Source: Cellulophaga algicola DSM 14237 (GTDB lineage Bacteria > Bacteroidota > Bacteroidia > Flavobacteriales > Flavobacteriaceae). From it: a stretch of DNA of 64,000 bases. The DNA lies in assembly GCF_000186265.1 (NCBI RefSeq), contig NC_014934.1:620001-684000 (forward strand), written 5' to 3'. This document shows positions 1 through 64,000 of the stretch, in pieces. Position 1 is the stretch's first letter. Every line of letters starts with the position of its first letter. The notes below the pieces were generated by a model. It did not search any database and was not told the origin of the DNA. It worked only from the letters and a program-made list of their open reading frames with translations. The position numbers and the translations under genes are program-made.

Positions 1-630
1 CTCTTGCTTAAAAGTGTCTTCATTATTTATAAAATTACCAATGGTCAAAAAATGTTCATATCCTTTGGCCATAACTGTTGTAGAGACCTCAACCCACTCC
101 GCTGTATTGTCTAAATATTTATTAGATTGAATTCTCTTAAAATTTACTTGTGCTGATTTTGAAAAATACCTCACATCTAAATATTTAGAAGTATTCATCT
201 CGAAAGTTGATTTTGATAATAGAATATCAAACTCCTTTATAGAAAATTCAACATCATCTGCCAAACTCACCATAAAGGATACTTTATATAGTTTATCTTT
301 TTCTAGGGGCGTTTCTAACTCTGCTGTAATATACTCCCTATAATCATTTGGAGCATACAAATACATACCTGCATAGGCTTCACCGTCATACGGCAATTGA
401 GAACCAATAAAGTTATTTTCAACAGGAAGTTCTGCACTACAGGTGTTAAAATAATCTGTAGTACCTAAAGTTGGTTTTCTCCAACTCTCTGCATCAACAT
501 CTAGAGATCCAAATTCTTTTGGACACCTATAACTAGTTTCAAAACTTGGGTTTTTTACTAAATTTTGGCCTTTCGCAACGAAACAATTCAGCGCAAAAAA
601 CAAAAACACGATTTGGGGGAACGTTTTCAT
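1..630 (-). CDS. OmpA-family-like envelope protein, N-terminal part
   Basis: Open on the minus strand from an ATG at 630 to the window edge; 210 codons are visible and the C-terminus lies outside. It starts with a signal peptide (MKTFPQIVFLFFALNCFVAKG, cleavage near the following Q) and then the motif NLVKNPSFE. That opening is typical, as I recall, of Bacteroidota secreted proteins that carry a carbohydrate-binding-like jelly roll followed by a C-terminal OmpA domain. The visible part has the expected jelly-roll character (alternating strands, YFN..C). The OmpA domain itself is not visible, so the family call is an inference. A strong hairpin separates it from the beta-barrel gene transcribed toward it. 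Confidence 0.6.
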   Translation of the reverse strand, partial: MKTFPQIVFLFFALNCFVAKGQNLVKNPSFETSYRCPKEFGSLDVDAESWRKPTLGTTDYFNTCSAELPVENNFIGSQLPYDGEAYAGMYLYAPNDYREYITAELETPLEKDKLYKVSFMVSLADDVEFSIKEFDILLSKSTFEMNTSKYLDVRYFSKSAQVNFKRIQSNKYLDNTAEWVEVSTTVMAKGYEHFLTIGNFINNEDTFKQE

Positions 631-672
631 TTCTAGGTTATTTGTTAGCACTACCAAACATCTTTAAAATAG

Positions 673-709
673 AAAAGGTCTATTGTAACATCTACAATTG
701 ACCTTTTTT
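673..709 (-). terminator. Intrinsic terminator after the beta-barrel gene
   Basis: Near-perfect inverted repeat: 15-bp arms at 673-687 and 693-707 with one T/T mismatch and a 5-base loop, flanked by T and A runs. It lies between two minus-strand genes, so it most likely ends the TPR/beta-barrel transcript. Confidence 0.75.
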
Positions 710-790
710 ATCATTGCTAAAAACACACGTTTTAAGCTACAAAATATGTAAGTTATAATTGCTATTTCCTACAAATATACTTATAATTAT

Positions 791-2545
791 TTAAAAATCA
801 AACTTATAGGTAGCACCTGCTAAAAGCTGAAATCCTTGAACAGGATAATTTGCCCATCTCATATAGTTAGAATTTGCTATATTATTTGCTTTTACAAACA
901 CTGATAATTGCTCATTAAACCTATATCCCACATGTGCATTAGTATCCCAATAACTATTTAAAGTAACAATAGTAGAAGGGAAATCTACAGGGTCTGCATT
1001 CTGTAGTACTGAGGCTTGTAAATCTTCACGTTCACCAACATAAAACAGCGTAGCTCCCATGTACCATTGTTTATCTATCTGATAATCTATAAATATAGAA
1101 CTAGTAACTTTAGGTAAGTTCCATGCAGGGTTATCTGTTTCTGTAGAATAGGTATATGCTTCAGCATTTATACCTAGCGAGAAGTTTCTTTTTATATCTA
1201 GATTTAACTCTGCAAAAATGCCTAATGTTTTTACGTCATCATAAAAAACATCAAAAGAATTATTATAATAGTATCCTTTTTCATCATTACGAAATGTATT
1301 CTCTGGGTTCCACTTATACAATGGTTTCTTATTTTCTGTCTTATATGAAGCTTTTAAATTATAACTTAAACTTGGCAACAACTGCCCTTTGATCCCTGCA
1401 TAAGCATTGTACTTTTGGTCCGTAGGCTGCACGGTTAGAGTAGGAGAGACAAATGGATTCTCTTCTACAAAATCATAATAAGAATTCTGTATTAATTCCC
1501 CTTGGATACCTCCATAGGCAATTAACGTTTCATCTAGTACTCGGTAACTTGCGGTTATATCTGGGTAGATATAAAAATTACTATCGCTATTTTCAGAATC
1601 TAGTCCAAAAACTAAATTCACTCCTAGATTTAAAGTTAGGTCATCTCTTAAAATTTCTATACTTGGCCCCACCCCTACTTGAAATAAACTATAGTTTATT
1701 TCTGGCGTGTTCACTGTACTATTTAAACTAGCATTTTTAAATACACCTCCTAAATAATCTAATTTTCCTTTGATACGAATATTTTCATCTCCGATTGGAA
1801 ATTGCGCAACACCTTTTAACATTGCTCTATTCTCACCAGATTTTGTAGCGTCCCAAAAACGACGAATTAAGGCTTCTCCTCTTTCTAAATAAGCATTATC
1901 CATATTTAAATACCCAGAGATTTCTGCATTGAAATAATTCTGTTTTGAGTCTATACTATTAATCACCTCATCACTATAAGCCCCAACAGGTACTCCATAC
2001 CAATTATATAATTGGTGCTGTAATCCTAAATTTGCTCCCCAATTTAAATCAGAATCACCTTTAGAATATGCAGCAGTTAATTTAGTGTCGTAAAAAGCAT
2101 TTTTTAGCGCTACGCTATCTAATTTACCTCTAGAAGAATGGTGCGTTAGACCAATATCTAAACGTTCATCTCTATTAATAGTTCTGCTCGTATAAAAATC
2201 TGCCAGCGCATTATCATAAGTTCCAAAACCTAAAGATGCATATGAATCATACAAGATTGGTGGCGGTACTTTATCTACCGTCGCCGCTTTACCTTTTGCA
2301 GGAGTAAATGTAGAAGCAACTGGAACAGAATTTATACTATAGGCTATCGGTTTCTTTTTTAAAACGATAGAATCATTAATTTGTGGAACAGATTTTATCT
2401 TAAAAGCATCGGAAACAGTAGGCTTATAGGCTTTTACAACCGTTACTGTTTGTGTACCAATACTATCTTTATCCTTTTCTTGAGCTGTTATAGATTGAAA
2501 AACGCCTAAAAAAAGAAGCGTACTTATTTTTATGAACTTGTGCAT
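791..2545 (-). CDS. Outer-membrane beta-barrel protein, TonB-receptor-like without plug
   Basis: 584 residues from the ATG at 2545, the start that gives a clean signal peptide (MHKFIKISTLLFLGVFQS..TAQ). An upstream in-frame ATG at 2563 would add six charged residues before it. After a short periplasmic stretch (VVKAYKPTVSDAFKI) the protein is one long series of amphipathic strands ending in aromatic FDF, the usual C-terminal signature of outer-membrane barrels. It resembles the barrel of TonB-dependent receptors, but I see no carboxypeptidase-like or plug domain, and 590 residues is short for a full receptor. It starts 26 bases after the giant TPR gene and is probably co-transcribed with it. 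Substrate unknown. Confidence 0.6.
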   Translation of the reverse strand: MHKFIKISTLLFLGVFQSITAQEKDKDSIGTQTVTVVKAYKPTVSDAFKIKSVPQINDSIVLKKKPIAYSINSVPVASTFTPAKGKAATVDKVPPPILYDSYASLGFGTYDNALADFYTSRTINRDERLDIGLTHHSSRGKLDSVALKNAFYDTKLTAAYSKGDSDLNWGANLGLQHQLYNWYGVPVGAYSDEVINSIDSKQNYFNAEISGYLNMDNAYLERGEALIRRFWDATKSGENRAMLKGVAQFPIGDENIRIKGKLDYLGGVFKNASLNSTVNTPEINYSLFQVGVGPSIEILRDDLTLNLGVNLVFGLDSENSDSNFYIYPDITASYRVLDETLIAYGGIQGELIQNSYYDFVEENPFVSPTLTVQPTDQKYNAYAGIKGQLLPSLSYNLKASYKTENKKPLYKWNPENTFRNDEKGYYYNNSFDVFYDDVKTLGIFAELNLDIKRNFSLGINAEAYTYSTETDNPAWNLPKVTSSIFIDYQIDKQWYMGATLFYVGEREDLQASVLQNADPVDFPSTIVTLNSYWDTNAHVGYRFNEQLSVFVKANNIANSNYMRWANYPVQGFQLLAGATYKFDF

Positions 2546-2571
2546 ATAGTGTCTCTTTTGCAACTTGATAA

Positions 2572-5500
2572 TTAATTTTCTGGATTTACAGAGGAATTGC
2601 TTTTTGCTTCTTTAGATTTAATACGGAAGGCTTCTGCTTTTGCTTCTGCAACAACTTCTGGATACTGTGCAAAATTAACAATTACACTATCTAAAATATA
2701 TGTTGCCTGATATGCATCTCCTAAAGCATCAAAATTCTTAGCCATAAGAATTAATCCTTTTCCTCCCCACTCTTTATATGCGGAGTAATCTTTAGCTAAT
2801 TTTTGAACAGAAACATTGGAAGCTTCAAAATCTCTTGCCTTATTTTTAAAGTACGCATCATAATACAAGGCTTCTGCCGCCAATTCTCCTGTAGCAATTG
2901 CCAATACTTGAGAATAAGCTTGCTTAGCTCTTTCTTCGTTATTTGTTTTAATTGCAGAACGTGCAATCATGGTGTGCGCATCACTCTTAATTCTATCATC
3001 TATCTTAGAAGATGCCAATACTTTTTCTGCGTAAGTAATTGTTTTTGTATATTCTTTTTGCGCAAAGTACCCTTTCATTAAATTAGACTGTGCAAAGGTT
3101 TTATTTTGCTGAATATTTGCCGTTGCTTCTAATTTTTCTAAATATGGTAATGCGGAGGTGTAGCTGCCTTTACCTATATAAATTTCACAAACTCTAGTTA
3201 ATGATTGCTCTCCATATTCGTTAGCGCCTCTGTCTACTACATTTTTGTAATTCTGTAAAGCTTTATCCTTATCGCCTTGAGCAAAGTACAATTGGGCTAG
3301 GTTAAAGTTTGCCTTTAAGGCATGCAAGCCTTTAGGAAATTCTTTTAAATAGGCTTGATACCCTTTTAATGCCTGCTCTCTATTACCTTCTATATATTTT
3401 TGATCTGCCGATTGAAAAGTAGCATTATCTAATTCTGCATCCGTAACTTCTACAAAATCTAAACCTCTTACCCATTCGGCATATTCACTCACCCTTCCTA
3501 AATCAACGTAAATAAGTTTAGCTGTAGTAACCGCCTGTACCGCTTCCTGTGTATCTGGGTAATCACGAACTACAGTTTTAAATTTTACCAATGCCTGGTC
3601 ACTCCTATTAGAGTTATAATAAACCAAGCCTTGACGCACTATCGCTTGTGGCACAAGTGAACTTCCTTTATACTCACTAATTAACTTATCATAAACTTTA
3701 AGTCCTTCTTCTTCCTTATTACCTCTTACATAAGAGTTCCCTAACTCAAAAAGAACATCATCTTTTAAGGTAGATTTTGGGTATCTTCCTATAAAAGCAT
3801 TTAACTCCTCTATTTTAGTTGCTGCTCTATCTACGAAACCATAGCTTAATGCTTTTTGAAAAGCTGCATAATCCTTCTCACTTCCTGCCCCTTCTAATGC
3901 CTGGTTGTAGGCTTCAATAGCAGGCCAGTACTTACTAGACGCAAAATAACTATCTCCTAAACGCAAATATGCATCGTGTTTTTTATCTACATCAGTGCTT
4001 CCACTAGCGTAAGCTGCAAAATTAGTTGCCGCATTAACATACTCTTTCAACTTAAAATTAGTATATCCTAGGCTATAATTGTAATCTATATAATCTGGTG
4101 TTGACTTTGCATGCGGGTTTTTCTGAAATTCGGCAAAACTACTCAATGCCTCTTTAAACAAATTACTATTGTATTCTGCTTCTGCTTTCCAGTAACTTGC
4201 TCGAGCCTTAAATTTAGGATCTTCAGCGTTATCTAATGACTTTTTAAACACGGAGATAGCTCCAGAATAATCTGTATTCGTAAATAACTCTACTCCTCTA
4301 TAAAAAGCAACTTTTTGATAAGTAGCTTTACTTGCATAAGATTTGTTGTTCTCTAAAAGCTCCATGGCACCTGCAAAATTCCTAGACGTTATATAAGAAT
4401 CTACTAAAAGCTCCTGTATCTCCGTAGTGTGCTCATCTTTAGGATATTTTTCTAAGTAATTAGTTAAAACACTAGGTACGTTTTCATACGCATTTCCTAT
4501 TTCATAGCTTAATCTTGCATAATTCAAAAACGCATCTTTTTGTATTTCTGGAGTATACTCCATTTGAGATGCATTTCTAAAAGCATTTAAAGCTTCTGGC
4601 TTTTTATCTAGCTTTAAATAACATTCTGCTAAATGATAATAAGCATTCTGGGAAACACTATTCGTACCTCCAATAATCTTATTAAATTGCTGAATAGCAT
4701 TCGCATAATCACCTTTTTTATAGTAACTATATCCTAGAAAATAGTAATCTGTATTGCTAAATTTCCCGTTTCTACCCTGATAATCTAAGAGATAAGGAAT
4801 AGCATTTTCATATTGATTTAAATTAAAGTAACTCTCACCTATAATTTTATTTAATTCAGATTTCTCTTGACGATCGCCTTTTTGCATTTGGGTTTTTGCT
4901 AAAGCGATAGCCTCTTCAAACTTACCCAACTTAAAGTTTAAATCTGCTTGGTAATAGGACAATTTTTCCTCTAATACCTTTTGATCTGTTATTTGATCAA
5001 AACGCTGATTTGCTCCAGCATAATCATCTTGTTGATACGCAATAAACCCTAAGTAATATTTGGCTTGAGAGCCATATACTGGAGAATTGGTTACCTTATT
5101 TAAATAGGTTTCCGCTTCTTTAGAATTTTTAGAAGAAAATAGTGCGTAACCGTAATTGAAGTTAAACTTATCCTTTTCACTTTGTGATAATGAATTTTGA
5201 TCTACTCTCTTATACCATTTTAAGGCATAGGGATATTTACCTGTCTCGAAGTAATAGTCTGCTACATCAGCATATGCAGAATTTCGTTTAGTAGAGGTTG
5301 GATATTTTTCTACGAAACTTTCCATCAGCTTATCTGCGCCTAACTGATTTAGCCTTACAGCGGCGTTAGCCACGTAATACGTACTATTTGCTTCGGTCTC
5401 TGGATCTTTTGTACTATACTTAACCTTTTCAAAAATTGCTTGAGCAGCTTGAAATTGTTCATTAGAGTAGAGTGTCAACGCTTGTTGATACTCTTTCTGA

Positions 5501-5589
5501 TCGTGGGTGTAGATTTTGGATTCTTGAGCGCTCAATAGATGCAAAGTCCCAATAAAACTAAGCAATAACGCGGTTTTTTTCTTCAGCAT
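2572..5589 (-). CDS. Large tetratricopeptide-repeat protein, exported
   Basis: 1005 residues from the ATG at 5589 (MLKKKTALLLSF.., giving a signal peptide that ends SAQ); the ATG at 5604 only adds MLENI. Nearly the whole length is TPR-type helical repeats of about 34-37 residues (A-x-YYLG.., Y..A...F..I motifs recur at least 20 times), for example YYLGFIAYQQDDYAGANQRF and YYFLGYSYYKKGDYANAIQQF. Exported TPR proteins of this size in Bacteroidota are often annotated as YbgF/tol-pal-like; their role is scaffolding of envelope complexes. It is followed directly by the beta-barrel gene, suggesting a partner. No enzymatic motif is visible. The family is secure, the function is not. Confidence 0.75.
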   Translation of the reverse strand: MLKKKTALLLSFIGTLHLLSAQESKIYTHDQKEYQQALTLYSNEQFQAAQAIFEKVKYSTKDPETEANSTYYVANAAVRLNQLGADKLMESFVEKYPTSTKRNSAYADVADYYFETGKYPYALKWYKRVDQNSLSQSEKDKFNFNYGYALFSSKNSKEAETYLNKVTNSPVYGSQAKYYLGFIAYQQDDYAGANQRFDQITDQKVLEEKLSYYQADLNFKLGKFEEAIALAKTQMQKGDRQEKSELNKIIGESYFNLNQYENAIPYLLDYQGRNGKFSNTDYYFLGYSYYKKGDYANAIQQFNKIIGGTNSVSQNAYYHLAECYLKLDKKPEALNAFRNASQMEYTPEIQKDAFLNYARLSYEIGNAYENVPSVLTNYLEKYPKDEHTTEIQELLVDSYITSRNFAGAMELLENNKSYASKATYQKVAFYRGVELFTNTDYSGAISVFKKSLDNAEDPKFKARASYWKAEAEYNSNLFKEALSSFAEFQKNPHAKSTPDYIDYNYSLGYTNFKLKEYVNAATNFAAYASGSTDVDKKHDAYLRLGDSYFASSKYWPAIEAYNQALEGAGSEKDYAAFQKALSYGFVDRAATKIEELNAFIGRYPKSTLKDDVLFELGNSYVRGNKEEEGLKVYDKLISEYKGSSLVPQAIVRQGLVYYNSNRSDQALVKFKTVVRDYPDTQEAVQAVTTAKLIYVDLGRVSEYAEWVRGLDFVEVTDAELDNATFQSADQKYIEGNREQALKGYQAYLKEFPKGLHALKANFNLAQLYFAQGDKDKALQNYKNVVDRGANEYGEQSLTRVCEIYIGKGSYTSALPYLEKLEATANIQQNKTFAQSNLMKGYFAQKEYTKTITYAEKVLASSKIDDRIKSDAHTMIARSAIKTNNEERAKQAYSQVLAIATGELAAEALYYDAYFKNKARDFEASNVSVQKLAKDYSAYKEWGGKGLILMAKNFDALGDAYQATYILDSVIVNFAQYPEVVAEAKAEAFRIKSKEAKSNSSVNPEN

Positions 5590-5748
5590 AATGTTCTCCA
5601 ACAATTAAGAAATACCTTTATTTAGTAGCTACAACGACAAATAGTGTACCTAAAGTATATGAGAACGAAGATACTTTTTATTTTATTTTAAAAAGGATGT
5701 AAAAAAAATAATAAATAGCAGACAAAAAAAGATAATTTAGTAAGTTTT

Positions 5749-6984
5749 CTAACACACAGGTAAGGTAAATTTAAAGTCGCTCCCCTTACCAATTTCACTC
5801 TCAACCCAAATTTTACCTCCTAATTTTTCTACAAATTCTTTACAAAGTACCAAACCAAATCCGGACCCTATTTCATTTGCGGTACCTCTAGAGGAAATAG
5901 TTGTACCTGCTTCAAACAATTGCTCACAAACTTTTGCACTCATCCCGATTCCAGAATCAGAAACTACAAATTCTAAATTATCTGATCTTTTAATTACAGA
6001 TATACCTATATCTCCACCAGATTTGGTAAACTTTACCGCATTAGACAACAAATTTCTTAAAATAGTTTTGAGCATTTTCGCATCAGAATAAATCTTTATA
6101 CATTCCAAATTGGGTTCCTTAATGGCTATATTTTTTGTTTTTGCCAAATGCTGAATAAACTCCTGAACTTCTTCTATTAAGTCCTGAATATTTAACTTTT
6201 CTTTTTGCAAATTATCTTGGTCCCTTTGTGCATTAGACCAGGTTAATAAATTTTCAAGCAAGGTAAGTGTAGCTTTAGAAGTAGTTTTAATCAAACTTAC
6301 ATATTCGCCCAATAAAGAAATATCATTTTCCTTTATAGCGTCTTCTATTAATCCTGACAAGGTGAGGATATTGTTAAAGGGACTTCTCAAATCATGAGCT
6401 ATAATCGCAAAAAGTTTATCTTTTGTAATATTTAATTCCCGCAACTGACTTTCACTTTCGAAAAGCGCTCGTTCTGCCTTCTTATTAATGGTGATGTCTC
6501 TTATGGCTCCAATTATAAATTTTTTCCCAGAAGTATTAATAAAACGTGTTTTCCTGGTAGATATCATTCGGTGCCCACCACTTTTAAGCGTTATGGTTTC
6601 TTCACTAATGTTTTCAACACCATCTAATAACACTTGCTTATCAACTTCTAAAAACTTATCTCTTTCCGTTTCAGAAACATCTTCCGCTAATGTTTTTCCT
6701 ATAATATTATCTTGGGACATCTCAAACATCTCACAAAAAGCATTATTAACTAATAATAACCTACTGTGATTGTCTTTAACAAAAACAGAATCGCCCATAT
6801 TATCTAAAATAGTATGGGTATAGACTTCACTATCTGTATTCAACTTCAATAACAGTTCATCGTATGATTTCTGAATTTCCTGTTTAGAAGAATGAAACAA
6901 AAGTAGCTTCTTATTTTGCTCTTTTAATTGTTCTATTTCCTGATATAAATCTTGAACGCTAGTATTATGGTGGTTGACTTCCAT
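5749..6984 (-). CDS. PAS-domain sensor histidine kinase (hybrid domain absent)
   Basis: 411 residues from the ATG at 6984. In order: a coiled coil (about 12-50), a PAS domain with PAC motif (about 55-170), a HisKA dimerisation domain with the phosphoacceptor in the H-box IIAHDLRSPFNN (about H197), and a HATPase with N-box (LLSNAVKF), G1 (DSGIGM) and G2 (GSGFGL) boxes. No membrane segment or signal peptide, so it should act in the cytoplasm. No response regulator is adjacent, so the partner is unknown; the single-receiver protein at 34131-34553 is one candidate by class only. Closely similar in design to the kinase at 56404-57459. Confidence 0.88.
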   Translation of the reverse strand: MEVNHHNTSVQDLYQEIEQLKEQNKKLLLFHSSKQEIQKSYDELLLKLNTDSEVYTHTILDNMGDSVFVKDNHSRLLLVNNAFCEMFEMSQDNIIGKTLAEDVSETERDKFLEVDKQVLLDGVENISEETITLKSGGHRMISTRKTRFINTSGKKFIIGAIRDITINKKAERALFESESQLRELNITKDKLFAIIAHDLRSPFNNILTLSGLIEDAIKENDISLLGEYVSLIKTTSKATLTLLENLLTWSNAQRDQDNLQKEKLNIQDLIEEVQEFIQHLAKTKNIAIKEPNLECIKIYSDAKMLKTILRNLLSNAVKFTKSGGDIGISVIKRSDNLEFVVSDSGIGMSAKVCEQLFEAGTTISSRGTANEIGSGFGLVLCKEFVEKLGGKIWVESEIGKGSDFKFTLPVC

Positions 6985-7179
6985 AGTTTTAAAGCACAAT
7001 ATTTTAAAAGTTTATTATTTCTCCCCTAAGATAGCTATTTTTCCTACACGTAAGAAAAAAAATTCAACTAACTCACTCAATTCCAGACAAAAGAACTATT
7101 GAAAATTAATAAATATTTTATAGCAAGCAACTATTAATTTCTATGATATCTTACTACTTTTATAACAATATTAGAAACT

Positions 7180-7863
7180 ATGGCTGAGAGCGTATTAAAA
7201 TTAAAAGAGGTGTCTGTTTTCCAAAAAGAAAACTTGGTTTTGAATGATATTAACCTTGAAATAAAAAAAGGAGAATTCATTTACTTAATTGGCAAAACAG
7301 GAAGCGGAAAAAGTAGTTTTATGAAAACACTCTATGGAGACCTCCCGTTAAATCATGGCGAAGGAAGCATTGTAGATTTTGATTTAAGGAAATTAAAAGA
7401 AAAAGACATTCCTTTTTTAAGACGCAAACTTGGTATTGTTTTTCAAGATTTTAAACTATTACCAGATCGTAGTATCAATAATAATTTACTATTTGTTTTA
7501 AAAGCTACAGGCTGGAAAGACAAAACTAAAATGGATACCCAAGTAGAAACTGTTTTAGATAAAGTAGGAATGAAAACAAAAGGATTTAAATTTCCGCATG
7601 AACTTTCTGGCGGTGAGCAGCAACGTATTGCTATTGCAAGAGCACTCCTAAATGATCCTGAACTAATTTTAGCTGATGAACCTACAGGGAATCTTGACCC
7701 CCAGACTAGTGTAGAAGTTATGAAAGTACTTCAAGAAATAAATAAGACAGGGCGTACCATTCTAATGGCCACTCATGATTATGCGTTAATTTTAAAATAC
7801 CCTTCTAAGACACTTAAATGCGATGGCAATAAGGTTTTTGAAGTCGTTCAAAAAGCCGTTTAA
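7180..7863 (+). CDS. ftsE: Cell-division ABC transporter ATPase FtsE
   Basis: 227 residues, the usual FtsE length. Walker A GKTGSGKSS at 38-46, Q-loop VFQDF near 88, ABC signature LSGGEQQR at 142-149, Walker B LILADEP at 162-168, and the switch histidine at 199. FtsE pairs with the membrane protein FtsX to control peptidoglycan hydrolases at the septum. In Bacteroidota ftsX is commonly encoded elsewhere, and I find no ftsX next to it here. LolD-type lipoprotein ATPases are the main alternative; the overall wording (FQDFKLLPDRS) fits FtsE better. Confidence 0.85.
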   Translation: MAESVLKLKEVSVFQKENLVLNDINLEIKKGEFIYLIGKTGSGKSSFMKTLYGDLPLNHGEGSIVDFDLRKLKEKDIPFLRRKLGIVFQDFKLLPDRSINNNLLFVLKATGWKDKTKMDTQVETVLDKVGMKTKGFKFPHELSGGEQQRIAIARALLNDPELILADEPTGNLDPQTSVEVMKVLQEINKTGRTILMATHDYALILKYPSKTLKCDGNKVFEVVQKAV

Positions 7864-7994
7864 AAAACAATTACCACATGTACAAAACTATTAGAAGAAA
7901 ATATAAGTACGAATACAGCATTTGAATCAATGCCACATTGACCACTCTCATTTATGAAGTGGCCCAATAAAACAAAACACTTTACGTATTAAAG

Positions 7995-8810
7995 ATGATC
8001 TTAAAAAAAGAAAATTTTAAACCTGATAAGAAAATAAAACCTTTCATTGGGATACTTTTATTTTTAGTTTCCATCATCTTAGCTGCAGTGACCATACCCT
8101 TGGGCTTTATATACGGTATTTTTTACAACCTATTTACAAAAGGAATTAAAGGGATTGGTGAATATTGTTTAAAGATTGCTATTTCAATTGATCAATTAGG
8201 CAATGTTGCAATGCAACACTTAATTAACACCTTATGGATAACTCCATTGGGCTATAAATTTGGCAATAGAGACGAAACAATCTCTAGCGCTCTGGGCAGA
8301 AATAAACAGCTAGAAACACTTACTAGTTTTGGTAAATTCATAGATACCATATTAGATAAATTAGACCCCAATCACTCCTTAAATTCTATTGATTATTATA
8401 TTGAACCAACCGATCAAATTATCGATAAATTAGCATGGATTCATATTAATAATTATCAAATATTAAGCACACGAAGTAAAGGAAGAAACAAATACTACAT
8501 CCCAGGAGGCAAAAGAGAAGGCGAAGAAACAGATCACGTTGCTCTTTTACGTGAAATTAAAGAAGAATTAAATGTTGATTTACTCGTGAAAACTTTAGAT
8601 TTTCTCGGTGTTTTTGAAGCACAAGCAGACAGCCATAAACCTGGCACATTAGTTAGAATGACCTGTTATTTTGCTGAATATACTGGAAGGCTACAAGCTG
8701 CTTCTGAGATAGAAGAATTTGTTTGGTTAAATTACGAAGATAAAGAGCAAGTTTCTGAAGTTGATAAAATCATATTTGACTATTTACATCACGAGGGTTT
8801 ACTTAAGTGA
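7995..8810 (+). CDS. Membrane-anchored Nudix hydrolase with extra N-terminal domain
   Basis: 271 residues. A hydrophobic stretch at about 16-47 should anchor it in the inner membrane. Residues about 60-133 form a separate module with the run DQLGN...NRDETISSALGR...F..D.ILDKL, which resembles a small protein family I know mainly from phages and prophages (pattern N-x-L-x-GG-x-x-DET-x-SSR). The C-terminal half is a Nudix domain: box G172..E178..REIKEEL, with N in place of the usual second glycine. Nudix enzymes hydrolyse nucleoside diphosphates linked to another group; the substrate here cannot be read. It lies between ftsE and polyphosphate glucokinase with 131- and 68-base gaps. Confidence 0.8.
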   Translation: MILKKENFKPDKKIKPFIGILLFLVSIILAAVTIPLGFIYGIFYNLFTKGIKGIGEYCLKIAISIDQLGNVAMQHLINTLWITPLGYKFGNRDETISSALGRNKQLETLTSFGKFIDTILDKLDPNHSLNSIDYYIEPTDQIIDKLAWIHINNYQILSTRSKGRNKYYIPGGKREGEETDHVALLREIKEELNVDLLVKTLDFLGVFEAQADSHKPGTLVRMTCYFAEYTGRLQAASEIEEFVWLNYEDKEQVSEVDKIIFDYLHHEGLLK

Positions 8811-8844
8811 GTAAAAAGTTAACAAAATCATAATTTTTTTTCGC

Positions 8845-8852
8845 TACTTTTG
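8845..8852 (+). promoter_or_regulatory. -7 promoter element upstream of polyphosphate glucokinase
   Basis: TACTTTTG matches the Bacteroidota -7 consensus TAnnTTTG, 26 bases before the ATG at 8879. No convincing -33 TTG is seen at the right distance. Confidence 0.4.
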
Positions 8853-8878
8853 CTGTACTATACCATTAAAATAAACAA

Positions 8879-9622
8879 ATGACTTTATTAGGAATTGATA
8901 TTGGAGGCTCAGGAATTAAAGGGGCATTAGTGAATACCGTTACAGGCGAGCTACTAACCGAACGTTTCAGAATAGAAACTCCAAAATCAGGAAAACCCGA
9001 AGAAATAGCAGAAATATTTGCTAAAATTGTTAAACATTTTAAATATCAAGGTCCTATTGGTTGCGGTTTCCCTACTATTATTAAAAATGGAGTTTGTAAA
9101 GCTCATGGGAATTTAAGTAAAAAATGGCTAGGTGTAAACGCAGAGGAACTTTTTAGCGATTACACAGGTTTACCTGTTACCGTAATCAATGATGCAGATG
9201 CAGCAGGATATGCCACCATGAACTATGGTATAGGAAAAGGAAAAAAAGGCTTGGTAATTATGATTACTATTGGCACTGGTTTAGGCAGTGGCGCTTTTTT
9301 TAATGGAGAATTGTTGCCCAATTTTGAATTAGGTCAAATTCCTTATAAAAAGCATGATAAATTTGAACATTATGCTGCCGCCTCCATTAAAGAAAAAGAA
9401 AAATTGAGCTATAAAAAATGGGGGAAAAGATTTAATAAATTCTTAAAGTATGTTGAGTTTATTGTTTCACCAGATTTAATAATCATAGGCGGAGGGACTT
9501 CTAAGGATTTTGATGAATTTAAAGAATACATAAAAATTGATACACCTGTGATTGCAGCCGAATTACAAAACTATGCAGGAATCATTGGCGCAGCTACTGC
9601 TGCATTTAAAAAGAAAAAATAA
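8879..9622 (+). CDS. ppgK: Polyphosphate glucokinase (ROK family)
   Basis: 247 residues. ROK-type actin-fold sugar kinase: phosphate-1 motif DIGGSGIKG (6-14), catalytic-aspartate motif NDADAAG (104-110), phosphate-2 TIGTGLGSG (130-138), and IIIGGGTSKDF at the C-terminal adenosine motif. The short length and the FELGQIPYKKHDKFEHYAA region in place of the ROK zinc motif (no CGCxGCxE) are typical of PpgK, which makes glucose 6-phosphate using polyphosphate as phosphoryl donor. It probably has its own promoter and is followed by a bidirectional terminator. Confidence 0.88.
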   Translation: MTLLGIDIGGSGIKGALVNTVTGELLTERFRIETPKSGKPEEIAEIFAKIVKHFKYQGPIGCGFPTIIKNGVCKAHGNLSKKWLGVNAEELFSDYTGLPVTVINDADAAGYATMNYGIGKGKKGLVIMITIGTGLGSGAFFNGELLPNFELGQIPYKKHDKFEHYAAASIKEKEKLSYKKWGKRFNKFLKYVEFIVSPDLIIIGGGTSKDFDEFKEYIKIDTPVIAAELQNYAGIIGAATAAFKKKK

Positions 9623-9640
9623 AACCTAATTTCCATAAAA

Positions 9641-9674
9641 AAAGCCTCAAATTCAATGAATTTGAGGCTTTCTT
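9641..9674. terminator. Bidirectional intrinsic terminator
   Basis: Perfect 13-bp arms (9642-9654 and 9658-9670), 3-base loop, A-run on the left and T-rich run on the right. It lies between the convergent ppgK and lipoprotein genes, so it serves both strands. Confidence 0.85.
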
Positions 9675-9689
9675 ATATCCTATATATTC

Positions 9690-10592
9690 TTATTTAGCAG
9701 GTACTAATTTTGCGCCTTCTGGTTTAGAAAAATAATCCTCAGGAACTTCTGGTATAAATGTAACATCACTAATTTCTATTTTAGTAATATATTCTCCCAT
9801 TTCCTCATTTTCATCTAACCAATGTGTTTTTAACCCAGTTGGAAGAAGAATTCCGTTGGTTTCTTTCTGTCCTACAATTTCCATAATTTTCTCTGGAGCA
9901 TGACCTCCTTTTGGAAAGTATTGAGGATACGAAACAATATATCTAGTAGCACTATTTATATGAGTATCCTTATCAAAATATAAAATATAAAAATCATCTG
10001 GTGCATCACCTACATTTTTACCAAAAGTAACTTTCACAACATCTTGCAACTTCCCCTTATATTCTTTCTGCGGTAACAATTCTAAATTTACCCCTTCACC
10101 ATCTAAAATAAAAGGATGTGCCGCAAGGTACAAAGGTGTTAAAGCCCAAAACCTAGTATCATATTCAAAAGCTGTACTATCTTTAGCTTTAACCCAAGCC
10201 TCTTTTCCGTCCCAACCAAAAATTGCTGTACTATCCGCATAACTTGTATGTCTCGCTTTATTATTCCAAGTATCAATGGTCTGGTAGGAGTTTCTACGCG
10301 TAGAACCGTCTAATGGCTGGTAATCAAACCTAAAAGCTAAGTAACCATTATTATACCAAGTAGCTAAGCCGCCATGTGCTTCCATTGCACTCCAAACAAT
10401 TTTACCTGCGTCTGTAGCATTTAATCTTTCTTTTGCTTTACCTACTCTATTAGCTACCCAAGTTTCTGGAATATGATAAGCAGGTTCCTGAACCTCTTTA
10501 GAGGTTACAGTTTCTGTTTTTTTAGGTTGCTCTTTGCATGACCCAACTAACAGCAATAGTGCAACAAGGGCTATATTTAATCCTAATTTCAT
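9690..10592 (-). CDS. Conserved lipoprotein, DUF6503-like
   Basis: 300 residues with an SpII signal: LLLLVGSCKEQ, lipidated cysteine at 19, so it is tethered in the envelope. The body contains WSAMEAHGG-x-x-x-W, then a run of beta strands with FDKDTH and ISDVTF-x-PEVPEDYF-x-KPEG. That arrangement is familiar from Bacteroidota proteins I recall as DUF6503 (LolA/LppX-like curved sheet), but I have not verified it. Possible roles include lipid or hydrophobic ligand carriage; no catalytic motif is visible. Convergent with ppgK and separated from typA by its own gap and a terminator. Confidence 0.6.
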   Translation of the reverse strand: MKLGLNIALVALLLLVGSCKEQPKKTETVTSKEVQEPAYHIPETWVANRVGKAKERLNATDAGKIVWSAMEAHGGLATWYNNGYLAFRFDYQPLDGSTRRNSYQTIDTWNNKARHTSYADSTAIFGWDGKEAWVKAKDSTAFEYDTRFWALTPLYLAAHPFILDGEGVNLELLPQKEYKGKLQDVVKVTFGKNVGDAPDDFYILYFDKDTHINSATRYIVSYPQYFPKGGHAPEKIMEIVGQKETNGILLPTGLKTHWLDENEEMGEYITKIEISDVTFIPEVPEDYFSKPEGAKLVPAK

Positions 10593-10647
10593 TGATGTAT
10601 TTTAAGTGTTAGAGAAATAAGTCGCTTTTTTAAAAATTCCTTACAAA

Positions 10648-10676
10648 AAAACCCAAGATTTTCATCTTGGGTTTTT
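10648..10676 (-). terminator. Intrinsic terminator after typA
   Basis: Inverted repeat AAACCCAAGAT (10649-10659) with ATCTTGGGTTT (10664-10674), 4-base loop and flanking A/T runs, just beyond the typA stop on the minus strand. Confidence 0.8.
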
Positions 10677-10696
10677 AGTTAAAAGTGCTTAAAGTA

Positions 10697-12496
10697 TTAA
10701 GCTATTTTATTACGCTTACGTTCGTTTTCAGTTAAGTAGATTTTTCTTAATCTAATAAACTTAGGAGTTACCTCTACATATTCATCTTTCTGAATATATT
10801 CTAAAGCTTCTTCTAATGAAAACTTAATTGCAGGTACAATTTTTGCCTTATCATCTGCTCCTGAAGAACGTACGTTAGACATTTTTTTAGTTTTTGTAAT
10901 ATTCACAGACATATCGTCACCTCTAGAGTTTTCTCCGATAACCTGGCCTTCATAAATATCTTCTCCTGGTTCAACGAAAAATTTACCTCTATCTTGTAAT
11001 TTATCAATTGAATAAGGAATAGCTTTTCCCATTTCCATTGAAACTAATGAACCATTTTGTCTTTGAGGAATATCGCCTCTCATTGGTTGGTATTCCAAGA
11101 AACGGTGTGACATAATAGCCTCACCAGCTGTTGCCGTCAATAATTGGTTTCTTAAGCCAATAATACCACGAGATGGAATTAAAAACTCACAAATCATACG
11201 GTTACCTTTAGCTTCCATACTTGTCATCTCACCTTTACGCATAGACACCATTTCTACTGCTCTACCTGAAACTTCTTCTGGCAAATCAATAGTTAATTGC
11301 TCTACAGGCTCACATTTAACACCATCAATCTCCTTGATGATAACTTGTGGCTGACCAATTTGCATTTCGTAACCTTCACGACGCATAGTCTCTATTAATA
11401 CCGATAAGTGTAATACACCTCTACCGAATACTAAAAACTTATCTGCACTATCCGTGTCATTAACACGTAATGCTAAGTTTTTTTCTAACTCACGCGCCAA
11501 ACGGTCTTTAATATGACGAGACGTTACAAATTTACCATCCTTACCAAAGAATGGAGAATCGTTAATTGTAAACAACATACTCATTGTTGGCTCATCTATA
11601 GCAATTGTTTTTAATCCTTCTGGACTTTCGATATCAGCAACAGTATCACCAATTTCAAAACCTTCTAAACCTACAATAGCACAAATATCACCAGTCTCAA
11701 CTTCTTCTACTCTAAGTCTACCAAGACCTTCGAACGTATAAAGTTCTTTTATTTTTGTTTTCACAATAGACCCATCTCTTTTTACTAAAGAAACTTGCTG
11801 CCCTTCTTTTAAATCGCCTCTTAATAATCTACCAATCGCAATACGACCTGTAAAAGAAGAGAAATCTAAAGAGGTAATTAACATTTGTGTAGTTCCTTCT
11901 TTAGGTTCAAAAGTTGGAATATGCTCAATTACCATATCTAATAATGGCTCTATATTGGTAGTTTCATTTTTCCAATCGTCACTCATCCAGTTATTCTTAG
12001 CTGAACCATAAACGGTTGGAAAATCTAGTTGCCATTCTTCAGCACCTAATTCAAACATTAAATCAAAAACTTTTTCATGAACTTCTTCAGGAGTACAGTT
12101 TTCCTTATCCACTTTGTTTATTACTACACAAGGCTTAAGACCTAAGTCAATCGCTTTCTGTAATACAAAACGTGTTTGTGGCATTGGCCCTTCAAAAGCA
12201 TCTACTAACAATAAAACACCATCAGCCATGTTTAATACACGCTCTACTTCACCACCAAAATCGGCGTGACCAGGAGTGTCAATAATATTAATTTTAGTAT
12301 CCTTATATACTACAGAAACGTTTTTAGAAGTAATGGTAATACCTCTTTCACGCTCTAAATCGTTATTATCTAATATTAAATCACCTGTGTTTTGATTTTC
12401 TCTAAACAACTGACAGTGATACATAATTTTATCTACCAAGGTAGTCTTACCGTGATCGACATGGGCAATAATGGCAATATTTTTTGTTGCTGACAT
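10697..12496 (-). CDS. typA: Ribosome-associated translational GTPase TypA/BipA
   Basis: 599 residues, normal for TypA. GTPase boxes in order: G1 AHVDHGKT (11-18), switch I ERGITI, G3 [14 protein letters not shown]4 NKVD, then EF-Tu-like domain 2, EF-G-like domains III/V, and the TypA C-terminal domain with [15 protein letters not shown] and [12 protein letters not shown]. It binds the ribosome and is needed for growth under cold or stress and for 50S assembly in other bacteria. Divergent from kdsA; a TAnnTTTG element lies upstream and a terminator downstream, so it is probably monocistronic. Confidence 0.96.
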
Positions 12497-12536
12497 AAAT
12501 ACTTTATTAAAGGAACTTTTCCTGCTAAATTTTGCG

Positions 12537-12544
12537 CAAAGGTA
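12537..12544 (-). promoter_or_regulatory. -7 promoter element for typA
   Basis: On the minus strand this reads TACCTTTG, an exact TAnnTTTG match, about 41 bases before the typA ATG. No clear -33 element is visible. Confidence 0.45.
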
Positions 12545-12638
12545 CTGCTATTTTTAATAGCATATTAAAAAGTTCCGCTTTTTTTATTTAACTGATTTTG
12601 AGGATGTTCTAGCTATAGTAATTCAACCTGAATTCTAT

Positions 12639-12646
12639 TATCTTTG
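12639..12646 (+). promoter_or_regulatory. -7 promoter element for kdsA
   Basis: TATCTTTG, an exact match to TAnnTTTG, 21 bases before the kdsA ATG; predicted transcript leader of roughly 15 bases. No clear -33 element. Confidence 0.45.
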
Positions 12647-12667
12647 TAGCCTTAATTATATGCACAA

Positions 12668-13489
12668 ATGAATCTAGATAAGATACCTCAAATAAAACAC
12701 ACCAATAGTGATAATTTTTTCCTTTTATGTGGCCCTTGTGCTATTGAAGGGGAAGATATGGCGATGCGTATTGCTGAACGTATTGTTGAAATTACTGATA
12801 AGCTTAAAATACCTTATATTTTTAAAGGCAGCTTTAAGAAAGCTAACCGCAGCCGTGTAGATTCTTTCTCTGGAATTGGCGATGAAAAGGCCCTAAAAAT
12901 TTTGAGAAAAGTATCTGAGACTTTCAACGTTCCAACCGTAACAGATATCCATGAAGTTACAGATGCAGCGATGGCGGCAGAATATGTAGATGTTTTACAA
13001 ATCCCTGCTTTTTTAGTCCGCCAGACAGATTTGGTGGTGGCTGCTGCAAATACAGGAAAAGTTGTAAATCTTAAAAAAGGGCAATTTATGAGTCCTGAAA
13101 GCATGCAACATGCGGTAACTAAGGTAACCGATTCTGGCAATGAGCAAGTGGTGATTACAGACCGTGGCACTATGTTTGGCTATAAAGATATGATTGTAGA
13201 TTTTAGAGGCATTCCTACCATGAAAGCATATGCTCCTGTGGTTTTAGATGTTACCCATTCGCTACAACAACCCAATCAAACTAGTGGTGTTACAGGCGGT
13301 AGACCAGATATGATTGAAACTATAGCTCGCGCAGGTATTGTTACCGGTGCAGATGGTATTTTTATGGAAACGCATTATGACCCATCTATTGCAAAAAGTG
13401 ATGGAGCGAATATGTTACACTTAGATCATTTAGAAAAGCTTTTAACCAATTTGGTGGCTATTCGAAAAACAGTGAATAGCCTAAAATAA
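12668..13489 (+). CDS. kdsA: 3-deoxy-8-phosphooctulonate synthase
   Basis: 273 residues, full length for KdsA. Family motifs: LLCGPCAIEG, FKGSFKKANRSR (substrate phosphate binding), VDVLQIPAFLVRQTDL, NLKKGQFMSPE, and DVTHSLQQP. It condenses phosphoenolpyruvate with arabinose 5-phosphate to give Kdo 8-phosphate for lipopolysaccharide inner core. Cytoplasmic. The CGPCAIE cysteine suggests the metal-dependent class, though this should be checked against a structure. A short leader and a strong downstream terminator make it look like a single-gene transcript. Confidence 0.96.
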   Translation: MNLDKIPQIKHTNSDNFFLLCGPCAIEGEDMAMRIAERIVEITDKLKIPYIFKGSFKKANRSRVDSFSGIGDEKALKILRKVSETFNVPTVTDIHEVTDAAMAAEYVDVLQIPAFLVRQTDLVVAAANTGKVVNLKKGQFMSPESMQHAVTKVTDSGNEQVVITDRGTMFGYKDMIVDFRGIPTMKAYAPVVLDVTHSLQQPNQTSGVTGGRPDMIETIARAGIVTGADGIFMETHYDPSIAKSDGANMLHLDHLEKLLTNLVAIRKTVNSLK

Positions 13490-13496
13490 ATACAAC

Positions 13497-13529
13497 AAAA
13501 AAGGGAAAACAAACTGTTTTCCCTTTTTT
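13497..13529. terminator. Bidirectional intrinsic terminator
   Basis: Perfect 15-bp arms (13497-13511 and 13515-13529) around a 3-base loop, with A-run and T-run flanks, between convergent kdsA and the following lipoprotein gene. Confidence 0.88.
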
Positions 13530-13554
13530 TATTACTTGTTATTTGTAAAATAAT

Positions 13555-14025
13555 TTACTCACAAATTGAAACCGTAAAAGCACCTTCAAAAATACTTTCA
13601 GGAAACGCTTCTGAACCTTCTTTGTTGAGTTTCATTTTTCCTGAAATTTCAGTATCAGATACAGCAGTAATCTCTACAATGGTTTCAACTAAACTATTAA
13701 ATGGGGTATTATTCCCGTCTTGAGTTACGATATTAACATCTGTATATACGCCTACCATATTTGGAACCGAAGCATTTATCGTTAACGTATAATCAAAGAT
13801 ATCTGAATCGCAACCAAAATTTTCGTTGGTGAGATAAATGGTAATTTCTTCTGTACTCGTGCTCGACCTAAAAAAAGCCTTACCGCCTTGTACTGTAAAA
13901 GCTTTCCCTTCTACAGTTCCCGTAAGGGTCTGATCACTGATCGTATCCGCACTTGAATCATCCTTATCACTAGAACAACTCATCACAGTAAATGCTAGAA
14001 TAAGGGACCAAAATAATTTTTTCAT
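13555..14025 (-). CDS. Small lipoprotein, unknown function
   Basis: 156 residues. SpII signal MKKLFWSLILAFTVMSCSS with the lipidated cysteine at 17, then an Asp/Ser-rich linker and a beta-rich domain (TLTGTVEGKAFTVQGGKAFF near the start, ISGKMKLN near the end). The fold looks like the small immunoglobulin-like or lipocalin-like lipoproteins common in Flavobacteria; no catalytic residues stand out. Convergent with kdsA across a terminator; no operon partner. Function unknown. Confidence 0.7.
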   Translation of the reverse strand: MKKLFWSLILAFTVMSCSSDKDDSSADTISDQTLTGTVEGKAFTVQGGKAFFRSSTSTEEITIYLTNENFGCDSDIFDYTLTINASVPNMVGVYTDVNIVTQDGNNTPFNSLVETIVEITAVSDTEISGKMKLNKEGSEAFPESIFEGAFTVSICE

Positions 14026-14176
14026 TGTATATTGTTTTATGTGTACTACTAAAAACTCAAATTAAATTAATTTATTGCTTTACATGTTTTAGAAGGCTAA
14101 AAGCAGTATAGTGCAAGTACATCGCAACAAAATACAGGTTTTTACGTTTTCAACTTAAACTATATTATACCAAAAA

Positions 14177-14830
14177 TTGACAGAAATAGTCCAACATATA
14201 AAAAAGCATAGACGCTATAAAATTCTAGTATTCCTAACTATACTCGGTACTATATTACTTATCGCTAGGGTAATTTACAGCGAAACTATTTTTTTTACTT
14301 TTCTCCTTTGGAATCTATTTTTAGCCTTTTTACCCGTAGTTTTTTCTAAAGCCTTACGGTACAACCAAAAAATAAGTACGTCTAAATTTCTTAGCATACT
14401 TTTCGTTATTCTTTGGCTTTTATTCATCCCAAATAGTCCTTACATTATAACCGATCTAAAACATGTAGACAATGATTATGGCATCCAACTGTTTGATTTT
14501 CTGCTCATATTAATTTTTGCCATAAACGGCTTACTTATGGGAGTTATTTCTTTACTAGATATATTTCATCTGTTAACTCATAAGTACAGTACCAAAATTA
14601 CCCATCTTGTTATACTTAGCATTTGTCTACTTGGTGGATTCGGAATATTCCTAGGCAGATTTTTACGCTTCAATTCTTGGGATATTATTTCTAAACCCGA
14701 TATTCTATTCTACAGTATCTTCCATACCCTATTCATGAAAGAAACATGGATGTGGACGCTTATATTTGGAGGTTTTATGTGGGTTTCATTTGTTGCCATA
14801 AAACCTTTATTGAAAAGGAAGACACTATAA
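14177..14830 (+). CDS. DUF1361-family membrane protein
   Basis: 217 residues starting at a TTG (no in-frame ATG before the conserved core). About six hydrophobic helices with the DUF1361 hallmarks LLWNLFLAFLPV, FIPNSPYIITDLKH, FDFLLILIFAINGLLMG and GRFLRFNSWDI. It is an inner-membrane protein of unknown activity; conserved charged and polar residues sit at membrane edges. It precedes the regulator cluster on the same strand, but a 97-base gap holding an operator separates it from the next gene, so it may not belong to that transcript. Confidence 0.8.
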   Translation: MTEIVQHIKKHRRYKILVFLTILGTILLIARVIYSETIFFTFLLWNLFLAFLPVVFSKALRYNQKISTSKFLSILFVILWLLFIPNSPYIITDLKHVDNDYGIQLFDFLLILIFAINGLLMGVISLLDIFHLLTHKYSTKITHLVILSICLLGGFGIFLGRFLRFNSWDIISKPDILFYSIFHTLFMKETWMWTLIFGGFMWVSFVAIKPLLKRKTL

Positions 14831-14898
14831 CCTTCTCACTTTAACTCTAATAAATACTAAAAATTTTAAAATAAATATAGGAAGAAACAGAAATTTAA

Positions 14899-14924
14899 AC
14901 TTACTTTGTATTTCAAAGTACTTT
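14899..14924. promoter_or_regulatory. Palindromic operator, copy 1
   Basis: Perfect inverted repeat TACTTTG-N5-CAAAGTA at 14902-14920, ending 7 bases before the ATG at 14928. A 26-bp block around it (14899-14924) recurs at 15863-15888 with only two mismatches. TTACTTTG (14901-14908) is one base off the -7 consensus TAnnTTTG, so a bound protein would block the promoter. The likely ligand is the winged-helix protein encoded at 15554, giving autoregulation. The repeat is seen directly; the binding protein is inferred. Confidence 0.75.
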
Positions 14925-14927
14925 AAG

Positions 14928-15551
14928 ATGGAATCAAAAAACTATTTAGACGATATACATGAAATCAAAAATTTGATGAACAAATCATCTCGTTTTATTT
15001 CTCTTAGTGGTTTATCTGGAATATTAGCCGGAGTCTATTCTTTAGTTGGCGCTTATTTTGCCAATAAAATTATTACAAACATTCAAAATACGTCTACCTA
15101 TAGTCAGAAGTTGTTCTTAAGTATTGGTGCTCCCGAACAGTTAATTGCGATTGCCTTAATCGTAATTATCGCCTCCATCCTTACAGGCGTAATTCTCACA
15201 CGAAGAAAGTCAAAAAAGAGTGGTGAAAACATATGGAACAGGACGTCTAAGCGTTTGCTTTTTAATTTTATGGTACCACTCCTTACGGGAGGGTTGTTCT
15301 GTCTCATTCTATTTCAAAATCAGACTTTGGGGCTTATTGCTCCTGCTACATTAATATTTTACGGTCTAGCTTGTTTAAATGCAAGTAAATATACCTTAGG
15401 AGATGTCCGTTATTTAGGATTAGCTAATATTATTATTGGTTTAATAGCTACACAATTTATAGGTTATGGTTTGTATTTTTGGGCCTTAGGCTTTGGATTT
15501 CTTCATATCCTTTACGGAATAGTGATGTATTATAAATACGATAGACAATAG
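14928..15551 (+). CDS. Four-helix membrane protein paired with the winged-helix regulator
   Basis: 207 residues, not a family I can name. A soluble, charged N-terminus (1-22) is followed by about six hydrophobic stretches that could form four to six transmembrane helices (SGLSGILAGVYSLVGAYF, LIAIALIVIIASILTGVIL, LLFNFMVPLLTGGLFCLIL and others), with a basic loop RRKSKKSGENIW. It ends two bases before the TTG of the regulator gene, so the two must be co-transcribed from the operator-bearing promoter. A sensor or partner role for the regulator is possible but unproven. Confidence 0.75.
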   Translation: MESKNYLDDIHEIKNLMNKSSRFISLSGLSGILAGVYSLVGAYFANKIITNIQNTSTYSQKLFLSIGAPEQLIAIALIVIIASILTGVILTRRKSKKSGENIWNRTSKRLLFNFMVPLLTGGLFCLILFQNQTLGLIAPATLIFYGLACLNASKYTLGDVRYLGLANIIIGLIATQFIGYGLYFWALGFGFLHILYGIVMYYKYDRQ

Positions 15552-15553
15552 AT

Positions 15554-15847
15554 TTGGGACTTATAAACAACATAAACAAGACATTTGATCATCGCATCAG
15601 ACTGGGCATGATGAGTATACTCATGGTGAATGAATATGCTGACTTTAATATGTTTAAAGAGTTGCTTGATGTTACAGACGGTAATTTAGCAAGCCATGCC
15701 AAAGCTTTAGAAAAAGAGGCGTATATCGTGGTAGAGAAACGATTTATAGGAAGAAAACCAAATACTAGATACGCTGCCACTCCATTAGGTAAAGAAGCAT
15801 TTAAAAAGCACATAGATGCTCTTGAAAATTTAATTAAAAAATTCTAA
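15554..15847 (+). CDS. Winged-helix transcriptional regulator (HTH_34 type)
   Basis: 97 residues from a TTG two bases after the preceding stop. FDHRIRLGMMSILM, then TDGNLASHAKALEKE (recognition helix) and KRFIGRKPNTRYAATPLGKEAF (wing) match the small MarR/ArsR-like family PF13601, which binds DNA as a dimer. No metal-binding cysteines, so it is not a classical ArsR metal sensor. Its most obvious targets are the two matching palindromes at 14902-14920 and 15866-15884, one in front of its own operon and one in front of the Coq4-like gene. Confidence 0.88.
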   Translation: MGLINNINKTFDHRIRLGMMSILMVNEYADFNMFKELLDVTDGNLASHAKALEKEAYIVVEKRFIGRKPNTRYAATPLGKEAFKKHIDALENLIKKF

Positions 15848-15862
15848 TCTATTTTTTTATCC

Positions 15863-15888
15863 ACTTACTTTGAAATTCAAAGTACTTT
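15863..15888. promoter_or_regulatory. Palindromic operator, copy 2
   Basis: TACTTTG-N5-CAAAGTA at 15866-15884, 17 bases before the ATG at 15902. The surrounding 26 bases match copy 1 at 24 positions. It also contains the near -7 element TTACTTTG (15865-15872). This places the downstream genes (Coq4-like and, by spacing, the next two or three) under the same predicted repressor. Confidence 0.75.
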
Positions 15889-15901
15889 TAATTTATAAAT
15901 T

Positions 15902-16357
15902 ATGAAAGCATTTATTTTTGAACAGCTCTATGAGGTGAGTAAAAAACCATATCAAAAGTATTTTAAGAAAAATAAGCCTTGGACGGTTACTGTGAAAGAA
16001 TTAGTAGCCCTACCTCCCAACTCATTAGGCGCTGAATTGTACCACTTTTTAACCAAGAATAATTTTGAATTACAGTCAAAGCTTGAAAGCCATGATATTT
16101 ACCATGTATTAACAAACATAGGAACGACAGTTCCAGAAGAGATTAGCATGCAATATTTTTTATGGGGAAATGGAAAAAGAAGTTTATACCTTTTTTCCGT
16201 ACTCACCATTGGCACTATTTTTTACTGCTCTCATTTTAAAAGGTTCCTTCAGGAATACAAAAGAGGGAAGCGTTCATCAAAATTTTATCAAATAGATTTT
16301 CAAAAATTAGTACACCTACCAATTCATAACATCAGAACTGCCTTCTTTATCAACTAA
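15902..16357 (+). CDS. Coq4-like protein
   Basis: 151 residues. The core LPPNSLGAELYHFL...HDIYHVLTNIGTTVPEE fits the Coq4 family: H64-D65-x-x-H68-x11-E80 is exactly the HDxxH(x11)E metal site described for it. Coq4 acts in ubiquinone biosynthesis in eukaryotes and proteobacteria, whereas Flavobacteriaceae normally use menaquinone, so a different substrate is likely. It is shorter than eukaryotic Coq4 (about 220-265). First gene after operator copy 2, and 10 bases before the large membrane-protein gene. Soluble, with no signal peptide. Confidence 0.75.
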   Translation: MKAFIFEQLYEVSKKPYQKYFKKNKPWTVTVKELVALPPNSLGAELYHFLTKNNFELQSKLESHDIYHVLTNIGTTVPEEISMQYFLWGNGKRSLYLFSVLTIGTIFYCSHFKRFLQEYKRGKRSSKFYQIDFQKLVHLPIHNIRTAFFIN

Positions 16358-16367
16358 AAATTATAGT

Positions 16368-17750
16368 ATGAACATCCATATCAAATCAATTTCAGCATCC
16401 TTAGTGTTTAGTGTACTGCTATATAGCAAGACTATGGGAATTAACCTTGTCATTCTTTCTTTAGTAATCATCAGTTTAGTACTCCTAGAGCATAAATCTC
16501 AAAAAGAAACTATAAAGTATGCCCTTACCTATCTTTTTACTGCATTAATGGTCTTTCTAGATCCTACTAATTTTAAGATTTTCGTTCACGCCATGGCGTT
16601 TCTAATTTATATGGGAAAAAGTATTGCACCCAAAAACTCCTTGTATTTAAGTTGGTTCATAGGGCTCACCAACATGGTATTGGCCTCTATTCATCAATTA
16701 AATAGTTATTTAACAAAAGAGGATCATAAAAACACTGCAGTATCTTCAAAAACTAAAACTATCCTCAAAGCTCTGGGCATCGCTTTAGGCTTAATCATAC
16801 TATTCTCCTTACTATACCAAAAGTCTAATCCTGTTTTCAGTGGCCTTATTTCTGCAATAAATTTTGATTTCTTAAGCTTTCCATGGCTCCTATTTACGGT
16901 ATTTGGATACTTTATCTTCTTACATATTTTAAAGCCATATTATCCAGAGACCCTAATAACCTTAGATCACGCACAAGGCAATACACTGAAAAAGTCTACC
17001 CCAAATTTTTCCTTAGAACAAAATAAAAAACTAGCCGATGAATACACCCTTGGCAGTATCATATTTATAGCATTAAATAGTTTGCTTTTTATATTTCTAA
17101 TAACCGATTTTATCTATCTGATAGACACTGACACAAGTACAAATTCTGAATACTCAAAATCTGTACATCAAGGAGTCTATGCCCTACTGTTATCAATTAT
17201 CTGCGCTATTGCAATTATTTTATATTTCTTTAGAGGTGATCTTAATTTTTACACCAAAAGTAAGAATATTAAGATCTTATGCTATATCTGGATTGCCATG
17301 AACCTTATTCTGGTCTTGTTTACAGGGTATAAGAATTATACATACGTGGCCACTTTAGGATTAACCTATAAAAGAATTGGAGTTTTTGTGTACTTACTAT
17401 TTATCCTCGCAGGTTTATGTACCACCTACTTGAAAGTTTCAAAAACCAAAAGTTTCATCTATTTAATACGGTCAAACGTTGCTGTAATTTTTGCAGTGCT
17501 ATTTGTAAGCGCCATAATTCCTTGGGATAAATCTATTACCTATTACAATTTAAATACTATTGAAAATGTAGATATTCAATACCTTATTGACTTAGGAAAC
17601 ACAAACAGCATTCAATTAAAAAAATATAGCGAGAAGAAAAAAGCAACTGCATTTGAAGCGAGCATTACTACTAAATATTCTCGCTTTATACACCAGGAGA
17701 AAGAAAAAAGTTGGCAGGAATATTCCATTTACTCCTTAATCTACCATTAA
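16368..17750 (+). CDS. Polytopic membrane protein, DUF4153/DUF4173-like
   Basis: 460 residues with about ten to twelve hydrophobic helices and a soluble C-terminal tail (about 395-460). The segment GLTYKRIGVFVYLLFILAGL preceded by LILVLFTGYKNYTYVATL matches what I recall of the DUF4153/DUF4173 membrane families, in which an R-x-G/Y-loop follows a long amphipathic helix. Function unknown in those families. It follows the Coq4-like gene by 10 bases and is followed by the next gene after one base, so it lies in the middle of the predicted operon under operator copy 2. Confidence 0.7.
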   Translation: MNIHIKSISASLVFSVLLYSKTMGINLVILSLVIISLVLLEHKSQKETIKYALTYLFTALMVFLDPTNFKIFVHAMAFLIYMGKSIAPKNSLYLSWFIGLTNMVLASIHQLNSYLTKEDHKNTAVSSKTKTILKALGIALGLIILFSLLYQKSNPVFSGLISAINFDFLSFPWLLFTVFGYFIFLHILKPYYPETLITLDHAQGNTLKKSTPNFSLEQNKKLADEYTLGSIIFIALNSLLFIFLITDFIYLIDTDTSTNSEYSKSVHQGVYALLLSIICAIAIILYFFRGDLNFYTKSKNIKILCYIWIAMNLILVLFTGYKNYTYVATLGLTYKRIGVFVYLLFILAGLCTTYLKVSKTKSFIYLIRSNVAVIFAVLFVSAIIPWDKSITYYNLNTIENVDIQYLIDLGNTNSIQLKKYSEKKKATAFEASITTKYSRFIHQEKEKSWQEYSIYSLIYH

Positions 17751-17751
17751 A

Positions 17752-18039
17752 ATGATGTCTTATTTCACCCATAAACTAAATAGAATAGCTGTAAGGATTA
17801 CGTTATATTCTTTTAGTCTCGAGACAGTGTTATTCCTTGTCGTTTTAGCCGTAGAAACTATTACAGTAGTAGCAATCATACCTGTTTTGATTGCAGCCCT
17901 ACTGAACTTGATTATTCTAATCGTTTCAATTTTAAATACCTTAGTAAATTACAAAGATTTTGAAGAAAACATCAGCACTCTACTTATGGTTCTCATTAAC
18001 ATTGCTATAGGACTCTTATACCAGAATTTAATCAATTAG
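17752..18039 (+). CDS. Small hydrophobic membrane protein
   Basis: 95 residues starting at ATGATG one base after the preceding stop. Three hydrophobic stretches (about 18-40, 41-62 and 75-92) indicate a small integral membrane protein with no recognisable catalytic motif. The tight spacing means it is co-translated with the DUF4153/4173-like gene. I do not recognise the family. Confidence 0.7.
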   Translation: MMSYFTHKLNRIAVRITLYSFSLETVLFLVVLAVETITVVAIIPVLIAALLNLIILIVSILNTLVNYKDFEENISTLLMVLINIAIGLLYQNLIN

Positions 18040-18148
18040 AGTTTTAATGGCATCGTACTATAGTTTTTAGAAATACAATTCTGTGCGGTGTAAGGAACCG
18101 CTAATGTCAAATACAATTTTAACTAGTATCTCTTATTATTTAACTATC

Positions 18149-18529
18149 ATGAAATTTATTTTTAACAAAATTCACTTTACTGTTTTTAGTACAATTTTAG
18201 TTCTTGAGATTGCGATTGCTTACTTTTTAAAAACTGGATTCATAAGACATACTGTGGGTGATTTTCTCGTTGTAATACTTATCTATTGTTTTCTTAGAAG
18301 CTTTATAAAAACCAATCCGTTATACATGGCAATTGTAACGTTAGTTCTTTCTTATACGGTTGAGTTTTTACAACGAACTACATTTTTACAGCTCTTAAAC
18401 TTGGATCAAAATAAATGGGCCAACTTAATTTTTGGCAATAGTTTTAGCATACAGGATTTAGTAGCCTATACGCTTGGGGTAATTACTGTTTTTTATTTAG
18501 ATACAAGAAATTGGCTTCCTAAAGGATAA
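18149..18529 (+). CDS. DUF2809-family membrane protein
   Basis: 126 residues from the ATG at 18149, which matches the usual N-terminus of the family (MKFIFNKIHFTVF); an earlier GTG at 18083 or ATG at 18104 would add an unrelated leader. About four helices, with the DUF2809 signature F-x-R-x-x-x-GDFLVVILIYCFLRSF and FSIQDLVAYTLGV near the C-terminus. Inner membrane, function unknown. It is 109 bases after the preceding gene, so it may be the last gene of the operator-2 operon or have its own promoter. Confidence 0.8.
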   Translation: MKFIFNKIHFTVFSTILVLEIAIAYFLKTGFIRHTVGDFLVVILIYCFLRSFIKTNPLYMAIVTLVLSYTVEFLQRTTFLQLLNLDQNKWANLIFGNSFSIQDLVAYTLGVITVFYLDTRNWLPKG

Positions 18530-18592
18530 GCAAGAAGATTACTTTTTTCTTTACCCTTGAATATTTAATTAGAATGGTATTTTCTTTAGCTT

Positions 18593-19798
18593 TTACTCCT
18601 TACCGTCTACATAGTCCTGCAAATAGGCATAACGCTGGGTGAGCTTTCCATTTTGTGTCATCCTTGCACGCTCTAAAACGCCATTTTCGTCGTTATTAAA
18701 AAATGCTGGAATAACATTTTTAAGAAAAGCATCTCCAAAACCCTCACTCGCATCTCTTGGCAATTCGCAAGGCAAATTATCTACCGCCATAACAGCAATA
18801 GCGTTTGTCGCTTTAAAATCTACCTCCTTTTCAGTCCTAGGATCATACCCATATATTGGAGCTGCAATAGTTGAAGGTCTGATAGTCGTTGCCACAGGAC
18901 CATCAATATCACAACTTACATCTGCCACAACTTTTATACTAAAATCTTCGTGTTTTGCATCTTCTCTAGTAAATAGATAAGGCGCACCAGTACCATAAAA
19001 ATGACCGGCAATAAAAAAATCTGTTACCTTGGTAAAGCGTGTAAAATTTGATTGATATAGTTCAGGGTTCTTAAAAAACTCTGCCTTACTTCCTCTTACA
19101 CCATCTTTCCTTTTGTTATATTCAGAAGCATCAATTTGACAATATACTGGTTCCTCAAACGATTTTGATAAATAATCTGCTACCGTAACTTTCTGTAATC
19201 CCATGGCATCTAGCATTTCTTTCGCACCATTTCCTACTCTTCCTTTTCCTGTTAGAAGAATTTTTATAGGAGGCAACTCAATACTATTTAATGCCTGAAT
19301 CAAAGCATTCTGGTCTGTTACTGTTTCTGCTTTTGGTAAATTAAATAACTCATATTTAAGTCCGTAAGCTCTAAAACCATTATATGCTCCAACAATTCCG
19401 GCATATCTACCAAACGCTACTAAACGCTGTCCTTTTTCGTTCGTGATAACCTCATGATCATACATCTCTATATTTTTATCAAGAAATGCCCTCAAAAGCT
19501 CACGATTATAAGGCTGTTTTTTTATCGTATGAGAAAAGAAAAAATATTTTTTATTTGGAATTAAATCTTCGATCGGCACTTCTTTTACCCCTAGCAGAAC
19601 ATCACAATCTATCATTTCTGAACTTAAGGATAAGCCTAAGTTTGTATAGTCTTCATCTGCATACGTTCTAATTGGAGAGGGCTCCACTTTTATTATAGCT
19701 TCAGGGTGTTTTACCAATAGTTTCTGACATGCCTCTGGAGACAAAACTACTCTTCTATCTGGTGGATTTTTGCGCTCTCTAATGATTCCAAATTTCAT
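18593..19798 (-). CDS. NAD(P)-dependent dehydrogenase, LYS1/alanine-dehydrogenase type
   Basis: 401 residues. N-terminal AlaDh/PNT substrate domain begins KFGIIRERKNPPDRRVVLSPE; the nucleotide-binding half has ILLTGKGRVGNGAKEML (Rossmann GxGxxG variant at about 182-188), and then ADVSCDIDGPVATTIRPSTIAAP. This is the saccharopine dehydrogenase (lysine-forming)-like branch known from fungi and found in Bacteroidota, where its true substrate is not settled. No lysine-pathway gene is next to it. It faces the tmRNA gene divergently and is convergent with the DUF2809 gene. Confidence 0.8.
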   Translation of the reverse strand: MKFGIIRERKNPPDRRVVLSPEACQKLLVKHPEAIIKVEPSPIRTYADEDYTNLGLSLSSEMIDCDVLLGVKEVPIEDLIPNKKYFFFSHTIKKQPYNRELLRAFLDKNIEMYDHEVITNEKGQRLVAFGRYAGIVGAYNGFRAYGLKYELFNLPKAETVTDQNALIQALNSIELPPIKILLTGKGRVGNGAKEMLDAMGLQKVTVADYLSKSFEEPVYCQIDASEYNKRKDGVRGSKAEFFKNPELYQSNFTRFTKVTDFFIAGHFYGTGAPYLFTREDAKHEDFSIKVVADVSCDIDGPVATTIRPSTIAAPIYGYDPRTEKEVDFKATNAIAVMAVDNLPCELPRDASEGFGDAFLKNVIPAFFNNDENGVLERARMTQNGKLTQRYAYLQDYVDGKE

Positions 19799-19874
19799 AA
19801 ATACACTTTTACAACTTAACCTATTCCAATAGTTGTAAATGTAACATATGACAAGATGACAAGCAAAACTTTTT

Positions 19875-19900
19875 TTGGAATAGTTTTTGAACTACCTTTG
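19875..19900 (+). promoter_or_regulatory. Probable promoter of the tmRNA gene
   Basis: TTG at 19875-19877 and TACCTTTG at 19893-19900, an exact TAnnTTTG, 15 bases apart (slightly short). The mature 5' end follows about 63 bases downstream, leaving a leader to be trimmed. Confidence 0.5.
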
Positions 19901-19962
19901 ACATCTGCTAGAAAAAAGGAACATTCTTTTTATAGCGTATTAGTTCATTGAAAATTTTCCAA

Positions 19963-20357
19963 GGGGCCGCCTGGTTTTGACAGCGAGACCAATTGGGATG
20001 TAAGCATGCCGAGCGCTGGGCTACAGCTCGTTAATCACATTTTCCACACTTTTAATTGGCGAAAATAATTACGCTCTTGCCGCTTAATCTGAATTACAGT
20101 AGGATTTAGCCTCGTCTCTACTAGGTAGAGAAGCGAGATGTTCCGGAATAGCCCTTGTTGGCGGCGATTCTATTAGGAGCACCAGAAATGTCAACACAAG
20201 GGTATTATTGCTTTGGTAGTATCACAAAAATTTCAGAAGCTAAGTGTATAATAGGCGGTTTTCAGTCGGTTGTGCATCGAAAACCAAATGAAAACTAAGC
20301 ATGAAGAAAGCATTGTAATTGCTTGTTTGGACGGGAGTTCGATTCTCCCCGGCTCCA
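19963..20357 (+). ncRNA. ssrA: Transfer-messenger RNA
   Basis: The 5' end GGGGCCGCCTGGTTTTGACAG and the 3' end with the T-arm GGGAGTTCGATTCTCCC are the tRNA-like halves; GGGGCCG pairs with CGGCTCC to make the acceptor stem (one G-U). The tag frame at 20058-20087 reads GGC GAA AAT AAT TAC GCT CTT GCC GCT TAA, giving GENNYALAA, the Bacteroidota-type degradation tag. The CCA end is not encoded (the DNA reads ACAAA after the stem), so it must be added enzymatically. tmRNA frees ribosomes stalled on broken messages. A strong terminator follows within 10 bases. Confidence 0.98.
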
Positions 20358-20361
20358 CAAA

Positions 20362-20398
20362 AAAAAGCCCAGTAAATTTAAAATTTACTGGGCTTTTT
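20362..20398. terminator. Bidirectional terminator after ssrA
   Basis: Perfect 13-bp arms (20367-20379 and 20381-20393) extended by A/T runs on both sides. It ends ssrA on the plus strand and the GH114-like gene on the minus strand. Confidence 0.88.
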
Positions 20399-20421
20399 AC
20401 ATTTAGATACGATATGCTCAC

Positions 20422-21273
20422 CTACTCATTAAAATGAACATACTTTTTAAGAGTAGCATCTTCGCATATAAAAGAAAGGTTATCATTATATATCCCTTTA
20501 TATTCCGCATACACTTCTCCGCAAGATTTCTCATTATAATGATTAATAATTACCAACTTACCTGCATCTAAAAAGCTTTGTGCTCCTGATTGATCCCTCC
20601 AATTTTTTTCATCGGTATAGGATTCATACAATACACCATCAAAATCAGTAGCATCTTCTACCCTATTTTTCGCCATACATTTCATTCCTTTTGAATGAAC
20701 ATAAGCACATAACTCTTGATAATAAGAAATTGCTTCACTTTCGGTCGCTGTTATCTTATAGGCGTCTCTTGATTCATCATCAAAAGCCCAATCCATATTA
20801 TCAAACTCTACCCAATCAAAGCCCCAAGCTGCAATCTTATCTATTCTTGCCTTCATTACTTCTAGCACTCCTGTTGATGTTTCTTTTACAAAAAACTCAT
20901 CGGGCCATTCTCCCCAAGGGGTTGCTACTAAGTAGGGCTTTATTTGCGCATAGTCATCTCTATAGGTTTCACCGGTACCAATACTGATATAAGCGCCTAC
21001 TTGGTTACCATTTGCCTGTATTGCTGCTACATGATCCGTTACCTCATCCTGAAAAGGATCTAATAAAACATATCCATTTTTGGCACTATTTAAAATAGCA
21101 CTAATCTTATCTGCTTCAAAATTTTCTTGGTATGCTTGGTTGTAAACGGGGATTGCATTACTTTCTACTGGAGACGCACTATCCTCAGTATCGTTTACTG
21201 TGCTGGCGGACTTCTCATCAGTACTACAAGAAACAGATAGCGACAGGAATGCAATTATTAGGGCGTAATTCAT
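20422..21273 (-). CDS. GH114-like glycosidase lipoprotein
   Basis: 283 residues. SpII signal with LSLSVSCS (lipidated cysteine at 16), then an acidic Ser/Thr linker to about 40 and a TIM-barrel-like domain. GAYISIGTGETYRDDY, WPDEFFV, and IDKIAAWGFDWVEFDNMDW match the GH114/DUF297-type family whose founding member cleaves alpha-1,4-polygalactosamine; the acidic residues in VEFDNMD are good catalytic candidates. Surface-tethered by inference. No polysaccharide locus surrounds it. Exopolysaccharide turnover is a reasonable guess; the actual substrate is unknown. Confidence 0.75.
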   Translation of the reverse strand: MNYALIIAFLSLSVSCSTDEKSASTVNDTEDSASPVESNAIPVYNQAYQENFEADKISAILNSAKNGYVLLDPFQDEVTDHVAAIQANGNQVGAYISIGTGETYRDDYAQIKPYLVATPWGEWPDEFFVKETSTGVLEVMKARIDKIAAWGFDWVEFDNMDWAFDDESRDAYKITATESEAISYYQELCAYVHSKGMKCMAKNRVEDATDFDGVLYESYTDEKNWRDQSGAQSFLDAGKLVIINHYNEKSCGEVYAEYKGIYNDNLSFICEDATLKKYVHFNE

Positions 21274-21379
21274 GTTATTTTATTTTTAACTATAATTCAC
21301 GGAAAGATAATACTTCTAATTTTACGCTTTTTTACCTTACAGGTGATTCTTACTGACAGCTTTAAATTTAATAAATACG

Positions 21380-22267
21380 CTAGTCTGTAGGCACTACATT
21401 TTCTGGATTAATTTTAGGGGGAAATATAACAACATGCGAGTAGTAATCGCTATAATTACTAAATTTCGTTTTTAAAAATAAAGGTTTATTATTTTCCTCG
21501 TCGTATTTTCTGATGGGTGCTCCCCACCAATTACACTCTTTTAGAGAATCAAACCTTGTAATCCAAGTGTGCCAACCTTGATCACTAAAACCCCATCCAA
21601 ATTCATTTGCGTTTAAGAGTTGCTCAATTTCCGACATATCTTCATTAACATCAAAAACCCCTTCTAAGGGAATATTTGGTTGTTTCCATACATGGTATTT
21701 TTTGTATTTCTTGAAATTAGATAAACAACTTGTATATTCTTCTGAGTTTTTTGAAATAATCAGATAGGCTTTCCAATGATAAAATTTAGTCAAAATATAC
21801 CCTAAACTCCATCCTGCATATTCACGGTTAGACCAAATAGCTTTATGCTTTTTTTTAATAGCTTCAAACTCAGTTCCAAAACCAGACTCTAAAGCTTTAA
21901 CCGCATAAATAGTACAATGCATACTGTCTAACTTTATATTATTTTTTTCCAATCCATATTTTTGAAATACTGAAATTGAATCCTTTTCTATAGTACGCTG
22001 CTCTAAATCAGTATACCATTGGGTTCCGTAATAGATACTTCCGACAGTTGGATAACTATTAAAATATTCATTCTCTATCTCAGCAATTTTATTTACGGCA
22101 TCTACGGAATTAAAATTTGAATATTCATTTCTTAATTGGCTCGGCGCTGTAAACACTCTAAAACTATCTTCTTTTTCCGTAGCAATATTCACAGGCTCTT
22201 TAACAACTTCTTTACAGGTGTTGCAAAGCAATGCAAAAGCTAGAATAAAATAAATTGTTCTTTTCAT
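21380..22267 (-). CDS. Hypothetical lipoprotein
   Basis: 295 residues. N-terminal signal MKRTIYFILAFALLCNTCKE gives a plausible SpII site (cysteine 18). The rest is soluble and rich in aromatic residues (WKAYLIIS, YAGWSLGYILTKFYHWK, FGWGFSDQGWHTWITRF), with no known motif. It starts 18 bases after the next lipoprotein gene's stop on the same strand, so the two are co-transcribed, probably together with the YbjQ-zinc finger gene upstream. I do not recognise the family. Confidence 0.65.
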   Translation of the reverse strand: MKRTIYFILAFALLCNTCKEVVKEPVNIATEKEDSFRVFTAPSQLRNEYSNFNSVDAVNKIAEIENEYFNSYPTVGSIYYGTQWYTDLEQRTIEKDSISVFQKYGLEKNNIKLDSMHCTIYAVKALESGFGTEFEAIKKKHKAIWSNREYAGWSLGYILTKFYHWKAYLIISKNSEEYTSCLSNFKKYKKYHVWKQPNIPLEGVFDVNEDMSEIEQLLNANEFGWGFSDQGWHTWITRFDSLKECNWWGAPIRKYDEENNKPLFLKTKFSNYSDYYSHVVIFPPKINPENVVPTD

Positions 22268-22285
22268 ATTTTCGTTATTCCAAAG

Positions 22286-23104
22286 CTATTTTTCAGCGGT
22301 ATCCATTTCAAAATAGGTTCTTATAGTATCCACTTCAGCATATGGGTCTCTTTCCATCTCGTAAAACGAAAATAAATTTTCACTTAAATTAAGTATTTCG
22401 ATAGTAAAATATTCTTTTTTATTTAAGCGTTCTTCTGGAAAAAACCTAGTTTCTTCAAATTCATTTTCACTAATAAACTCCCAAGTTCCGGTATACTCTT
22501 CATCACCCAATTTCTCTACAAAAGTTCCATCCTCAAAATATTCTTTTGTTTTTTTTCTGTTTCCGCTCATTAAGGAAGTAAATTTCTGATCAAACACACC
22601 GCGTACAAATGATCTGTTCTTGTGTTCTCCTAAAACAAAACTCATAGTTACTCCCTTAAAGTAATTTGTTTTGTTTAATATGGTTTTAGCTAATTCAATA
22701 TTTTCATTAGAATTATTAGGAATCGTTAACTGCAGTCCAAATGCTGAAATAATCCATTTTTTTGAGCATAACATATCCGAATTAAGCGTTATACGGGCTT
22801 TTAAACTTTCCTCCTCTACCCTTTTTGTTTCTTCTGTTAACTCTTCTTCTATTTTTAACGCTTTTTTATATTCAATTTCTTCAATTTCAAAAAGAAGTTT
22901 TCGATATGTTTTATCCGTTAAACTAGCTCCGTTTGATTCCAATTCACTGACGTAAGACTTAAGCTGAATAAGTTGTAACGGTGTAATCTGCTCTGCCACT
23001 TCACTTAAATCTTCTACCTTGGTAGCCTTTTGATATTTTTTATCTAAACCACGTACACATGAAATACAAATTATACTTAATAGCAGTAAGATGAACTTTT
23101 TCAT
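22286..23104 (-). CDS. Hypothetical lipoprotein with coiled coil
   Basis: 272 residues. SpII signal MKKFILLLLSIICISCVRG (cysteine 16). Residues about 35-105 are predicted coiled coil with many Glu/Lys heptads (EIEEIEYKKALKIEEELTEE). The C-terminal half has lipocalin-like strand pattern ending TGTWEFISENEF, as seen in small stress-type lipoproteins (GTW motif). Located between two same-strand genes with gaps of 18 and 28 bases. Function unknown. Confidence 0.65.
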   Translation of the reverse strand: MKKFILLLLSIICISCVRGLDKKYQKATKVEDLSEVAEQITPLQLIQLKSYVSELESNGASLTDKTYRKLLFEIEEIEYKKALKIEEELTEETKRVEEESLKARITLNSDMLCSKKWIISAFGLQLTIPNNSNENIELAKTILNKTNYFKGVTMSFVLGEHKNRSFVRGVFDQKFTSLMSGNRKKTKEYFEDGTFVEKLGDEEYTGTWEFISENEFEETRFFPEERLNKKEYFTIEILNLSENLFSFYEMERDPYAEVDTIRTYFEMDTAEK

Positions 23105-23132
23105 ATAAATTATTTAATATTTTGGAATAGAA

Positions 23133-24188
23133 TTAAACAAAGTTTTTTTCTAAAAGTGCCAACTTAAAAATTAAACCTTCTTTAATTTCTTTTAGATTAA
23201 TTGTAGCATCTTTTAACCCATGAATATCTGTTTTGCATGCTCTACAGGTTTCTCTTTCCAAATTATTTTCAGTTCCGCATTCACATTTCCAAACATCAAT
23301 TTCTTTATCTGAAAACGATTCTTTAGATCTCAAAAAGTTAGCTTTAACAGGAAATTTTTCCTCTAGCACCATAATAGTCTCTTGAATCAATTTTATATCA
23401 GCTGTATAATAAGCCTTCTTATGCATTCCTGCAATTGAAGCGCCTAAAGTGTTTAAATACGGTTTTTTACTTGTTAGTAGTTTAAGATTTTTAGTATAAT
23501 CTACCATATGCAATTCTTGTATGACTTCAAGTACATACTCCAAATCTCTATCTTCATTCTCTTCTAAAAAATTAAAAATTTGTTTTATTGTATCTTCTCT
23601 TTCTAGCGAATCAAAAAATAATTTAATATTTTCTTTGACATCAAACTGACTTAAGTTATTGGTGAGCTTGGTCAAAAGAAATGGAATTAATTCTGATACT
23701 TGATTTTCTATAATTTGATTCCACTTATTTTCTGTTAAAATCAATTCATCTTTCTCTGCACTAGCCAACAATCGTGCTTTTAAAGACAATTGCTCAAAAG
23801 CTTCTAAATTTATGGAGGTTGAATTTTTAATTACATTTTTAGCCTTTCCTGCTACTCTTACCGCTGTCCCCATAGCGGTAACCATTAACATTGATTTTCC
23901 TTGCGCCGAAATCTCATCATTATCAATACTTAAACCAATAACGTAATTTGCATTTAAATAATGGGCACGCCTTTTAAGTTCAATAATAGCTTCTTCATTA
24001 ATTTTTTCTAATGATTTGGTATACGTGTTAGATTTACCTCCGAAAACATCCCGAAATCCAGTTAGAAAATCTTCAAAAAAATTCATCCCAATAACAATAT
24101 TTACAGAAATGGGTTCTAGGTATTCTACTATTTCAACATTCTGTAGTGAAGAAGTTGTGGTTACTTTTATATGCTTAAAATTTTCCAT
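23133..24188 (-). CDS. YbjQ-domain protein with C-terminal RanBP2-type zinc finger
   Basis: 351 residues. Residues about 5-115 match the YbjQ/UPF0145 fold (KVTTTSSLQNVEIVEYLEPI, then AHYLNANYVIGLSID, then MLMVTAMGTAVRV). A helical middle follows. At about 300-320 is a zinc ribbon, W-K-C-E-C-x3-N-x6-C-x2-C, the RanBP2-type pattern. YbjQ domains assemble into pentamers of unclear role; adding a zinc finger is a known but uncommon layout. Cytoplasmic by sequence, yet upstream of two lipoprotein genes with gaps of only 28 and 18 bases, suggesting a three-gene operon. Confidence 0.75.
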   Translation of the reverse strand: MENFKHIKVTTTSSLQNVEIVEYLEPISVNIVIGMNFFEDFLTGFRDVFGGKSNTYTKSLEKINEEAIIELKRRAHYLNANYVIGLSIDNDEISAQGKSMLMVTAMGTAVRVAGKAKNVIKNSTSINLEAFEQLSLKARLLASAEKDELILTENKWNQIIENQVSELIPFLLTKLTNNLSQFDVKENIKLFFDSLEREDTIKQIFNFLEENEDRDLEYVLEVIQELHMVDYTKNLKLLTSKKPYLNTLGASIAGMHKKAYYTADIKLIQETIMVLEEKFPVKANFLRSKESFSDKEIDVWKCECGTENNLERETCRACKTDIHGLKDATINLKEIKEGLIFKLALLEKNFV

Positions 24189-24498
24189 TTGTTGCTATTG
24201 TAGTGTTTTATTTAATGTACTAGGCTCCCTATAAAATTATCGTTTGATTAAAATAATTTTAGTGTTTATGTACAACGCAAAAATGAGAATATATATTCTG
24301 CAATGATGTCAAATATAAGTTTTTAACTTATAAATAAGCATTGCTAGGCTATCGCTGATATGTTTCTAAACGCTATAATATGTACTTGTCAAGCGATTTG
24401 AGTTTTCTTTTTTAGCAATTGAGCACATTTAAAAAATAGTCTATTCTTAATTTTATAACTTAAAAATATACCAGTTGCATCTAAAATTTGAAATAAGT
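24189..24498. other. Intergenic region
   Basis: 310 bases, very AT-rich, upstream of the minus-strand YbjQ gene and the plus-strand small ORF. It should hold both promoters. I find no exact TAnnTTTG element, hairpin or RNA gene. Confidence 0.5.
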
Positions 24499-24720
24499 AT
24501 GGAACTATTCACTTATTATTATAGCTTAATTAACAAACACACCGGAGAAGTTACCCTATTTAATAGTACAGCTATTCAGGAACTAAAAGCTTATGTCTCT
24601 GAGGCCTTATTTGAATAGCTTGAAACAGAATCCAAGACTGGAAGATTAAACGCTTCTCGCTTAGCAGACAATAATATAATTTGTGTCATCAACAAAATAG
24701 TTGCATCAAAAGCGTCATAA
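24499..24720 (+). pseudogene. Small ORF broken by an in-frame TAG
   Basis: An ATG at 24499 opens 39 codons (MELFTYYYSLINKHTGEVTL...) to a TAG at 24616-24618. The same frame then continues for 33 further sense codons to a TAA at 24718-24720, as though one stop had split a 73-codon gene. That final TAA is also the target duplication of the IS element. A terminator hairpin that would have followed at once is now on the far side of the insertion (26042-26074). I do not recognise the product. An ordinary 39-residue protein with chance read-through is the alternative. Confidence 0.4.
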
Positions 24721-24745
24721 TGAGTCGTCCTAAAATAGGTTGACA
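24721..24745. repeat. IS terminal inverted repeat, right end (orfB side)
   Basis: TGAGTCGTCCTAAAATAGGT followed by TGACA. It matches the inverse of the other end at about 20 of 25 positions. Confidence 0.85.
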
Positions 24746-24763
24746 GTTTTTAAATAATTAATA

Positions 24764-25579
24764 TTAAACCAGAGAAGCTAGCTTCTCTGGTTTTTTGTTA
24801 TGTACAAAGTTAGGTGTTTTATATTTTAGACTCAAGTGTGGTCTTTTGTTGTTATACGTTTTTATTGATTCTGCTATAAGCTTTTTCAACTCTTTGCCAG
24901 TGTTACATTTATAGATTAGGAATTCCCCTTTCAATATGCCGTTGATTCGTTCTGCCAATGCATTTTGGTAGCAATCATAACCATCTGTCATTGACGGAGT
25001 CATATTGCTTAGCCTTAGTTCTTTTTGGTATATGCCGGAGCAATACTGCAATCCTCTATCGGAATGATGAATTAGATCTTTACTTGTCAATCTATTGTTT
25101 TTAGCCATTCTTACTGCTTTTACCACATTTTCGGCACTCATATCATCACTAAGGTGATATCCCATTATTTTTCTACTATAGGCATCGGTTACCAAGGATA
25201 GATAATGTGTCCGCTCTCTACTTTTGATATATGTAATGTCACTGACGAAGAACTCTTCTGGTCTGGAAACTTTGATTTCTTTCATCAGATTAGGATGTTT
25301 TCTAAGCCAATGTTTAGAGTTTGTTGTCTTGGTGTAATTCTTCCTTGGCCTTATCAGCATCGATTCCGAGCGCAAATATCCAAACAGGGCATCTCTTCCT
25401 ATTTTTAAATTGTGCTTTGCGAATTCTTCCTTTAACAGGTAATACAGCTTTCGTGTACCGAGCCGGGGCATATCCTTGCGAACACCTTCAACCAAGTTCT
25501 TTACTTTTATAAACTCCTGTTCTCTTTTTATAATCCGTTTTTCTGCTTGATAGACCGCTTGTCTACTTACCCCAAACAA
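24764..25579 (-). CDS. IS3-family transposase OrfB (DDE integrase)
   Basis: 271 residues in the conventional reading. HTH_21-like region (about 20-75) then an rve integrase core with D114 (DITYIKS), D174 (HSDRGLQY), and E210 (NALAERINGILKGE); D174 to E210 leaves exactly 35 residues. It ends with the IS3 hallmark YNNKRPHLSL...TP. The frame is open further upstream of the ATG and joins orfA through a -1 frameshift, so the active enzyme should be the OrfAB fusion read from 25992. OrfB alone lacks the DNA-binding part. Confidence 0.92.
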   Translation of the reverse strand: MFGVSRQAVYQAEKRIIKREQEFIKVKNLVEGVRKDMPRLGTRKLYYLLKEEFAKHNLKIGRDALFGYLRSESMLIRPRKNYTKTTNSKHWLRKHPNLMKEIKVSRPEEFFVSDITYIKSRERTHYLSLVTDAYSRKIMGYHLSDDMSAENVVKAVRMAKNNRLTSKDLIHHSDRGLQYCSGIYQKELRLSNMTPSMTDGYDCYQNALAERINGILKGEFLIYKCNTGKELKKLIAESIKTYNNKRPHLSLKYKTPNFVHNKKPEKLASLV

Positions 25580-25599
25580 TCGACAACAACGAGATAAAC

Positions 25600-25992
25600 T
25601 TAATCGTTGTTCTTGTCGGATGCGCTGGATTGATTGGGCGAATGCTTTTTTCTGATAGCGGTACCATACTGTTTATCGGAGATGTCAATCATAGTATTGA
25701 GAATTTTGTTCCTGAGTTTTTCATCGGAAAGCTCTCTCTCCAAGCGTTTGATTTTTTGGGCAGGTGTTTCTTTTGATTTTGGCATTTGATGGCGTATTGG
25801 TTTAGTCCAATCTAATGTACCATGTTTTCTCAACCAAACCAAAACAGTACTTCTACCTTGAATACCATAAGCCTTTTGCGCCTGCTTATAAGTCATTTCG
25901 CCTTTTTCAACCTGATGGACAACACTTAATTTAAAGCCCAAATTATAATCGCGTTGGGTACGCTTGTCTACCGTAATAATTGAATGTTTCAT
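25600..25992 (-). CDS. IS3-family OrfA (DNA-binding protein)
   Basis: 130 residues. Helix-turn-helix of the IS3/transposase-8 kind (DYNLGFKLSVVHQVEKGEMTYKQAQKAYGI... then VLVWLRKHG), followed by a leucine-zipper-like helix (IKRLERELSDEKLRNKIL). It binds the inverted repeats and, alone, usually restrains transposition. The last 15 or so residues after the slippery run (HSPNQSSASDKNND) are the short zero-frame tail. Confidence 0.9.
   Translation of the reverse strand: MKHSIITVDKRTQRDYNLGFKLSVVHQVEKGEMTYKQAQKAYGIQGRSTVLVWLRKHGTLDWTKPIRHQMPKSKETPAQKIKRLERELSDEKLRNKILNTMIDISDKQYGTAIRKKHSPNQSSASDKNND
25645..25651 (-). other. Programmed -1 frameshift signal A_AAA_AAG
   Basis: On the minus strand the run A6G falls exactly as A AAA AAG in the orfA frame. 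A one-base slip backwards leads into AFAQSIQRIRQEQRLS and on through orfB without a stop. This is the standard way IS3 elements make the OrfAB fusion. Frame positions were checked: orfA codon starts are 0 mod 3, orfB 1 mod 3. Confidence 0.85.
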
Positions 25993-26008
25993 AAATAAGT
26001 CGATTTTG

Positions 26009-26033
26009 TGTCAACTTATTTCAGGACGGGACA
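26009..26033. repeat. IS terminal inverted repeat, left end (orfA side)
   Basis: Inverse of the repeat at 24721-24745 with about five mismatches; followed at once by the TAA duplication. It lies 16 bases before the orfA ATG and probably overlaps its promoter. Confidence 0.85.
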
Positions 26034-26041
26034 TAAAAAAT

Positions 26042-26074
26042 AAAAAAGCCTGTAAATTTCTTTACAGGCTTTTT
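26042..26074. terminator. Bidirectional terminator, cut off from a former partner by the IS
   Basis: Arms AAAAAGCCTGTAAA and TTTACAGGCTTTTT around a 4-base loop. It ends the efflux operon on the minus strand. Removing the IS would put it 21 bases after the stop of the small broken ORF on the plus strand. Confidence 0.85.
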
Positions 26075-26104
26075 CATGGTATTTAAGCAGGTCTTATAGA
26101 ATCC

Positions 26105-27556
26105 TTAATTCCAACCACCACCTAGTGCTTTATACATAGCGGTTTGTGCTATCATTTGATCTTTTTTGGTTTCAATAAGTTCAATAGTAGCCTCTAGCGC
26201 GTCACGCTGGGTTAAAAGTACCTCCATATAATCTGCTCTAGCGGACTGAAACAAGCGTATGGAAATATCAATAGACTCCGTTAACGCATCTACCTGCCCT
26301 ACTTTTAAATCAAAGCTTTTCTTTAAGTTATCTATATTAGAAAGTTCATTTGAAACTTCTATATAAGCATTTAAAATAGCTTTTTCATATTCAAAAACTG
26401 CTTGTATCTGCTTATCATTAGCATTTTTATACGCTGCTTTAATCGCATTTCTATTGATTAAAGGCCCTACAACATCCCCAACAACAGAGTACAAAAGAGA
26501 TTCCGGAGTTGTATTTAAATACTTCGGTTTAAAAGCTTCTAAACCTACACTCGTAGTGATATCAAATGAAGGATAGAAATTAGCTTTTGCTACACTTATA
26601 TTCAATTTAGCCGCTTCTAATTCTAGTTCTGCCTGACGAACATCGGTACGATTTAAAAGTAACTGAGAGGGCACACCTGCATACATAGCATCAACAGAAC
26701 CCTTAATAAAATCTTCTGAATTTCTAGCTACTTTTTGTGGAGTTCTACCGACTAAAAAATTAATCTTATTCTCCATTTCAACAATCTGTTGCTTTAGTTC
26801 AAACCTGTGACTTTTATTTTTTAAGACTTCTGCCTCAAACTTTTTAACTGCCAATTCTGTAGCTCTTGCTGCTTGTTTTTGAAGTTTTACCATTTTAAGG
26901 GCATTCTCCTGAATTTCTAGGTTTTGGTCAATGATAGCTAACTGACTATCTACTGCTAAAAGCTCATAATAAGAATTTGCAATTTCGGAAACTATAGTAG
27001 TCACCATAAAATTCTTACCTTCTACCGTAGATAAGTATTCAAAAACGGCAGATTTTTTAGCATTGCGCAACTTCTTCCACACATCTATTTCCCATGAAGC
27101 TGTTAAGCCAAAAGAATAGTTAGTTAATGGTTCAGGAAATTCCTCCCCCTCTCTAATATCAAGGTTTTTTTCCACAGCGCCATTACGCGTATACTCCCCT
27201 ACTTTTTCAACCTCAGCGCCACCAAAATAATTGACAAAAGGCAAATATTCCCCTTTTCGCGCTTTTATTTCATTTTTAGACATATCTACGCGTTGAAGCA
27301 TGATATTTAACTCTTGATTATGCACCAATGCGGTATCTATCAGAGAAACTAAATAAGGGTCTGAAAAGAATTCCTTCCATTTCATCTTAGCCGTATTCAC
27401 GGTATCTGAAGACTGATTTGCATACTGTTCTGGAACACTTTTATTTTCTTCTCTTACTGTTCTAGTAGGTACACAGGCATACACCGTCATAAGAGCTATA
27501 AAACCCACGAAAGACGACTTCCGATACGTTAACACTCTTCCTATATTAATTCTCAT
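26105..27556 (-). CDS. Outer-membrane efflux lipoprotein, TolC/NodT family
   Basis: 483 residues. SpII-type signal ends ALMTVYACVPT (cysteine 28), as in the OprM/NodT branch. Two OEP domains follow with the repeated helical hairpins and beta-barrel strands (WEIDVWKKLRNAKKSA, RTDVRQAELELEAAKLNISVAKANFYPSF, and DYMEVLLTQRDALEA). It forms the outer-membrane channel of a tripartite pump. Its start overlaps the end of the RND gene by 11 bases, so the two are translationally coupled. Last gene of the operon. Confidence 0.92.
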   Translation of the reverse strand: MRINIGRVLTYRKSSFVGFIALMTVYACVPTRTVREENKSVPEQYANQSSDTVNTAKMKWKEFFSDPYLVSLIDTALVHNQELNIMLQRVDMSKNEIKARKGEYLPFVNYFGGAEVEKVGEYTRNGAVEKNLDIREGEEFPEPLTNYSFGLTASWEIDVWKKLRNAKKSAVFEYLSTVEGKNFMVTTIVSEIANSYYELLAVDSQLAIIDQNLEIQENALKMVKLQKQAARATELAVKKFEAEVLKNKSHRFELKQQIVEMENKINFLVGRTPQKVARNSEDFIKGSVDAMYAGVPSQLLLNRTDVRQAELELEAAKLNISVAKANFYPSFDITTSVGLEAFKPKYLNTTPESLLYSVVGDVVGPLINRNAIKAAYKNANDKQIQAVFEYEKAILNAYIEVSNELSNIDNLKKSFDLKVGQVDALTESIDISIRLFQSARADYMEVLLTQRDALEATIELIETKKDQMIAQTAMYKALGGGWN

Positions 27557-30500
27557 TATCTTTCTTTTTGGTTAATTTTTTCAAAAGTTTTTTAATCTCA
27601 CGAAGTGATGTTCTTGTGTTACCCTCTACTTCCGTTTCTCTTATAAACTCTTCTGAAACTGGCTCTGTAGCTTCTCCTTTTATAAGACTTCTACCATCTG
27701 CCATGGTTCCGAAAATATAATACAAGCCAGGAATAAGTATTACTCCAAAAATAGTACCGATTAGCATACCACCCATTGCAGAACCACCAATAGTTCTATT
27801 CCCGATTGCCCCTGCTCCACTAGCAATTACAAGTGGAATTAAACCAGCAATAAAAGCAAAAGAGGTCATTAAAATAGGTCTAAATCTAGAGCGAGAACCC
27901 TCTATTGCAGCCTCTAATACCGTGGCACCTTGCCTACGCTTCTGGACCGCAAATTCTATAATTAATACGGCATTTTTACCGAGTAGCCCTACTAGCATAA
28001 TTACTCCAATTTGTGCATACACATCATTTGCTAATCCCATTACTTTAAGTAAAGCAAACGAACCAAATATCCCTACTGGTAATGATAAGATAACAGCAAA
28101 TGGCAATAAGAAACTTTCATACTGCGCCGCAAGAACAAAATAAACAAAGATTAATACGATGGCAAAAATATAGATAGACTCGCTTCCTCTATTTGCTTCA
28201 TCATACGAAAGACCTTCCCAAGCAATATCATACCCTCTAGGCAGTGTTTCTTTTGCCACTTCTTTGATAGCTGTAATAGCATCTCCTGTAGTAAAACCAG
28301 GAGCTGGAAGTCCGTTTATAGAGGCCGAATTATACAAGTTATAACGCGTAATCTCATTTGGCCCCAACTTCTTCTCTAAAGTCATGAACGCCGAATAGGG
28401 CACCATTTCACCCTCTTCATTTTTAACAAATAACTTATCTAAATCTGTTGGTAATGCTCTATACTCCGGAGCAGCTTGTGTATACACTTTAAAGAATCTT
28501 CCAAAACGTATAAAACCTTGCTCATAAGTACTCCCTATTAGAATGTTTAGATTTTCCATTGCATTGCCAATAGTAACCCCTTTCTGCATGGCAATTTTAT
28601 TATTTATTTTTAACTTATACTGAGGATAATTAGCAGAGTAAAAAGTAAACAAACCAGACAACTCTTCTCGTTCTCCTAAAGCTGTCATGAAATCATTATT
28701 AATTTTTTCAAAAGCATGATAATCTGTAGAGTTTGTTTTATCTAACAAACGCATGGAGAAACCCCCTGAAGAACCAAAACCTGGTACCGCTGGTGGCTCA
28801 AAATATTCAATCACCGCACCTAAATCTTTAGTCTCTTCTTCTAAAAGCTCCATAATTTCATGTACAGAATGGCTACGTTCTGACCACGGCTTAAGGTTAA
28901 TTAAACACGTACCCGCATTTGAACCTCTACCTTCCGTCATAATTTCGTACCCTGCTAATGATGAAACCGACGCTACACCATCCATTTCTTCACATATTTT
29001 CTGAAGTTTTCTGGCCACATCATTGGTACGCTCCAAAGTTGCTCCCGGAGGTGTTTGAATAATCGCATAGATCATCCCTTGATCTTCATTAGGAATAAAC
29101 CCTGCAGGTAATACTTTGCTGGTTAAAAATATTCCAACACAAAAGGCTATTAGAATTCCGAAAGTAACCATACGTCTAGCTACAATTTTATTCAAAACTT
29201 TAACATAGGTACCAGTTAACCTCTCAAACCCTTTATTAAACCAAGCTATAAACTTATCTATAGGCGACTTACTTTTAGGCTTGCCATGATTATTTTTTAA
29301 CAATACCGCACATAACACTGGCGTTAAGGTAAGCGCTACAATTGCAGAAATTATAATTGACCCAGCCATGGTGATAGAGAACTGACGGTAGAAAACCCCT
29401 ACAGGTCCCGACATAAATGAGATAGGAATAAAAACAGAAACCATTACCAAAGTAATTGCTATAATTGCCCCTCCTATTTCGCCTAAAACAGCATAAGAAG
29501 CATTGTACGGTGTGAGGTTCTCTTCCTCCATTTTAACATGTACAGCTTCTACAACTACAATGGCATTATCTACTACAATACCAATAGCTAACACTAATGC
29601 AAATAAGGTAATTAGGTTAATGGAAAGTCCAAAAAGTTGCATCACAAAAAATGCTCCAATCAAAGAAACAGGTACTGCAATAATCGGAATTAACGTAGAA
29701 CGCCAATCTCCTAAAAATAAAAATACCACAATAGCCACTAATATAAAGGCATCTCTAAGTGTATGAATTACTTGCTCAATAGAGGCATCTAAGAAATTAG
29801 AAACATCATAACTTATTTTATAATCTACACCAGGAGGTAATTCTGCTTTAAGTTCTACTAACTTATTTTTAACTTCATCAATAACATCTTTACCATTACT
29901 ACCCAAAGTCTGTTTTAAAATAATGGATGCGGAAGGATGCCCATCTAAATTGGAATAAATATCAAAAAACTCACTTCCTAATTCTACGTCGGCTACATCT
30001 TTTAATTTTAAAAGCTCTCCTTCTTCAGTCGCACGAATAATAATATCTTCATATTGTTCAGGTTCAGAATACCTCTCTTCATAGGTCAATACATATTCTA
30101 AAGCTTGTGAGGTTTTACCAGAGCTACCTCCCAACCTTCCTGGTCGGGCAATTATACTCTGGTCTTGCATAGCTTCCATCACTTCTTCTGCAGAGACATT
30201 ATAGGCACGCATACGATCTGGTTTTAACCAAACCCGCATTGCATATTTACGGCTCCCTAATATTTGAGCACTCGCAATCCCATCAATACGTTGTATTTCT
30301 GGAATTATTTTTGTGTATGCATAGTTGTATAAGAATAATTCATCATCATCTTCTTGTGTACTAAATAAGTTCACATACATTAACATACTTGGTTGTACAG
30401 GAGTAATTACTACTCCTTCTCGCTGAACCAATTCTGGCAATAAAGGCATCACTTGATCGACCCTTGTTTTTACCATTACCACAGCTTGGTTTGGATCGGT

Positions 30501-30791
30501 ACCTGGTTCAAAAATAATCCGTAACGTACCTTCACCAGCACTTGTAGCATCGGAAGCAATGTAACGCATTCCCTGTACTCCATTAATTGCAGTTTCTAAA
30601 GGAATAAGGGTTGAGTTTACCAATACATCTGCACTAGCACCTGGATAGGCTATAAAAATATTAACTGTTGTTGGTGCAATTTGCGGAAATTGAGATATAG
30701 GCAATTGTTTTATAGCCAGTAATCCCGTAAATACAATTATTACCGATATGACTATAGCCAGCACCGGTCTTTTTAAAAATTTACTAAACAT
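27546..30791 (-). CDS. RND efflux transporter, HAE1 (AcrB/MexB) family
   Basis: 1081 residues, slightly longer than AcrB because of a charged C-terminal tail. Features: N-terminal MFSKFLKRPVLAIVIS, 12 membrane helices in two halves, the proton-relay aspartates in TM4 (LALVLAIGIVVDNAIVVVE), GGSSGKTSQ-type pore regions, and AAIEGSRSRFRPILMT in the second half. It drives proton-coupled export of hydrophobic compounds from the periplasm. The substrate range cannot be read. It lies between its adaptor (25-base gap) and outer-membrane partner (overlap). Confidence 0.95.
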   Translation of the reverse strand: MFSKFLKRPVLAIVISVIIVFTGLLAIKQLPISQFPQIAPTTVNIFIAYPGASADVLVNSTLIPLETAINGVQGMRYIASDATSAGEGTLRIIFEPGTDPNQAVVMVKTRVDQVMPLLPELVQREGVVITPVQPSMLMYVNLFSTQEDDDELFLYNYAYTKIIPEIQRIDGIASAQILGSRKYAMRVWLKPDRMRAYNVSAEEVMEAMQDQSIIARPGRLGGSSGKTSQALEYVLTYEERYSEPEQYEDIIIRATEEGELLKLKDVADVELGSEFFDIYSNLDGHPSASIILKQTLGSNGKDVIDEVKNKLVELKAELPPGVDYKISYDVSNFLDASIEQVIHTLRDAFILVAIVVFLFLGDWRSTLIPIIAVPVSLIGAFFVMQLFGLSINLITLFALVLAIGIVVDNAIVVVEAVHVKMEEENLTPYNASYAVLGEIGGAIIAITLVMVSVFIPISFMSGPVGVFYRQFSITMAGSIIISAIVALTLTPVLCAVLLKNNHGKPKSKSPIDKFIAWFNKGFERLTGTYVKVLNKIVARRMVTFGILIAFCVGIFLTSKVLPAGFIPNEDQGMIYAIIQTPPGATLERTNDVARKLQKICEEMDGVASVSSLAGYEIMTEGRGSNAGTCLINLKPWSERSHSVHEIMELLEEETKDLGAVIEYFEPPAVPGFGSSGGFSMRLLDKTNSTDYHAFEKINNDFMTALGEREELSGLFTFYSANYPQYKLKINNKIAMQKGVTIGNAMENLNILIGSTYEQGFIRFGRFFKVYTQAAPEYRALPTDLDKLFVKNEEGEMVPYSAFMTLEKKLGPNEITRYNLYNSASINGLPAPGFTTGDAITAIKEVAKETLPRGYDIAWEGLSYDEANRGSESIYIFAIVLIFVYFVLAAQYESFLLPFAVILSLPVGIFGSFALLKVMGLANDVYAQIGVIMLVGLLGKNAVLIIEFAVQKRRQGATVLEAAIEGSRSRFRPILMTSFAFIAGLIPLVIASGAGAIGNRTIGGSAMGGMLIGTIFGVILIPGLYYIFGTMADGRSLIKGEATEPVSEEFIRETEVEGNTRTSLREIKKLLKKLTKKKDNEN

Positions 30792-30816
30792 TTTTTTTTG
30801 TGAGATTAGGTTAAAA

Positions 30817-31899
30817 TTACTCTGCGTAAAGCGCTAAGTTTGATATGACCGAATTTGGTTCCACAAACTCAATGGCTACTTTCTGTTGGTCTTTTACCAT
30901 ACGAATCCCATCCAATATAATCTTGTCATTTTCAGACAACCCTTTATCTACAACAAATAAGTCTTTCATTTCTGCTGCTACATGAATTAAACGTTGTTTG
31001 ACAATATTATCTTTGTCTACTACAAAAACATATTTCTTATCTAAAATTTCAAAGGTTGATTTTTGAGGAATAATCAACACATCTTTAAAAGGAATTTTCA
31101 TTAAAATACTACCTGTTTCCCCATGGCGAAGTATGCCATCTGGATTATCAAAGGTTGCTCTAAAAGCTATATTCCCCGTCTGATTATTAAAATCTGCTTC
31201 AATAGTCTCTACTATTCCTGTTTGATTAAAGACTTTATTATTCGCCATTAATAACCCAACAGACTTTTTTACATCTTTATCTTTACTCGTGATATAGTCT
31301 AGATATTCTGATTCTGGAACATTAAAATACACCCACATTTTACTATTATCAGATAGTGTTGTTAACAACTCTCCTTCATCTAAAAGACTACCTTCACGCA
31401 CATGCAAGTGATTCATAATTCCTGCAAAAGGGGCTTTAATTGCCGTAAAGCCTAAATGTGTTTTTGCCAGTGACACTTCTGCATTAGCTTTATCAAAATT
31501 TGCTTTAGCCATTAAAAGTTCATTTTCTGAAACTACCTTTCCGTCTGCTAATAATTGCGTATTCTTTAATTCAATTTCTGCAACCTTAGCTTCAGCAGCA
31601 GCTTTTTGTAAATCTGCCTGATATACATTTGGCATAATTTGAAACATAGCCTGTCCTTTTTTCAAATTCTGACCTTCATCAACCGAAATATGTTGTAAAT
31701 ATCCTTTTTCCAGTGCACGAATTTCTATATGTCTTATAGAATGAATTTGACTAACATAATCTTTAGTTATAGAGGTGTCTTTTTTCACAGGACTGGTTAC
31801 AAGAAATTTAGCTTCTTCTTGTTTTTCCTCTTTTTTTGTACCGCAGCTTGTTAATATCAATAACACAAGCACGCCAATAAACATAGGAGTTTTACTCAT
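30817..31899 (-). CDS. RND periplasmic adaptor lipoprotein (MFP family)
   Basis: 360 residues. SpII signal VLLILTSCGTKK (cysteine 19), so anchored in the inner membrane. Layout of the AcrA/MexA family: lipoyl half-domains around a coiled-coil hairpin (AEAKVAEIELKNTQLLADGKVVSENELLMAKANFDKA... is the hairpin), then FTAIKAPFAGIMNHLHVREGSLL and a beta-barrel. It couples the RND pump to the outer-membrane channel. First gene of the three-gene operon, 25 bases ahead of the pump gene. I see no regulator next to the operon. Confidence 0.93.
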   Translation of the reverse strand: MSKTPMFIGVLVLLILTSCGTKKEEKQEEAKFLVTSPVKKDTSITKDYVSQIHSIRHIEIRALEKGYLQHISVDEGQNLKKGQAMFQIMPNVYQADLQKAAAEAKVAEIELKNTQLLADGKVVSENELLMAKANFDKANAEVSLAKTHLGFTAIKAPFAGIMNHLHVREGSLLDEGELLTTLSDNSKMWVYFNVPESEYLDYITSKDKDVKKSVGLLMANNKVFNQTGIVETIEADFNNQTGNIAFRATFDNPDGILRHGETGSILMKIPFKDVLIIPQKSTFEILDKKYVFVVDKDNIVKQRLIHVAAEMKDLFVVDKGLSENDKIILDGIRMVKDQQKVAIEFVEPNSVISNLALYAE

Positions 31900-32047
31900 A
31901 GTTTTACTAGATTAAATAATTTATTTTTTTAGTTTGAAATAGCAGCAAGCCTAAATCTTATTTAATTAAGACTCACCAATTTGATTTGTAAAAATTTTAA
32001 AACGGATAATTGGTAACCCTAGAAGTAGTAGGCTACCTAAAAATATA

Positions 32048-32464
32048 TCAGATGCGATATACTTGAAAACGTTCATAATGTTTAAAAGAAACCATTACAC
32101 GTTTAGCTTCAAAAGAAAGTGTATTTTTCTGAAGTTTACTTGAAAGATGTATCGCTATATCATCATTTGAAAAGAGAACAAAAAAAGTGTTACTACTTAA
32201 TTTTTCTTGTGAAGAATTTTTTTCTTCATTCTCTTCTTCAACATCTGTAATTTCAGCAAAATGTTTTTCATGTGAGTTTAAATCAAGAGCTTCTACTAAC
32301 TCATGAATAGACTGTTCATCATTCAAGTGATCACCAAAAAGATCTAAAGATTTAAAGTTTTGAAATACAAAGGAGTCTCCAATATTGGAGGTATTGGCAT
32401 TGCATCCGCTTGCTATTAGAATACAAATTAGAAGTAAAAATTGCCCAATTGCCTTTTTCATCAA
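32048..32464 (-). CDS. Small lipoprotein, unknown function
   Basis: 138 residues. Signal MMKKAIGQFLLLICILIASGCNAN is a typical SpII site (cysteine 21). A strongly acidic middle (EEENEEKNSSQEK) and a beta-rich C-terminus (LSFEAKRVMVSFKHYERFQVYRI). It precedes the efflux operon by 148 bases on the same strand; whether it shares the transcript is unclear. No family recognised. Confidence 0.6.
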   Translation of the reverse strand: MMKKAIGQFLLLICILIASGCNANTSNIGDSFVFQNFKSLDLFGDHLNDEQSIHELVEALDLNSHEKHFAEITDVEEENEEKNSSQEKLSSNTFFVLFSNDDIAIHLSSKLQKNTLSFEAKRVMVSFKHYERFQVYRI

Positions 32465-32815
32465 GGGAGCAAAACTATACTATGAAATAGAAGTGCACAA
32501 ACATATGCTTGTTAAAAAAAGTTAAATTAAAAAATAAATCTAATTATTACACTTTCAATAATTTAGGAGCTTAATTTTAAGAATAGTACACATCTAGACT
32601 CTTTTAAATAGCTTTACATCAATTAAAACAAATACCGCCTCTTATCGTTATTTTCGCAATAGTATCCCCATAATACTACTGCACCAACAAAATAAAGTTC
32701 CTATTTTACTAACGCTCCAATTTATCACCGTGAATTCTACTTCCTTTTTCTAATACAATTTAAAAAGCTTAAGTTTAGGATACGAACTAATCACCAATTA
32801 AAATTTTAGATCAAA
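32465..32815. other. Intergenic region between divergent genes
   Basis: 351 bases upstream of both the small lipoprotein and the dipeptidase. It must hold two promoters, but I see no exact TAnnTTTG match, hairpin or small ORF I would defend. Confidence 0.5.
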
Positions 32816-34114
32816 ATGAAAAAAAAACCAATACTCTATTTTACATTACTAGCAACAACCCTATTCTTTTCATGTAAAGAGACCCCAAAAGAAACCGTAG
32901 TACCAGAAACTCTAGAGCAAAAGGCGCATCGTATACATGAAAATGTAATTACTATTGACACCCACAATGATATCAATGTGGCTAATTTTACGGATAGCAT
33001 TAATTATACAGAACGTTTGGATACGCAAATAAACTTACCAAAAATGGAAGAAGGCGGTTTAGATGTCTCTTGGTTGATTGTATATACAGGCCAAGACTCA
33101 CTAACACCTTCTGGCTACAAAAAGGCAGCAAAAAATGCAATGGAGAAATTTGCTGCTATCCATAAGTTATGTGAACAAATTGCTCCGGATAAAATTGAAT
33201 TAGCCCTAACTTCTGAAGATGTAAGACGCATCAATAGTGCCGGTAAAAAAGTAGCGATGATAGGTGTTGAAAATGCTTATCCTATTGGAGAAGATCTTTC
33301 TAATTTTAAAAAATATTATGATTTGGGTGCCCGTTATATTTCATTAGCACACAATGGCCATAGTCAGTTTTCTGATTCTAATACAGGAGAAAATGATAGC
33401 ATTTGGCTTTACAATGGTTTAAGTGATTTGGGCAAACAAGGAATTACAGCGATGAATAAGCTCGGGATAATGATAGACATATCACATCCTTCCAAGGAAG
33501 CCATGAAACAAATGATTACCTTATCTAAAGCTCCTATAATAGCATCTCACTCTTCTGCTCGTGCTCTTTGTAATCATAGTAGAAATTTAGATGATGAGCA
33601 ATTACTTCTTCTAAAAGAAAATGGGGGCGTAGTACAAACCGTTGCTTTTAGCTCCTACCTAAATACCGAAAAGCATGAGGCAAGAGCAGCGTATATGAAA
33701 AATAGCTATAAAAAAATTGCAGACTCGCTTGATATTAAATTATATGATCGTTCAGAAATTAGCACTCTTTCCGATATTGAAAAGAAAGTATTTTTTAGTA
33801 ATTATACAAAAGTGAAAAAAATTGGAGATGAACTAGCTGCTACTGATAAAAAAGCACCACCAGCAGTAAATGTATCTGATTTTATTGATCACGTAGATTA
33901 CCTTGTGAAACTAATAGGCATTGATCATGTAGGCTTAAGTTCTGACTTTGATGGTGGTGGCGGAATTGAAGGTTGGGCAGATGCTTCTGAAACGTACAAC
34001 GTAACCTTAGAACTAGTAAAAAGAGGATATTCCGAAGAAGATATTGCTAAACTTTGGGGAGGTAATTTACTTCGCGTTTTAGATGAAGTACAAGCTATTT
34101 CTAAAACTATATAA
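32816..34114 (+). CDS. Membrane dipeptidase-like lipoprotein, peptidase M19
   Basis: 432 residues. SpII signal LATTLFFSCKET (cysteine 20). M19 renal-dipeptidase fold: metal motif ITIDTHNDIN near 50, the bridging glutamate in MIGVENAYPI, histidines in SLAHNGHSQF and IDISHPS and IIASHSSARALC, and the C-terminal SSDFDGGG. Binuclear zinc enzymes that hydrolyse dipeptides, including some D-amino-acid ones. Envelope-anchored. Monocistronic by context, ending in a strong terminator. Confidence 0.93.
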   Translation: MKKKPILYFTLLATTLFFSCKETPKETVVPETLEQKAHRIHENVITIDTHNDINVANFTDSINYTERLDTQINLPKMEEGGLDVSWLIVYTGQDSLTPSGYKKAAKNAMEKFAAIHKLCEQIAPDKIELALTSEDVRRINSAGKKVAMIGVENAYPIGEDLSNFKKYYDLGARYISLAHNGHSQFSDSNTGENDSIWLYNGLSDLGKQGITAMNKLGIMIDISHPSKEAMKQMITLSKAPIIASHSSARALCNHSRNLDDEQLLLLKENGGVVQTVAFSSYLNTEKHEARAAYMKNSYKKIADSLDIKLYDRSEISTLSDIEKKVFFSNYTKVKKIGDELAATDKKAPPAVNVSDFIDHVDYLVKLIGIDHVGLSSDFDGGGGIEGWADASETYNVTLELVKRGYSEEDIAKLWGGNLLRVLDEVQAISKTI

Positions 34115-34115
34115 C

Positions 34116-34153
34116 AAAGAATGGGTAAAACTATGCTGTTTTACCCATTCTTT
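34116..34153. terminator. Bidirectional terminator inside the end of the response-regulator gene
   Basis: Perfect 15-bp arms (34116-34130 and 34139-34153) around an 8-base loop. The right arm overlaps the last codons of the minus-strand regulator, whose final residues are encoded inside the hairpin; the left arm follows the dipeptidase stop. Confidence 0.85.
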
Positions 34154-34553
34154 CATTTTCTATATCTTTTAAAAGAATTTCAAATTTTGAATCGGTAAGC
34201 GGTTTGCTAATAAAATCTTTAACCACCTTATATTCTTTAGACTTTTCTATATCAACAGAAAAAATAGAAGAACTTAATATATAAATTCTAGTTTTGTTTT
34301 CTATATCTGGAATTTTGCAGAATTCATCCAAAAAATCCCAACCATCCATAATAGGCATATTTAAATCTAAGAAGATTACTTCTGGTAAAGTTTGATTTGT
34401 TTTAACGAGTGTTACCAAATCATCCAAAGCCTCTTCACCGTCTTCAAACACCATAATATTTGAACAGAATTTACCATTGCTATTTAAAATAACTTTTGTT
34501 CCATATACAAATATCGGATCATCATCAATAATACAAACAGTATCAATTTTCAT
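34131..34553 (-). CDS. Single-domain response regulator
   Basis: 140 residues from the ATG at 34553 (the longer frame adds MCLVFIVNT, out of character). Receiver domain only: acidic pair D10-D11, phosphoacceptor D63 in VIFLDLNMPIMDGW, the Thr/Ser switch in YILSSSIFS, and the conserved lysine in FISKPL. No output domain, so it signals by protein contact, as CheY-type or Bacteroidota RRs do. No kinase adjacent; the two PAS kinases in this window are the nearest, but pairing is speculation. Confidence 0.9.
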   Translation of the reverse strand: MKIDTVCIIDDDPIFVYGTKVILNSNGKFCSNIMVFEDGEEALDDLVTLVKTNQTLPEVIFLDLNMPIMDGWDFLDEFCKIPDIENKTRIYILSSSIFSVDIEKSKEYKVVKDFISKPLTDSKFEILLKDIENERMGKTA

Positions 34554-34619
34554 AGTGTTCACAATAAAAACTAGACACAAATGTAAGATAAATCTTATAA
34601 CAACAAAAGAACTTGCCTT

Positions 34620-35069
34620 TTAAATTGATTTCAACAACCATTCTTTTTCGCTATTACATTCTTTTTCAAAAGATAATTTAAAATTATTTTTTTCATAAAA
34701 CCGTATTAAGCCCTCTTCCTCAATGGTTAACCAAAAATAATTATCAGGATAATACTGTTTTAAGCTCTTTAACCATAAGGAACCTAAATCTTCTCCTCTC
34801 CTAGCTTCTAAAACCCATAAATACCCAATATAATAACTTTTTGATGCTAATAATAGCTGTGCTTCCTCTTTAAAAAATTGCATATCTGCAGTTATATCTT
34901 TAAAAAGAATACCTCCAGCAATTACTTTGTTCTCTTCTTTTAGTACAAATATTTCTGAAGTAGCACTCCCCTTTTCCCAAACTAACTGTAAGGCTTCTTG
35001 CCAATCTACAGGTAATATCTTAAAAAAATCATCTGGATTACCGGTATGTTTTAAAAATTCTAGAGCCAT
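34620..35069 (-). CDS. GNAT-fold acetyltransferase-like protein
   Basis: 149 residues from the ATG at 35069. The longer reading from 35135 would overlap the upstream gene by 56 bases, while this start leaves 10. GNAT pattern: KEENKVIAGGILF, then SYYIGYLWVLEARRGEDLGSLWLK with the acetyl-CoA loop (R-R-G-x-x-L-G-S) and IRFYEKNNFKLSFEK at the C-terminus. Directly follows the PurD-like gene, so the two are likely one operon and may modify the same kind of substrate. Confidence 0.75.
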   Translation of the reverse strand: MALEFLKHTGNPDDFFKILPVDWQEALQLVWEKGSATSEIFVLKEENKVIAGGILFKDITADMQFFKEEAQLLLASKSYYIGYLWVLEARRGEDLGSLWLKSLKQYYPDNYFWLTIEEEGLIRFYEKNNFKLSFEKECNSEKEWLLKSI

Positions 35070-35079
35070 AATTTTACTT

Positions 35080-36375
35080 TTACAAAAGACCCCAAGACCA
35101 TAATTTATCAGAATCTTCAAACCAACGATCTCCAATATCGGTGCGGTAATAACAGTTGTTAATAATTACAGTATTGATACGGTTATACATCATTTTCTGT
35201 GCATCTTTCATGGTTAGCCCAGTACCTGTGACTAACAAGGCTATGCCAGTATTCCCTGTAATTAACCACTGGTCATTTACAATTTTTAAGTGCATAGGAT
35301 GAATACCTTCTAAGCTATCTTTTTTTAAAATAACAACGGCATCTTTTGAAAAGAGCTCAAATGTTTTTTTATCCTCATATGGGAACGGAGGTACCACTAC
35401 AAAAGCCCCTACTTGAAATCCTTTTTTTACTTGAAGTTGAAATTTGTGTCCAGAAGCTACTTTATACAATAATTCTCCAATAGGCTCTGTTATTCCTGCT
35501 CGCTGAATAAATATCTGAGGAAAACCAAAACGAGATGTAAATTCTAAAGGATAAATTCCATGTCCGTTTACAATACAGTTTAAATCTATATGTCCAAAAA
35601 AATTATTTTTGGCAAGTATGGCTTCCATTTTCTTGAGTGTTTTATCAAAAATTGGAGAGTCTTTTACCCAAAACATGCTACTCCCCATCTCTCCTGTAGA
35701 AACCCCTAATTCTTTAGGGAATAGTTTTTTATGCTCAAAAGTGATGTTTATTGGTGTTAGAAACTCTACACCATTAAAAAATGCAGATACAGAAATTTCT
35801 ACGCCTTTTACTTTTCGCTGCAATTGAAAGGTGCCAAAATCATCTCCCCAAGATTTTTCATAGGCTTTTAATACCCGCACCACATCCTGGCCAGAATCAT
35901 CATTACCTACAAAAAGCAATTGTTTTAATTCCTGTGTTTCCCCAGATGGTTTTATCACATAGGCATTTGGGTTTGCTTCTACATATTTAATTGCCTCTTT
36001 AAACGTTTCAAATTCCTTAAAAGGCAGTATATTAATTTTATGTCTTTTAAGTTCTTCCTGCCCAAAATTACGGTCTAGCTCTAAGGCGTCTGTGTACTCC
36101 GTACCTCCAAAGACTAATTTTCCTTGTGCACGTAACTCTTGACAAATAGCACCATTCCCTGTATAATCAAAAATTAAAACATCTGCCCAATCCACATGCT
36201 TCTTCCAATCTTGTACTTTTTTTACAAAGCCATAGCCTATTTCTTTGGAAGCTTTATCTTCTACATATAATTTAACCTCATTGCCTTCCTGAAGTGTTGC
36301 GTTAGCGATATCTAATGCTTCTCCCCAACGAGAAATAAAAAGAAACTTTTTTTTAACCTGAACTATTTTTCGCAA
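35080..36375 (-). CDS. PurD-like ATP-grasp ligase
   Basis: 431 residues from a TTG at 36375. Rossmann-like N-terminus (KFLFISRWGEALDIANAT), then a central ATP-grasp region (YVIKPSGETQELKQLL and the metal-binding end NGHGIYPLEFTSRFGFPQ). It resembles phosphoribosylamine-glycine ligase in outline but lacks the classic PurD signature and is found away from purine genes. Related ATP-grasp enzymes join an acid to an amine. With the adjacent GNAT protein this may be a small peptide- or amide-forming pair. The family is likely, the substrate unknown. Confidence 0.65.
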   Translation of the reverse strand: MRKIVQVKKKFLFISRWGEALDIANATLQEGNEVKLYVEDKASKEIGYGFVKKVQDWKKHVDWADVLIFDYTGNGAICQELRAQGKLVFGGTEYTDALELDRNFGQEELKRHKINILPFKEFETFKEAIKYVEANPNAYVIKPSGETQELKQLLFVGNDDSGQDVVRVLKAYEKSWGDDFGTFQLQRKVKGVEISVSAFFNGVEFLTPINITFEHKKLFPKELGVSTGEMGSSMFWVKDSPIFDKTLKKMEAILAKNNFFGHIDLNCIVNGHGIYPLEFTSRFGFPQIFIQRAGITEPIGELLYKVASGHKFQLQVKKGFQVGAFVVVPPFPYEDKKTFELFSKDAVVILKKDSLEGIHPMHLKIVNDQWLITGNTGIALLVTGTGLTMKDAQKMMYNRINTVIINNCYYRTDIGDRWFEDSDKLWSWGLL

Positions 36376-36400
36376 TTTGTTATGCTTTTTTTTAGGTGAT

Positions 36401-36434
36401 AAAGGCGCATATTAAAACTAACATGCGCTCTTTT
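36401..36434 (-). terminator. Possible weak terminator
   Basis: GCGCAT (36405-36410) and ATGCGC (36423-36428), with AAA/TTT flanks, 12-base loop. It follows the small secreted protein on the minus strand. Short A-run, so only tentative. Confidence 0.35.
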
Positions 36435-36437
36435 AAA

Positions 36438-36755
36438 TTATTTAATTGTTTTAATTAATTTTAAATCTGTAATCGTTAAAACTTCATGAGTTTCATTTTC
36501 TTCGTCTTGAAACTCTTCAGAGGTATAGGTAACTTCAAAGTCTGTTCCTATTAATTTTCTATCGGCCATATTGTATTTTGCCCCTGCTTTTTCTTCTAAA
36601 TTTTTAAAGGCATAGGTATTAAAATCTTCTTCAGAAGAAAAATAATATACCCCGTCATCTACACCTTCATAAGTTACGGTGATTGTTATAGCGTCTTGGC
36701 TAGTTTTCAAAAAAGAAGTAATTAATAATAAAATAGAGATTGCTATTATTTTCAT
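36438..36755 (-). CDS. Small secreted protein, unknown function
   Basis: 105 residues from the ATG at 36755, which puts the hydrophobic signal MKIIAISILLLITSFL at the N-terminus; the longer frame from 36803 buries it. After the signal a beta-rich domain (ITITVTYEGVDDGVYYFSS) follows, with E/D-rich strands to the end. No cysteine, so not a lipoprotein. Unrecognised family. It sits upstream of the ATP-grasp gene with a 62-base gap. Confidence 0.6.
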   Translation of the reverse strand: MKIIAISILLLITSFLKTSQDAITITVTYEGVDDGVYYFSSEEDFNTYAFKNLEEKAGAKYNMADRKLIGTDFEVTYTSEEFQDEENETHEVLTITDLKLIKTIK

Positions 36756-37175
36756 GATTTTTAGAACTAAATTAATGATGTAATTGATGTATAAGTTTTC
36801 CAATGATTTACCCTACATACCTAGTATGCAAGTGGTAAGAATAAAATCACTATATTTTGCTTATCGTTCGTTTAAATAAAACATTAGAAAAGATCATCTC
36901 TTTTTTCTGATAAAAAAAAGGATGAATTTTCATCAATTGGAAGTAAGAAATCTGTTCTGATGTTCGGTTTTCCAAACTATGGAATGTTTTTGATATTGAT
37001 TTCAAAATAACCAAAAACCCGAAATTATTATTTTTCTTCAAGGTGCTCTCCCAATCAGGGGTTAAACACAAAATTTAAGATACAAATGAAGTAAAAAAAC
37101 AGATATCTTTTTCAATTATTTTCAAGATAATTTGATGCTAAAAAATACCGTAACTTTGCTATAAAAAAAGAGCTT
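36756..37175. other. Intergenic region with the GIY-YIG fusion promoter
   Basis: 420 bases with no gene I would defend; a 73-codon minus-strand frame at 36850-37071 lacks a start context and looks like chance. The right end holds a promoter-like TTG (37132-37134) and TAACTTTG (37151-37158). Confidence 0.5.
37132..37158 (+). promoter_or_regulatory. Promoter of the exonuclease-GIY-YIG gene
   Basis: TTG at 37132-37134 and TAACTTTG at 37151-37158, 16 bases between. The -7 is an exact TAnnTTTG. The start would be about 37164, leaving a leader of about 12 bases to the TTG start codon at 37176 and supporting that unusual start. Confidence 0.55.
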
Positions 37176-38549
37176 TTGTACACAATTATCGATATTGAAA
37201 CTACAGGGAATGGTATTCAAGGAAACAAGATTACAGAAATTTCTATTTTTAAATATGACGGTTATGATGTTATTGAAGAATTTACCACACTTATAAATCC
37301 TGAAGCAGAAATTCCGTATTTTATTACAGGGTTAACAGGAATTGATAATACTATGGTTCGCAATGCTCCAAAATTTTCTGAGGTTGCGGATCAAATCTTA
37401 AAGATTACAGAAGAAACCATATTTGTTGCCCATAATGTAAGTTTTGATTACAATATTATAAAGCACGAATTTAAAGCTATTGGAGTAGATTTTATACGCC
37501 AAAAACTATGTACTGTTCGTCTGTCGAGAAAATTATTTCCAGGATACAACAGCTACAGCCTGGGTAAACTTTGCACAGCATTAAAAATTCCGCTTACAGA
37601 TAGACATAGAGCTAGAGGCGACGCAGAAGCTACAACCATTTTATTCGAAAAATTATTACGTGTTGATGCTACTGGTGAAGTTTTTAAATCATTCCTTAAT
37701 GCACGTTCTCAAGAAGCCACTTTACCTCCAGGGTTGCCAAAATCTGACTTCGATAACTTACCAAATACTCCTGGCATTTACTTCTTTAAGAATGCTAAAG
37801 GAAAAATAATATATGTAGGCAAAGCTATTGATATAAAGAAAAGAGTATTGAGTCATTTTTATGACAAAACAACTAAAGAGATTGCAATGTGTCAAGAGAC
37901 CTCAGCAATAGATTTTGAACTTTCTGGAAGTGAGATAATGGCTTTATTAATGGAATCTGACGCTATAAAACACCATTATCCAGACTATAACCGCGCCCAG
38001 AAAAAAAAGGTACAGCCCTTTGGAATATTTACCTACGAAGACCGTAATGGCATTATGCATTTAGCGTGGAATACTCAAAAAATGGCTCCCAATTCCTTTT
38101 ATACGTTATATTCAAAAACAGCAAGTCGCACCTTTTTACAGGAGCTTTGTAAAACGTATAAACTGTGTCCTAAGTTCTGCCATTTACAAGAAAATGTACC
38201 ACAATGTTCTCATTATGATATTTTAGAATGTGAAGGTATTTGCAGAGGCACAGAAGAAATTGAAGCTTATAATGCTAAAGTTAAACAAGCTATAAGTGAT
38301 GTTCAATCTAAAAACGAAAACTTTATTATTCGTGAAAAAGGCAGAACCCTAGATGAATCTGGAGTTATACTTGTTCAGGACAATACTTATATGGGGTATG
38401 GCTTTGTGGAAAATGAAATAGCGATTGAAACTATTGATGACCTAACGCCGTTTATCACTCCACAAAAAAACACCTTTGAAACAGAAAGGCTAATCGCTAA
38501 TTTTATTCAAAAAAATACCAGTAAAATCTTTGTTTTGCATCAAAACTAG
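37176..38549 (+). CDS. Exonuclease-GIY-YIG nuclease fusion (UvrC/Cho-like)
   Basis: 457 residues from a TTG start. Residues 1-160 are a DnaQ-type 3'-5' exonuclease: DIETTG (D6, E8), HNVSFD (H86, D91), and HRARGDAEA (H144, D149). Residues about 197-280 are a GIY-YIG endonuclease: PGIYFFKN and IIYVGKAIDIKKRV (200-223), with a following catalytic glutamate expected. It has the same two-part layout as DNA-polymerase-III-epsilon/UvrC-like proteins of Bacteroidota and Actinobacteria. The C-terminal part carries cysteines (CPKFCHLQ..CSHYDILECEGIC), perhaps structural. Likely acts in repair; it cannot be a full UvrC. Confidence 0.88.
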   Translation: MYTIIDIETTGNGIQGNKITEISIFKYDGYDVIEEFTTLINPEAEIPYFITGLTGIDNTMVRNAPKFSEVADQILKITEETIFVAHNVSFDYNIIKHEFKAIGVDFIRQKLCTVRLSRKLFPGYNSYSLGKLCTALKIPLTDRHRARGDAEATTILFEKLLRVDATGEVFKSFLNARSQEATLPPGLPKSDFDNLPNTPGIYFFKNAKGKIIYVGKAIDIKKRVLSHFYDKTTKEIAMCQETSAIDFELSGSEIMALLMESDAIKHHYPDYNRAQKKKVQPFGIFTYEDRNGIMHLAWNTQKMAPNSFYTLYSKTASRTFLQELCKTYKLCPKFCHLQENVPQCSHYDILECEGICRGTEEIEAYNAKVKQAISDVQSKNENFIIREKGRTLDESGVILVQDNTYMGYGFVENEIAIETIDDLTPFITPQKNTFETERLIANFIQKNTSKIFVLHQN

Positions 38550-38556
38550 ACTAAGA

Positions 38557-38685
38557 TTATTTCTTTTTTTCACTATTGATAAATGAAATAATAATTAGGA
38601 CTAAGGTAATACATACGGCAGCAAAAATGCCTATCAATACAATTCCGTAATTCCAATTCACTAAAGATATTACTAGCTTATTCAT
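38557..38685 (-). CDS. 42-residue single-span membrane peptide
   Basis: ATG at 38685 to TAA at 38557-38559 encodes MNKLVISLVNWNYGIVLIGI... with one hydrophobic helix (about 14-35) and a lysine-rich end SEKKK, the usual inside-positive rule. The length and composition are those of a genuine small membrane protein, not a chance frame. It lies downstream of the sulfur-metabolism pair on the same strand, but a terminator separates it. Function unknown. Confidence 0.55.
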   Translation of the reverse strand: MNKLVISLVNWNYGIVLIGIFAAVCITLVLIIISFINSEKKK

Positions 38686-38769
38686 AATTTATTAGGTTGA
38701 TTTATCATGCAAAATTAACACTGGAGACTAGAAATAAAAATGATAAAAATCATAAAAATCATAAAACGA

Positions 38770-38806
38770 AAAAAAAAGACCATCAACAGCTTGTTGATGG
38801 TCTTAA
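38770..38806 (-). terminator. Intrinsic terminator after the MBL-rhodanese gene
   Basis: 13-bp arms (38776-38788 and 38792-38804) around a 3-base loop, with a long A-run to the left that becomes the U-tract on the minus strand. Confidence 0.85.
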
Positions 38807-38826
38807 AATTTATTTTCTAATTAATG

Positions 38827-40236
38827 TTATAATGTCGTTGGGCAAACATAATCTGTAACTTCTGCACCGTCCGCTTTTAAAGCTGCAAAGCCCCCTGCAA
38901 CATCAACCAAATTATGGATTCCTCTACTTTTTAAAATTGAAGCTGCGATTACCGATCGATAGCCTCCTGCGCAATGCACGAAAAAGGTTTCTTTTTCAGG
39001 AAATTCGGTTAAATAATCATTCAAAGAACTCAAAGGAGTATTCTCAGCATTTTTTACGTGCTCAGATAAGTATTCTGTTTCTTTACGAACATCGAATACA
39101 GGTGTGTGCTTAGCTTTAATTGCTGCCACAGCTTCGGCTGCTGGCACAGATGTAATGGTATCATAATCTTTCGATGCCTTTTTCCAAGCTTCGAATCCGC
39201 CTTTTAAGAAACCTATAGTTCCATCAAAACCTACACGAGATAAACGGGTAATAGCTTCTTCTTCTTTGCCATCTGGGGTTACTAAAAGTAAAGGCTGATC
39301 TACATCTGCGATTAGCGCACCTACCCATGGAGCAAAATCGCCATTCAATCCAATAAAAATAGAACGTGGAATATGTCCTTTCACAAAATCATTCTGATGT
39401 CTTACATCTAAAACTATAGCCCCAGTTTCATTAGCAGCTACTTCAAAAGCATCCGGTGTCAAGGCTGTAGTACCTCGTTCTAAAACTTCATCAAAATCTT
39501 CATAACCTTCTTTATTCATCTTCACGTTCAATGGAAAATATTTTGGTGGAGGCAAAAGTCCGTCGGTAACTTCTTTGATAAATTCATCTCTCGTCATATC
39601 TGCACGGAGGGCATAGTTCATTTTTTTCTGATTCCCTAAGGTATCTACGGTCTCTTTCATCATGTTCTTACCACATGCTGATCCAGCCCCGTGCGCTGGG
39701 TATACAATTACATCATCTGCCAAAGGCATTAATTTAGTTCGTAAACTATCAAACAGCGTACCTGCCAGCTGCTCCTGCGTCATATCTGCGGCCTTTTGTG
39801 CTAAATCTGGTCGCCCAACGTCTCCTAAAAACAAGGTGTCTCCAGAGAAAATTGCATGATCTTTTCCATTCTTGTCTTTCAATAGAAAAGTAGAACTTTC
39901 CATCGTATGTCCAGGTGTATGTACTACCTTAATCGTTATTTCGCCTAATTTAAACTCTTGCCCGTCTTTAGCAATAATGGCTTCAAAAGAAGGATTTGCA
40001 AGAGGACCGTATATAATTGGTGCTCCTGTTTCCTTAGATAATGTAACATGCCCACTAACAAAATCTGCATGAAAATGGGTTTCAAAAATATATTTTATTT
40101 TCGCTTTATCATTCGCTGCTCTTTTAATGTAAGGACCAACTTCTCTTAACGGATCAATGATAGCCACCTCCCCATTACTTTCAATATAATAAGCCCCTTG
40201 CGCTAAGCATCCTGTGTATATTTGTTCTATCTTCAT
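38827..40236 (-). CDS. Metallo-beta-lactamase fold protein with two rhodanese domains
   Basis: 469 residues. N-terminal MBL domain of the persulfide dioxygenase (ETHE1/CstB) kind: ETHFHADFVSGH (about 52-63), HTPGHTMES, GDTLFLGDVGRPD. Two rhodanese domains follow (about 255-360 and 365-469). The first has a Pro/Asp loop where the catalytic cysteine should be (LLVTPDGKEEEA) and so looks inactive; the second has HCAGGYRS with an active cysteine. The likely job is to oxidise or pass on persulfide sulfur in the cytoplasm. Preceded on the strand by a SulP transporter. Confidence 0.88.
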   Translation of the reverse strand: MKIEQIYTGCLAQGAYYIESNGEVAIIDPLREVGPYIKRAANDKAKIKYIFETHFHADFVSGHVTLSKETGAPIIYGPLANPSFEAIIAKDGQEFKLGEITIKVVHTPGHTMESSTFLLKDKNGKDHAIFSGDTLFLGDVGRPDLAQKAADMTQEQLAGTLFDSLRTKLMPLADDVIVYPAHGAGSACGKNMMKETVDTLGNQKKMNYALRADMTRDEFIKEVTDGLLPPPKYFPLNVKMNKEGYEDFDEVLERGTTALTPDAFEVAANETGAIVLDVRHQNDFVKGHIPRSIFIGLNGDFAPWVGALIADVDQPLLLVTPDGKEEEAITRLSRVGFDGTIGFLKGGFEAWKKASKDYDTITSVPAAEAVAAIKAKHTPVFDVRKETEYLSEHVKNAENTPLSSLNDYLTEFPEKETFFVHCAGGYRSVIAASILKSRGIHNLVDVAGGFAALKADGAEVTDYVCPTTL

Positions 40237-40376
40237 ATCTATATTTTTTTATCTTGATAAAAAACATCCTAATTATTCTTTTGATCTAAGCTCTATCAAT
40301 CCTTATTACATTTATATTTTAACTCAATTCTTAGGGTAAAAGTAGATTAAATTATACCCATTGTCAGTAACAATAG

Positions 40377-42104
40377 TTACACTCTAAATTGATTTTGATA
40401 GGCTACTTTACCTTTTAAACTAGAAACTGAACTTGGATCATCAAAACATGCTACCGCTTCTTTTATTTTTACAAAGAGAAATTCTTTATGCAATTCATTT
40501 ATAATTCCACTATTAAAGATAATATCTCGAGTTGGCCCTATAGCACCTGCGATATAGAATTGTATATTTCTATCATGAATTTCTCTTATCACCTTTGTTA
40601 ATGCTTGTGCTCCTGTAGAATCTATATAATTGATAGCTTCTGCATTGAGAATTACGCCTTTTAATTTTAGTCCTTTTTTATCAATTTCATGAAATAATTG
40701 ATTTTTAAAAAACCCAACATTCCCAAAATACAATTGCGCATCAAAACGAATAATAAGTAAATCCTCGCGATTGATTACCTCATCTGCAAAACGTGTTATA
40801 TTTTTATAGTAATCTGTATCTTTTATATTTCCCAAGACCGCAAAATGCGGATTAGAAGTTCTGTAGACCATTAGCAAAAGAGAACTCATTACCCCTACCA
40901 ATATCCCTTGAGGAATACCGATGAATAGTGTAACGAAGAAAGTTATTAGTAAAACAACAAACTCATCTTTTCGCTTATGCCATAATTGTTTAGCGTACGC
41001 CACATCAATCAATCCAATTACAGAAACCATTATAATACTTGCCAAAGCTGCATTAGGTAAATAGTAAAAAACTGGCGTTAAAAACAATAACGTACCAATA
41101 ACCATTAGTACACTAAATAAAGCGGATAAATTGGTCTTTGCTCCTGCTTCGCCATTAATAGCAGATCTTGAAAAACTAGCTGTAGAAGAATAAGATTGAA
41201 AAAATGACCCTACAATATTACCCAAACCTAATGCAATTAATTCTTGATTGGCTATAATAGTTTCTTCGCCCGCTTTTTCTTCTAAGGCTTTCCCTATAGA
41301 GATTGTTTCCAGATAACCTACCAAAGCTAATGTTAGCGCAATTGGCCACAAACTTATTACAGTACTCCATTGTAATGATGGCATAGAAAAACTTGGTAAC
41401 CCTGTTGGTATTACACCTACAACATGTACCCCATATTGTTCTAATTTAAATAAATATACTGCTAAAACTCCGAGTATAACGACAATTAAAATGGCAGGAA
41501 TTCTTTTATTAATTTTTTTGAAAATAAGAATAATTATAATTCCAAATAGTCCTATGGCAAAATCATACGGATTAGTTTCCGCTATTTTCTGAAAAGCATT
41601 GAGGACTAGTTGGTGAAACATTTTACTGCTCTCTATTGGTGCTCCTAACAAATGTTTTAATTGGCTAAAAATAATAACAAATGCTGCTGCAGAAGTAAAA
41701 CCACTGATTACAGGTCTTGATAAGAAATTTACTAAAAAACCCATTTTCAATACCCCTAATAAAAGCTGAATTACGCCAACCATGAACGCCAATAGTATAG
41801 CCATGGTCACATAATTCTCTACCCCGATGATACTTAAAGCTCCTAAACCTGCTGCTACCAAAAGTGAGTCCATTGCTACTGGACCAACAGATACTTGTCT
41901 AGAAGTACCAAAAACCATATACATCAATACCGGAAAAAGTGCTGCATACAACCCATAAACAGGTGGCAAACCGGCAATCATAGCATAAGCCATACCCTGC
42001 GGAACCAATATGATACCTACCGTAAGGCCTGCTATTAAATCTTTAGAAAGATTGCTTTTCTTATACTTCGGCAACCATTTCAGTATCGGAATATATTTTT
42101 GCAT
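40377..42104 (-). CDS. SulP-family anion transporter with STAS domain
   Basis: 575 residues. About 12-14 membrane helices with the SulP signatures (LSKDLIAGLTVGIILVPQGMAYA, LPPVYGLYAALFPVLMY, SYSSTASFSRSAINGEAGAKT), then a cytoplasmic STAS domain (about 445-560) with VILNAEAINYIDSTGAQAL. Members move sulfate, bicarbonate or related anions. The neighbouring MBL-rhodanese gene favours sulfate or a sulfur oxyanion, but that rests on position only. Confidence 0.92.
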   Translation of the reverse strand: MQKYIPILKWLPKYKKSNLSKDLIAGLTVGIILVPQGMAYAMIAGLPPVYGLYAALFPVLMYMVFGTSRQVSVGPVAMDSLLVAAGLGALSIIGVENYVTMAILLAFMVGVIQLLLGVLKMGFLVNFLSRPVISGFTSAAAFVIIFSQLKHLLGAPIESSKMFHQLVLNAFQKIAETNPYDFAIGLFGIIIILIFKKINKRIPAILIVVILGVLAVYLFKLEQYGVHVVGVIPTGLPSFSMPSLQWSTVISLWPIALTLALVGYLETISIGKALEEKAGEETIIANQELIALGLGNIVGSFFQSYSSTASFSRSAINGEAGAKTNLSALFSVLMVIGTLLFLTPVFYYLPNAALASIIMVSVIGLIDVAYAKQLWHKRKDEFVVLLITFFVTLFIGIPQGILVGVMSSLLLMVYRTSNPHFAVLGNIKDTDYYKNITRFADEVINREDLLIIRFDAQLYFGNVGFFKNQLFHEIDKKGLKLKGVILNAEAINYIDSTGAQALTKVIREIHDRNIQFYIAGAIGPTRDIIFNSGIINELHKEFLFVKIKEAVACFDDPSSVSSLKGKVAYQNQFRV

Positions 42105-42176
42105 CCGTCAAATTTATACTTAATTTTTGTCATGATAAGTAACCTAAGTTACGCATGAAATTTTCACAAGATTATT

Positions 42177-42956
42177 TTAATCCGAAATAGAAATCAACAT
42201 TGTATATTCTGCTTCATCTCCTTCCAATCTTGAGAAGCCATCAGAAAGGTTTTTTTGATCCACGGCATACGGATAAAAAGTAATCGGTTCAATACAAACC
42301 ATATTATTCACTTCTGTCCATAACATAAAGTTCCCAAAACCCTTGGTCTTTATCGTTACGGTATTTTTATCTCTTAATTTAATTTCTGTACAATCTGCTA
42401 TTTGAAAGGCTCTATTCCCCACTTCTAAAATAGCTGCAAGAGAAATTTCTCTAGCGTTTGCGATAATGGTTGGATTGTCTGTTACTAGATTAAAAGCAGG
42501 ATGATATCCTAACATATAAGGCATTCCCGAAACTCCCGAAATAAGAAAACGAACTTCTAAACCCGCTTCTGAAAGTGTAAATATTTTCTTAAATATAAAA
42601 TCATAAGGCCATTGTAATAATTCTTCAGTAGACTTTTCGGGGAATTTAGAATTTTTAATTGCTGTTCCCGCAGTATAGGCTTTTTGAAAAATAGCTCCTG
42701 TCTCCGTGGCTTCTATTCGCTCATAAACCATCTCACGAAGTAAACCATGTTGATCTTGAATTGCTTCTCCTCTTGGAGTGCTTACGCTAAAATTAGCAGC
42801 TGCAGTTGGACCTATGATTGGAAACATTTCGGTATCTGCATTACGCCAACCCGGACTTCCTTTCTGATGAATATATTCTTGATCCGCTACTTGAAAACTT
42901 ACCAATTCTCCTGCATCAATCTGTACCGTTTGGTTCTTATAAGAAAGTGTTGTCAT
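42177..42956 (-). CDS. Aldose 1-epimerase family protein
   Basis: 259 residues. Galactose mutarotase-like fold of the shorter YeaD/LacX type: LLREMVYERIE, YMLGYHPAFNLV (catalytic-histidine region H at about 151), and the C-terminal CIEPITFYPYAVD (catalytic glutamate). It interconverts alpha and beta sugar anomers. Cytoplasmic; no sugar operon is adjacent. Its start lies 4 bases after nothing transcribed against it, and the M20 peptidase gene follows upstream by only 4 bases, so the two are probably co-transcribed. Confidence 0.82.
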   Translation of the reverse strand: MTTLSYKNQTVQIDAGELVSFQVADQEYIHQKGSPGWRNADTEMFPIIGPTAAANFSVSTPRGEAIQDQHGLLREMVYERIEATETGAIFQKAYTAGTAIKNSKFPEKSTEELLQWPYDFIFKKIFTLSEAGLEVRFLISGVSGMPYMLGYHPAFNLVTDNPTIIANAREISLAAILEVGNRAFQIADCTEIKLRDKNTVTIKTKGFGNFMLWTEVNNMVCIEPITFYPYAVDQKNLSDGFSRLEGDEAEYTMLISISD

Positions 42957-42960
42957 ACTA

Positions 42961-44256
42961 TTATTGATGTATTAATCTATAAATTAAAATTGCTGTTCTT
43001 TTCGTTAAGGCCTCTATTGTATTTAGGTTTACAGTTTCTTCTGGAGTATGCGCTCCTGTACCCATTGTTCCTAGGCCATCTAAAGCATCTACATATGCTG
43101 CAACAAATGAAGTATCTGCCGCTCCTCTTTTTCCGGGGTCATATGCAATAACTTCTCCTTGTTTTAAATCTAAGCTTACTTGATTCAATTGTTTTAAAAG
43201 ATCTAAATTTCCTGCTGTAGGACCCATTGCCGGATAACTATCTTCAAAATGTATCGTTGCTGAAGTATTCGGTAAATTTTTTGCGACAATTTCTCGCATC
43301 TTATTACGTGCATTTTCTTTTTGCGCTTCAGACATAAATCTTAATCCGCCTTTTACCAATGCCGTTTGTGCTACAACATTTGTTTTGCCAAAAGCATCTC
43401 CTTTACCTGTTTTTACATCATAATCTATAAAGGTACCCCCTAATAATATTCCAGGATTAAAGCTTAAATACTCTTCTCCTTTTACCTCTTCGTAAAAACT
43501 ATTTAATATTCTTGACATTTCAAATATAGCTCCAGCACCTGTAGCTTCATTAAAAATACCTGAAGAGTGAGCTCTTTCACCAGTCACCTCAACTTCCCAC
43601 CCTGAAGAACCACGCCGTGCAACCGTAGCATAATTAAACCCTGTAGATGTTTCAAAACCTAAGGCTATATCACTTTTTTTTGCAGCAGCAACTAGATCTT
43701 TTCTACTAATAGTCAATGGTTTGCCTGTACTTTCTTCATCGCCTGTAAAAGCTGCAATAATTTGAGCGTTTTCAAGTAATCCGTTTTCTTGTAAAGCTTT
43801 TAAAGCATACAAGATTATTACATTTCCACCTTTCATATCATTCCCTCCAGGTGCGTGGGCTATACTATCATTGACCATTTCAAATTTCTGAAACGGACTA
43901 TCTTCCTCAAAAACAGTATCTAAATGACCAATTAGCAATAATTTCTTTCCTTTTTTTCCAGAAGTTTCTGCAAATAAATGTCCAGATCTATTTAGCTCCG
44001 ATGGCATCTCTATCCAACTTGTTCTAAAATTTATAGCATCAAAAGCATCTTTAAAAACAATACCCACTTTTTTCACCCCTTCAATATTAAGAGTACCACT
44101 ATTTATATTGACTACTTTTTCTAAAAATTGTATTGCTTCTGAGTTATTCTTTTCAACACTTGAAATAATTTTTTTCTCCGTTTTTGATAATTTCTGAGAG
44201 AATCCGCTCAAAGAAATTGTAATCAAAAGAATAAAGAGATATTGATTTTTTTTCAT
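42961..44256 (-). CDS. M20-family metallopeptidase (carboxypeptidase-like), exported
   Basis: 431 residues with a signal peptide (MKKNQYLFILLITISLSGFSQ). M20 metal motifs: LIGHLDTVFEED, GGNDMKGG, FTGDEESTGK (catalytic glutamates), and GMGAHTPEE-type ending (GTGAHTPEE). Similar to carboxypeptidase G2-like enzymes that cut terminal acidic residues. Exported to the periplasm or beyond. Adjacent to aldose epimerase (4-base gap) and the LolC/E-like gene (24-base gap), all on one strand. Confidence 0.88.
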   Translation of the reverse strand: MKKNQYLFILLITISLSGFSQKLSKTEKKIISSVEKNNSEAIQFLEKVVNINSGTLNIEGVKKVGIVFKDAFDAINFRTSWIEMPSELNRSGHLFAETSGKKGKKLLLIGHLDTVFEEDSPFQKFEMVNDSIAHAPGGNDMKGGNVIILYALKALQENGLLENAQIIAAFTGDEESTGKPLTISRKDLVAAAKKSDIALGFETSTGFNYATVARRGSSGWEVEVTGERAHSSGIFNEATGAGAIFEMSRILNSFYEEVKGEEYLSFNPGILLGGTFIDYDVKTGKGDAFGKTNVVAQTALVKGGLRFMSEAQKENARNKMREIVAKNLPNTSATIHFEDSYPAMGPTAGNLDLLKQLNQVSLDLKQGEVIAYDPGKRGAADTSFVAAYVDALDGLGTMGTGAHTPEETVNLNTIEALTKRTAILIYRLIHQ

Positions 44257-44280
44257 AATGCTGATTTTATTTTTTTCAGT

Positions 44281-45522
44281 TTAATCAAACTTTATTGCTT
44301 TCACTGGGGTAATTTTTGTTATGATATAAGAAGGCACAATAAGCATTAGTAAACATAAAATCATCACCCCTATATTTAAACTTACTATTGCGGTAAGACT
44401 AATATGTACCGGAATATATTCAATGTAATATTCTTTAGGGTTTGGAAACTTAAACATTCTAAACTTGTCTTGCGCCCATATAATACCCAAGCCAATTAAA
44501 TTTCCTAAAAACAATCCAATACTAATTAAATAGGCTGCATTGTATAAAAATATTTTACGAATACTCCAATCATCTGCCCCCAATGCTTTTAAAATTCCAA
44601 TCATTGTCGTACGCTCTAATATCAATACTAATAGTGCAGTAATCATATTAATACCCCCTACAATAATCATAATACCAATAATCAAAGCCGTATTAAAATC
44701 GAATAAATCTATCCATTGAAATATATGACCATAATTATCTTTTATAGTCCTGGTATCTAATGTGGATAAGGTTTGTCCGTAGATTTCAATACTTTTTTCG
44801 TCAATGGAATCAAAATCGTCTAAAAAGATTTCAAAATTACCAATTTGATTATCCTCCCATTTATTCATACGTTGAATATGGCGTATATCCATAAAAACAT
44901 ACGTAGCATCAAATTCTTCAAAACCGCTATCATAAATACCAACAATCTTAGATTTTTGTTGGTTTGGCATTTTAGAAGGATCATTATCTCTTAAAAAAAC
45001 GGACAGGAATGTATCGCCTAATTTTAATTTAAGCTTGTTTGCTAATAAGCTAGAAATTAAAACTTCATCTGTTCGCTCCCCTGAAAAATCTGGCAATCTA
45101 CCATCAACCAAATATTCTTTAAAAACATCCCAGTTGTAATCTTTGCCTACACCTTTGGCTAAAATACCTTCTACTGTTTCTTCTGTTCTAACAATTCCGC
45201 CTTTACTAGCAACAGCTTGTATGTGCTTTATTCCAGTTATATTTTTGAATTCTGGATAAAAATCTTGTTCTAAAAAAACGGGCACCACAGAAACATCAGA
45301 TCTGTTATTGTCAAAATTACTGATTTGAATATGCCCATTAAAAGCGGCTACTTTCTCTCTAATTTTCTTCTTAAGTCCGTCTCCCGTAGCTATCGCAATT
45401 AGCATCATCACAATACTTATTGTAATTGCTGCAATTGCTATTTTTATTATCGGAGCCGAAATACTATTTTTATGCCCTTTACCAGCCGAAAGGCGCTTTG
45501 CAATAAAATATTCTAAATTCAA
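44281..45522 (-). CDS. LolC/E-like ABC transporter permease
   Basis: 413 residues from a TTG at 45522 (the usual family N-terminus NLEYFIAKRL follows). One N-terminal helix (PIIKIAIAAITISIVMMLIA), a large periplasmic MacB-PCD-like domain, then three helices of the FtsX fold with the conserved MIGILKALGADDWSIRKIF loop. Lipoprotein-releasing permeases of this kind pair with a LolD ATPase, which is not encoded here. The start lies 3 bases from the divergent NamZ start codon. Confidence 0.85.
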   Translation of the reverse strand: MNLEYFIAKRLSAGKGHKNSISAPIIKIAIAAITISIVMMLIAIATGDGLKKKIREKVAAFNGHIQISNFDNNRSDVSVVPVFLEQDFYPEFKNITGIKHIQAVASKGGIVRTEETVEGILAKGVGKDYNWDVFKEYLVDGRLPDFSGERTDEVLISSLLANKLKLKLGDTFLSVFLRDNDPSKMPNQQKSKIVGIYDSGFEEFDATYVFMDIRHIQRMNKWEDNQIGNFEIFLDDFDSIDEKSIEIYGQTLSTLDTRTIKDNYGHIFQWIDLFDFNTALIIGIMIIVGGINMITALLVLILERTTMIGILKALGADDWSIRKIFLYNAAYLISIGLFLGNLIGLGIIWAQDKFRMFKFPNPKEYYIEYIPVHISLTAIVSLNIGVMILCLLMLIVPSYIITKITPVKAIKFD

Positions 45523-45525
45523 TTT

Positions 45526-46770
45526 ATGATGCTTTTTCCTTGTCTCAAAAATACATTTTTATTATTGGTTTTAGTGTTTTCTTCTTGTGGAAAGACAAAG
45601 AAGACTACAATTAACACTACTGAAACCGTAAATATAAAAGTTGAAAAAGCAATAGATACACCTTTGGTTATCGCTGCTAATAAGACAAAAACATACGTAC
45701 CGCTGTTAAAAGGTAAAAATATTGCGATCGTTGCCAACCAAACTAGTGTAGTTTTCAATAAAAAGGGATACACACATATTGTAGACTCCTTACTAACATT
45801 AAAGGTTTCCATATCAAAAGTATTTGCTCCAGAACATGGGTTTAGAGGAGAAGTTGATGCGGGTGAACATGTAAAAGATGGTTTAGATAAAAAAACAGGC
45901 TTACCGCTTGTTTCGCTCTATGGAAAAAATAGAAAACCCTCTAAAGAGCAATTGAAGGATATTGATTTAGTATTATTTGACATTCAAGATGTTGGTGTTC
46001 GGTTCTATACCTATATTGCCACCTTACAACTTGTTATGGAAGCATGTGCCGAAAATAATATTCCCGTAATAGTTTTAGACAGACCTAACCCTAATGCCCA
46101 TTATGTAGATGGCCCAACAATGGAAGCCAAACACACTAGTTTTTTAGGAATGACAGAAATACCGCTTGTATACGGAATGACTATTGGCGAATATGCAGAA
46201 ATGATTAATGAAGAAGGTTGGCTCGCTCACGGCAATAAAGCCCACCTAACAGTAATTCCGATGGAGCACTATTCTCACAATTCTTTCTATAGCCTACCCA
46301 TTAGGCCTTCTCCTAATTTACCAAACGACTTATCTATAAAACTATACCCTAGTTTAGGACTTTTTGAAGGTACCGATGTTAATGCTGGACGCGGAACAGA
46401 ATTTCAGTTTCAACGTTATGGTGCTCCGTTTTTAGATAAAACCCATTACGATTTTTCCTATACACCGGCAGCTAATTTTGGAGCTAAATACCCAAAACAT
46501 AAGAGTGAAATCTGTTTTGGTACCGATTTAACGAAAGTGGATACTACACGCCTAAATTTAGTGGATTTACAATGGATTATTGATGCATATACCCATACTA
46601 CAGACAAAAGCTTATTTTTCTTAACCAGTGGATTTACAAAACATGCCGGAACGGAAGAACTTCAAAAACAGATTGAGGCCGGAATGACTGCCGAAGAAAT
46701 TAGAAAAACATGGCAGACTGATATTTTAAATTTTAAAAAGATTAGGAGTAAGTATCTGATTTATAACTAG
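45526..46770 (+). CDS. namZ: Exo-beta-N-acetylmuramidase NamZ-like lipoprotein (DUF1343)
   Basis: 414 residues. SpII signal LLVLVFSSCGKT (cysteine 21). DUF1343/GH171 core: IAIVANQTSVV, VFAPEHGFRGEVDAGEHV, LVFDIQDVGVRFYTYI (as LFDIQDVGVRFYTYI), VLDRPNPN, and a C-terminal Thr/Asn-rich part (EGTDVNAGRGTEFQFQ). NamZ removes terminal MurNAc from peptidoglycan fragments and works in cell-wall recycling. Envelope-tethered. It is head-to-head with the permease gene and has no recycling partners nearby. Confidence 0.9.
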   Translation: MMLFPCLKNTFLLLVLVFSSCGKTKKTTINTTETVNIKVEKAIDTPLVIAANKTKTYVPLLKGKNIAIVANQTSVVFNKKGYTHIVDSLLTLKVSISKVFAPEHGFRGEVDAGEHVKDGLDKKTGLPLVSLYGKNRKPSKEQLKDIDLVLFDIQDVGVRFYTYIATLQLVMEACAENNIPVIVLDRPNPNAHYVDGPTMEAKHTSFLGMTEIPLVYGMTIGEYAEMINEEGWLAHGNKAHLTVIPMEHYSHNSFYSLPIRPSPNLPNDLSIKLYPSLGLFEGTDVNAGRGTEFQFQRYGAPFLDKTHYDFSYTPAANFGAKYPKHKSEICFGTDLTKVDTTRLNLVDLQWIIDAYTHTTDKSLFFLTSGFTKHAGTEELQKQIEAGMTAEEIRKTWQTDILNFKKIRSKYLIYN

Positions 46771-46814
46771 TATTAGATTTTCTTCAAAAAAAAATTACTT
46801 ATGCAACTACTTTT

Positions 46815-47327
46815 ATGAAAATTGTTAAAGCCACTACAGAAGACAGCAAGTTACTGTCTGAAATAGGAAAAGAAGCATTTTTACAAGCTCATGGTAAAAG
46901 TGCTCCAGAAAAAGATATAGAAGCATTTACCGCTAAGTATTATACGGAAACTGCATTTTATGAGGAACTAAATAATCCAGACAATATTTATTATTTAATA
47001 TATAGCGATGATCGTGTGGCTGGATATTCTAAAATTGCATTTAATCAAACGCACCCAAACATTCCTGAAAAAAACATTACCAAATTAGACAGGATCTATC
47101 TACTACAAGAGTTTCATGGTCAAAATTTAGGAACTATCTTATTTAACCATAACGTAGCACTGTCCAAAAAAGAAAATCAATTAGGCATATGGCTTTATGT
47201 GTGGACAGAAAATGAGAAGGCTCTCCGGTTTTATAAAAAAAGTGGGTTTATCATTGTTGGGTCTCATGCTTATCAAATTTCAGAAACACATACCAACCCA
47301 AATCACGTATTATTCTTAAAATATTAA
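46815..47327 (+). CDS. GNAT-family N-acetyltransferase
   Basis: 170 residues. Complete GNAT domain: ITKLDRIYLLQEFHGQNLGTILFNH (motif A, acetyl-CoA loop Q/H-G-Q-N-L-G-T) and WLYVWTENEKALRFYKKSGFIIVGSH (motif B). Resembles the diamine/polyamine and ribosomal-protein acetylating members. It follows NamZ by 44 bases on the same strand and ends 2 bases before the convergent fatty-acid-hydroxylase gene. Substrate unknown. Confidence 0.88.
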   Translation: MKIVKATTEDSKLLSEIGKEAFLQAHGKSAPEKDIEAFTAKYYTETAFYEELNNPDNIYYLIYSDDRVAGYSKIAFNQTHPNIPEKNITKLDRIYLLQEFHGQNLGTILFNHNVALSKKENQLGIWLYVWTENEKALRFYKKSGFIIVGSHAYQISETHTNPNHVLFLKY

Positions 47328-47328
47328 G

Positions 47329-48156
47329 TTACTTTTCTATATTAGTTGGCTTTCTATACCTATGAAAAGGTTGCTTTAAGAGTAATCGTATCGTTCCATT
47401 TTCTGCTTCATCAGGAAATGTATCTACACCATACACGATAGCTTCACGATCATAGGTCATAAAAGTGCCAAAAATACGATCCCAAATAGAAAATATATTT
47501 CCGTAGTTGGCATCTGTATACGGTAGCATATAATGATGGTGCACCTTATGCATATCTGGTGATACCAAGACCCAGCTTAAGACCTTATCTACTTTTTTAG
47601 GTAATTTATTTGCATGTGTAAATTGTGCAGCTATCAACGATACTGATTGATATAACATTACAATACCAATTGGCGCGCCGACTACCACAACACCAAACAA
47701 TGTAAATGCAAAACGTATAACACTTTCAAAAGGGTGATGCCTGTTTGCGGTTGTAGTATCTACGTGATGGTCTGTATGATGCACCAAATGTACCATCCAA
47801 AGTAATTTTACTTTGTGCTCTGTATAATGCGCTACGTAAGCACCAAAAAAATCTAACAATAACAAGCCTAAAAGCACATACGCCCAGTAGGGTAATGGCA
47901 ACCAATTAATAATTCCAAAATTAGCTTCTACTGTCCAATCACTAGTTTTTAGCAATAGAAAGGCTAAAGCAAAATTTATGAGTACCGTTGTTCCTGTAAA
48001 GAATAAATTTGGTAAGGCATGCTTCCATTTCTTATACTTAAAAAACACTAAAGGGATAGCTCCTTCCAACAGCCAAAAAAAAGAAATACCACCCACTAAA
48101 AGTAATGATCGGTGTAAAGAAGGTATTGTTTCAAAGTAATGTATCAGTGCTTCCAT
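47329..48156 (-). CDS. Sterol desaturase / fatty-acid hydroxylase-family membrane protein
   Basis: 275 residues. Four to five helices and the three histidine clusters of the diiron membrane hydroxylases: HYTEHK, HLVHHTDHHVDTTTANRHH, and HKVHHHYMLP. These enzymes hydroxylate or desaturate lipids; in Bacteroidota, relatives act on fatty acids or carotenoids. Followed upstream, with a 46-base gap, by the YkgJ gene on the same strand. Substrate unknown. Confidence 0.85.
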   Translation of the reverse strand: MEALIHYFETIPSLHRSLLLVGGISFFWLLEGAIPLVFFKYKKWKHALPNLFFTGTTVLINFALAFLLLKTSDWTVEANFGIINWLPLPYWAYVLLGLLLLDFFGAYVAHYTEHKVKLLWMVHLVHHTDHHVDTTTANRHHPFESVIRFAFTLFGVVVVGAPIGIVMLYQSVSLIAAQFTHANKLPKKVDKVLSWVLVSPDMHKVHHHYMLPYTDANYGNIFSIWDRIFGTFMTYDREAIVYGVDTFPDEAENGTIRLLLKQPFHRYRKPTNIEK

Positions 48157-48202
48157 CTGTTTAAATATATAAAATTAAACCGAAAAGAACGCTAACATAC
48201 AC

Positions 48203-48694
48203 TTAGCCAATACGTTTCTTCATTTCTTCTACTATATTGTATGCTGCAGGGCAAATAGCCACGTTCTTGATCGTCAAATTACTAATCTGTTGAAATTTTT
48301 TACGATCGGTATGCGGGAATTCTCTGCATGCCTTTGGCCGTACATCATAGATAGAACAATAATTATCTACCCCTAAAAAAGTACACGGTACTTGTTGTAG
48401 CACATAATCATTCTCATCATCTATGCGCAAATATTGATCTATAAACTGTTGTGGTTTTTGCCTAAAATGTTTTGAGATACGCTCAACATCTGCGTTTGTA
48501 AATAACGGACCCGTGGTTTTGCAGCAATTAGCACATTCTAAACAATCTGTACGTTCAAATTCTTTTTCATGCAGTTCTTGCATGAGGTAATCTAAATTCT
48601 TAGGTGCTTTTTTTTTAAGCTTCGTAAAGAATTTCTTATTCTCATTCTGCTTGTCCTTCGCAAGCTTTGGAAGTTGTGCTATAAATTCTTCCAT
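48203..48694 (-). CDS. YkgJ-family cysteine-cluster protein
   Basis: 163 residues. The cysteine pattern CLECANCCKTTGPLF, then CTFLGVDNYCSIYDVRPKACREFP fits the YkgJ/zinc- or iron-binding family (PF03692). The ligand and reaction are unknown. It overlaps the upstream DUF2059 gene by one base (end of that stop), so the two are translationally coupled. Confidence 0.88.
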   Translation of the reverse strand: MEEFIAQLPKLAKDKQNENKKFFTKLKKKAPKNLDYLMQELHEKEFERTDCLECANCCKTTGPLFTNADVERISKHFRQKPQQFIDQYLRIDDENDYVLQQVPCTFLGVDNYCSIYDVRPKACREFPHTDRKKFQQISNLTIKNVAICPAAYNIVEEMKKRIG

Positions 48695-49209
48695 TATTTT
48701 AACATGCTTAAAGCCGTTTCATACAAATCTCTACTCCAACCCTCAGAAACCTTTCCAATCTCCGTTGCGAGTATCGGCTGTTTCTCTACGATTGTTTTGC
48801 CCATTTCAGAACCATAAAAATCATTAACTTCTTTTTTTTGATCTTCTGTTAATTTTTCTCCATCTGCAACTAATTGCTTCCCTGCTTCTGATTGATAAAA
48901 GGCATTCATTTTTTTTATTTCCTCATGTGTAAAATTTTTCTCGTACACGGGTGCCAATTGCGTTAGTATCTCATCAACATGCTTTTCCTTATTCGCTTCC
49001 AAATAATCCCAACCGGATGCATTTTCTGTTGTTTTCGGAAACTGATTCCCTAACATTTTCAACAATTCATCATAAGCATAATTGTACTGCTTTGCTGTTC
49101 CGTTACTTTTAATATAGGTCAACACATCTTCTTGAAAAGTAGTTTCTTGACCACAGCTCGTTAAAGTAATTAATAAGAATACTACTGAAATATTTTTTAT
49201 TAGTTTCAT
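48694..49209 (-). CDS. DUF2059 lipoprotein
   Basis: 171 residues. SpII signal VVFLLITLTSCGQET (cysteine 19). DUF2059 helical domain with YEKNFTHEEIKKMNAFYQSEAGKQLV. Function of the domain is unknown. First gene of a unit with YkgJ and perhaps the hydroxylase. Divergent from the methyltransferase at 49274. Confidence 0.85.
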   Translation of the reverse strand: MKLIKNISVVFLLITLTSCGQETTFQEDVLTYIKSNGTAKQYNYAYDELLKMLGNQFPKTTENASGWDYLEANKEKHVDEILTQLAPVYEKNFTHEEIKKMNAFYQSEAGKQLVADGEKLTEDQKKEVNDFYGSEMGKTIVEKQPILATEIGKVSEGWSRDLYETALSMLK

Positions 49210-49273
49210 CTGATCGTGTTTTATTTTTGTTAATGGGTTAAAATGCTCAATTTTGCTGCAAATTACAAATTAA

Positions 49274-49987
49274 ATGCAAACTGATATTTTAGGCACAGCA
49301 GTTTTAGATTTTCAAAACGGAAACTATACTACAGATATAAAAACCTATTCATCCTTAGATGAGGAAGATATAATCCCTGTTCCCTATTTATTTCGTTCGT
49401 ATAAAGAAATGCCTCTTTTAGAAAAAAAAGCTTTAGAACTAGCCAAAGGTGCTATTTTAGATGTTGGTTGTGGCGCAGGAAGCCACAGCTTATACTTACA
49501 AGAGAATGGCAAAAATGTAACTGCCTTAGATTCTTCTAATGGTGCCATTGAAGTTTGTAAAGCGAGAGGTATTAAAAATACGATATGCACTGATCTTTAC
49601 AACTATAAAGGCGAAAAATTTGATACGATTCTTCTTTTAATGAACGGTATTGGCTTGGCAGGAAAACTAAATCAAGTAAATAAATTTCTAACCCAATTAA
49701 AATCCTTTTTAAATCCTGGGGGGCAAATACTCCTTGATTCAAGTGACATCTTATATATGTTTGATCCCGATGAAGATGGTGGTTATTGGATTCCTGAGGT
49801 TGAATACTACGGAGAAGTGTCTTTTGAAATGGAATACAAATCTAATAAAAGTGAATCTTTTAATTGGTTATACCTGGATTACAATACCTTACAAAGAGCT
49901 GCCGTGGCAAATAATTTAGAATGTGAGCTAATAAAAGAAGGTGAACATTTTGATTATTTAGCTAAACTTACCTTAAAACAACAATAG
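49274..49987 (+). CDS. Class I SAM-dependent methyltransferase
   Basis: 237 residues. SAM motif I AILDVGCGAGSHSLYL and motif II NVTALDSSNGAIEVC, followed by FDTILLLMNGIGLAGKL (motif IV/post II) and LNPGGQILLDSSDI. Small-molecule methyltransferase; the C-terminal substrate lid gives no clue. Divergent from DUF2059 by 64 bases. Confidence 0.9.
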   Translation: MQTDILGTAVLDFQNGNYTTDIKTYSSLDEEDIIPVPYLFRSYKEMPLLEKKALELAKGAILDVGCGAGSHSLYLQENGKNVTALDSSNGAIEVCKARGIKNTICTDLYNYKGEKFDTILLLMNGIGLAGKLNQVNKFLTQLKSFLNPGGQILLDSSDILYMFDPDEDGGYWIPEVEYYGEVSFEMEYKSNKSESFNWLYLDYNTLQRAAVANNLECELIKEGEHFDYLAKLTLKQQ

Positions 49988-50044
49988 TTTTTTCGTAAAT
50001 ACGTTAGTTTAGATGATCTATGATCTAATTTGATCCATGCCGTT

Positions 50045-50875
50045 ATGAAAAAAAGTTTCCCCGTTGTTCTTTTATTAGCCCTATTTGTTTTTGTTAATTG
50101 CTCGAAAAGCACGAGTACAGACACTGATAATTCTGGATCTACAGACCCAAATCAAACCGTTAATAAAATTCCTAATCTACAAGGCACGGGAGACTCCGCT
50201 AACGATTTTTTAGCCAACACAAATTTTGACAAGCTTTTAATAGAAATAGGATATGTAACTGGTTTTAAGCCGGATGAAACCGCTATTGATGATTTTGTAG
50301 AATTTATTAAAGAAACTACTTTTAAAGAAACCGTTGAAATACAATACTTAGAATTAAGCTCTTCAGGAAAAGAAAGTCTATCGATAAATGAGGTAGATGA
50401 AATTATCCAAGAAGAAAGAACAGCCTATAATACAGATGATACTTTAGCACTTTTTATTTACTTTTCTGATGCGCCTTCTGATGAAGATGAACCTGAAGAA
50501 GATTTAGTGACATTAGGTGCGGCATTTAGAAATACCTCTTTGGTTCTTTATGAATCTACAATAAGAGATTTAGCAGGGAAGTCTTTCTTGATATCTACAG
50601 GAACTGTTGAGACAGCTACCTTACATCATGAATTAGGTCATTTATTAGGTTTAGTGAATATAGGCACAACTATGGTAAACCCACACGAAGGCACCTTTAC
50701 CGATGATGATGATCAAGAACAACCTAGCCAACATTGCAATCAAGATGGTTGTTTAATGCGTGCAGAATTAGAGTTTGGAGCTGCTATGAATAAAGCAATT
50801 ACTGCTAAAAACGGACAAGTACCAGAATTGGATGTTGAATGCTTACGTGATCTAAAAGCTAACGGCGGAAGGTAA
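50045..50875 (+). CDS. Membrane metalloprotease lipoprotein, archaemetzincin-like
   Basis: 276 residues from the ATG at 50045. SpII signal LALFVFVNCSKS (cysteine 19). The zinc motif HHELGHLLGLVN (about 194-205) has HExxHxxG but Asn where metzincins have the third His or Asp. It is followed by a loop with H and by CNQDGCLM, the C-x4-C-x-M pattern described for archaemetzincins. Annotated in Bacteroidota as membrane metalloprotease, from memory. Tethered to the envelope; target unknown. Confidence 0.75.
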   Translation: MKKSFPVVLLLALFVFVNCSKSTSTDTDNSGSTDPNQTVNKIPNLQGTGDSANDFLANTNFDKLLIEIGYVTGFKPDETAIDDFVEFIKETTFKETVEIQYLELSSSGKESLSINEVDEIIQEERTAYNTDDTLALFIYFSDAPSDEDEPEEDLVTLGAAFRNTSLVLYESTIRDLAGKSFLISTGTVETATLHHELGHLLGLVNIGTTMVNPHEGTFTDDDDQEQPSQHCNQDGCLMRAELEFGAAMNKAITAKNGQVPELDVECLRDLKANGGR

Positions 50876-51023
50876 TTGGTTCATGGCAATTTCAATTATT
50901 GCAACCGCAAAGCAAACAGAACTATTAAAAAAAATCAAATTCAAGCAATGGTATCGTGAGCAAGTAACGACTTCAAGAAAACCATGAGAGGTAACATCAA
51001 ATTTAAATAGTAAGACCCTACAA

Positions 51024-51656
51024 CTAAGGGATATTTAAATACTTATGGGTTTGCAAGGATACTTTCCACTTTGGATTTTTCATCACATAATCAACAATAA
51101 GTGGTACCATTTTATCACGAACACTCCATTCTGGTTGTAAATATAAAATACATTCTTTATTGGTTTTTGCTGCTTGTTCTTCTGCAAAAATAAAATCGTG
51201 CTTATTAAAAATAATCATTTTTAATTCATGAGCTTCATCATAAATTCTACCTTCTGGCAATTTATTTTTCTTAGGAGAAAGGCAAATCCAATCCCAAACT
51301 CCAGTAAGTGGATACGCTCCAGAAGTTTCAATATGTGTTTGAAGATTTCTTGCTTTTAAACCTTTGGTCAAAGGCCCCATATCCCACGTAAGTGGTTCTC
51401 CTCCAGTAATAACAATAGTGTCAGAATACTTGGCTGCATTAGAAATAATAGTTTCAGTTGCTGTTGGCGGGTGGGTATCTGCATTCCAGCTTTCTTTCAC
51501 ATCACACCAATGGCAACCCACATCACAACCACCTACGCGAATAAAATAAGCTGCTGTACCTTTATGGAAACCTTCTCCTTGAATTGTATAAAACTCTTCC
51601 ATCAAAGGCAACATTTCTCCTTTATTGACCAATGCCAAAACATCATTTTCTACCAT
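51024..51656 (-). CDS. queE: 7-carboxy-7-deazaguanine synthase
   Basis: 210 residues from the ATG at 51656; earlier in-frame starts (51698, 51671) add unrelated residues. Radical-SAM cluster GGCDVGCHWCD (C44, C48, C51; the usual CxxxCxxC shape) after FYTIQGEGFHKG. Also TGGEPLTWD and the C-terminal LQTHKYLNIP. It converts carboxytetrahydropterin to 7-carboxy-7-deazaguanine in queuosine synthesis. No queC/queD nearby. Confidence 0.95.
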   Translation of the reverse strand: MVENDVLALVNKGEMLPLMEEFYTIQGEGFHKGTAAYFIRVGGCDVGCHWCDVKESWNADTHPPTATETIISNAAKYSDTIVITGGEPLTWDMGPLTKGLKARNLQTHIETSGAYPLTGVWDWICLSPKKNKLPEGRIYDEAHELKMIIFNKHDFIFAEEQAAKTNKECILYLQPEWSVRDKMVPLIVDYVMKNPKWKVSLQTHKYLNIP

Positions 51657-51784
51657 CTTGCAAAGATACATTTTACTTATGAAAGTAGCACATAACAAGC
51701 AAATTTGTCCTTATAAGGTTCTAAGAGAGATTACATTTTAAAAGTTGCCTAAAAAACCCTTATTTTTATACAAAATTTACTTCA

Positions 51785-53296
51785 ATGAGTACCAAAGACG
51801 AATTTCTCTCCTATATAGAAGAAGGCTACAAAACAAAAGGAGAATTTATAACCATGGGATCTGCTATTTTAGATGGAGAAACTATAACAAACGCTTTTGT
51901 TAAAATACCTTTGAAAACATTAAACAGACATGGTTTAATTGCGGGAGCAACAGGTACCGGAAAAACTAAAACGCTACAGGTTCTTGCCGAAAATCTTTCA
52001 GAAAAAGGGATTCCTGTGATGCTGATGGATTTAAAAGGCGATTTAAGTGGTATTGCACAACCAAGTCCTGGACATGCTAAAATTGAGGAACGCCATGCTA
52101 AAATTGGTATCCCATTTAAAGCTAAAGGTTTTCCTGTAGAAATTTTATCACTCTCGGAGCAAGATGGTGTAAAATTAAGAGCAACAGTTTCTGAGTTTGG
52201 ACCTATTTTACTTTCCAGAATTTTAGATTTATCTGAAACACAAGAAGGGATTGTTGCTGTAATTTTTAAATACTGTGATGATAATAAATTACCGCTGTTA
52301 GATTTAAAAGATTTTAAAAAGGTACTACAATATGCTACTGATGGTGGCAAAGAAGAATTCAAAGAAAATTACGGCCGCATCAGCACTAGTTCTACAGGTA
52401 CTATTCTTAGAAAAGTGATTGAATTAGAGCAGCAAGGTGCTGAGCTTTTCTTCGGTGAAAAATCATTTGATGTTAACGATTTAACACGTATAGATAAAAA
52501 TGGAAACGGCTATATAAATATATTACGATTAACTGATATTCAAGACCGACCAAAATTATTCTCTACATTTATGCTGAGTTTATTGGCCGAAATATACAGT
52601 ACGTTCCCTGAACAAGGAGATAGCGATAAACCTGAGTTAGTCTTATTTATTGATGAAGCTCATTTAATTTTTGATGAGGCATCTAAAGCACTTATCAACC
52701 AAATTGAAAATATTGTAAAACTTATCCGTTCTAAAGGAATCGGAATTTACTTTGTCACACAAAACCCAACAGATGTTCCCAATGATGTATTAGCTCAATT
52801 AGGTCTAAAAGTACAGCATGCCTTAAGAGCCTTCACAGCAAGAGATCGAAAAGCAATTAAACTTACTGCCGAAAATTATCCTGAATCTGAGTACTACGAC
52901 ACCAAAGAGGTATTAACTTCTTTAGGTATTGGCGAAGCATTAATTTCTGCCCTTGATGAAAAAGGAAGACCTACGCCATTAGCTGCTACTATGCTTAGAG
53001 CTCCCATGAGCAGAATGGATGTTTTAACGGAAAGCGAATTAAGCACACTGATTAAAAAATCTAAATTGGTTAAAAAATATGAAGATATTATAGACCGTGA
53101 AAGTGCCTACGAACTTCTAAATGAAAAAATAGAAAAAGCAGAAGCACAGGCTGAAATCGAAAAAGAAAAACCAAAAACCACAAAATCTTCTTTTAGAAGC
53201 AGAACGAGTACAAGACAAAACCCTATCATAAAAGTGTTAACCAGCGCTACCTTTATTCGTGGAGTTTTAGGGGTCTTGAAAAAAGTGATGCGTTAA
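51785..53296 (+). CDS. HerA-like helicase/ATPase (YjgR-type, DUF853)
   Basis: 503 residues. Walker A LIAGATGTGKTKTLQ (about 50-64), Walker B LVLFIDEAHLIF, and an arginine-finger region around RSKGIGIYFVTQNPTDVP. Layout matches the bacterial HerA/YjgR proteins of unknown task, which form hexamers and have been linked to DNA processing. A flexible basic tail (about 455-480, KSSFRSRTSTRQ) precedes a terminal hydrophobic stretch. Followed by two small lipoprotein genes on the same strand. Confidence 0.88.
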   Translation: MSTKDEFLSYIEEGYKTKGEFITMGSAILDGETITNAFVKIPLKTLNRHGLIAGATGTGKTKTLQVLAENLSEKGIPVMLMDLKGDLSGIAQPSPGHAKIEERHAKIGIPFKAKGFPVEILSLSEQDGVKLRATVSEFGPILLSRILDLSETQEGIVAVIFKYCDDNKLPLLDLKDFKKVLQYATDGGKEEFKENYGRISTSSTGTILRKVIELEQQGAELFFGEKSFDVNDLTRIDKNGNGYINILRLTDIQDRPKLFSTFMLSLLAEIYSTFPEQGDSDKPELVLFIDEAHLIFDEASKALINQIENIVKLIRSKGIGIYFVTQNPTDVPNDVLAQLGLKVQHALRAFTARDRKAIKLTAENYPESEYYDTKEVLTSLGIGEALISALDEKGRPTPLAATMLRAPMSRMDVLTESELSTLIKKSKLVKKYEDIIDRESAYELLNEKIEKAEAQAEIEKEKPKTTKSSFRSRTSTRQNPIIKVLTSATFIRGVLGVLKKVMR

Positions 53297-53324
53297 AAAA
53301 ATTGTTTAAAAACTAAACTACCAA

Positions 53325-53948
53325 ATGAAAAAAATATTTTCTGTTGCCCTTGCCGCAACTTCTTTACTATTCTTAAACTGTGAATCTACTGATAAAAAAT
53401 TTAATATTAGTACCGGTGTTATTGGCCAGCTTACAAAAGACACAAAGGTTATGGACCTAGAAACCATTTATGCTGAAGATTCTATCGTTGCTGAAAATGG
53501 CATTCCTAATTTAAATTTACAATTAGGATTTAAGAATGAAGTTTTGAACGACACCAAGACGGACACTACACGTATTATACAATCTAATTTTATCTATAAT
53601 AAGATTGATATCTACGAAAAAGGAGGTAAACAATTATTGAGCCTTACTCCTAGTAGAGACAGTATTCCTAAAATAGAAAATATCAGAATATACGATCCGC
53701 GTTATATTTCAGACAAAGGGATTTCTACCGCTAGTACATTTAAAGATATTAAAGAAAAATACAGCATAAAAAAAATCATTACATCCATGAATAATGTGGT
53801 GATTTTATTAAAAGATACAGGGCTATATTTTACGATAGACAAACAAGAATTGCCTTCTAGTCTTCGGTATGATTCTAGTGCAAATATTGAAGAAGTACAG
53901 ATTCCTGATGGAGCAAAAATCAAATATATGATGCTTGCTTGGGAATAA
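53325..53948 (+). CDS. Hypothetical lipoprotein
   Basis: 207 residues. SpII signal ATSLLFLNCEST (cysteine 19), then beta-rich body (VIGQLTKDTKVMDLETIYAEDSIV; ALKDTGLYF-like LLKDTGLYFTI). No known motif. It begins 29 bases after the HerA-like gene and may share its transcript. Function unknown. Confidence 0.65.
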   Translation: MKKIFSVALAATSLLFLNCESTDKKFNISTGVIGQLTKDTKVMDLETIYAEDSIVAENGIPNLNLQLGFKNEVLNDTKTDTTRIIQSNFIYNKIDIYEKGGKQLLSLTPSRDSIPKIENIRIYDPRYISDKGISTASTFKDIKEKYSIKKIITSMNNVVILLKDTGLYFTIDKQELPSSLRYDSSANIEEVQIPDGAKIKYMMLAWE

Positions 53949-54056
53949 TAAATAGATAAGCTATAATAACTTTTATAAATAAATTATGTGGCATTTAAAA
54001 AATGACTTACATAATAAAATATTTAGAACACCAAAGCAGCAAACTTTAGAATTTTA

Positions 54057-54099
54057 GCAAGCAGTCGAGAACCTTGGAAATAAGGTATTTACTGCTTGT
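54057..54099. other. Nested hairpin
   Basis: Outer arms CAAGCAGT (54058-54065) and ACTGCTTG (54091-54098), inner arms ACCTT (54071-54075) and AAGGT (54082-54086). No T-run follows, so not an ordinary terminator. It lies in the 231-base gap between two lipoprotein genes. Confidence 0.4.
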
Positions 54100-54179
54100 T
54101 CAGACGAAAATTAAAACAAATTTCGTGTATTAACATTGCAATAGCTAAACCGCCAAAACCAATTTTAAAAAAAAAAAAA

Positions 54180-54626
54180 ATGAAGATCATCCTTACGTTT
54201 TTCTTTGCTATACTACTTGCTAATTCTTGTAAACCTTCCAATTCTGAATTATTGTATGGAACCTGGAAGCATTCTGAAGTTAGAGAGCAAAAAAATGATT
54301 ATGAAATAATGAACATTCAAGAAGGAACCTCTAGCGAAATAATATATGCGGAGACAGACTTAAAACAATCAAAAACCACTACAACAGTTCAAGACTTTTA
54401 TTTAGTTTTTGATAATGAAACAAACTATATAGAATACAAGGTAGGCATGGGGATGAAATTTGAGTTTAAACTTTCTAACGACACTATTTACAGCAATGGA
54501 GAACCAGAATTTGAAATAATCTCCGTTACGAATAAAGTACTGAATTTAAAAAAACTGAGAACAGGAAAATCAGTGAATTATATAAAGTCTAATGATGATT
54601 TATCGAAATTCGAGATACTTAACTAA
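54180..54626 (+). CDS. Small lipoprotein, lipocalin-like
   Basis: 148 residues from the ATG at 54180, giving the signal MKIILTFFFAILLANSCKPS (cysteine 17). The body begins SELLYGTWKHSEVR, the G-x-W of lipocalin-type lipoproteins. Preceded by a run of 12 A that ends at the start codon; slippage in it would not change the coding frame. No operon partner. Function unknown. Confidence 0.65.
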   Translation: MKIILTFFFAILLANSCKPSNSELLYGTWKHSEVREQKNDYEIMNIQEGTSSEIIYAETDLKQSKTTTTVQDFYLVFDNETNYIEYKVGMGMKFEFKLSNDTIYSNGEPEFEIISVTNKVLNLKKLRTGKSVNYIKSNDDLSKFEILN

Positions 54627-54736
54627 ATACTTACAACAAATCATGGGACTTGAACTTGTTTATTAATTCCCTGATTTTTTTAAAAATTTGGCTTTTAAAA
54701 ATAAAAGTTTTGGTTAAGTAATAAATCAAATTATTT

Positions 54737-55111
54737 ATGATGGTGAAGAAATACACGATTCAAAAAACACCCTTTGTAGTACCTACTACTGATGGTAAGC
54801 GAATAGAAGAACATTTTGGCAAGGCTAGCACTAATGAGGACCAAGTTAGTATCGCTCATATGATTGCTCCTCCAGGGTGGAGTGAACCTTTTCAAACGCC
54901 AGAGTTTGAAGAATACACCTATATTATTAAAGGGAAAAAACAATTTAGTGTAGATAACGAAATTATTATTTTAGAAGCTGGCCAATCTATAAAAATAGAA
55001 AGAAACACACGCGTACAATATTCAAACCCTTTCGATGAGGAATGTGAATATCTGGCCGTTTGCTTACCTGCTTTTGATTTTACAAAAGTTCATAGAGAAA
55101 ATTGCAAATGA
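54737..55111 (+). CDS. Cupin-domain protein
   Basis: 124 residues. Cupin_2 fold: PPGWSEPFQTPEFEEYTYIIKGKKQF and VQYSNPFDEECEYLAV. The first cupin motif usually offers G-x5-H-x-H, but here the histidines are replaced (WSEPFQTPE), so metal binding may be lost or different. The alpha/beta hydrolase gene starts inside its stop (ATGA), so they are translationally coupled. Confidence 0.8.
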   Translation: MMVKKYTIQKTPFVVPTTDGKRIEEHFGKASTNEDQVSIAHMIAPPGWSEPFQTPEFEEYTYIIKGKKQFSVDNEIIILEAGQSIKIERNTRVQYSNPFDEECEYLAVCLPAFDFTKVHRENCK

Positions 55112-55950
55112 AAAAAGCACTCAATAAATACATTCCTCTGTTTTACGGAAGCTATTTTAACTCTTTGGCTTTAGTCTCTAAAGAGAAAGCCGCACAGAAG
55201 GCGTTTGAGCTTTTTTGCACTCCTAGAAAAGGTTGTATTTTAGAACACCAAAAAGAATTTTTAAACCCTGCAAAAAGTGAAATAATTTCTGCTGAAGGAG
55301 TTCAGCTACAAACTTATAAGTGGCAGGGTAAAAAAGAAACAGTATTACTTCTTCATGGTTGGGAAAGCAATGTATTTCGTTGGAGGAATTTAATTGGCTA
55401 CTTACAAAATGAAGATTACAATGTAATTGCTTTTGATGCTCCTGGCCAAGGTAATTCATCAGGAAATATTCTTAATGTACCCTTATATACGCTTTGTGCA
55501 GAAAAAATTATAGCCACTTATAATCCAAAAATTATTATTGGTCACTCCATGGGTGGGATGACAGTGATGTATAATGAATACAAGCATCCAAACAACTCTA
55601 TTCAAAAAATAGTTTCTCTTGGCTCACCTTCTGAGCTTTCTGAAATTGTAACTGATTACCAAAATTTATTAAAATTCAACTCCACCGTAAAAAACAGTTT
55701 AAACAATTACTTTAAACGTCAATTCAAATTTACCATTGAGGAATTTTCTATTGCAAAATTTTCTAAAAAAATAACTAAAAAAGGATTGATCATTCATGAT
55801 GAGTTCGATAAAATAGCTCCTTATACTTCCGCAGAACAAATTCACCGAAATTGGAAAAATAGTCGTTTAATAAAAACAGAAGGTTTAGGACACTCCTTGC
55901 ATCAAGAAGTGGTAAATGAAGAAATTATTGCATTTTTAAAATCAGAATAA
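55108..55950 (+). CDS. Alpha/beta hydrolase
   Basis: 280 residues from the ATG at 55108, which overlaps the cupin stop as ATGA. Alpha/beta-hydrolase core: VLLLHGWESNVFRW (oxyanion-hole HG), nucleophile elbow IIGHSMGGMTVMY, aspartate near HDEFDKIAPYT, and final histidine in GLGHSLHQEV. Likely cytoplasmic esterase or lactonase; substrate unknown. Coupled to the cupin gene and 25 bases ahead of the VOC gene. Confidence 0.9.
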   Translation: MKKALNKYIPLFYGSYFNSLALVSKEKAAQKAFELFCTPRKGCILEHQKEFLNPAKSEIISAEGVQLQTYKWQGKKETVLLLHGWESNVFRWRNLIGYLQNEDYNVIAFDAPGQGNSSGNILNVPLYTLCAEKIIATYNPKIIIGHSMGGMTVMYNEYKHPNNSIQKIVSLGSPSELSEIVTDYQNLLKFNSTVKNSLNNYFKRQFKFTIEEFSIAKFSKKITKKGLIIHDEFDKIAPYTSAEQIHRNWKNSRLIKTEGLGHSLHQEVVNEEIIAFLKSE

Positions 55951-55975
55951 AAGATTATTTTAAAACAAAAAAAAC

Positions 55976-56401
55976 ATGTCAACTGTCACTCCTTTTCATA
56001 TTGCAATACCGGTGCATAATTTAGCAGAATGTAGAACGTTTTATCGCGATATATTAAATTGCGACGAAGGTAGGAGTAGTGATCATTGGGTTGACTTTAA
56101 TTTATTCGGACATCAATTAGTCATTCACTACAAACCAAAAACGGTAAAAGAAGACCTACACCACAACCCTGTTGATGGCCACGATGTTCCTGTACCTCAT
56201 TACGGCGTAGTATTACCGTGGGATGTCTTCCAAAGCTTTTCTGAAGAATTAAAAACAAAAGGTGTTCAATTCATCATTGAACCATATATAAGATTTGAAG
56301 GTTTAGTTGGAGAACAAGCCACCATGTTTTTCTTAGACCCTGCAGGTAATGCTTTAGAGTTTAAATCTTTTAAAGACATGGATCAATTATTTGCTAAATA
56401 A
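55976..56401 (+). CDS. VOC-family protein (glyoxalase/dioxygenase superfamily)
   Basis: 141 residues. [22 protein letters not shown] with a candidate metal histidine at 8, [18 protein letters not shown], and the end [13 protein letters not shown] (second-half glutamate). Metal-binding superfamily that includes glyoxalases, dioxygenases and resistance proteins; the exact member cannot be told. Third gene of a cupin/hydrolase/VOC set, which may form a small catabolic operon. Confidence 0.85.
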
Positions 56402-56403
56402 GT

Positions 56404-57459
56404 TTATTTAAAAGTAATTGTAAACGTTGTACCCTCATTTACAGCACTGGTAACCGCTATTTTTCCTCCCATTTCTGTGATGTGACTATGCACCAAATAC
56501 AACCCAACTCCTTTACTGTCTTTTGTTGAATGAAATCTTTGGTTAAGATTAAAAATCTTACCCGCTACCTCTTTCATATCAAAGCCTAAACCATTATCAG
56601 AAAAGACAAGTATTTGCTCTCCCGCTACAATTTTAGATGCAATATTAATTTTAGGTAAAACATCTGGCTTTGCGTATTTAATGGCATTTGTAATTAAATT
56701 TAAATAGATACTCTCCATAAAATCTCTATTAAAAAAGAAGGCATCAAAAGCTGAAAAATCAGTTGTTATTTTGGCCCTAGAATCAAATATCAATGCGCTA
56801 ATAGAAGACTGCACTACGTGTAAAATTGCTGAAAGTGAAATTAATTCTCGAGAAGACTCTAGCTCCTCTGTTTCTGTTAATGAATCTACATAACTATTTA
56901 AAGAATCTCTAAGTCCTTCTGTAGAATTCTTAATCAAGTTAAACACCTGTAATGTTTCAGGATCTGTAATCTTATTTAAATCCAGAATATTACACAAAGT
57001 AAGCAAGTTGTTAACAGGAGATCTTAAGTCATGAGAAGTCTTAAAATTAAGGTTCTTAAGGTTTTTATTCTTCTTATCTAGAGCGAGTAAGTGTACTGCC
57101 CGTTCAGATTCTAATTTTTTCTTGTAGGTAATATTTTTTGCAATAGCATAAATCAAATTCTCATCTGGCAAAGGTATTGCTGTCCAGTCTAACCAAATAA
57201 TGTTACCAGATTTACTTATATACCTGTTCTCAAAATTTAGTAATGGAAGATTCTTTTTTAGATTTTTTCTGTTTGAAGCAGTCCTTAACCGATCTTCTTC
57301 ATAAATAAAATCACTTATTTTCCTAGAAAGTAATTCTTCTTTTGAATATTCTAAAAGATGAATTAATGCCGGATTTATTTTTTTTAAATACCCATCATAC
57401 CCCGCTATACAAAGCAAGTCACGCGACACTTCAAAAAAAGTTTCAAGACTATATGGCAT
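56404..57459 (-). CDS. PAS-domain sensor histidine kinase
   Basis: 351 residues. PAS/PAC domain (about 1-115), a short coiled coil, HisKA with H-box FKTSHDLRSPVNN (H143), then HATPase with N-box (NLITNAIKYA), and G boxes DNGLGFD and GVGLYLV. No membrane segment, no receiver domain. No neighbouring regulator. Convergent with the VOC gene; 71 bases ahead of folD on the same strand, with a terminator of folD's own between them. Confidence 0.88.
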   Translation of the reverse strand: MPYSLETFFEVSRDLLCIAGYDGYLKKINPALIHLLEYSKEELLSRKISDFIYEEDRLRTASNRKNLKKNLPLLNFENRYISKSGNIIWLDWTAIPLPDENLIYAIAKNITYKKKLESERAVHLLALDKKNKNLKNLNFKTSHDLRSPVNNLLTLCNILDLNKITDPETLQVFNLIKNSTEGLRDSLNSYVDSLTETEELESSRELISLSAILHVVQSSISALIFDSRAKITTDFSAFDAFFFNRDFMESIYLNLITNAIKYAKPDVLPKINIASKIVAGEQILVFSDNGLGFDMKEVAGKIFNLNQRFHSTKDSKGVGLYLVHSHITEMGGKIAVTSAVNEGTTFTITFK

Positions 57460-57476
57460 TAATTTTTATAAGTTAG

Positions 57477-57512
57477 AAAAAAATATTGAGACTTAAAGTA
57501 AAGCCTCAATAT
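57477..57512 (-). terminator. Intrinsic terminator after folD
   Basis: Arms ATATTGAG (57483-57490) and CTCAATAT (57505-57512), 14-base loop with an inner ACT/AGT pair, and an A-run to the left (U-tract on the minus strand). It ends the ffh-folD transcript. Confidence 0.55.
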
Positions 57513-57530
57513 CAAATGAAATAGCGACAA

Positions 57531-58415
57531 TTATTTTCTACTTCTATGACGTTCACGCGCCAATAAAGTATTTTTTAATAGCATTGCTATAGTCATAGGA
57601 CCTACTCCACCTGGTACAGGAGTAATAAAACTTGCTTTTTTACTTACATTCTCGAAATCTACATCGCCTGTAATATAATAGCCTTTTTCACAAGAATCAT
57701 CTGCTACACGAGTAATACCTACATCGATAATTACCGCATCGTCTTTAATCATTTCTGCTTTTAAGAATTTAGGAACTCCTAATGCAGAAATCACGATATC
57801 TGCTTGAGAAATAATTTGAGTAATGTTTTTCGTATGACTATGTGTTAAGGTTACGGTAGAATTTCCTGGCCACCCTTTTCTTCCCATTAAAATACTCATA
57901 GGCCTCCCTACAATATGACTCCTACCAATAACTACGGTATGCTTTCCTTTAGTATCTACATTATAACGCTCTAAAAGTTCTAATATCCCGAAAGGCGTTG
58001 CAGGAATAAACGTACTCATATCTAAAGCCATTTTCCCAAAATTCATAGGATGAAAACCATCTACATCTTTATCTGGATCTACAGCCAATAAAACTTTTTG
58101 AGTATCTATTTGTGGAGGCAATGGCAATTGTACGATAAACCCATCTATATCCTCATTCTTATTTAATTCTTCAATCTTATTTAAAAGCTCTAGTTCTGAT
58201 GTTGTACTTGGCATTCTAACCAAAGTAGATTCAAAACCAACTTTCTCACAAGATCTAACTTTACTACCAACATACGTTAGACTTGCACCATCACTACCCA
58301 CTAATATTGCTGCTAAATGAGGTACCTTTTCCCCTTTTTCACGCATTTTAGCAACCTGAATTGCAATCTCATCTTTTATTTCGTTGGATACTTTTTTCCC
58401 GTCTAATATTTCCAT
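57531..58415 (-). CDS. folD: Bifunctional methylenetetrahydrofolate dehydrogenase/cyclohydrolase
   Basis: 294 residues, normal length. Motifs: LTYVGSKVRSCEKVG (catalytic lysine at about 56), DGFIVQLPLPPQID, PATPFGI, GRSHIVGRPM, and PVPGGVGPMTIAML. It interconverts methylene- and formyl-tetrahydrofolate for one-carbon supply. It follows ffh by 48 bases on the same strand, an arrangement common in Flavobacteria from memory, so a shared transcript is likely. Confidence 0.96.
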   Translation of the reverse strand: MEILDGKKVSNEIKDEIAIQVAKMREKGEKVPHLAAILVGSDGASLTYVGSKVRSCEKVGFESTLVRMPSTTSELELLNKIEELNKNEDIDGFIVQLPLPPQIDTQKVLLAVDPDKDVDGFHPMNFGKMALDMSTFIPATPFGILELLERYNVDTKGKHTVVIGRSHIVGRPMSILMGRKGWPGNSTVTLTHSHTKNITQIISQADIVISALGVPKFLKAEMIKDDAVIIDVGITRVADDSCEKGYYITGDVDFENVSKKASFITPVPGGVGPMTIAMLLKNTLLARERHRSRK

Positions 58416-58463
58416 GGTATGGGTTACTTCGTTTATTAAGTAGTTATCTTAAGTTGTGTATTT

Positions 58464-59801
58464 TTATTGCATGCCTTTCATTGCACCCATCATTTGCATC
58501 ATCTTTTTGCCACCACCACCTTGCATCATTTTCATCATCTTACTCATCTGATCAAATTGTTTTAGCAATTGGTTTATTTCTTGAATAGATCTTCCACTAC
58601 CTTTAGCGATACGTTTTTTTCTACTAGCATCTAATTTTGCCGGCGTAGCTCTTTCTAATGGTGTCATAGAATGAATGATAGCTTCTACATGTTTAAAAGC
58701 ATCATCATCAATATCTAAACCTTTTAAGGCTTTCCCTGCACCAGGAATCATTCCCATAAGATCTTTGATGCTACCCATTTTCTTAATTTGCTGAATCTGA
58801 CTTAAAAAGTCATCAAAACCAAACTGATTTTTAGCAATCTTCTTTTGAATTTTACGACTCTCTTCTTCATCAAACTGCTCTTGAGCTCTTTCTACAAGGG
58901 ATACAACATCACCCATACCCAAGATACGTTCTGCCATACGTGCCGGATAGAATACATCAATAGCATCCATCTTCTCACCCGTACCAATAAATTTAATTGG
59001 CTTATTTACAACAGACTTAATAGAAATTGCGGCTCCACCACGTGTATCACCATCTAATTTGGTAAGGATAACCCCGTCAAAATTTAAGATATCATTGAAG
59101 GCTTTTGCTGTATTTACTGCATCTTGCCCAGTCATTGCATCTACTACGAATAAGGTTTCTTGTGGTTGAATTGCTTTATGAATATTAGCAATTTCATTCA
59201 TCATCTCCTCATCTACAGCTAAACGACCCGCGGTATCTATAATCACAACGTTATGACCGTTTGCCTTTGCATATGCAATACCTGCTTTAGAGATTGCTAC
59301 AGGATCTGTATTTCCTCGATCAGAAAATACCTCAACACCTATTTGTTCTCCCACGACCAGTAATTGATCAACTGCTGCAGGACGGTAGACATCACAAGCT
59401 ACTAATAGCGGTTTTTTTGTTTTTTTTGTTTTCAGGTAACTCGCAAGTTTCCCTGAAAAAGTAGTTTTACCAGAACCCTGCAAACCAGACATTAAGATTA
59501 CGGAAGGGTCTCCAGATAAGTTAATACCTTCAACATCACCCCCCATTAACGCAGTAAGCTCATCCTTTACCAACTTAACCATTAACTGGCCTGGTTGTAA
59601 TGCCGTAAGCACATCCTGACCTAAAGCTTTTTCCTTTACCGTATTGGTAAATTCTTTCGCTATTTTAAAATTGACATCAGCATCTAGTAAAGCTCGTCGA
59701 ACCTCTTTTAAAGTTTCTGCAACATTAATTTCTGTGATTTGACCATGCCCTTTTAGAACATGAAGTGCTTTATCTAACTTTTCGCTTAAATTATCAAACA
59801 T
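58464..59801 (-). CDS. ffh: Signal recognition particle protein
   Basis: 445 residues. N domain, then G domain with SGLQGSGKTTFSGKLA, DTAGR, TKLDGDTRGG, and M domain rich in Met (MSKMMKMMQGGGGKKMMQMM at the C-terminal end). It targets membrane proteins to the translocon with 4.5S RNA. No ffs RNA is visible nearby. First gene of the ffh-folD pair. Confidence 0.97.
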   Translation of the reverse strand: MFDNLSEKLDKALHVLKGHGQITEINVAETLKEVRRALLDADVNFKIAKEFTNTVKEKALGQDVLTALQPGQLMVKLVKDELTALMGGDVEGINLSGDPSVILMSGLQGSGKTTFSGKLASYLKTKKTKKPLLVACDVYRPAAVDQLLVVGEQIGVEVFSDRGNTDPVAISKAGIAYAKANGHNVVIIDTAGRLAVDEEMMNEIANIHKAIQPQETLFVVDAMTGQDAVNTAKAFNDILNFDGVILTKLDGDTRGGAAISIKSVVNKPIKFIGTGEKMDAIDVFYPARMAERILGMGDVVSLVERAQEQFDEEESRKIQKKIAKNQFGFDDFLSQIQQIKKMGSIKDLMGMIPGAGKALKGLDIDDDAFKHVEAIIHSMTPLERATPAKLDASRKKRIAKGSGRSIQEINQLLKQFDQMSKMMKMMQGGGGKKMMQMMGAMKGMQ

Positions 59802-59882
59802 AGTATTACCTTAATTATCAAGTGTTGCAAATTTAATAATAACAATGGGAAGTCTGAAGTTAGATTGCAAAAATATATGCAC

Positions 59883-59911
59883 AAAAAAAAGGCAGCTTTT
59901 TTACAGCTGCC
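59883..59911 (-). terminator. Intrinsic terminator after the repeat lipoprotein
   Basis: GGCAGCT (59891-59897) pairs with AGCTGCC (59905-59911), 7-base loop, A-run 59883-59890 that is the U-tract for minus-strand transcription. Ends the gene at 59938-61347. Confidence 0.8.
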
Positions 59912-59937
59912 CTTATTCAAATCTGAAACCTAAGTTC

Positions 59938-61347
59938 TTAATCACATTTTTTCGTCAAAAGAAGTGTTTCTTCTCCTTTTTCTAACTTAAATAAACCATC
60001 AGCACATTCTATCACTTTCCATTCTCCTCCGTAGTTTGCCAGAGTCATACTTAAATTGTTAAATGATAATGTTCCACTTTGTAAAGACCAGTTACCTTCT
60101 TCTACAACTGTATTATTAGCATCATAAACGTGTATGTTATTATTAGAAAAATCTATTAATAATTCTTCAGAGAAAGTACCGTCTACATTTGTAATTTTAA
60201 ATTTACACTGTCCTAATAATGCATCGTTTATATCTGCATCACTGCAAGCAGCAGCAGATTCATTACAATCTCTTTTTAATACATTTTGATATTCTAATTC
60301 TGTATTGTTATAAATATCTAAAGAAATTTCAGTCTCTGAATACTGAGTAATTTTCCATCTTTCAGAAATTAACTCTTGGTTGGCATTGTAAAAAATAATT
60401 GCACCAGCATCAATTTCCCAAGATGTATAACGGTCAGTGACACTTAAACCTCCATTTTCATCAACAAACTTAACTTCTCCCCCTTGAAGAAATTTAAGAT
60501 TTACTACGCCAATAAAAGTATCATTAGCATCTGTAAAGCTCCAAACACACTCCTTAAGTAAGCTTGCCACCTCATCATTAGAACCAGCTGTTGCCTCACA
60601 GCTTTTAGTTAAAACAATAGTTTCTTCTCCTTTTTTCAATTTAAATAACCCATCTCCACAGTCAATAACTTTCCATTCTCCTTCGTAGTTAGCTAAAGTA
60701 GCGCTTAAATTATTCATTTGTAACGTTCCATTTTGTAAAGACCAGTTCCCTTCATCTACTACTGTCGTATTAGCATTGTAAACGTGAATATTATTACCTG
60801 AAAAATCTACATATAACTCCTCAAAGAAAGAACCATCTAAGTTTGTAATTTTAAATTTACACTGTCCTAATAAAGCTTCATTTATATCTTCATCACTACA
60901 TAGTTCATTTTGGTTAGAATCACAAGAATCTTTTGCTGCCTCTAAAGCCGTAACTAGCTCGGCATTACTATTTATAGTAATTTTAGTACCATCGTACTTT
61001 TCTAAAGTAATAGGAAAATCTATTCCAACAACATCATTGTCTCCTAAACCTGTAAAAAACAACCTTAGTTCAGTATCATTATTTACAGTAACTGTGTTTG
61101 TAATTTCTAGGTTGATATTAAAACTGAATAAATCTATAGGATACACAAAGTCTATACATTCTATACTATTATTTTGACCCTCCTCTGAAGATGTATTTTT
61201 AATTAACGTAGCTGTAGCAGAAGAAGCCTCTATTGCATTACTATCATTATTGTCTGGTAATTCCTCAAACTCTTTTTGACAAGAGGTTAAAGTAAATGTT
61301 CCCATAAGTAGGGCTGCGAACATAAATTTTGCGAAAACATTTTTCAT
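59938..61347 (-). CDS. Lipoprotein with an internal duplication
   Basis: 469 residues. SpII signal LLMGTFTLTSCQKEF (cysteine 23). Two copies of a lipocalin-like domain of about 100 residues, 150-250 and 368-469, are near-identical in much of their length (both contain LLGQCKFKITN, IHVYNAN or IHVYDAN, and EGNWSLQ.GTL). A third, divergent copy (about 262-365, ECVWSFTDANDTF... to VLKRDCN) sits between them. Each ends in C-x-G/A-DGLFKLxKGEE and a Cys near the end, suggesting one disulfide per domain. Divergent from the ECF sigma operon; function unknown. Confidence 0.75.
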   Translation of the reverse strand: MKNVFAKFMFAALLMGTFTLTSCQKEFEELPDNNDSNAIEASSATATLIKNTSSEEGQNNSIECIDFVYPIDLFSFNINLEITNTVTVNNDTELRLFFTGLGDNDVVGIDFPITLEKYDGTKITINSNAELVTALEAAKDSCDSNQNELCSDEDINEALLGQCKFKITNLDGSFFEELYVDFSGNNIHVYNANTTVVDEGNWSLQNGTLQMNNLSATLANYEGEWKVIDCGDGLFKLKKGEETIVLTKSCEATAGSNDEVASLLKECVWSFTDANDTFIGVVNLKFLQGGEVKFVDENGGLSVTDRYTSWEIDAGAIIFYNANQELISERWKITQYSETEISLDIYNNTELEYQNVLKRDCNESAAACSDADINDALLGQCKFKITNVDGTFSEELLIDFSNNNIHVYDANNTVVEEGNWSLQSGTLSFNNLSMTLANYGGEWKVIECADGLFKLEKGEETLLLTKKCD

Positions 61348-61433
61348 AATAATTTGGTTTATTTTTTTGTTTTATAGCTCTATAACAACTCACTTCTACA
61401 AAACCCTACCATACCTTTTAATTATTTTTAAAA

Positions 61434-61441
61434 TACCTTTG
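61434..61441 (+). promoter_or_regulatory. -7 promoter element for the sigma-factor operon
   Basis: TACCTTTG, exact TAnnTTTG, 26 bases before the ATG at 61467. No clear -33 TTG. Confidence 0.4.
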
Positions 61442-61466
61442 GAAAATACTTTTTGATAATTGATTA

Positions 61467-61976
61467 ATGGATACACCGGAACAAAATGTTTGTGAGGAAG
61501 AAGTTTACAATGTATTATTTAAAGCCAATTCTAAAACGGTTTTTAACTATATATATTATAAATATGGAAATGAAGAGAAAGCCTATGATGTTGTACAAGA
61601 AGCTTTTATAAAACTTTGGGAGAACTGCGCTAAAGTTTCTGCAGAGAAAGCTAAATCGTTTGTATATACCGTTGCAAACAATTTGTATTTGAACGTGATT
61701 AAGGCCGAAAAAGTTCGCTTGAAATATGCAAAAGAAACGCTTGACGTATCTCACGAAACTCCAGATTTTATTCTTGAAGAAAAAGAATTTAAGAAAAAAT
61801 TAGAAACTGCTTTGTCTGATTTACCCGAAAACCAGCGTACCACTTTTCTATTAAATAGAATTGACGGAAAAAAATATAAAGAGATTGCCGAAATGGAAGG
61901 AGTTAGCATTAAAGCTATTGAAAAAAGAATGCATTTAGCGTTAAAAACATTACGTGAAAAAATTGACGGCATATAA
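61467..61976 (+). CDS. ECF RNA polymerase sigma factor, FecI type
   Basis: 169 residues. Region 2 (YYKYGNEEKAYDVVQEAFIKLWE) and region 4 (LPENQRTTFLLNRIDGKKYKEIAEMEGVSIKAIEKRM), the two-domain ECF layout. With the following FecR and STN-TonB receptor it forms the classic cell-surface signalling cascade: receptor to anti-sigma to sigma. Bacteroidota use this set to control uptake loci, often for glycans or peptides. It would be expected to control nearby genes, including the TonB gene. Confidence 0.93.
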   Translation: MDTPEQNVCEEEVYNVLFKANSKTVFNYIYYKYGNEEKAYDVVQEAFIKLWENCAKVSAEKAKSFVYTVANNLYLNVIKAEKVRLKYAKETLDVSHETPDFILEEKEFKKKLETALSDLPENQRTTFLLNRIDGKKYKEIAEMEGVSIKAIEKRMHLALKTLREKIDGI

Positions 61977-61980
61977 ATTG

Positions 61981-62015
61981 GTTGATGGTTGATGGTTGAT
62001 GGTTGATGGTTGATG
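61981..62015. repeat. Heptanucleotide tandem repeat, 5 copies of GTTGATG
   Basis: Five perfect units (61981-61987, 61988-61994, 61995-62001, 62002-62008, 62009-62015), 5 bases after the sigma-factor stop and 72 before the fecR ATG. Copy-number change would alter the spacing between the genes without touching either reading frame. Confidence 0.95.
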
Positions 62016-62087
62016 GAAAATAAAACCAGTAAATTTAAAGTAGGGTTTTTACCTAACTAATTGTTATAAGAATATAAAGCATAAATT

Positions 62088-62996
62088 ATGCAAGAGAATT
62101 ACCTAGCCAAATGGCTTAACAACGAATTAACCGAAGCGGAACTCGAGACTTTTAAAAAGTCTGATGCGTACGCTTCATATCAAAAAATTGCTGCTGTTTC
62201 TGCAACATTAGAAGCTCCTGAATTTGATATAGACAAAGCGCTTACTGACAGCAAAAATAAACGTACTACTCCAAAAGGGAAAGTCCTAAAATTAAATCCA
62301 TTTAAAAAATTAATGCGGGTCGCAGCCGTGGCCGCACTATTTATAACTACTGCATACTTTTTTATTAATTCTGATGAACATATAAAAACAGATTTAGCAC
62401 AAACAGAAATAGTAATATTACCTGATGCTTCTGAGGTTGTTTTAAATGCTGAATCAGAAATTGAGTATAACAAAAAGAACTGGAGTAAAAAACGCCTCCT
62501 TGAACTTAACGGGGAAGCTTATTTTAAGGTTGCTAAGGGGAAAAAATTTACAGTACAAACGTCTTCTGGAATTGTTCAAGTTTTAGGAACACAATTTAAT
62601 GTAGCGAATAGACCTAACTATTTTGAAGTCACCTGTTTTGAAGGTTTAGTTAGCGTTACTTACAAAAACAATACTTTGAAATTACCTGCAGGAACTTCAT
62701 TCTTAGTTTTAAATGATGAAATCGTTTCTACGGAAGCACCAAAAACAGACCAACCTTCATGGATCACTAATGAAAGTGCTTTTACCAGTATCCCATTAAA
62801 CTTTGTTTTAGCAGAGCTAGAGCGTCAATACAATGTTACTATTGAAACCAAGACTATAAACACGAACACCTTATTTACAGGAACGTTCACCAACAAAAAT
62901 ATAAATTCGGCGTTGAAGAGTATCTGTGTTCCAAATAACATATCGTATACAGTAGAGGGGAATAAAGTGATTTTACATGCCAAAAACGCAGAGTAG
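62088..62996 (+). CDS. FecR-family anti-sigma factor
   Basis: 302 residues. Short cytoplasmic N-terminus (about 1-78) for sigma binding, one membrane helix (about 79-101, RVAAVAALFITTAYFFI), then the periplasmic FecR domain (VILPDASEVVLNAESEIEY, LNGEAYFKVAKGKKFTVQT, VQVLGTQFNV) and the STN-like C-terminal DUF4974 (FTSIPLNFVLAELERQYNV). It holds the sigma factor until the receptor signals. Its end overlaps the receptor start by 20 bases. Confidence 0.93.
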   Translation: MQENYLAKWLNNELTEAELETFKKSDAYASYQKIAAVSATLEAPEFDIDKALTDSKNKRTTPKGKVLKLNPFKKLMRVAAVAALFITTAYFFINSDEHIKTDLAQTEIVILPDASEVVLNAESEIEYNKKNWSKKRLLELNGEAYFKVAKGKKFTVQTSSGIVQVLGTQFNVANRPNYFEVTCFEGLVSVTYKNNTLKLPAGTSFLVLNDEIVSTEAPKTDQPSWITNESAFTSIPLNFVLAELERQYNVTIETKTINTNTLFTGTFTNKNINSALKSICVPNNISYTVEGNKVILHAKNAE

Positions 62997-64000
62997 TATT
63001 ATAACTATATTTTTAATTGCAATTTTATTCTTCTCTTCCTTAAGCAGTATAGGGCAGGAAAATAAAACTGCACGGGTTTCACTTAGAGCATATTTAAATC
63101 AAATAGAAGAAACTTTTTCAGTGAAATTTTCATTCGCAGATAATTCCATTAATAGCATTTTAATTCTTTCTCAAGAATTTAATGAGCTGGAGGCTGCCAT
63201 TCACTACATTGAAACAGAAACACCTTTAGATTTAAAAAAAATAGATGCCCGATACTATACTATTTCTAAAAGTATGCTTTCTATTTGCGCTAAAGTTTTA
63301 GATAATTTTGAACAGAACACGCTGCACAATGCAAGCATTAAAGTATTAGAACAAAACTTAACTACCATTACAGATGATACAGGTAGTTTTTATTTGAATA
63401 ATGTTCCGAGAAAATCTACCATAGAAATTAGACATATTGGCTTTAAACCCTTATTCGTTAAGGCAGAAGAACTACAAGACGGTAAAACTTGTAAGACCCT
63501 TTTAATGGCTCAAAATATACAACAGTTAGAAGAGGTCATCATTTATAAATTTTTAACCACTGGCTTAGAAAAGCAAGATGATGCCAGTATTGTTCTAAAT
63601 ACGGACGATTTTGGGATTCTCCCTGGTTTAATAGAGCCTGATGTTTTGCAAACCGTACAAGCGCTACCCGGAATAAAAAGTATAGACGAAACCGTTTCTG
63701 ATATTAATGTTCGTGGTGGTACCAATGACCAAAACTTAATACTCTGGGAGGGTATAAAAATGTATCAATCTGGACACTTCTTTGGCTTAATATCTGCATT
63801 CAACCCCTACCTCACAGATAAAGTAACGCTGATAAAGAATGGCTCAAGTGCTGCTTTTGGAGACGGTGTAAGTAGTATTTTAGATATGCGTACAAAGAAT
63901 ACCATTACTAATAATTTATATGGTGGCGCAGGAATTAATTTATTGAGTGGTGATGTGTATGGCCAAATTCCTCTTAAAGAAAATCTAGCATTTCAATTTT
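62977..64000 (+). CDS. STN-domain TonB-dependent receptor, N-terminal part
   Basis: 341 residues visible; the barrel continues past the window. ATG at 62977, inside the last codons of fecR (20-base overlap, +1 frame). Signal peptide (ends SSIGQ), STN domain (about 33-98), a carboxypeptidase-like regulatory domain (about 104-180), then the plug (LPGLIEPDVLQTVQALPGI, NVRGGTNDQN, and VTLIKNGSSAAFGDG). The STN domain makes contact with the FecR protein encoded just before it. Ligand unknown. Confidence 0.92.
   Translation, partial: MPKTQSSIITIFLIAILFFSSLSSIGQENKTARVSLRAYLNQIEETFSVKFSFADNSINSILILSQEFNELEAAIHYIETETPLDLKKIDARYYTISKSMLSICAKVLDNFEQNTLHNASIKVLEQNLTTITDDTGSFYLNNVPRKSTIEIRHIGFKPLFVKAEELQDGKTCKTLLMAQNIQQLEEVIIYKFLTTGLEKQDDASIVLNTDDFGILPGLIEPDVLQTVQALPGIKSIDETVSDINVRGGTNDQNLILWEGIKMYQSGHFFGLISAFNPYLTDKVTLIKNGSSAAFGDGVSSILDMRTKNTITNNLYGGAGINLLSGDVYGQIPLKENLAFQF

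Follow-up and report, generated by a model that had tools for sequence, protein, structure and literature searches.

In the BlaI-BlaR1 and MecI-MecR1 systems, a small winged-helix repressor acts on its own operon and on cell wall-related genes, and a membrane sensor is encoded along with it. The system predicted for the Cellulophaga algicola locus described here would have the same layout, with its membrane protein as a proposed sensor; the protease or penicillin-binding domain of BlaR1 and MecR1 is not reported for this protein, and we do not propose proteolysis. Many PadR genes have a small HAAS membrane protein gene as their partner, and PadR operators differ from the TACTTTG-N5-CAAAGTA palindrome of this locus. 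The C. algicola regulator instead falls in the Pfam family HTH_34 and matches no PadR Pfam family at E values up to 0.1; the sole HAAS match, in a cargo protein, was weak (0.012, below the cutoff). CreBC-CreD is related through its output, since CreD also belongs to the cargo (the genes that vary between loci) of HTH_34 loci. CreBC, however, is a two-component system, whereas HTH_34 loci have a one-domain winged-helix protein.

Among solved structures, the only sequence match to the regulator at E values up to 0.01 is PH1061 of Pyrococcus horikoshii (PDB code 1ub9; E = 1.2e-12). This winged-helix structure is also the best fold match (TM score 0.84) to the AlphaFold2 model of the regulator, which has a mean pLDDT of 90; the next best is the PadR family protein Rv3488 (5zi8/5zhc; TM score about 0.75), a small winged helix. 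PH1061 is titled only a regulator homologue, and our searches turned up no operator, target, or partner for it. HTH_34 genes in the annotated plasmid records examined are labeled only "transcriptional regulator." In the open-licence PMC literature, we found no paper naming HTH_34 or PF13601, which does not imply absence from print, and among the matches listed, neither the operator nor the regulator/membrane-protein pair was described in titles or abstract starts. HTH_34 genes would become testable once an operator, a partner, and targets are predicted for them.

Two palindromic sites at the C. algicola HTH_34 locus

The window, a 64,000-nucleotide stretch of the C. algicola genome, contains the following features.

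14177..14830, + strand: DUF1361 membrane protein gene, 5' of operator 1
14899..14924, + strand: predicted operator 1, ACTTACTTTG-TATTT-CAAAGTACTTT block; palindrome at 14902-14920, 7 bp 5' of the membrane-protein start codon
14928..15551, + strand: membrane protein, 207 aa, adjoining the regulator; conserved N-terminal amphipathic helix
15554..15847, + strand: HTH_34 winged-helix regulator, 97 aa; Pfam PF13601 (7e-28); TTG start 2 bp past the preceding stop codon
15852..15858, + strand: T7 tract, immediately 5' of operator 2
15863..15888, + strand: predicted operator 2, ACTTACTTTG-AAATT-CAAAGTACTTT block; palindrome at 15866-15884, 17 bp 5' of the coq4-like start codon
15902..16357, + strand: Coq4-like protein, 151 aa; Pfam Coq4 (2.5e-11)
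16368..17750, + strand: DUF4153 membrane protein, 460 aa; Pfam DUF4153 (9e-37)
17752..18039, + strand: membrane protein, 95 aa; no Pfam family
18149..18529, + strand: DUF2809 membrane protein; Pfam DUF2809 (9e-23); weak VanZ match below the cutoff

The regulator matches PF13601 with 97 bits (cutoff, 27), its residues 15 to 94 spanning model positions 1 to 80 of 80. The original prediction placed a shared block containing TACTTTG-N5-CAAAGTA before both gene groups, and this description proved accurate: a scan of the window found the exact palindrome at both places, and the two blocks match at 24 of 26 positions. The motif is also not frequent elsewhere, a condition on which the original prediction depended. 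The exact palindrome occurs twice in the genome (4,888,353 bases), both times at the HTH_34 locus, and a 24-base extended pattern, with up to three mismatches allowed, was found genome-wide only at the two operators (reversed control, 0). Looser searches gave counts near background, both in the window (11 palindrome matches at three mismatches versus 8.2 expected, not significant) and in the genome (65 matches allowing two to three mismatches versus 51 in the control). Because these degenerate-site counts lie near the control, we claim no wider regulon for C. algicola. The single one-mismatch copy in the genome, at 2,332,040, was discounted, since the sequence around it, judged by eye, looks like ribosomal-protein coding sequence (rpsI).

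The sites are conserved beside HTH_34 genes

Conservation was assessed in two overlapping sets of loci: those of the 27 genomes (C. algicola included) that have a close HTH_34 ortholog within a 60-genome sample, and 80 named loci picked by regulator similarity. All 27 ortholog loci have one site 5' and one site 3' of the regulator, and in all 80 named loci the regulator is flanked by sites 5' and 3'. Conservation beside orthologous genes, a further condition of the original prediction, thus holds, and it is not confined to Flavobacteriia: similar sites accompany HTH_34 loci across Bacteroidota and extend to some HTH_34 loci of other phyla and of an archaeon. Exact ACTTTG-N5-CAAAGT was found at 63 sites in the 27 ortholog-bearing genomes, 54 of which flank the regulator; the off-locus sites, 9 in these genomes and 9 in the other 33, are background (reversed control, 24). 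A site with a 5-base spacing occurs at 42 of 53 Bacteroidota loci, versus 0 to 5 loci at each of nine other spacings. Matches to the extended pattern occur in 129 of 299 family genomes, counted without regard to whether the regulator is present, and the reversed control gave 0 among the rows listed. The two sites also differ in context: a T7 tract precedes 67 of 84 second sites versus 0 of 80 first sites at the named loci. From its association with this conserved operator, we predict that the regulator binds the palindrome.

A proposed membrane-linked repressor

We consider it probable that the locus encodes an autorepressed pair, a membrane protein and a winged-helix repressor, that controls envelope genes by lying over the -7 region of their promoters. 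A dimer of the HTH_34 protein would bind TACTTTG-N5-CAAAGTA and repress its own two-gene operon, which includes the upstream membrane protein, as well as the coq4-like/DUF4153/95-aa/DUF2809 operon. The output would be mostly inner-membrane proteins for envelope integrity, with a membership that varies by genome. Since the regulator has neither a separate ligand domain nor a cysteine, the signal would most likely come through the six-helix membrane protein encoded with it. The N-terminal helix of that protein, conserved and probably cytosolic, could keep the repressor at the membrane upon envelope disturbance.

The membrane protein has five hydrophobic segments by sequence and six membrane helices in its AlphaFold2 model (mean pLDDT 83; N-terminal helix low, at 54 to 62), and its N-terminal amphipathic helix is conserved in an alignment of 38. 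It has no Pfam family above the cutoff, and Foldseek returned no structural relative (best E value, 0.89). Its putative sensing role draws on co-occurrence: of 47 upper-scoring Bacteroidota loci, 46 have a homolog next to the regulator, and a hydrophobic open reading frame (ORF) lies 5' of the HTH_34 gene in 27 of 28 plasmid loci, by a lenient test that leans to yes because the ORF with the most hydrophobic segments was chosen. Across phyla, the membrane proteins agree in hydropathy and gene order only, and homology was not demonstrable in an alignment of 11, where identity to the C. algicola protein was 14 to 19%, Bacteroides excepted.

The regulator might instead answer to a small molecule, such as a prenyl lipid or quinone precursor on which the Coq4-like protein acts, with the membrane protein merely a target. 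The known role of Coq4 is in ubiquinone synthesis; the quinone generally attributed to flavobacteria is menaquinone. The Coq4-like protein matches PF05019 with 43.7 bits (cutoff, 22.9), covering only model positions 124 to 217 of 221, and its residues H64, D65, H68, and E80 (HDx2Hx11E, presumably the Coq4 metal motif) are the same in all 20 aligned sequences. This protein is encoded at 46 of the 80 named loci. The solved structure closest to it in sequence is Alr8543 (6e12; E = 0.0016), and a polyprenyl diphosphate synthase gene of Aureimonas has a site with two mismatches lying across its annotated start. Each of these points would suit such a signal. We nevertheless judge a small-molecule signal rather unlikely, because the membrane partner is steadier than any enzyme, in the Bacteroidota and plasmid loci alike, and a regulator of 97 residues has no separate ligand domain. 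The Coq4-like enzyme, which the original prediction had made a defining part of the system, is optional cargo, and the core is the membrane-protein/HTH_34 pair.

Promoter geometry and mode of action

For the preferred reading, a membrane-linked repressor, the mode of action is suggested by where the sites lie. TTACTTTG is one base off TAnnTTTG, so that the claimed overlap of both sites with a near -7 element is a fair description. Because each site extends over the -7 region and the predicted promoter start, repression, not activation, is most likely. Of the earlier picture of one small repressor between two sites serving a membrane-linked regulon, the regulator position, the two operators, and the regulon are supported, and repression is what we infer. 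In favor of the preferred reading, the most frequent bases at -26 to -24 of the first sites in the 27 ortholog loci are T, T, and G (each in 20 to 22 of 27), which lie 20 bp before TTACTTTG. Weighing against it, only 51 of the 80 named loci have TTG near -33 at the first site, a raw count without a chance control; C. algicola has TAG at the -33 position, where relatives commonly have TTG.

Activators are usually positioned upstream of -33. The palindrome, in contrast, lies over the -7 region and the predicted start, which makes it improbable that the regulator is an activator or dual regulator for which the palindrome and a one-sided TACTTT arm would recruit RNA polymerase. In favor of activation, all 80 first sites of the named loci and 75 of their 84 second sites carry the outer TACTTT arm, which is mirrored in none; since it is kept though unmirrored, the region 3' of the palindrome would be under its own constraint. 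The one-sidedness of the arm also means that the unit bound by the regulator may be larger than the palindrome. It is very doubtful that the site is a promoter or start element (a sigma-factor box with chance symmetry) and not the operator of the neighboring regulator: TACTTTG plus a pyrimidine, found at 27 of 27 first sites of the ortholog loci and 74 of 80 of the named loci, does resemble the Flavobacterium psychrophilum box SM5, TAnnTTGY (PMC9723704), but such a box would be expected throughout the genome and not at two places, 21 of 27 second sites of the ortholog loci lack the pyrimidine, and similar sites lie near HTH_34 genes in organisms whose promoters follow other rules, such as Streptomyces, Thermomicrobium, and a haloarchaeon.

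Cargo of the second operon

The place of DUF4153 in the second operon is taken by CreD in other genomes, and at the named loci the two alternate (CreD, 39/80; DUF4153, 35/80; both together, 0/80). Of the cargo, CreD has the best characterized role: in Stenotrophomonas it maintains envelope integrity (PMC4689548). The C. algicola genome has no PF06123 match for creD. The DUF2809 family is present at 49 of 80 named loci; in C. algicola, its gene could have a separate promoter, given the 109-bp gap after the preceding gene. The DUF1361 gene sits in the second operon of many relatives; in C. algicola it lies upstream of operator 1 and is therefore probably outside its control. Other cargo across genomes includes SanA-like, exosortase K, and MPAB-type proteins. 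DUF4153, DUF2809, DUF1361, the Coq4-like protein, and several unnamed membrane proteins would thereby share one functional setting.

Sites beyond Bacteroidota

Outside Bacteroidota, seven plasmid loci have a site with 0 to 2 mismatches, including those of Streptomyces, Thermomicrobium, and a haloarchaeon. The site was absent from 19 of 28 plasmid HTH_34 loci and from 11 of the 12 loci examined for distant HTH_34 paralogs (below 79 bits). As judged from sequence, the regulator/membrane-protein pair appears to control a changing set of envelope genes via a conserved DNA switch. More tentatively, Bacteria and Archaea may share the pair as an ancient two-protein membrane-signaling module: the membrane protein would hold or release the repressor, the operator TACTTTG-N5-CAAAGTA would predate the divergence of several phyla or have spread with the module, and the controlled genes would be exchanged, with CreD and DUF4153 as interchangeable outputs. 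It would be unusual for an operator to persist across phyla when the genes it controls are exchanged.

creD and remote sites

Part of Bacteroidota would gain a candidate creD regulator. creD lies within 2 kb of the regulator in only 14 of 36 creD-bearing genomes, and a universal creD regulon was rejected, as creD away from the regulator had no upstream site in 10 of 11 regulator-bearing genomes; the remaining one had an upstream site with two mismatches. Upstream sites were found in 0 of 8 creD genomes without a regulator match. This survey left out G071, G092, and G188, creD genomes with weak partial regulator matches. One of the ten genomes without an upstream creD site, G157, has a two-mismatch match inside creD.

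Among off-locus sites, those in G009 and G055 fall within long ORFs, and that in G047 precedes a gene unlinked to the cargo families; this reading omitted sites in G003, G006, G015, G035, G037, and others. All five remote sites examined in other genomes lie beside gene families known from the main loci. Four of them point at the cargo-family gene: those in G175, G409, and G378 adjoin a small IPLVAMQF membrane family, and that in G435 adjoins an exosortase K gene. The fifth, in G025, adjoins an MPAB-type protein gene but points at an unknown gene on its other side.

A predicted palindromic operator flanks the regulator gene

The original prediction held that two operator copies and one small repressor make up a small membrane regulon with a Coq4-like enzyme. 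Its core claim is upheld, as the palindrome TACTTTG-N5-CAAAGTA occurs exactly twice, only here in the genome, and sites also flank the regulator in relatives. The features in the window are as follows.

14899-14924, operator block 1, containing the exact palindrome TACTTTG-N5-CAAAGTA
14918-14924, outer TACTTT arm, on the downstream side of the palindrome only
14928-15551, membrane protein, 207 aa
15554-15847, regulator, a 97-aa HTH_34 winged-helix protein
15852-15858, T7 tract
15863-15888, operator block 2, containing the same exact palindrome
15882-15888, outer arm TACTTT after the second palindrome

The two blocks are identical at 24 of 26 positions, and in the whole genome (4,888,353 bases scanned) the exact palindrome was found in these blocks only; a one-mismatch copy lies at genome position 2,332,040, in sequence that looks like the rpsI gene. 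Allowing up to two mismatches raised the count to 65, near the 51 of the control; the operator is thus informative only in its exact or extended forms. An extended 24-base pattern, allowed up to three mismatches, again matched just the two blocks.

Among 60 sampled genomes, including that of C. algicola itself, a close regulator ortholog (112 bits and up) was present in 27. Every one of the 27 loci fetched (3.3 kb each) carried CTTTG-N5-CAAAG exactly twice, once upstream and once downstream of the regulator gene, and three distant-relative loci fetched alongside contained none. The exact form ACTTTG-N5-CAAAGT occurred 63 times in the ortholog genomes, 54 times at the regulator locus and 9 times elsewhere, and 9 times in the remaining 33 genomes. 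Since the reversed control gave 24 sites in total across all 60 genomes, these off-locus sites are at background level; one, in genome G025, looks real. A site also stood on each side of the regulator in all of the best 80 loci (L046-L125) from at least 584 relatives, picked on regulator similarity alone. At least four of these (L046, L047, L052, and L055) are contigs also within the 27-genome set, and because the sets overlap and the species are related, the locus counts are not independent trials.

Distribution within and outside Bacteroidota

The regulator profile matched (E up to 1e-15) in 83 of 148 sampled Bacteroidota genomes. At least one strict core site was present in 23 of 27 newly fetched top-scoring loci, and the other four had a site that differed at one or two of 14 positions. 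When 40 further loci were fetched, a site with up to two mismatches was found in 20/20 scoring 116 to 133 bits and 11/11 scoring 87 to 100 bits; the figure was 1/12 for low-scoring loci (nine below 79 bits plus the distant L043-L045). As a spacing control, we pooled the 40 loci, L043-L045, and ten of the 27 top-scoring loci, all with fewer than two strict sites; spacing 5 gave a site in 42 of these 53, versus 0 to 5 at each of nine other spacings. Of the 47 loci in the two upper-scoring groups, 46 had a membrane-protein homolog adjoining the regulator; L146 was the exception.

A protein search of plasmid records returned 28, and all 28 loci were fetched. The spacing-5 site, at up to two mismatches, occurred in nine, versus 0 to 2 at each of nine other spacings; the other 19 had none, so not all members of the HTH_34 family are accompanied by the operator. 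Two of the nine loci belong to Bacteroidota, namely, Persicobacter and Bacteroides (gene order membrane protein, regulator, creD). Three similar Streptomyces loci carry a site with one mismatch, a Thermomicrobium locus has an exact site that begins 54 bp upstream of the annotated membrane-protein gene, and two-mismatch sites occur in a Chloroflexota plasmid, a haloarchaeon, and Aureimonas. Under a lenient choice of open reading frame (ORF), a hydrophobic ORF lay directly upstream of the regulator in 27 of 28 loci. In 20 of these plasmid records, which were scanned in full (10.5 Mb), all eight exact ACTTTG-N5-CAAAGT sites were at the HTH_34 locus, as were two of nine one-mismatch sites. In Aureimonas (L177:2397-2415), the operator-like site overlaps the start annotated for a polyprenyl diphosphate synthase gene, beside the HTH_34 pair.

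Promoter geometry and predicted mode of action

In Bacteroidota, the usual promoter spacing is -33/-7. The left half-site and preceding bases were mostly TTACTTTG in the 27 loci, one base off TAnnTTTG, which PMC9723704 gives together with the SM5 box TAnnTTGY. Twenty base pairs upstream of this element at the first sites, positions -26 to -24 had T, T, and G as the commonest bases (each in 20 to 22 of 27 loci); TTG fell between -28 and -21 in 51 of the 80 named loci and reads TAG in C. algicola. The outer TACTTT arm was present at 80/80 first sites and, if TTCTTT is allowed, at 75/84 second sites of the named loci, mirrored in none; it is missing from the Streptomyces site of L136. A T7 tract directly preceded 67/84 second sites and 0/80 first sites and could be a terminator of the regulator operon or a promoter spacer element.

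The regulator was modeled (pLDDT 90) as a winged helix without additional domains, ending in a long C-terminal helix, closest to PH1061 and then to PadR Rv3488; a literature search found no paper naming the HTH_34 regulator family. Bound to the palindrome as a dimer, the regulator would mask the -7 box and the start region, making repression the likeliest effect. The membrane-gene regulon is real and conserved, and it is probably autorepressed. The membrane-protein model has six membrane helices and a low-confidence N-terminal helix; residues 1 to 41 hold 17 of 39 invariant columns (38 sequences aligned), and a basic loop suggests that the N terminus is cytosolic. Its constant pairing with the regulator suggests that this protein may be the sensor.

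Cargo of the second operon

Among the 80 named loci, 39 had CreD, 35 had DUF4153, none had both, and 6 had neither; by coordinates, the 27 ortholog genomes had creD (7), DUF4153 (12), neither (8), or both (0) beside the regulator. This mutual exclusion suggests that the two have interchangeable roles. CreD maintains envelope integrity in Stenotrophomonas, according to PMC4689548. The emphasis originally placed on Coq4 does not hold, as a Coq4-like gene was present in 46 of the 80 loci, alongside DUF1361 (60), DUF2809 (49), a DUF218 protein (24), and an MPAB-type protein (7). One DUF218 protein tested matched the SanA model at 203 bits, under the cutoff of 363. The window's DUF1361 gene (14177-14830) lies upstream of operator 1; in many relatives, it is a second-operon gene.

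creD was present in 36 of 148 Bacteroidota genomes, within 2 kb of the regulator in 14 by coordinates. Away from the regulator, it had no upstream site in 10 of 11 regulator-bearing genomes and 8 of 8 lacking the regulator, so creD lies outside the regulon in some genomes. Only G130 differed, with a two-mismatch site where creD starts, 16 kb away from the regulator.

Remote operators

A ACTTTGNANNNCAAAGTACTTT scan of 299 family genomes gave matches in 129, with 0 reversed-control matches among those listed. Among the places listed, five genomes had a site clearly apart from another site; a lone listed site was checked in two genomes and lay at the main (regulator) locus in both. All five remote sites adjoin cargo families: G175, G409, and G378 have a small membrane protein of the IPLVAMQF family (in G378, read on the minus strand by eye, with the main locus assigned from its paired sites alone), G435 has exosortase K, and G025 has an MPAB-type protein. 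In four, the site is in main-locus orientation, towards the cargo gene; in G025, it faces an uncharacterized 105-aa gene, with the start of the MPAB-type gene 44 bp off in the opposite direction. These sites give the strongest evidence obtained that a single regulator acts in trans on all sites. Members of two of these families are as follows.

L234:1601-2161, IPLVAMQF..EV.W small membrane protein
L238:1512-1793, same family
L237:1185-1478, minus strand, same family
L241:1181-1492, same family
L236:938-1492, exosortase K
L094:12388-12903, exosortase K

The IPLVAMQF..EV.W family, for which no Pfam family scored above cutoff in the two members scanned, recurs behind the operator at main loci and remote sites. 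In some genomes, exosortase K genes come after the main locus; in another, one stands behind a remote operator.
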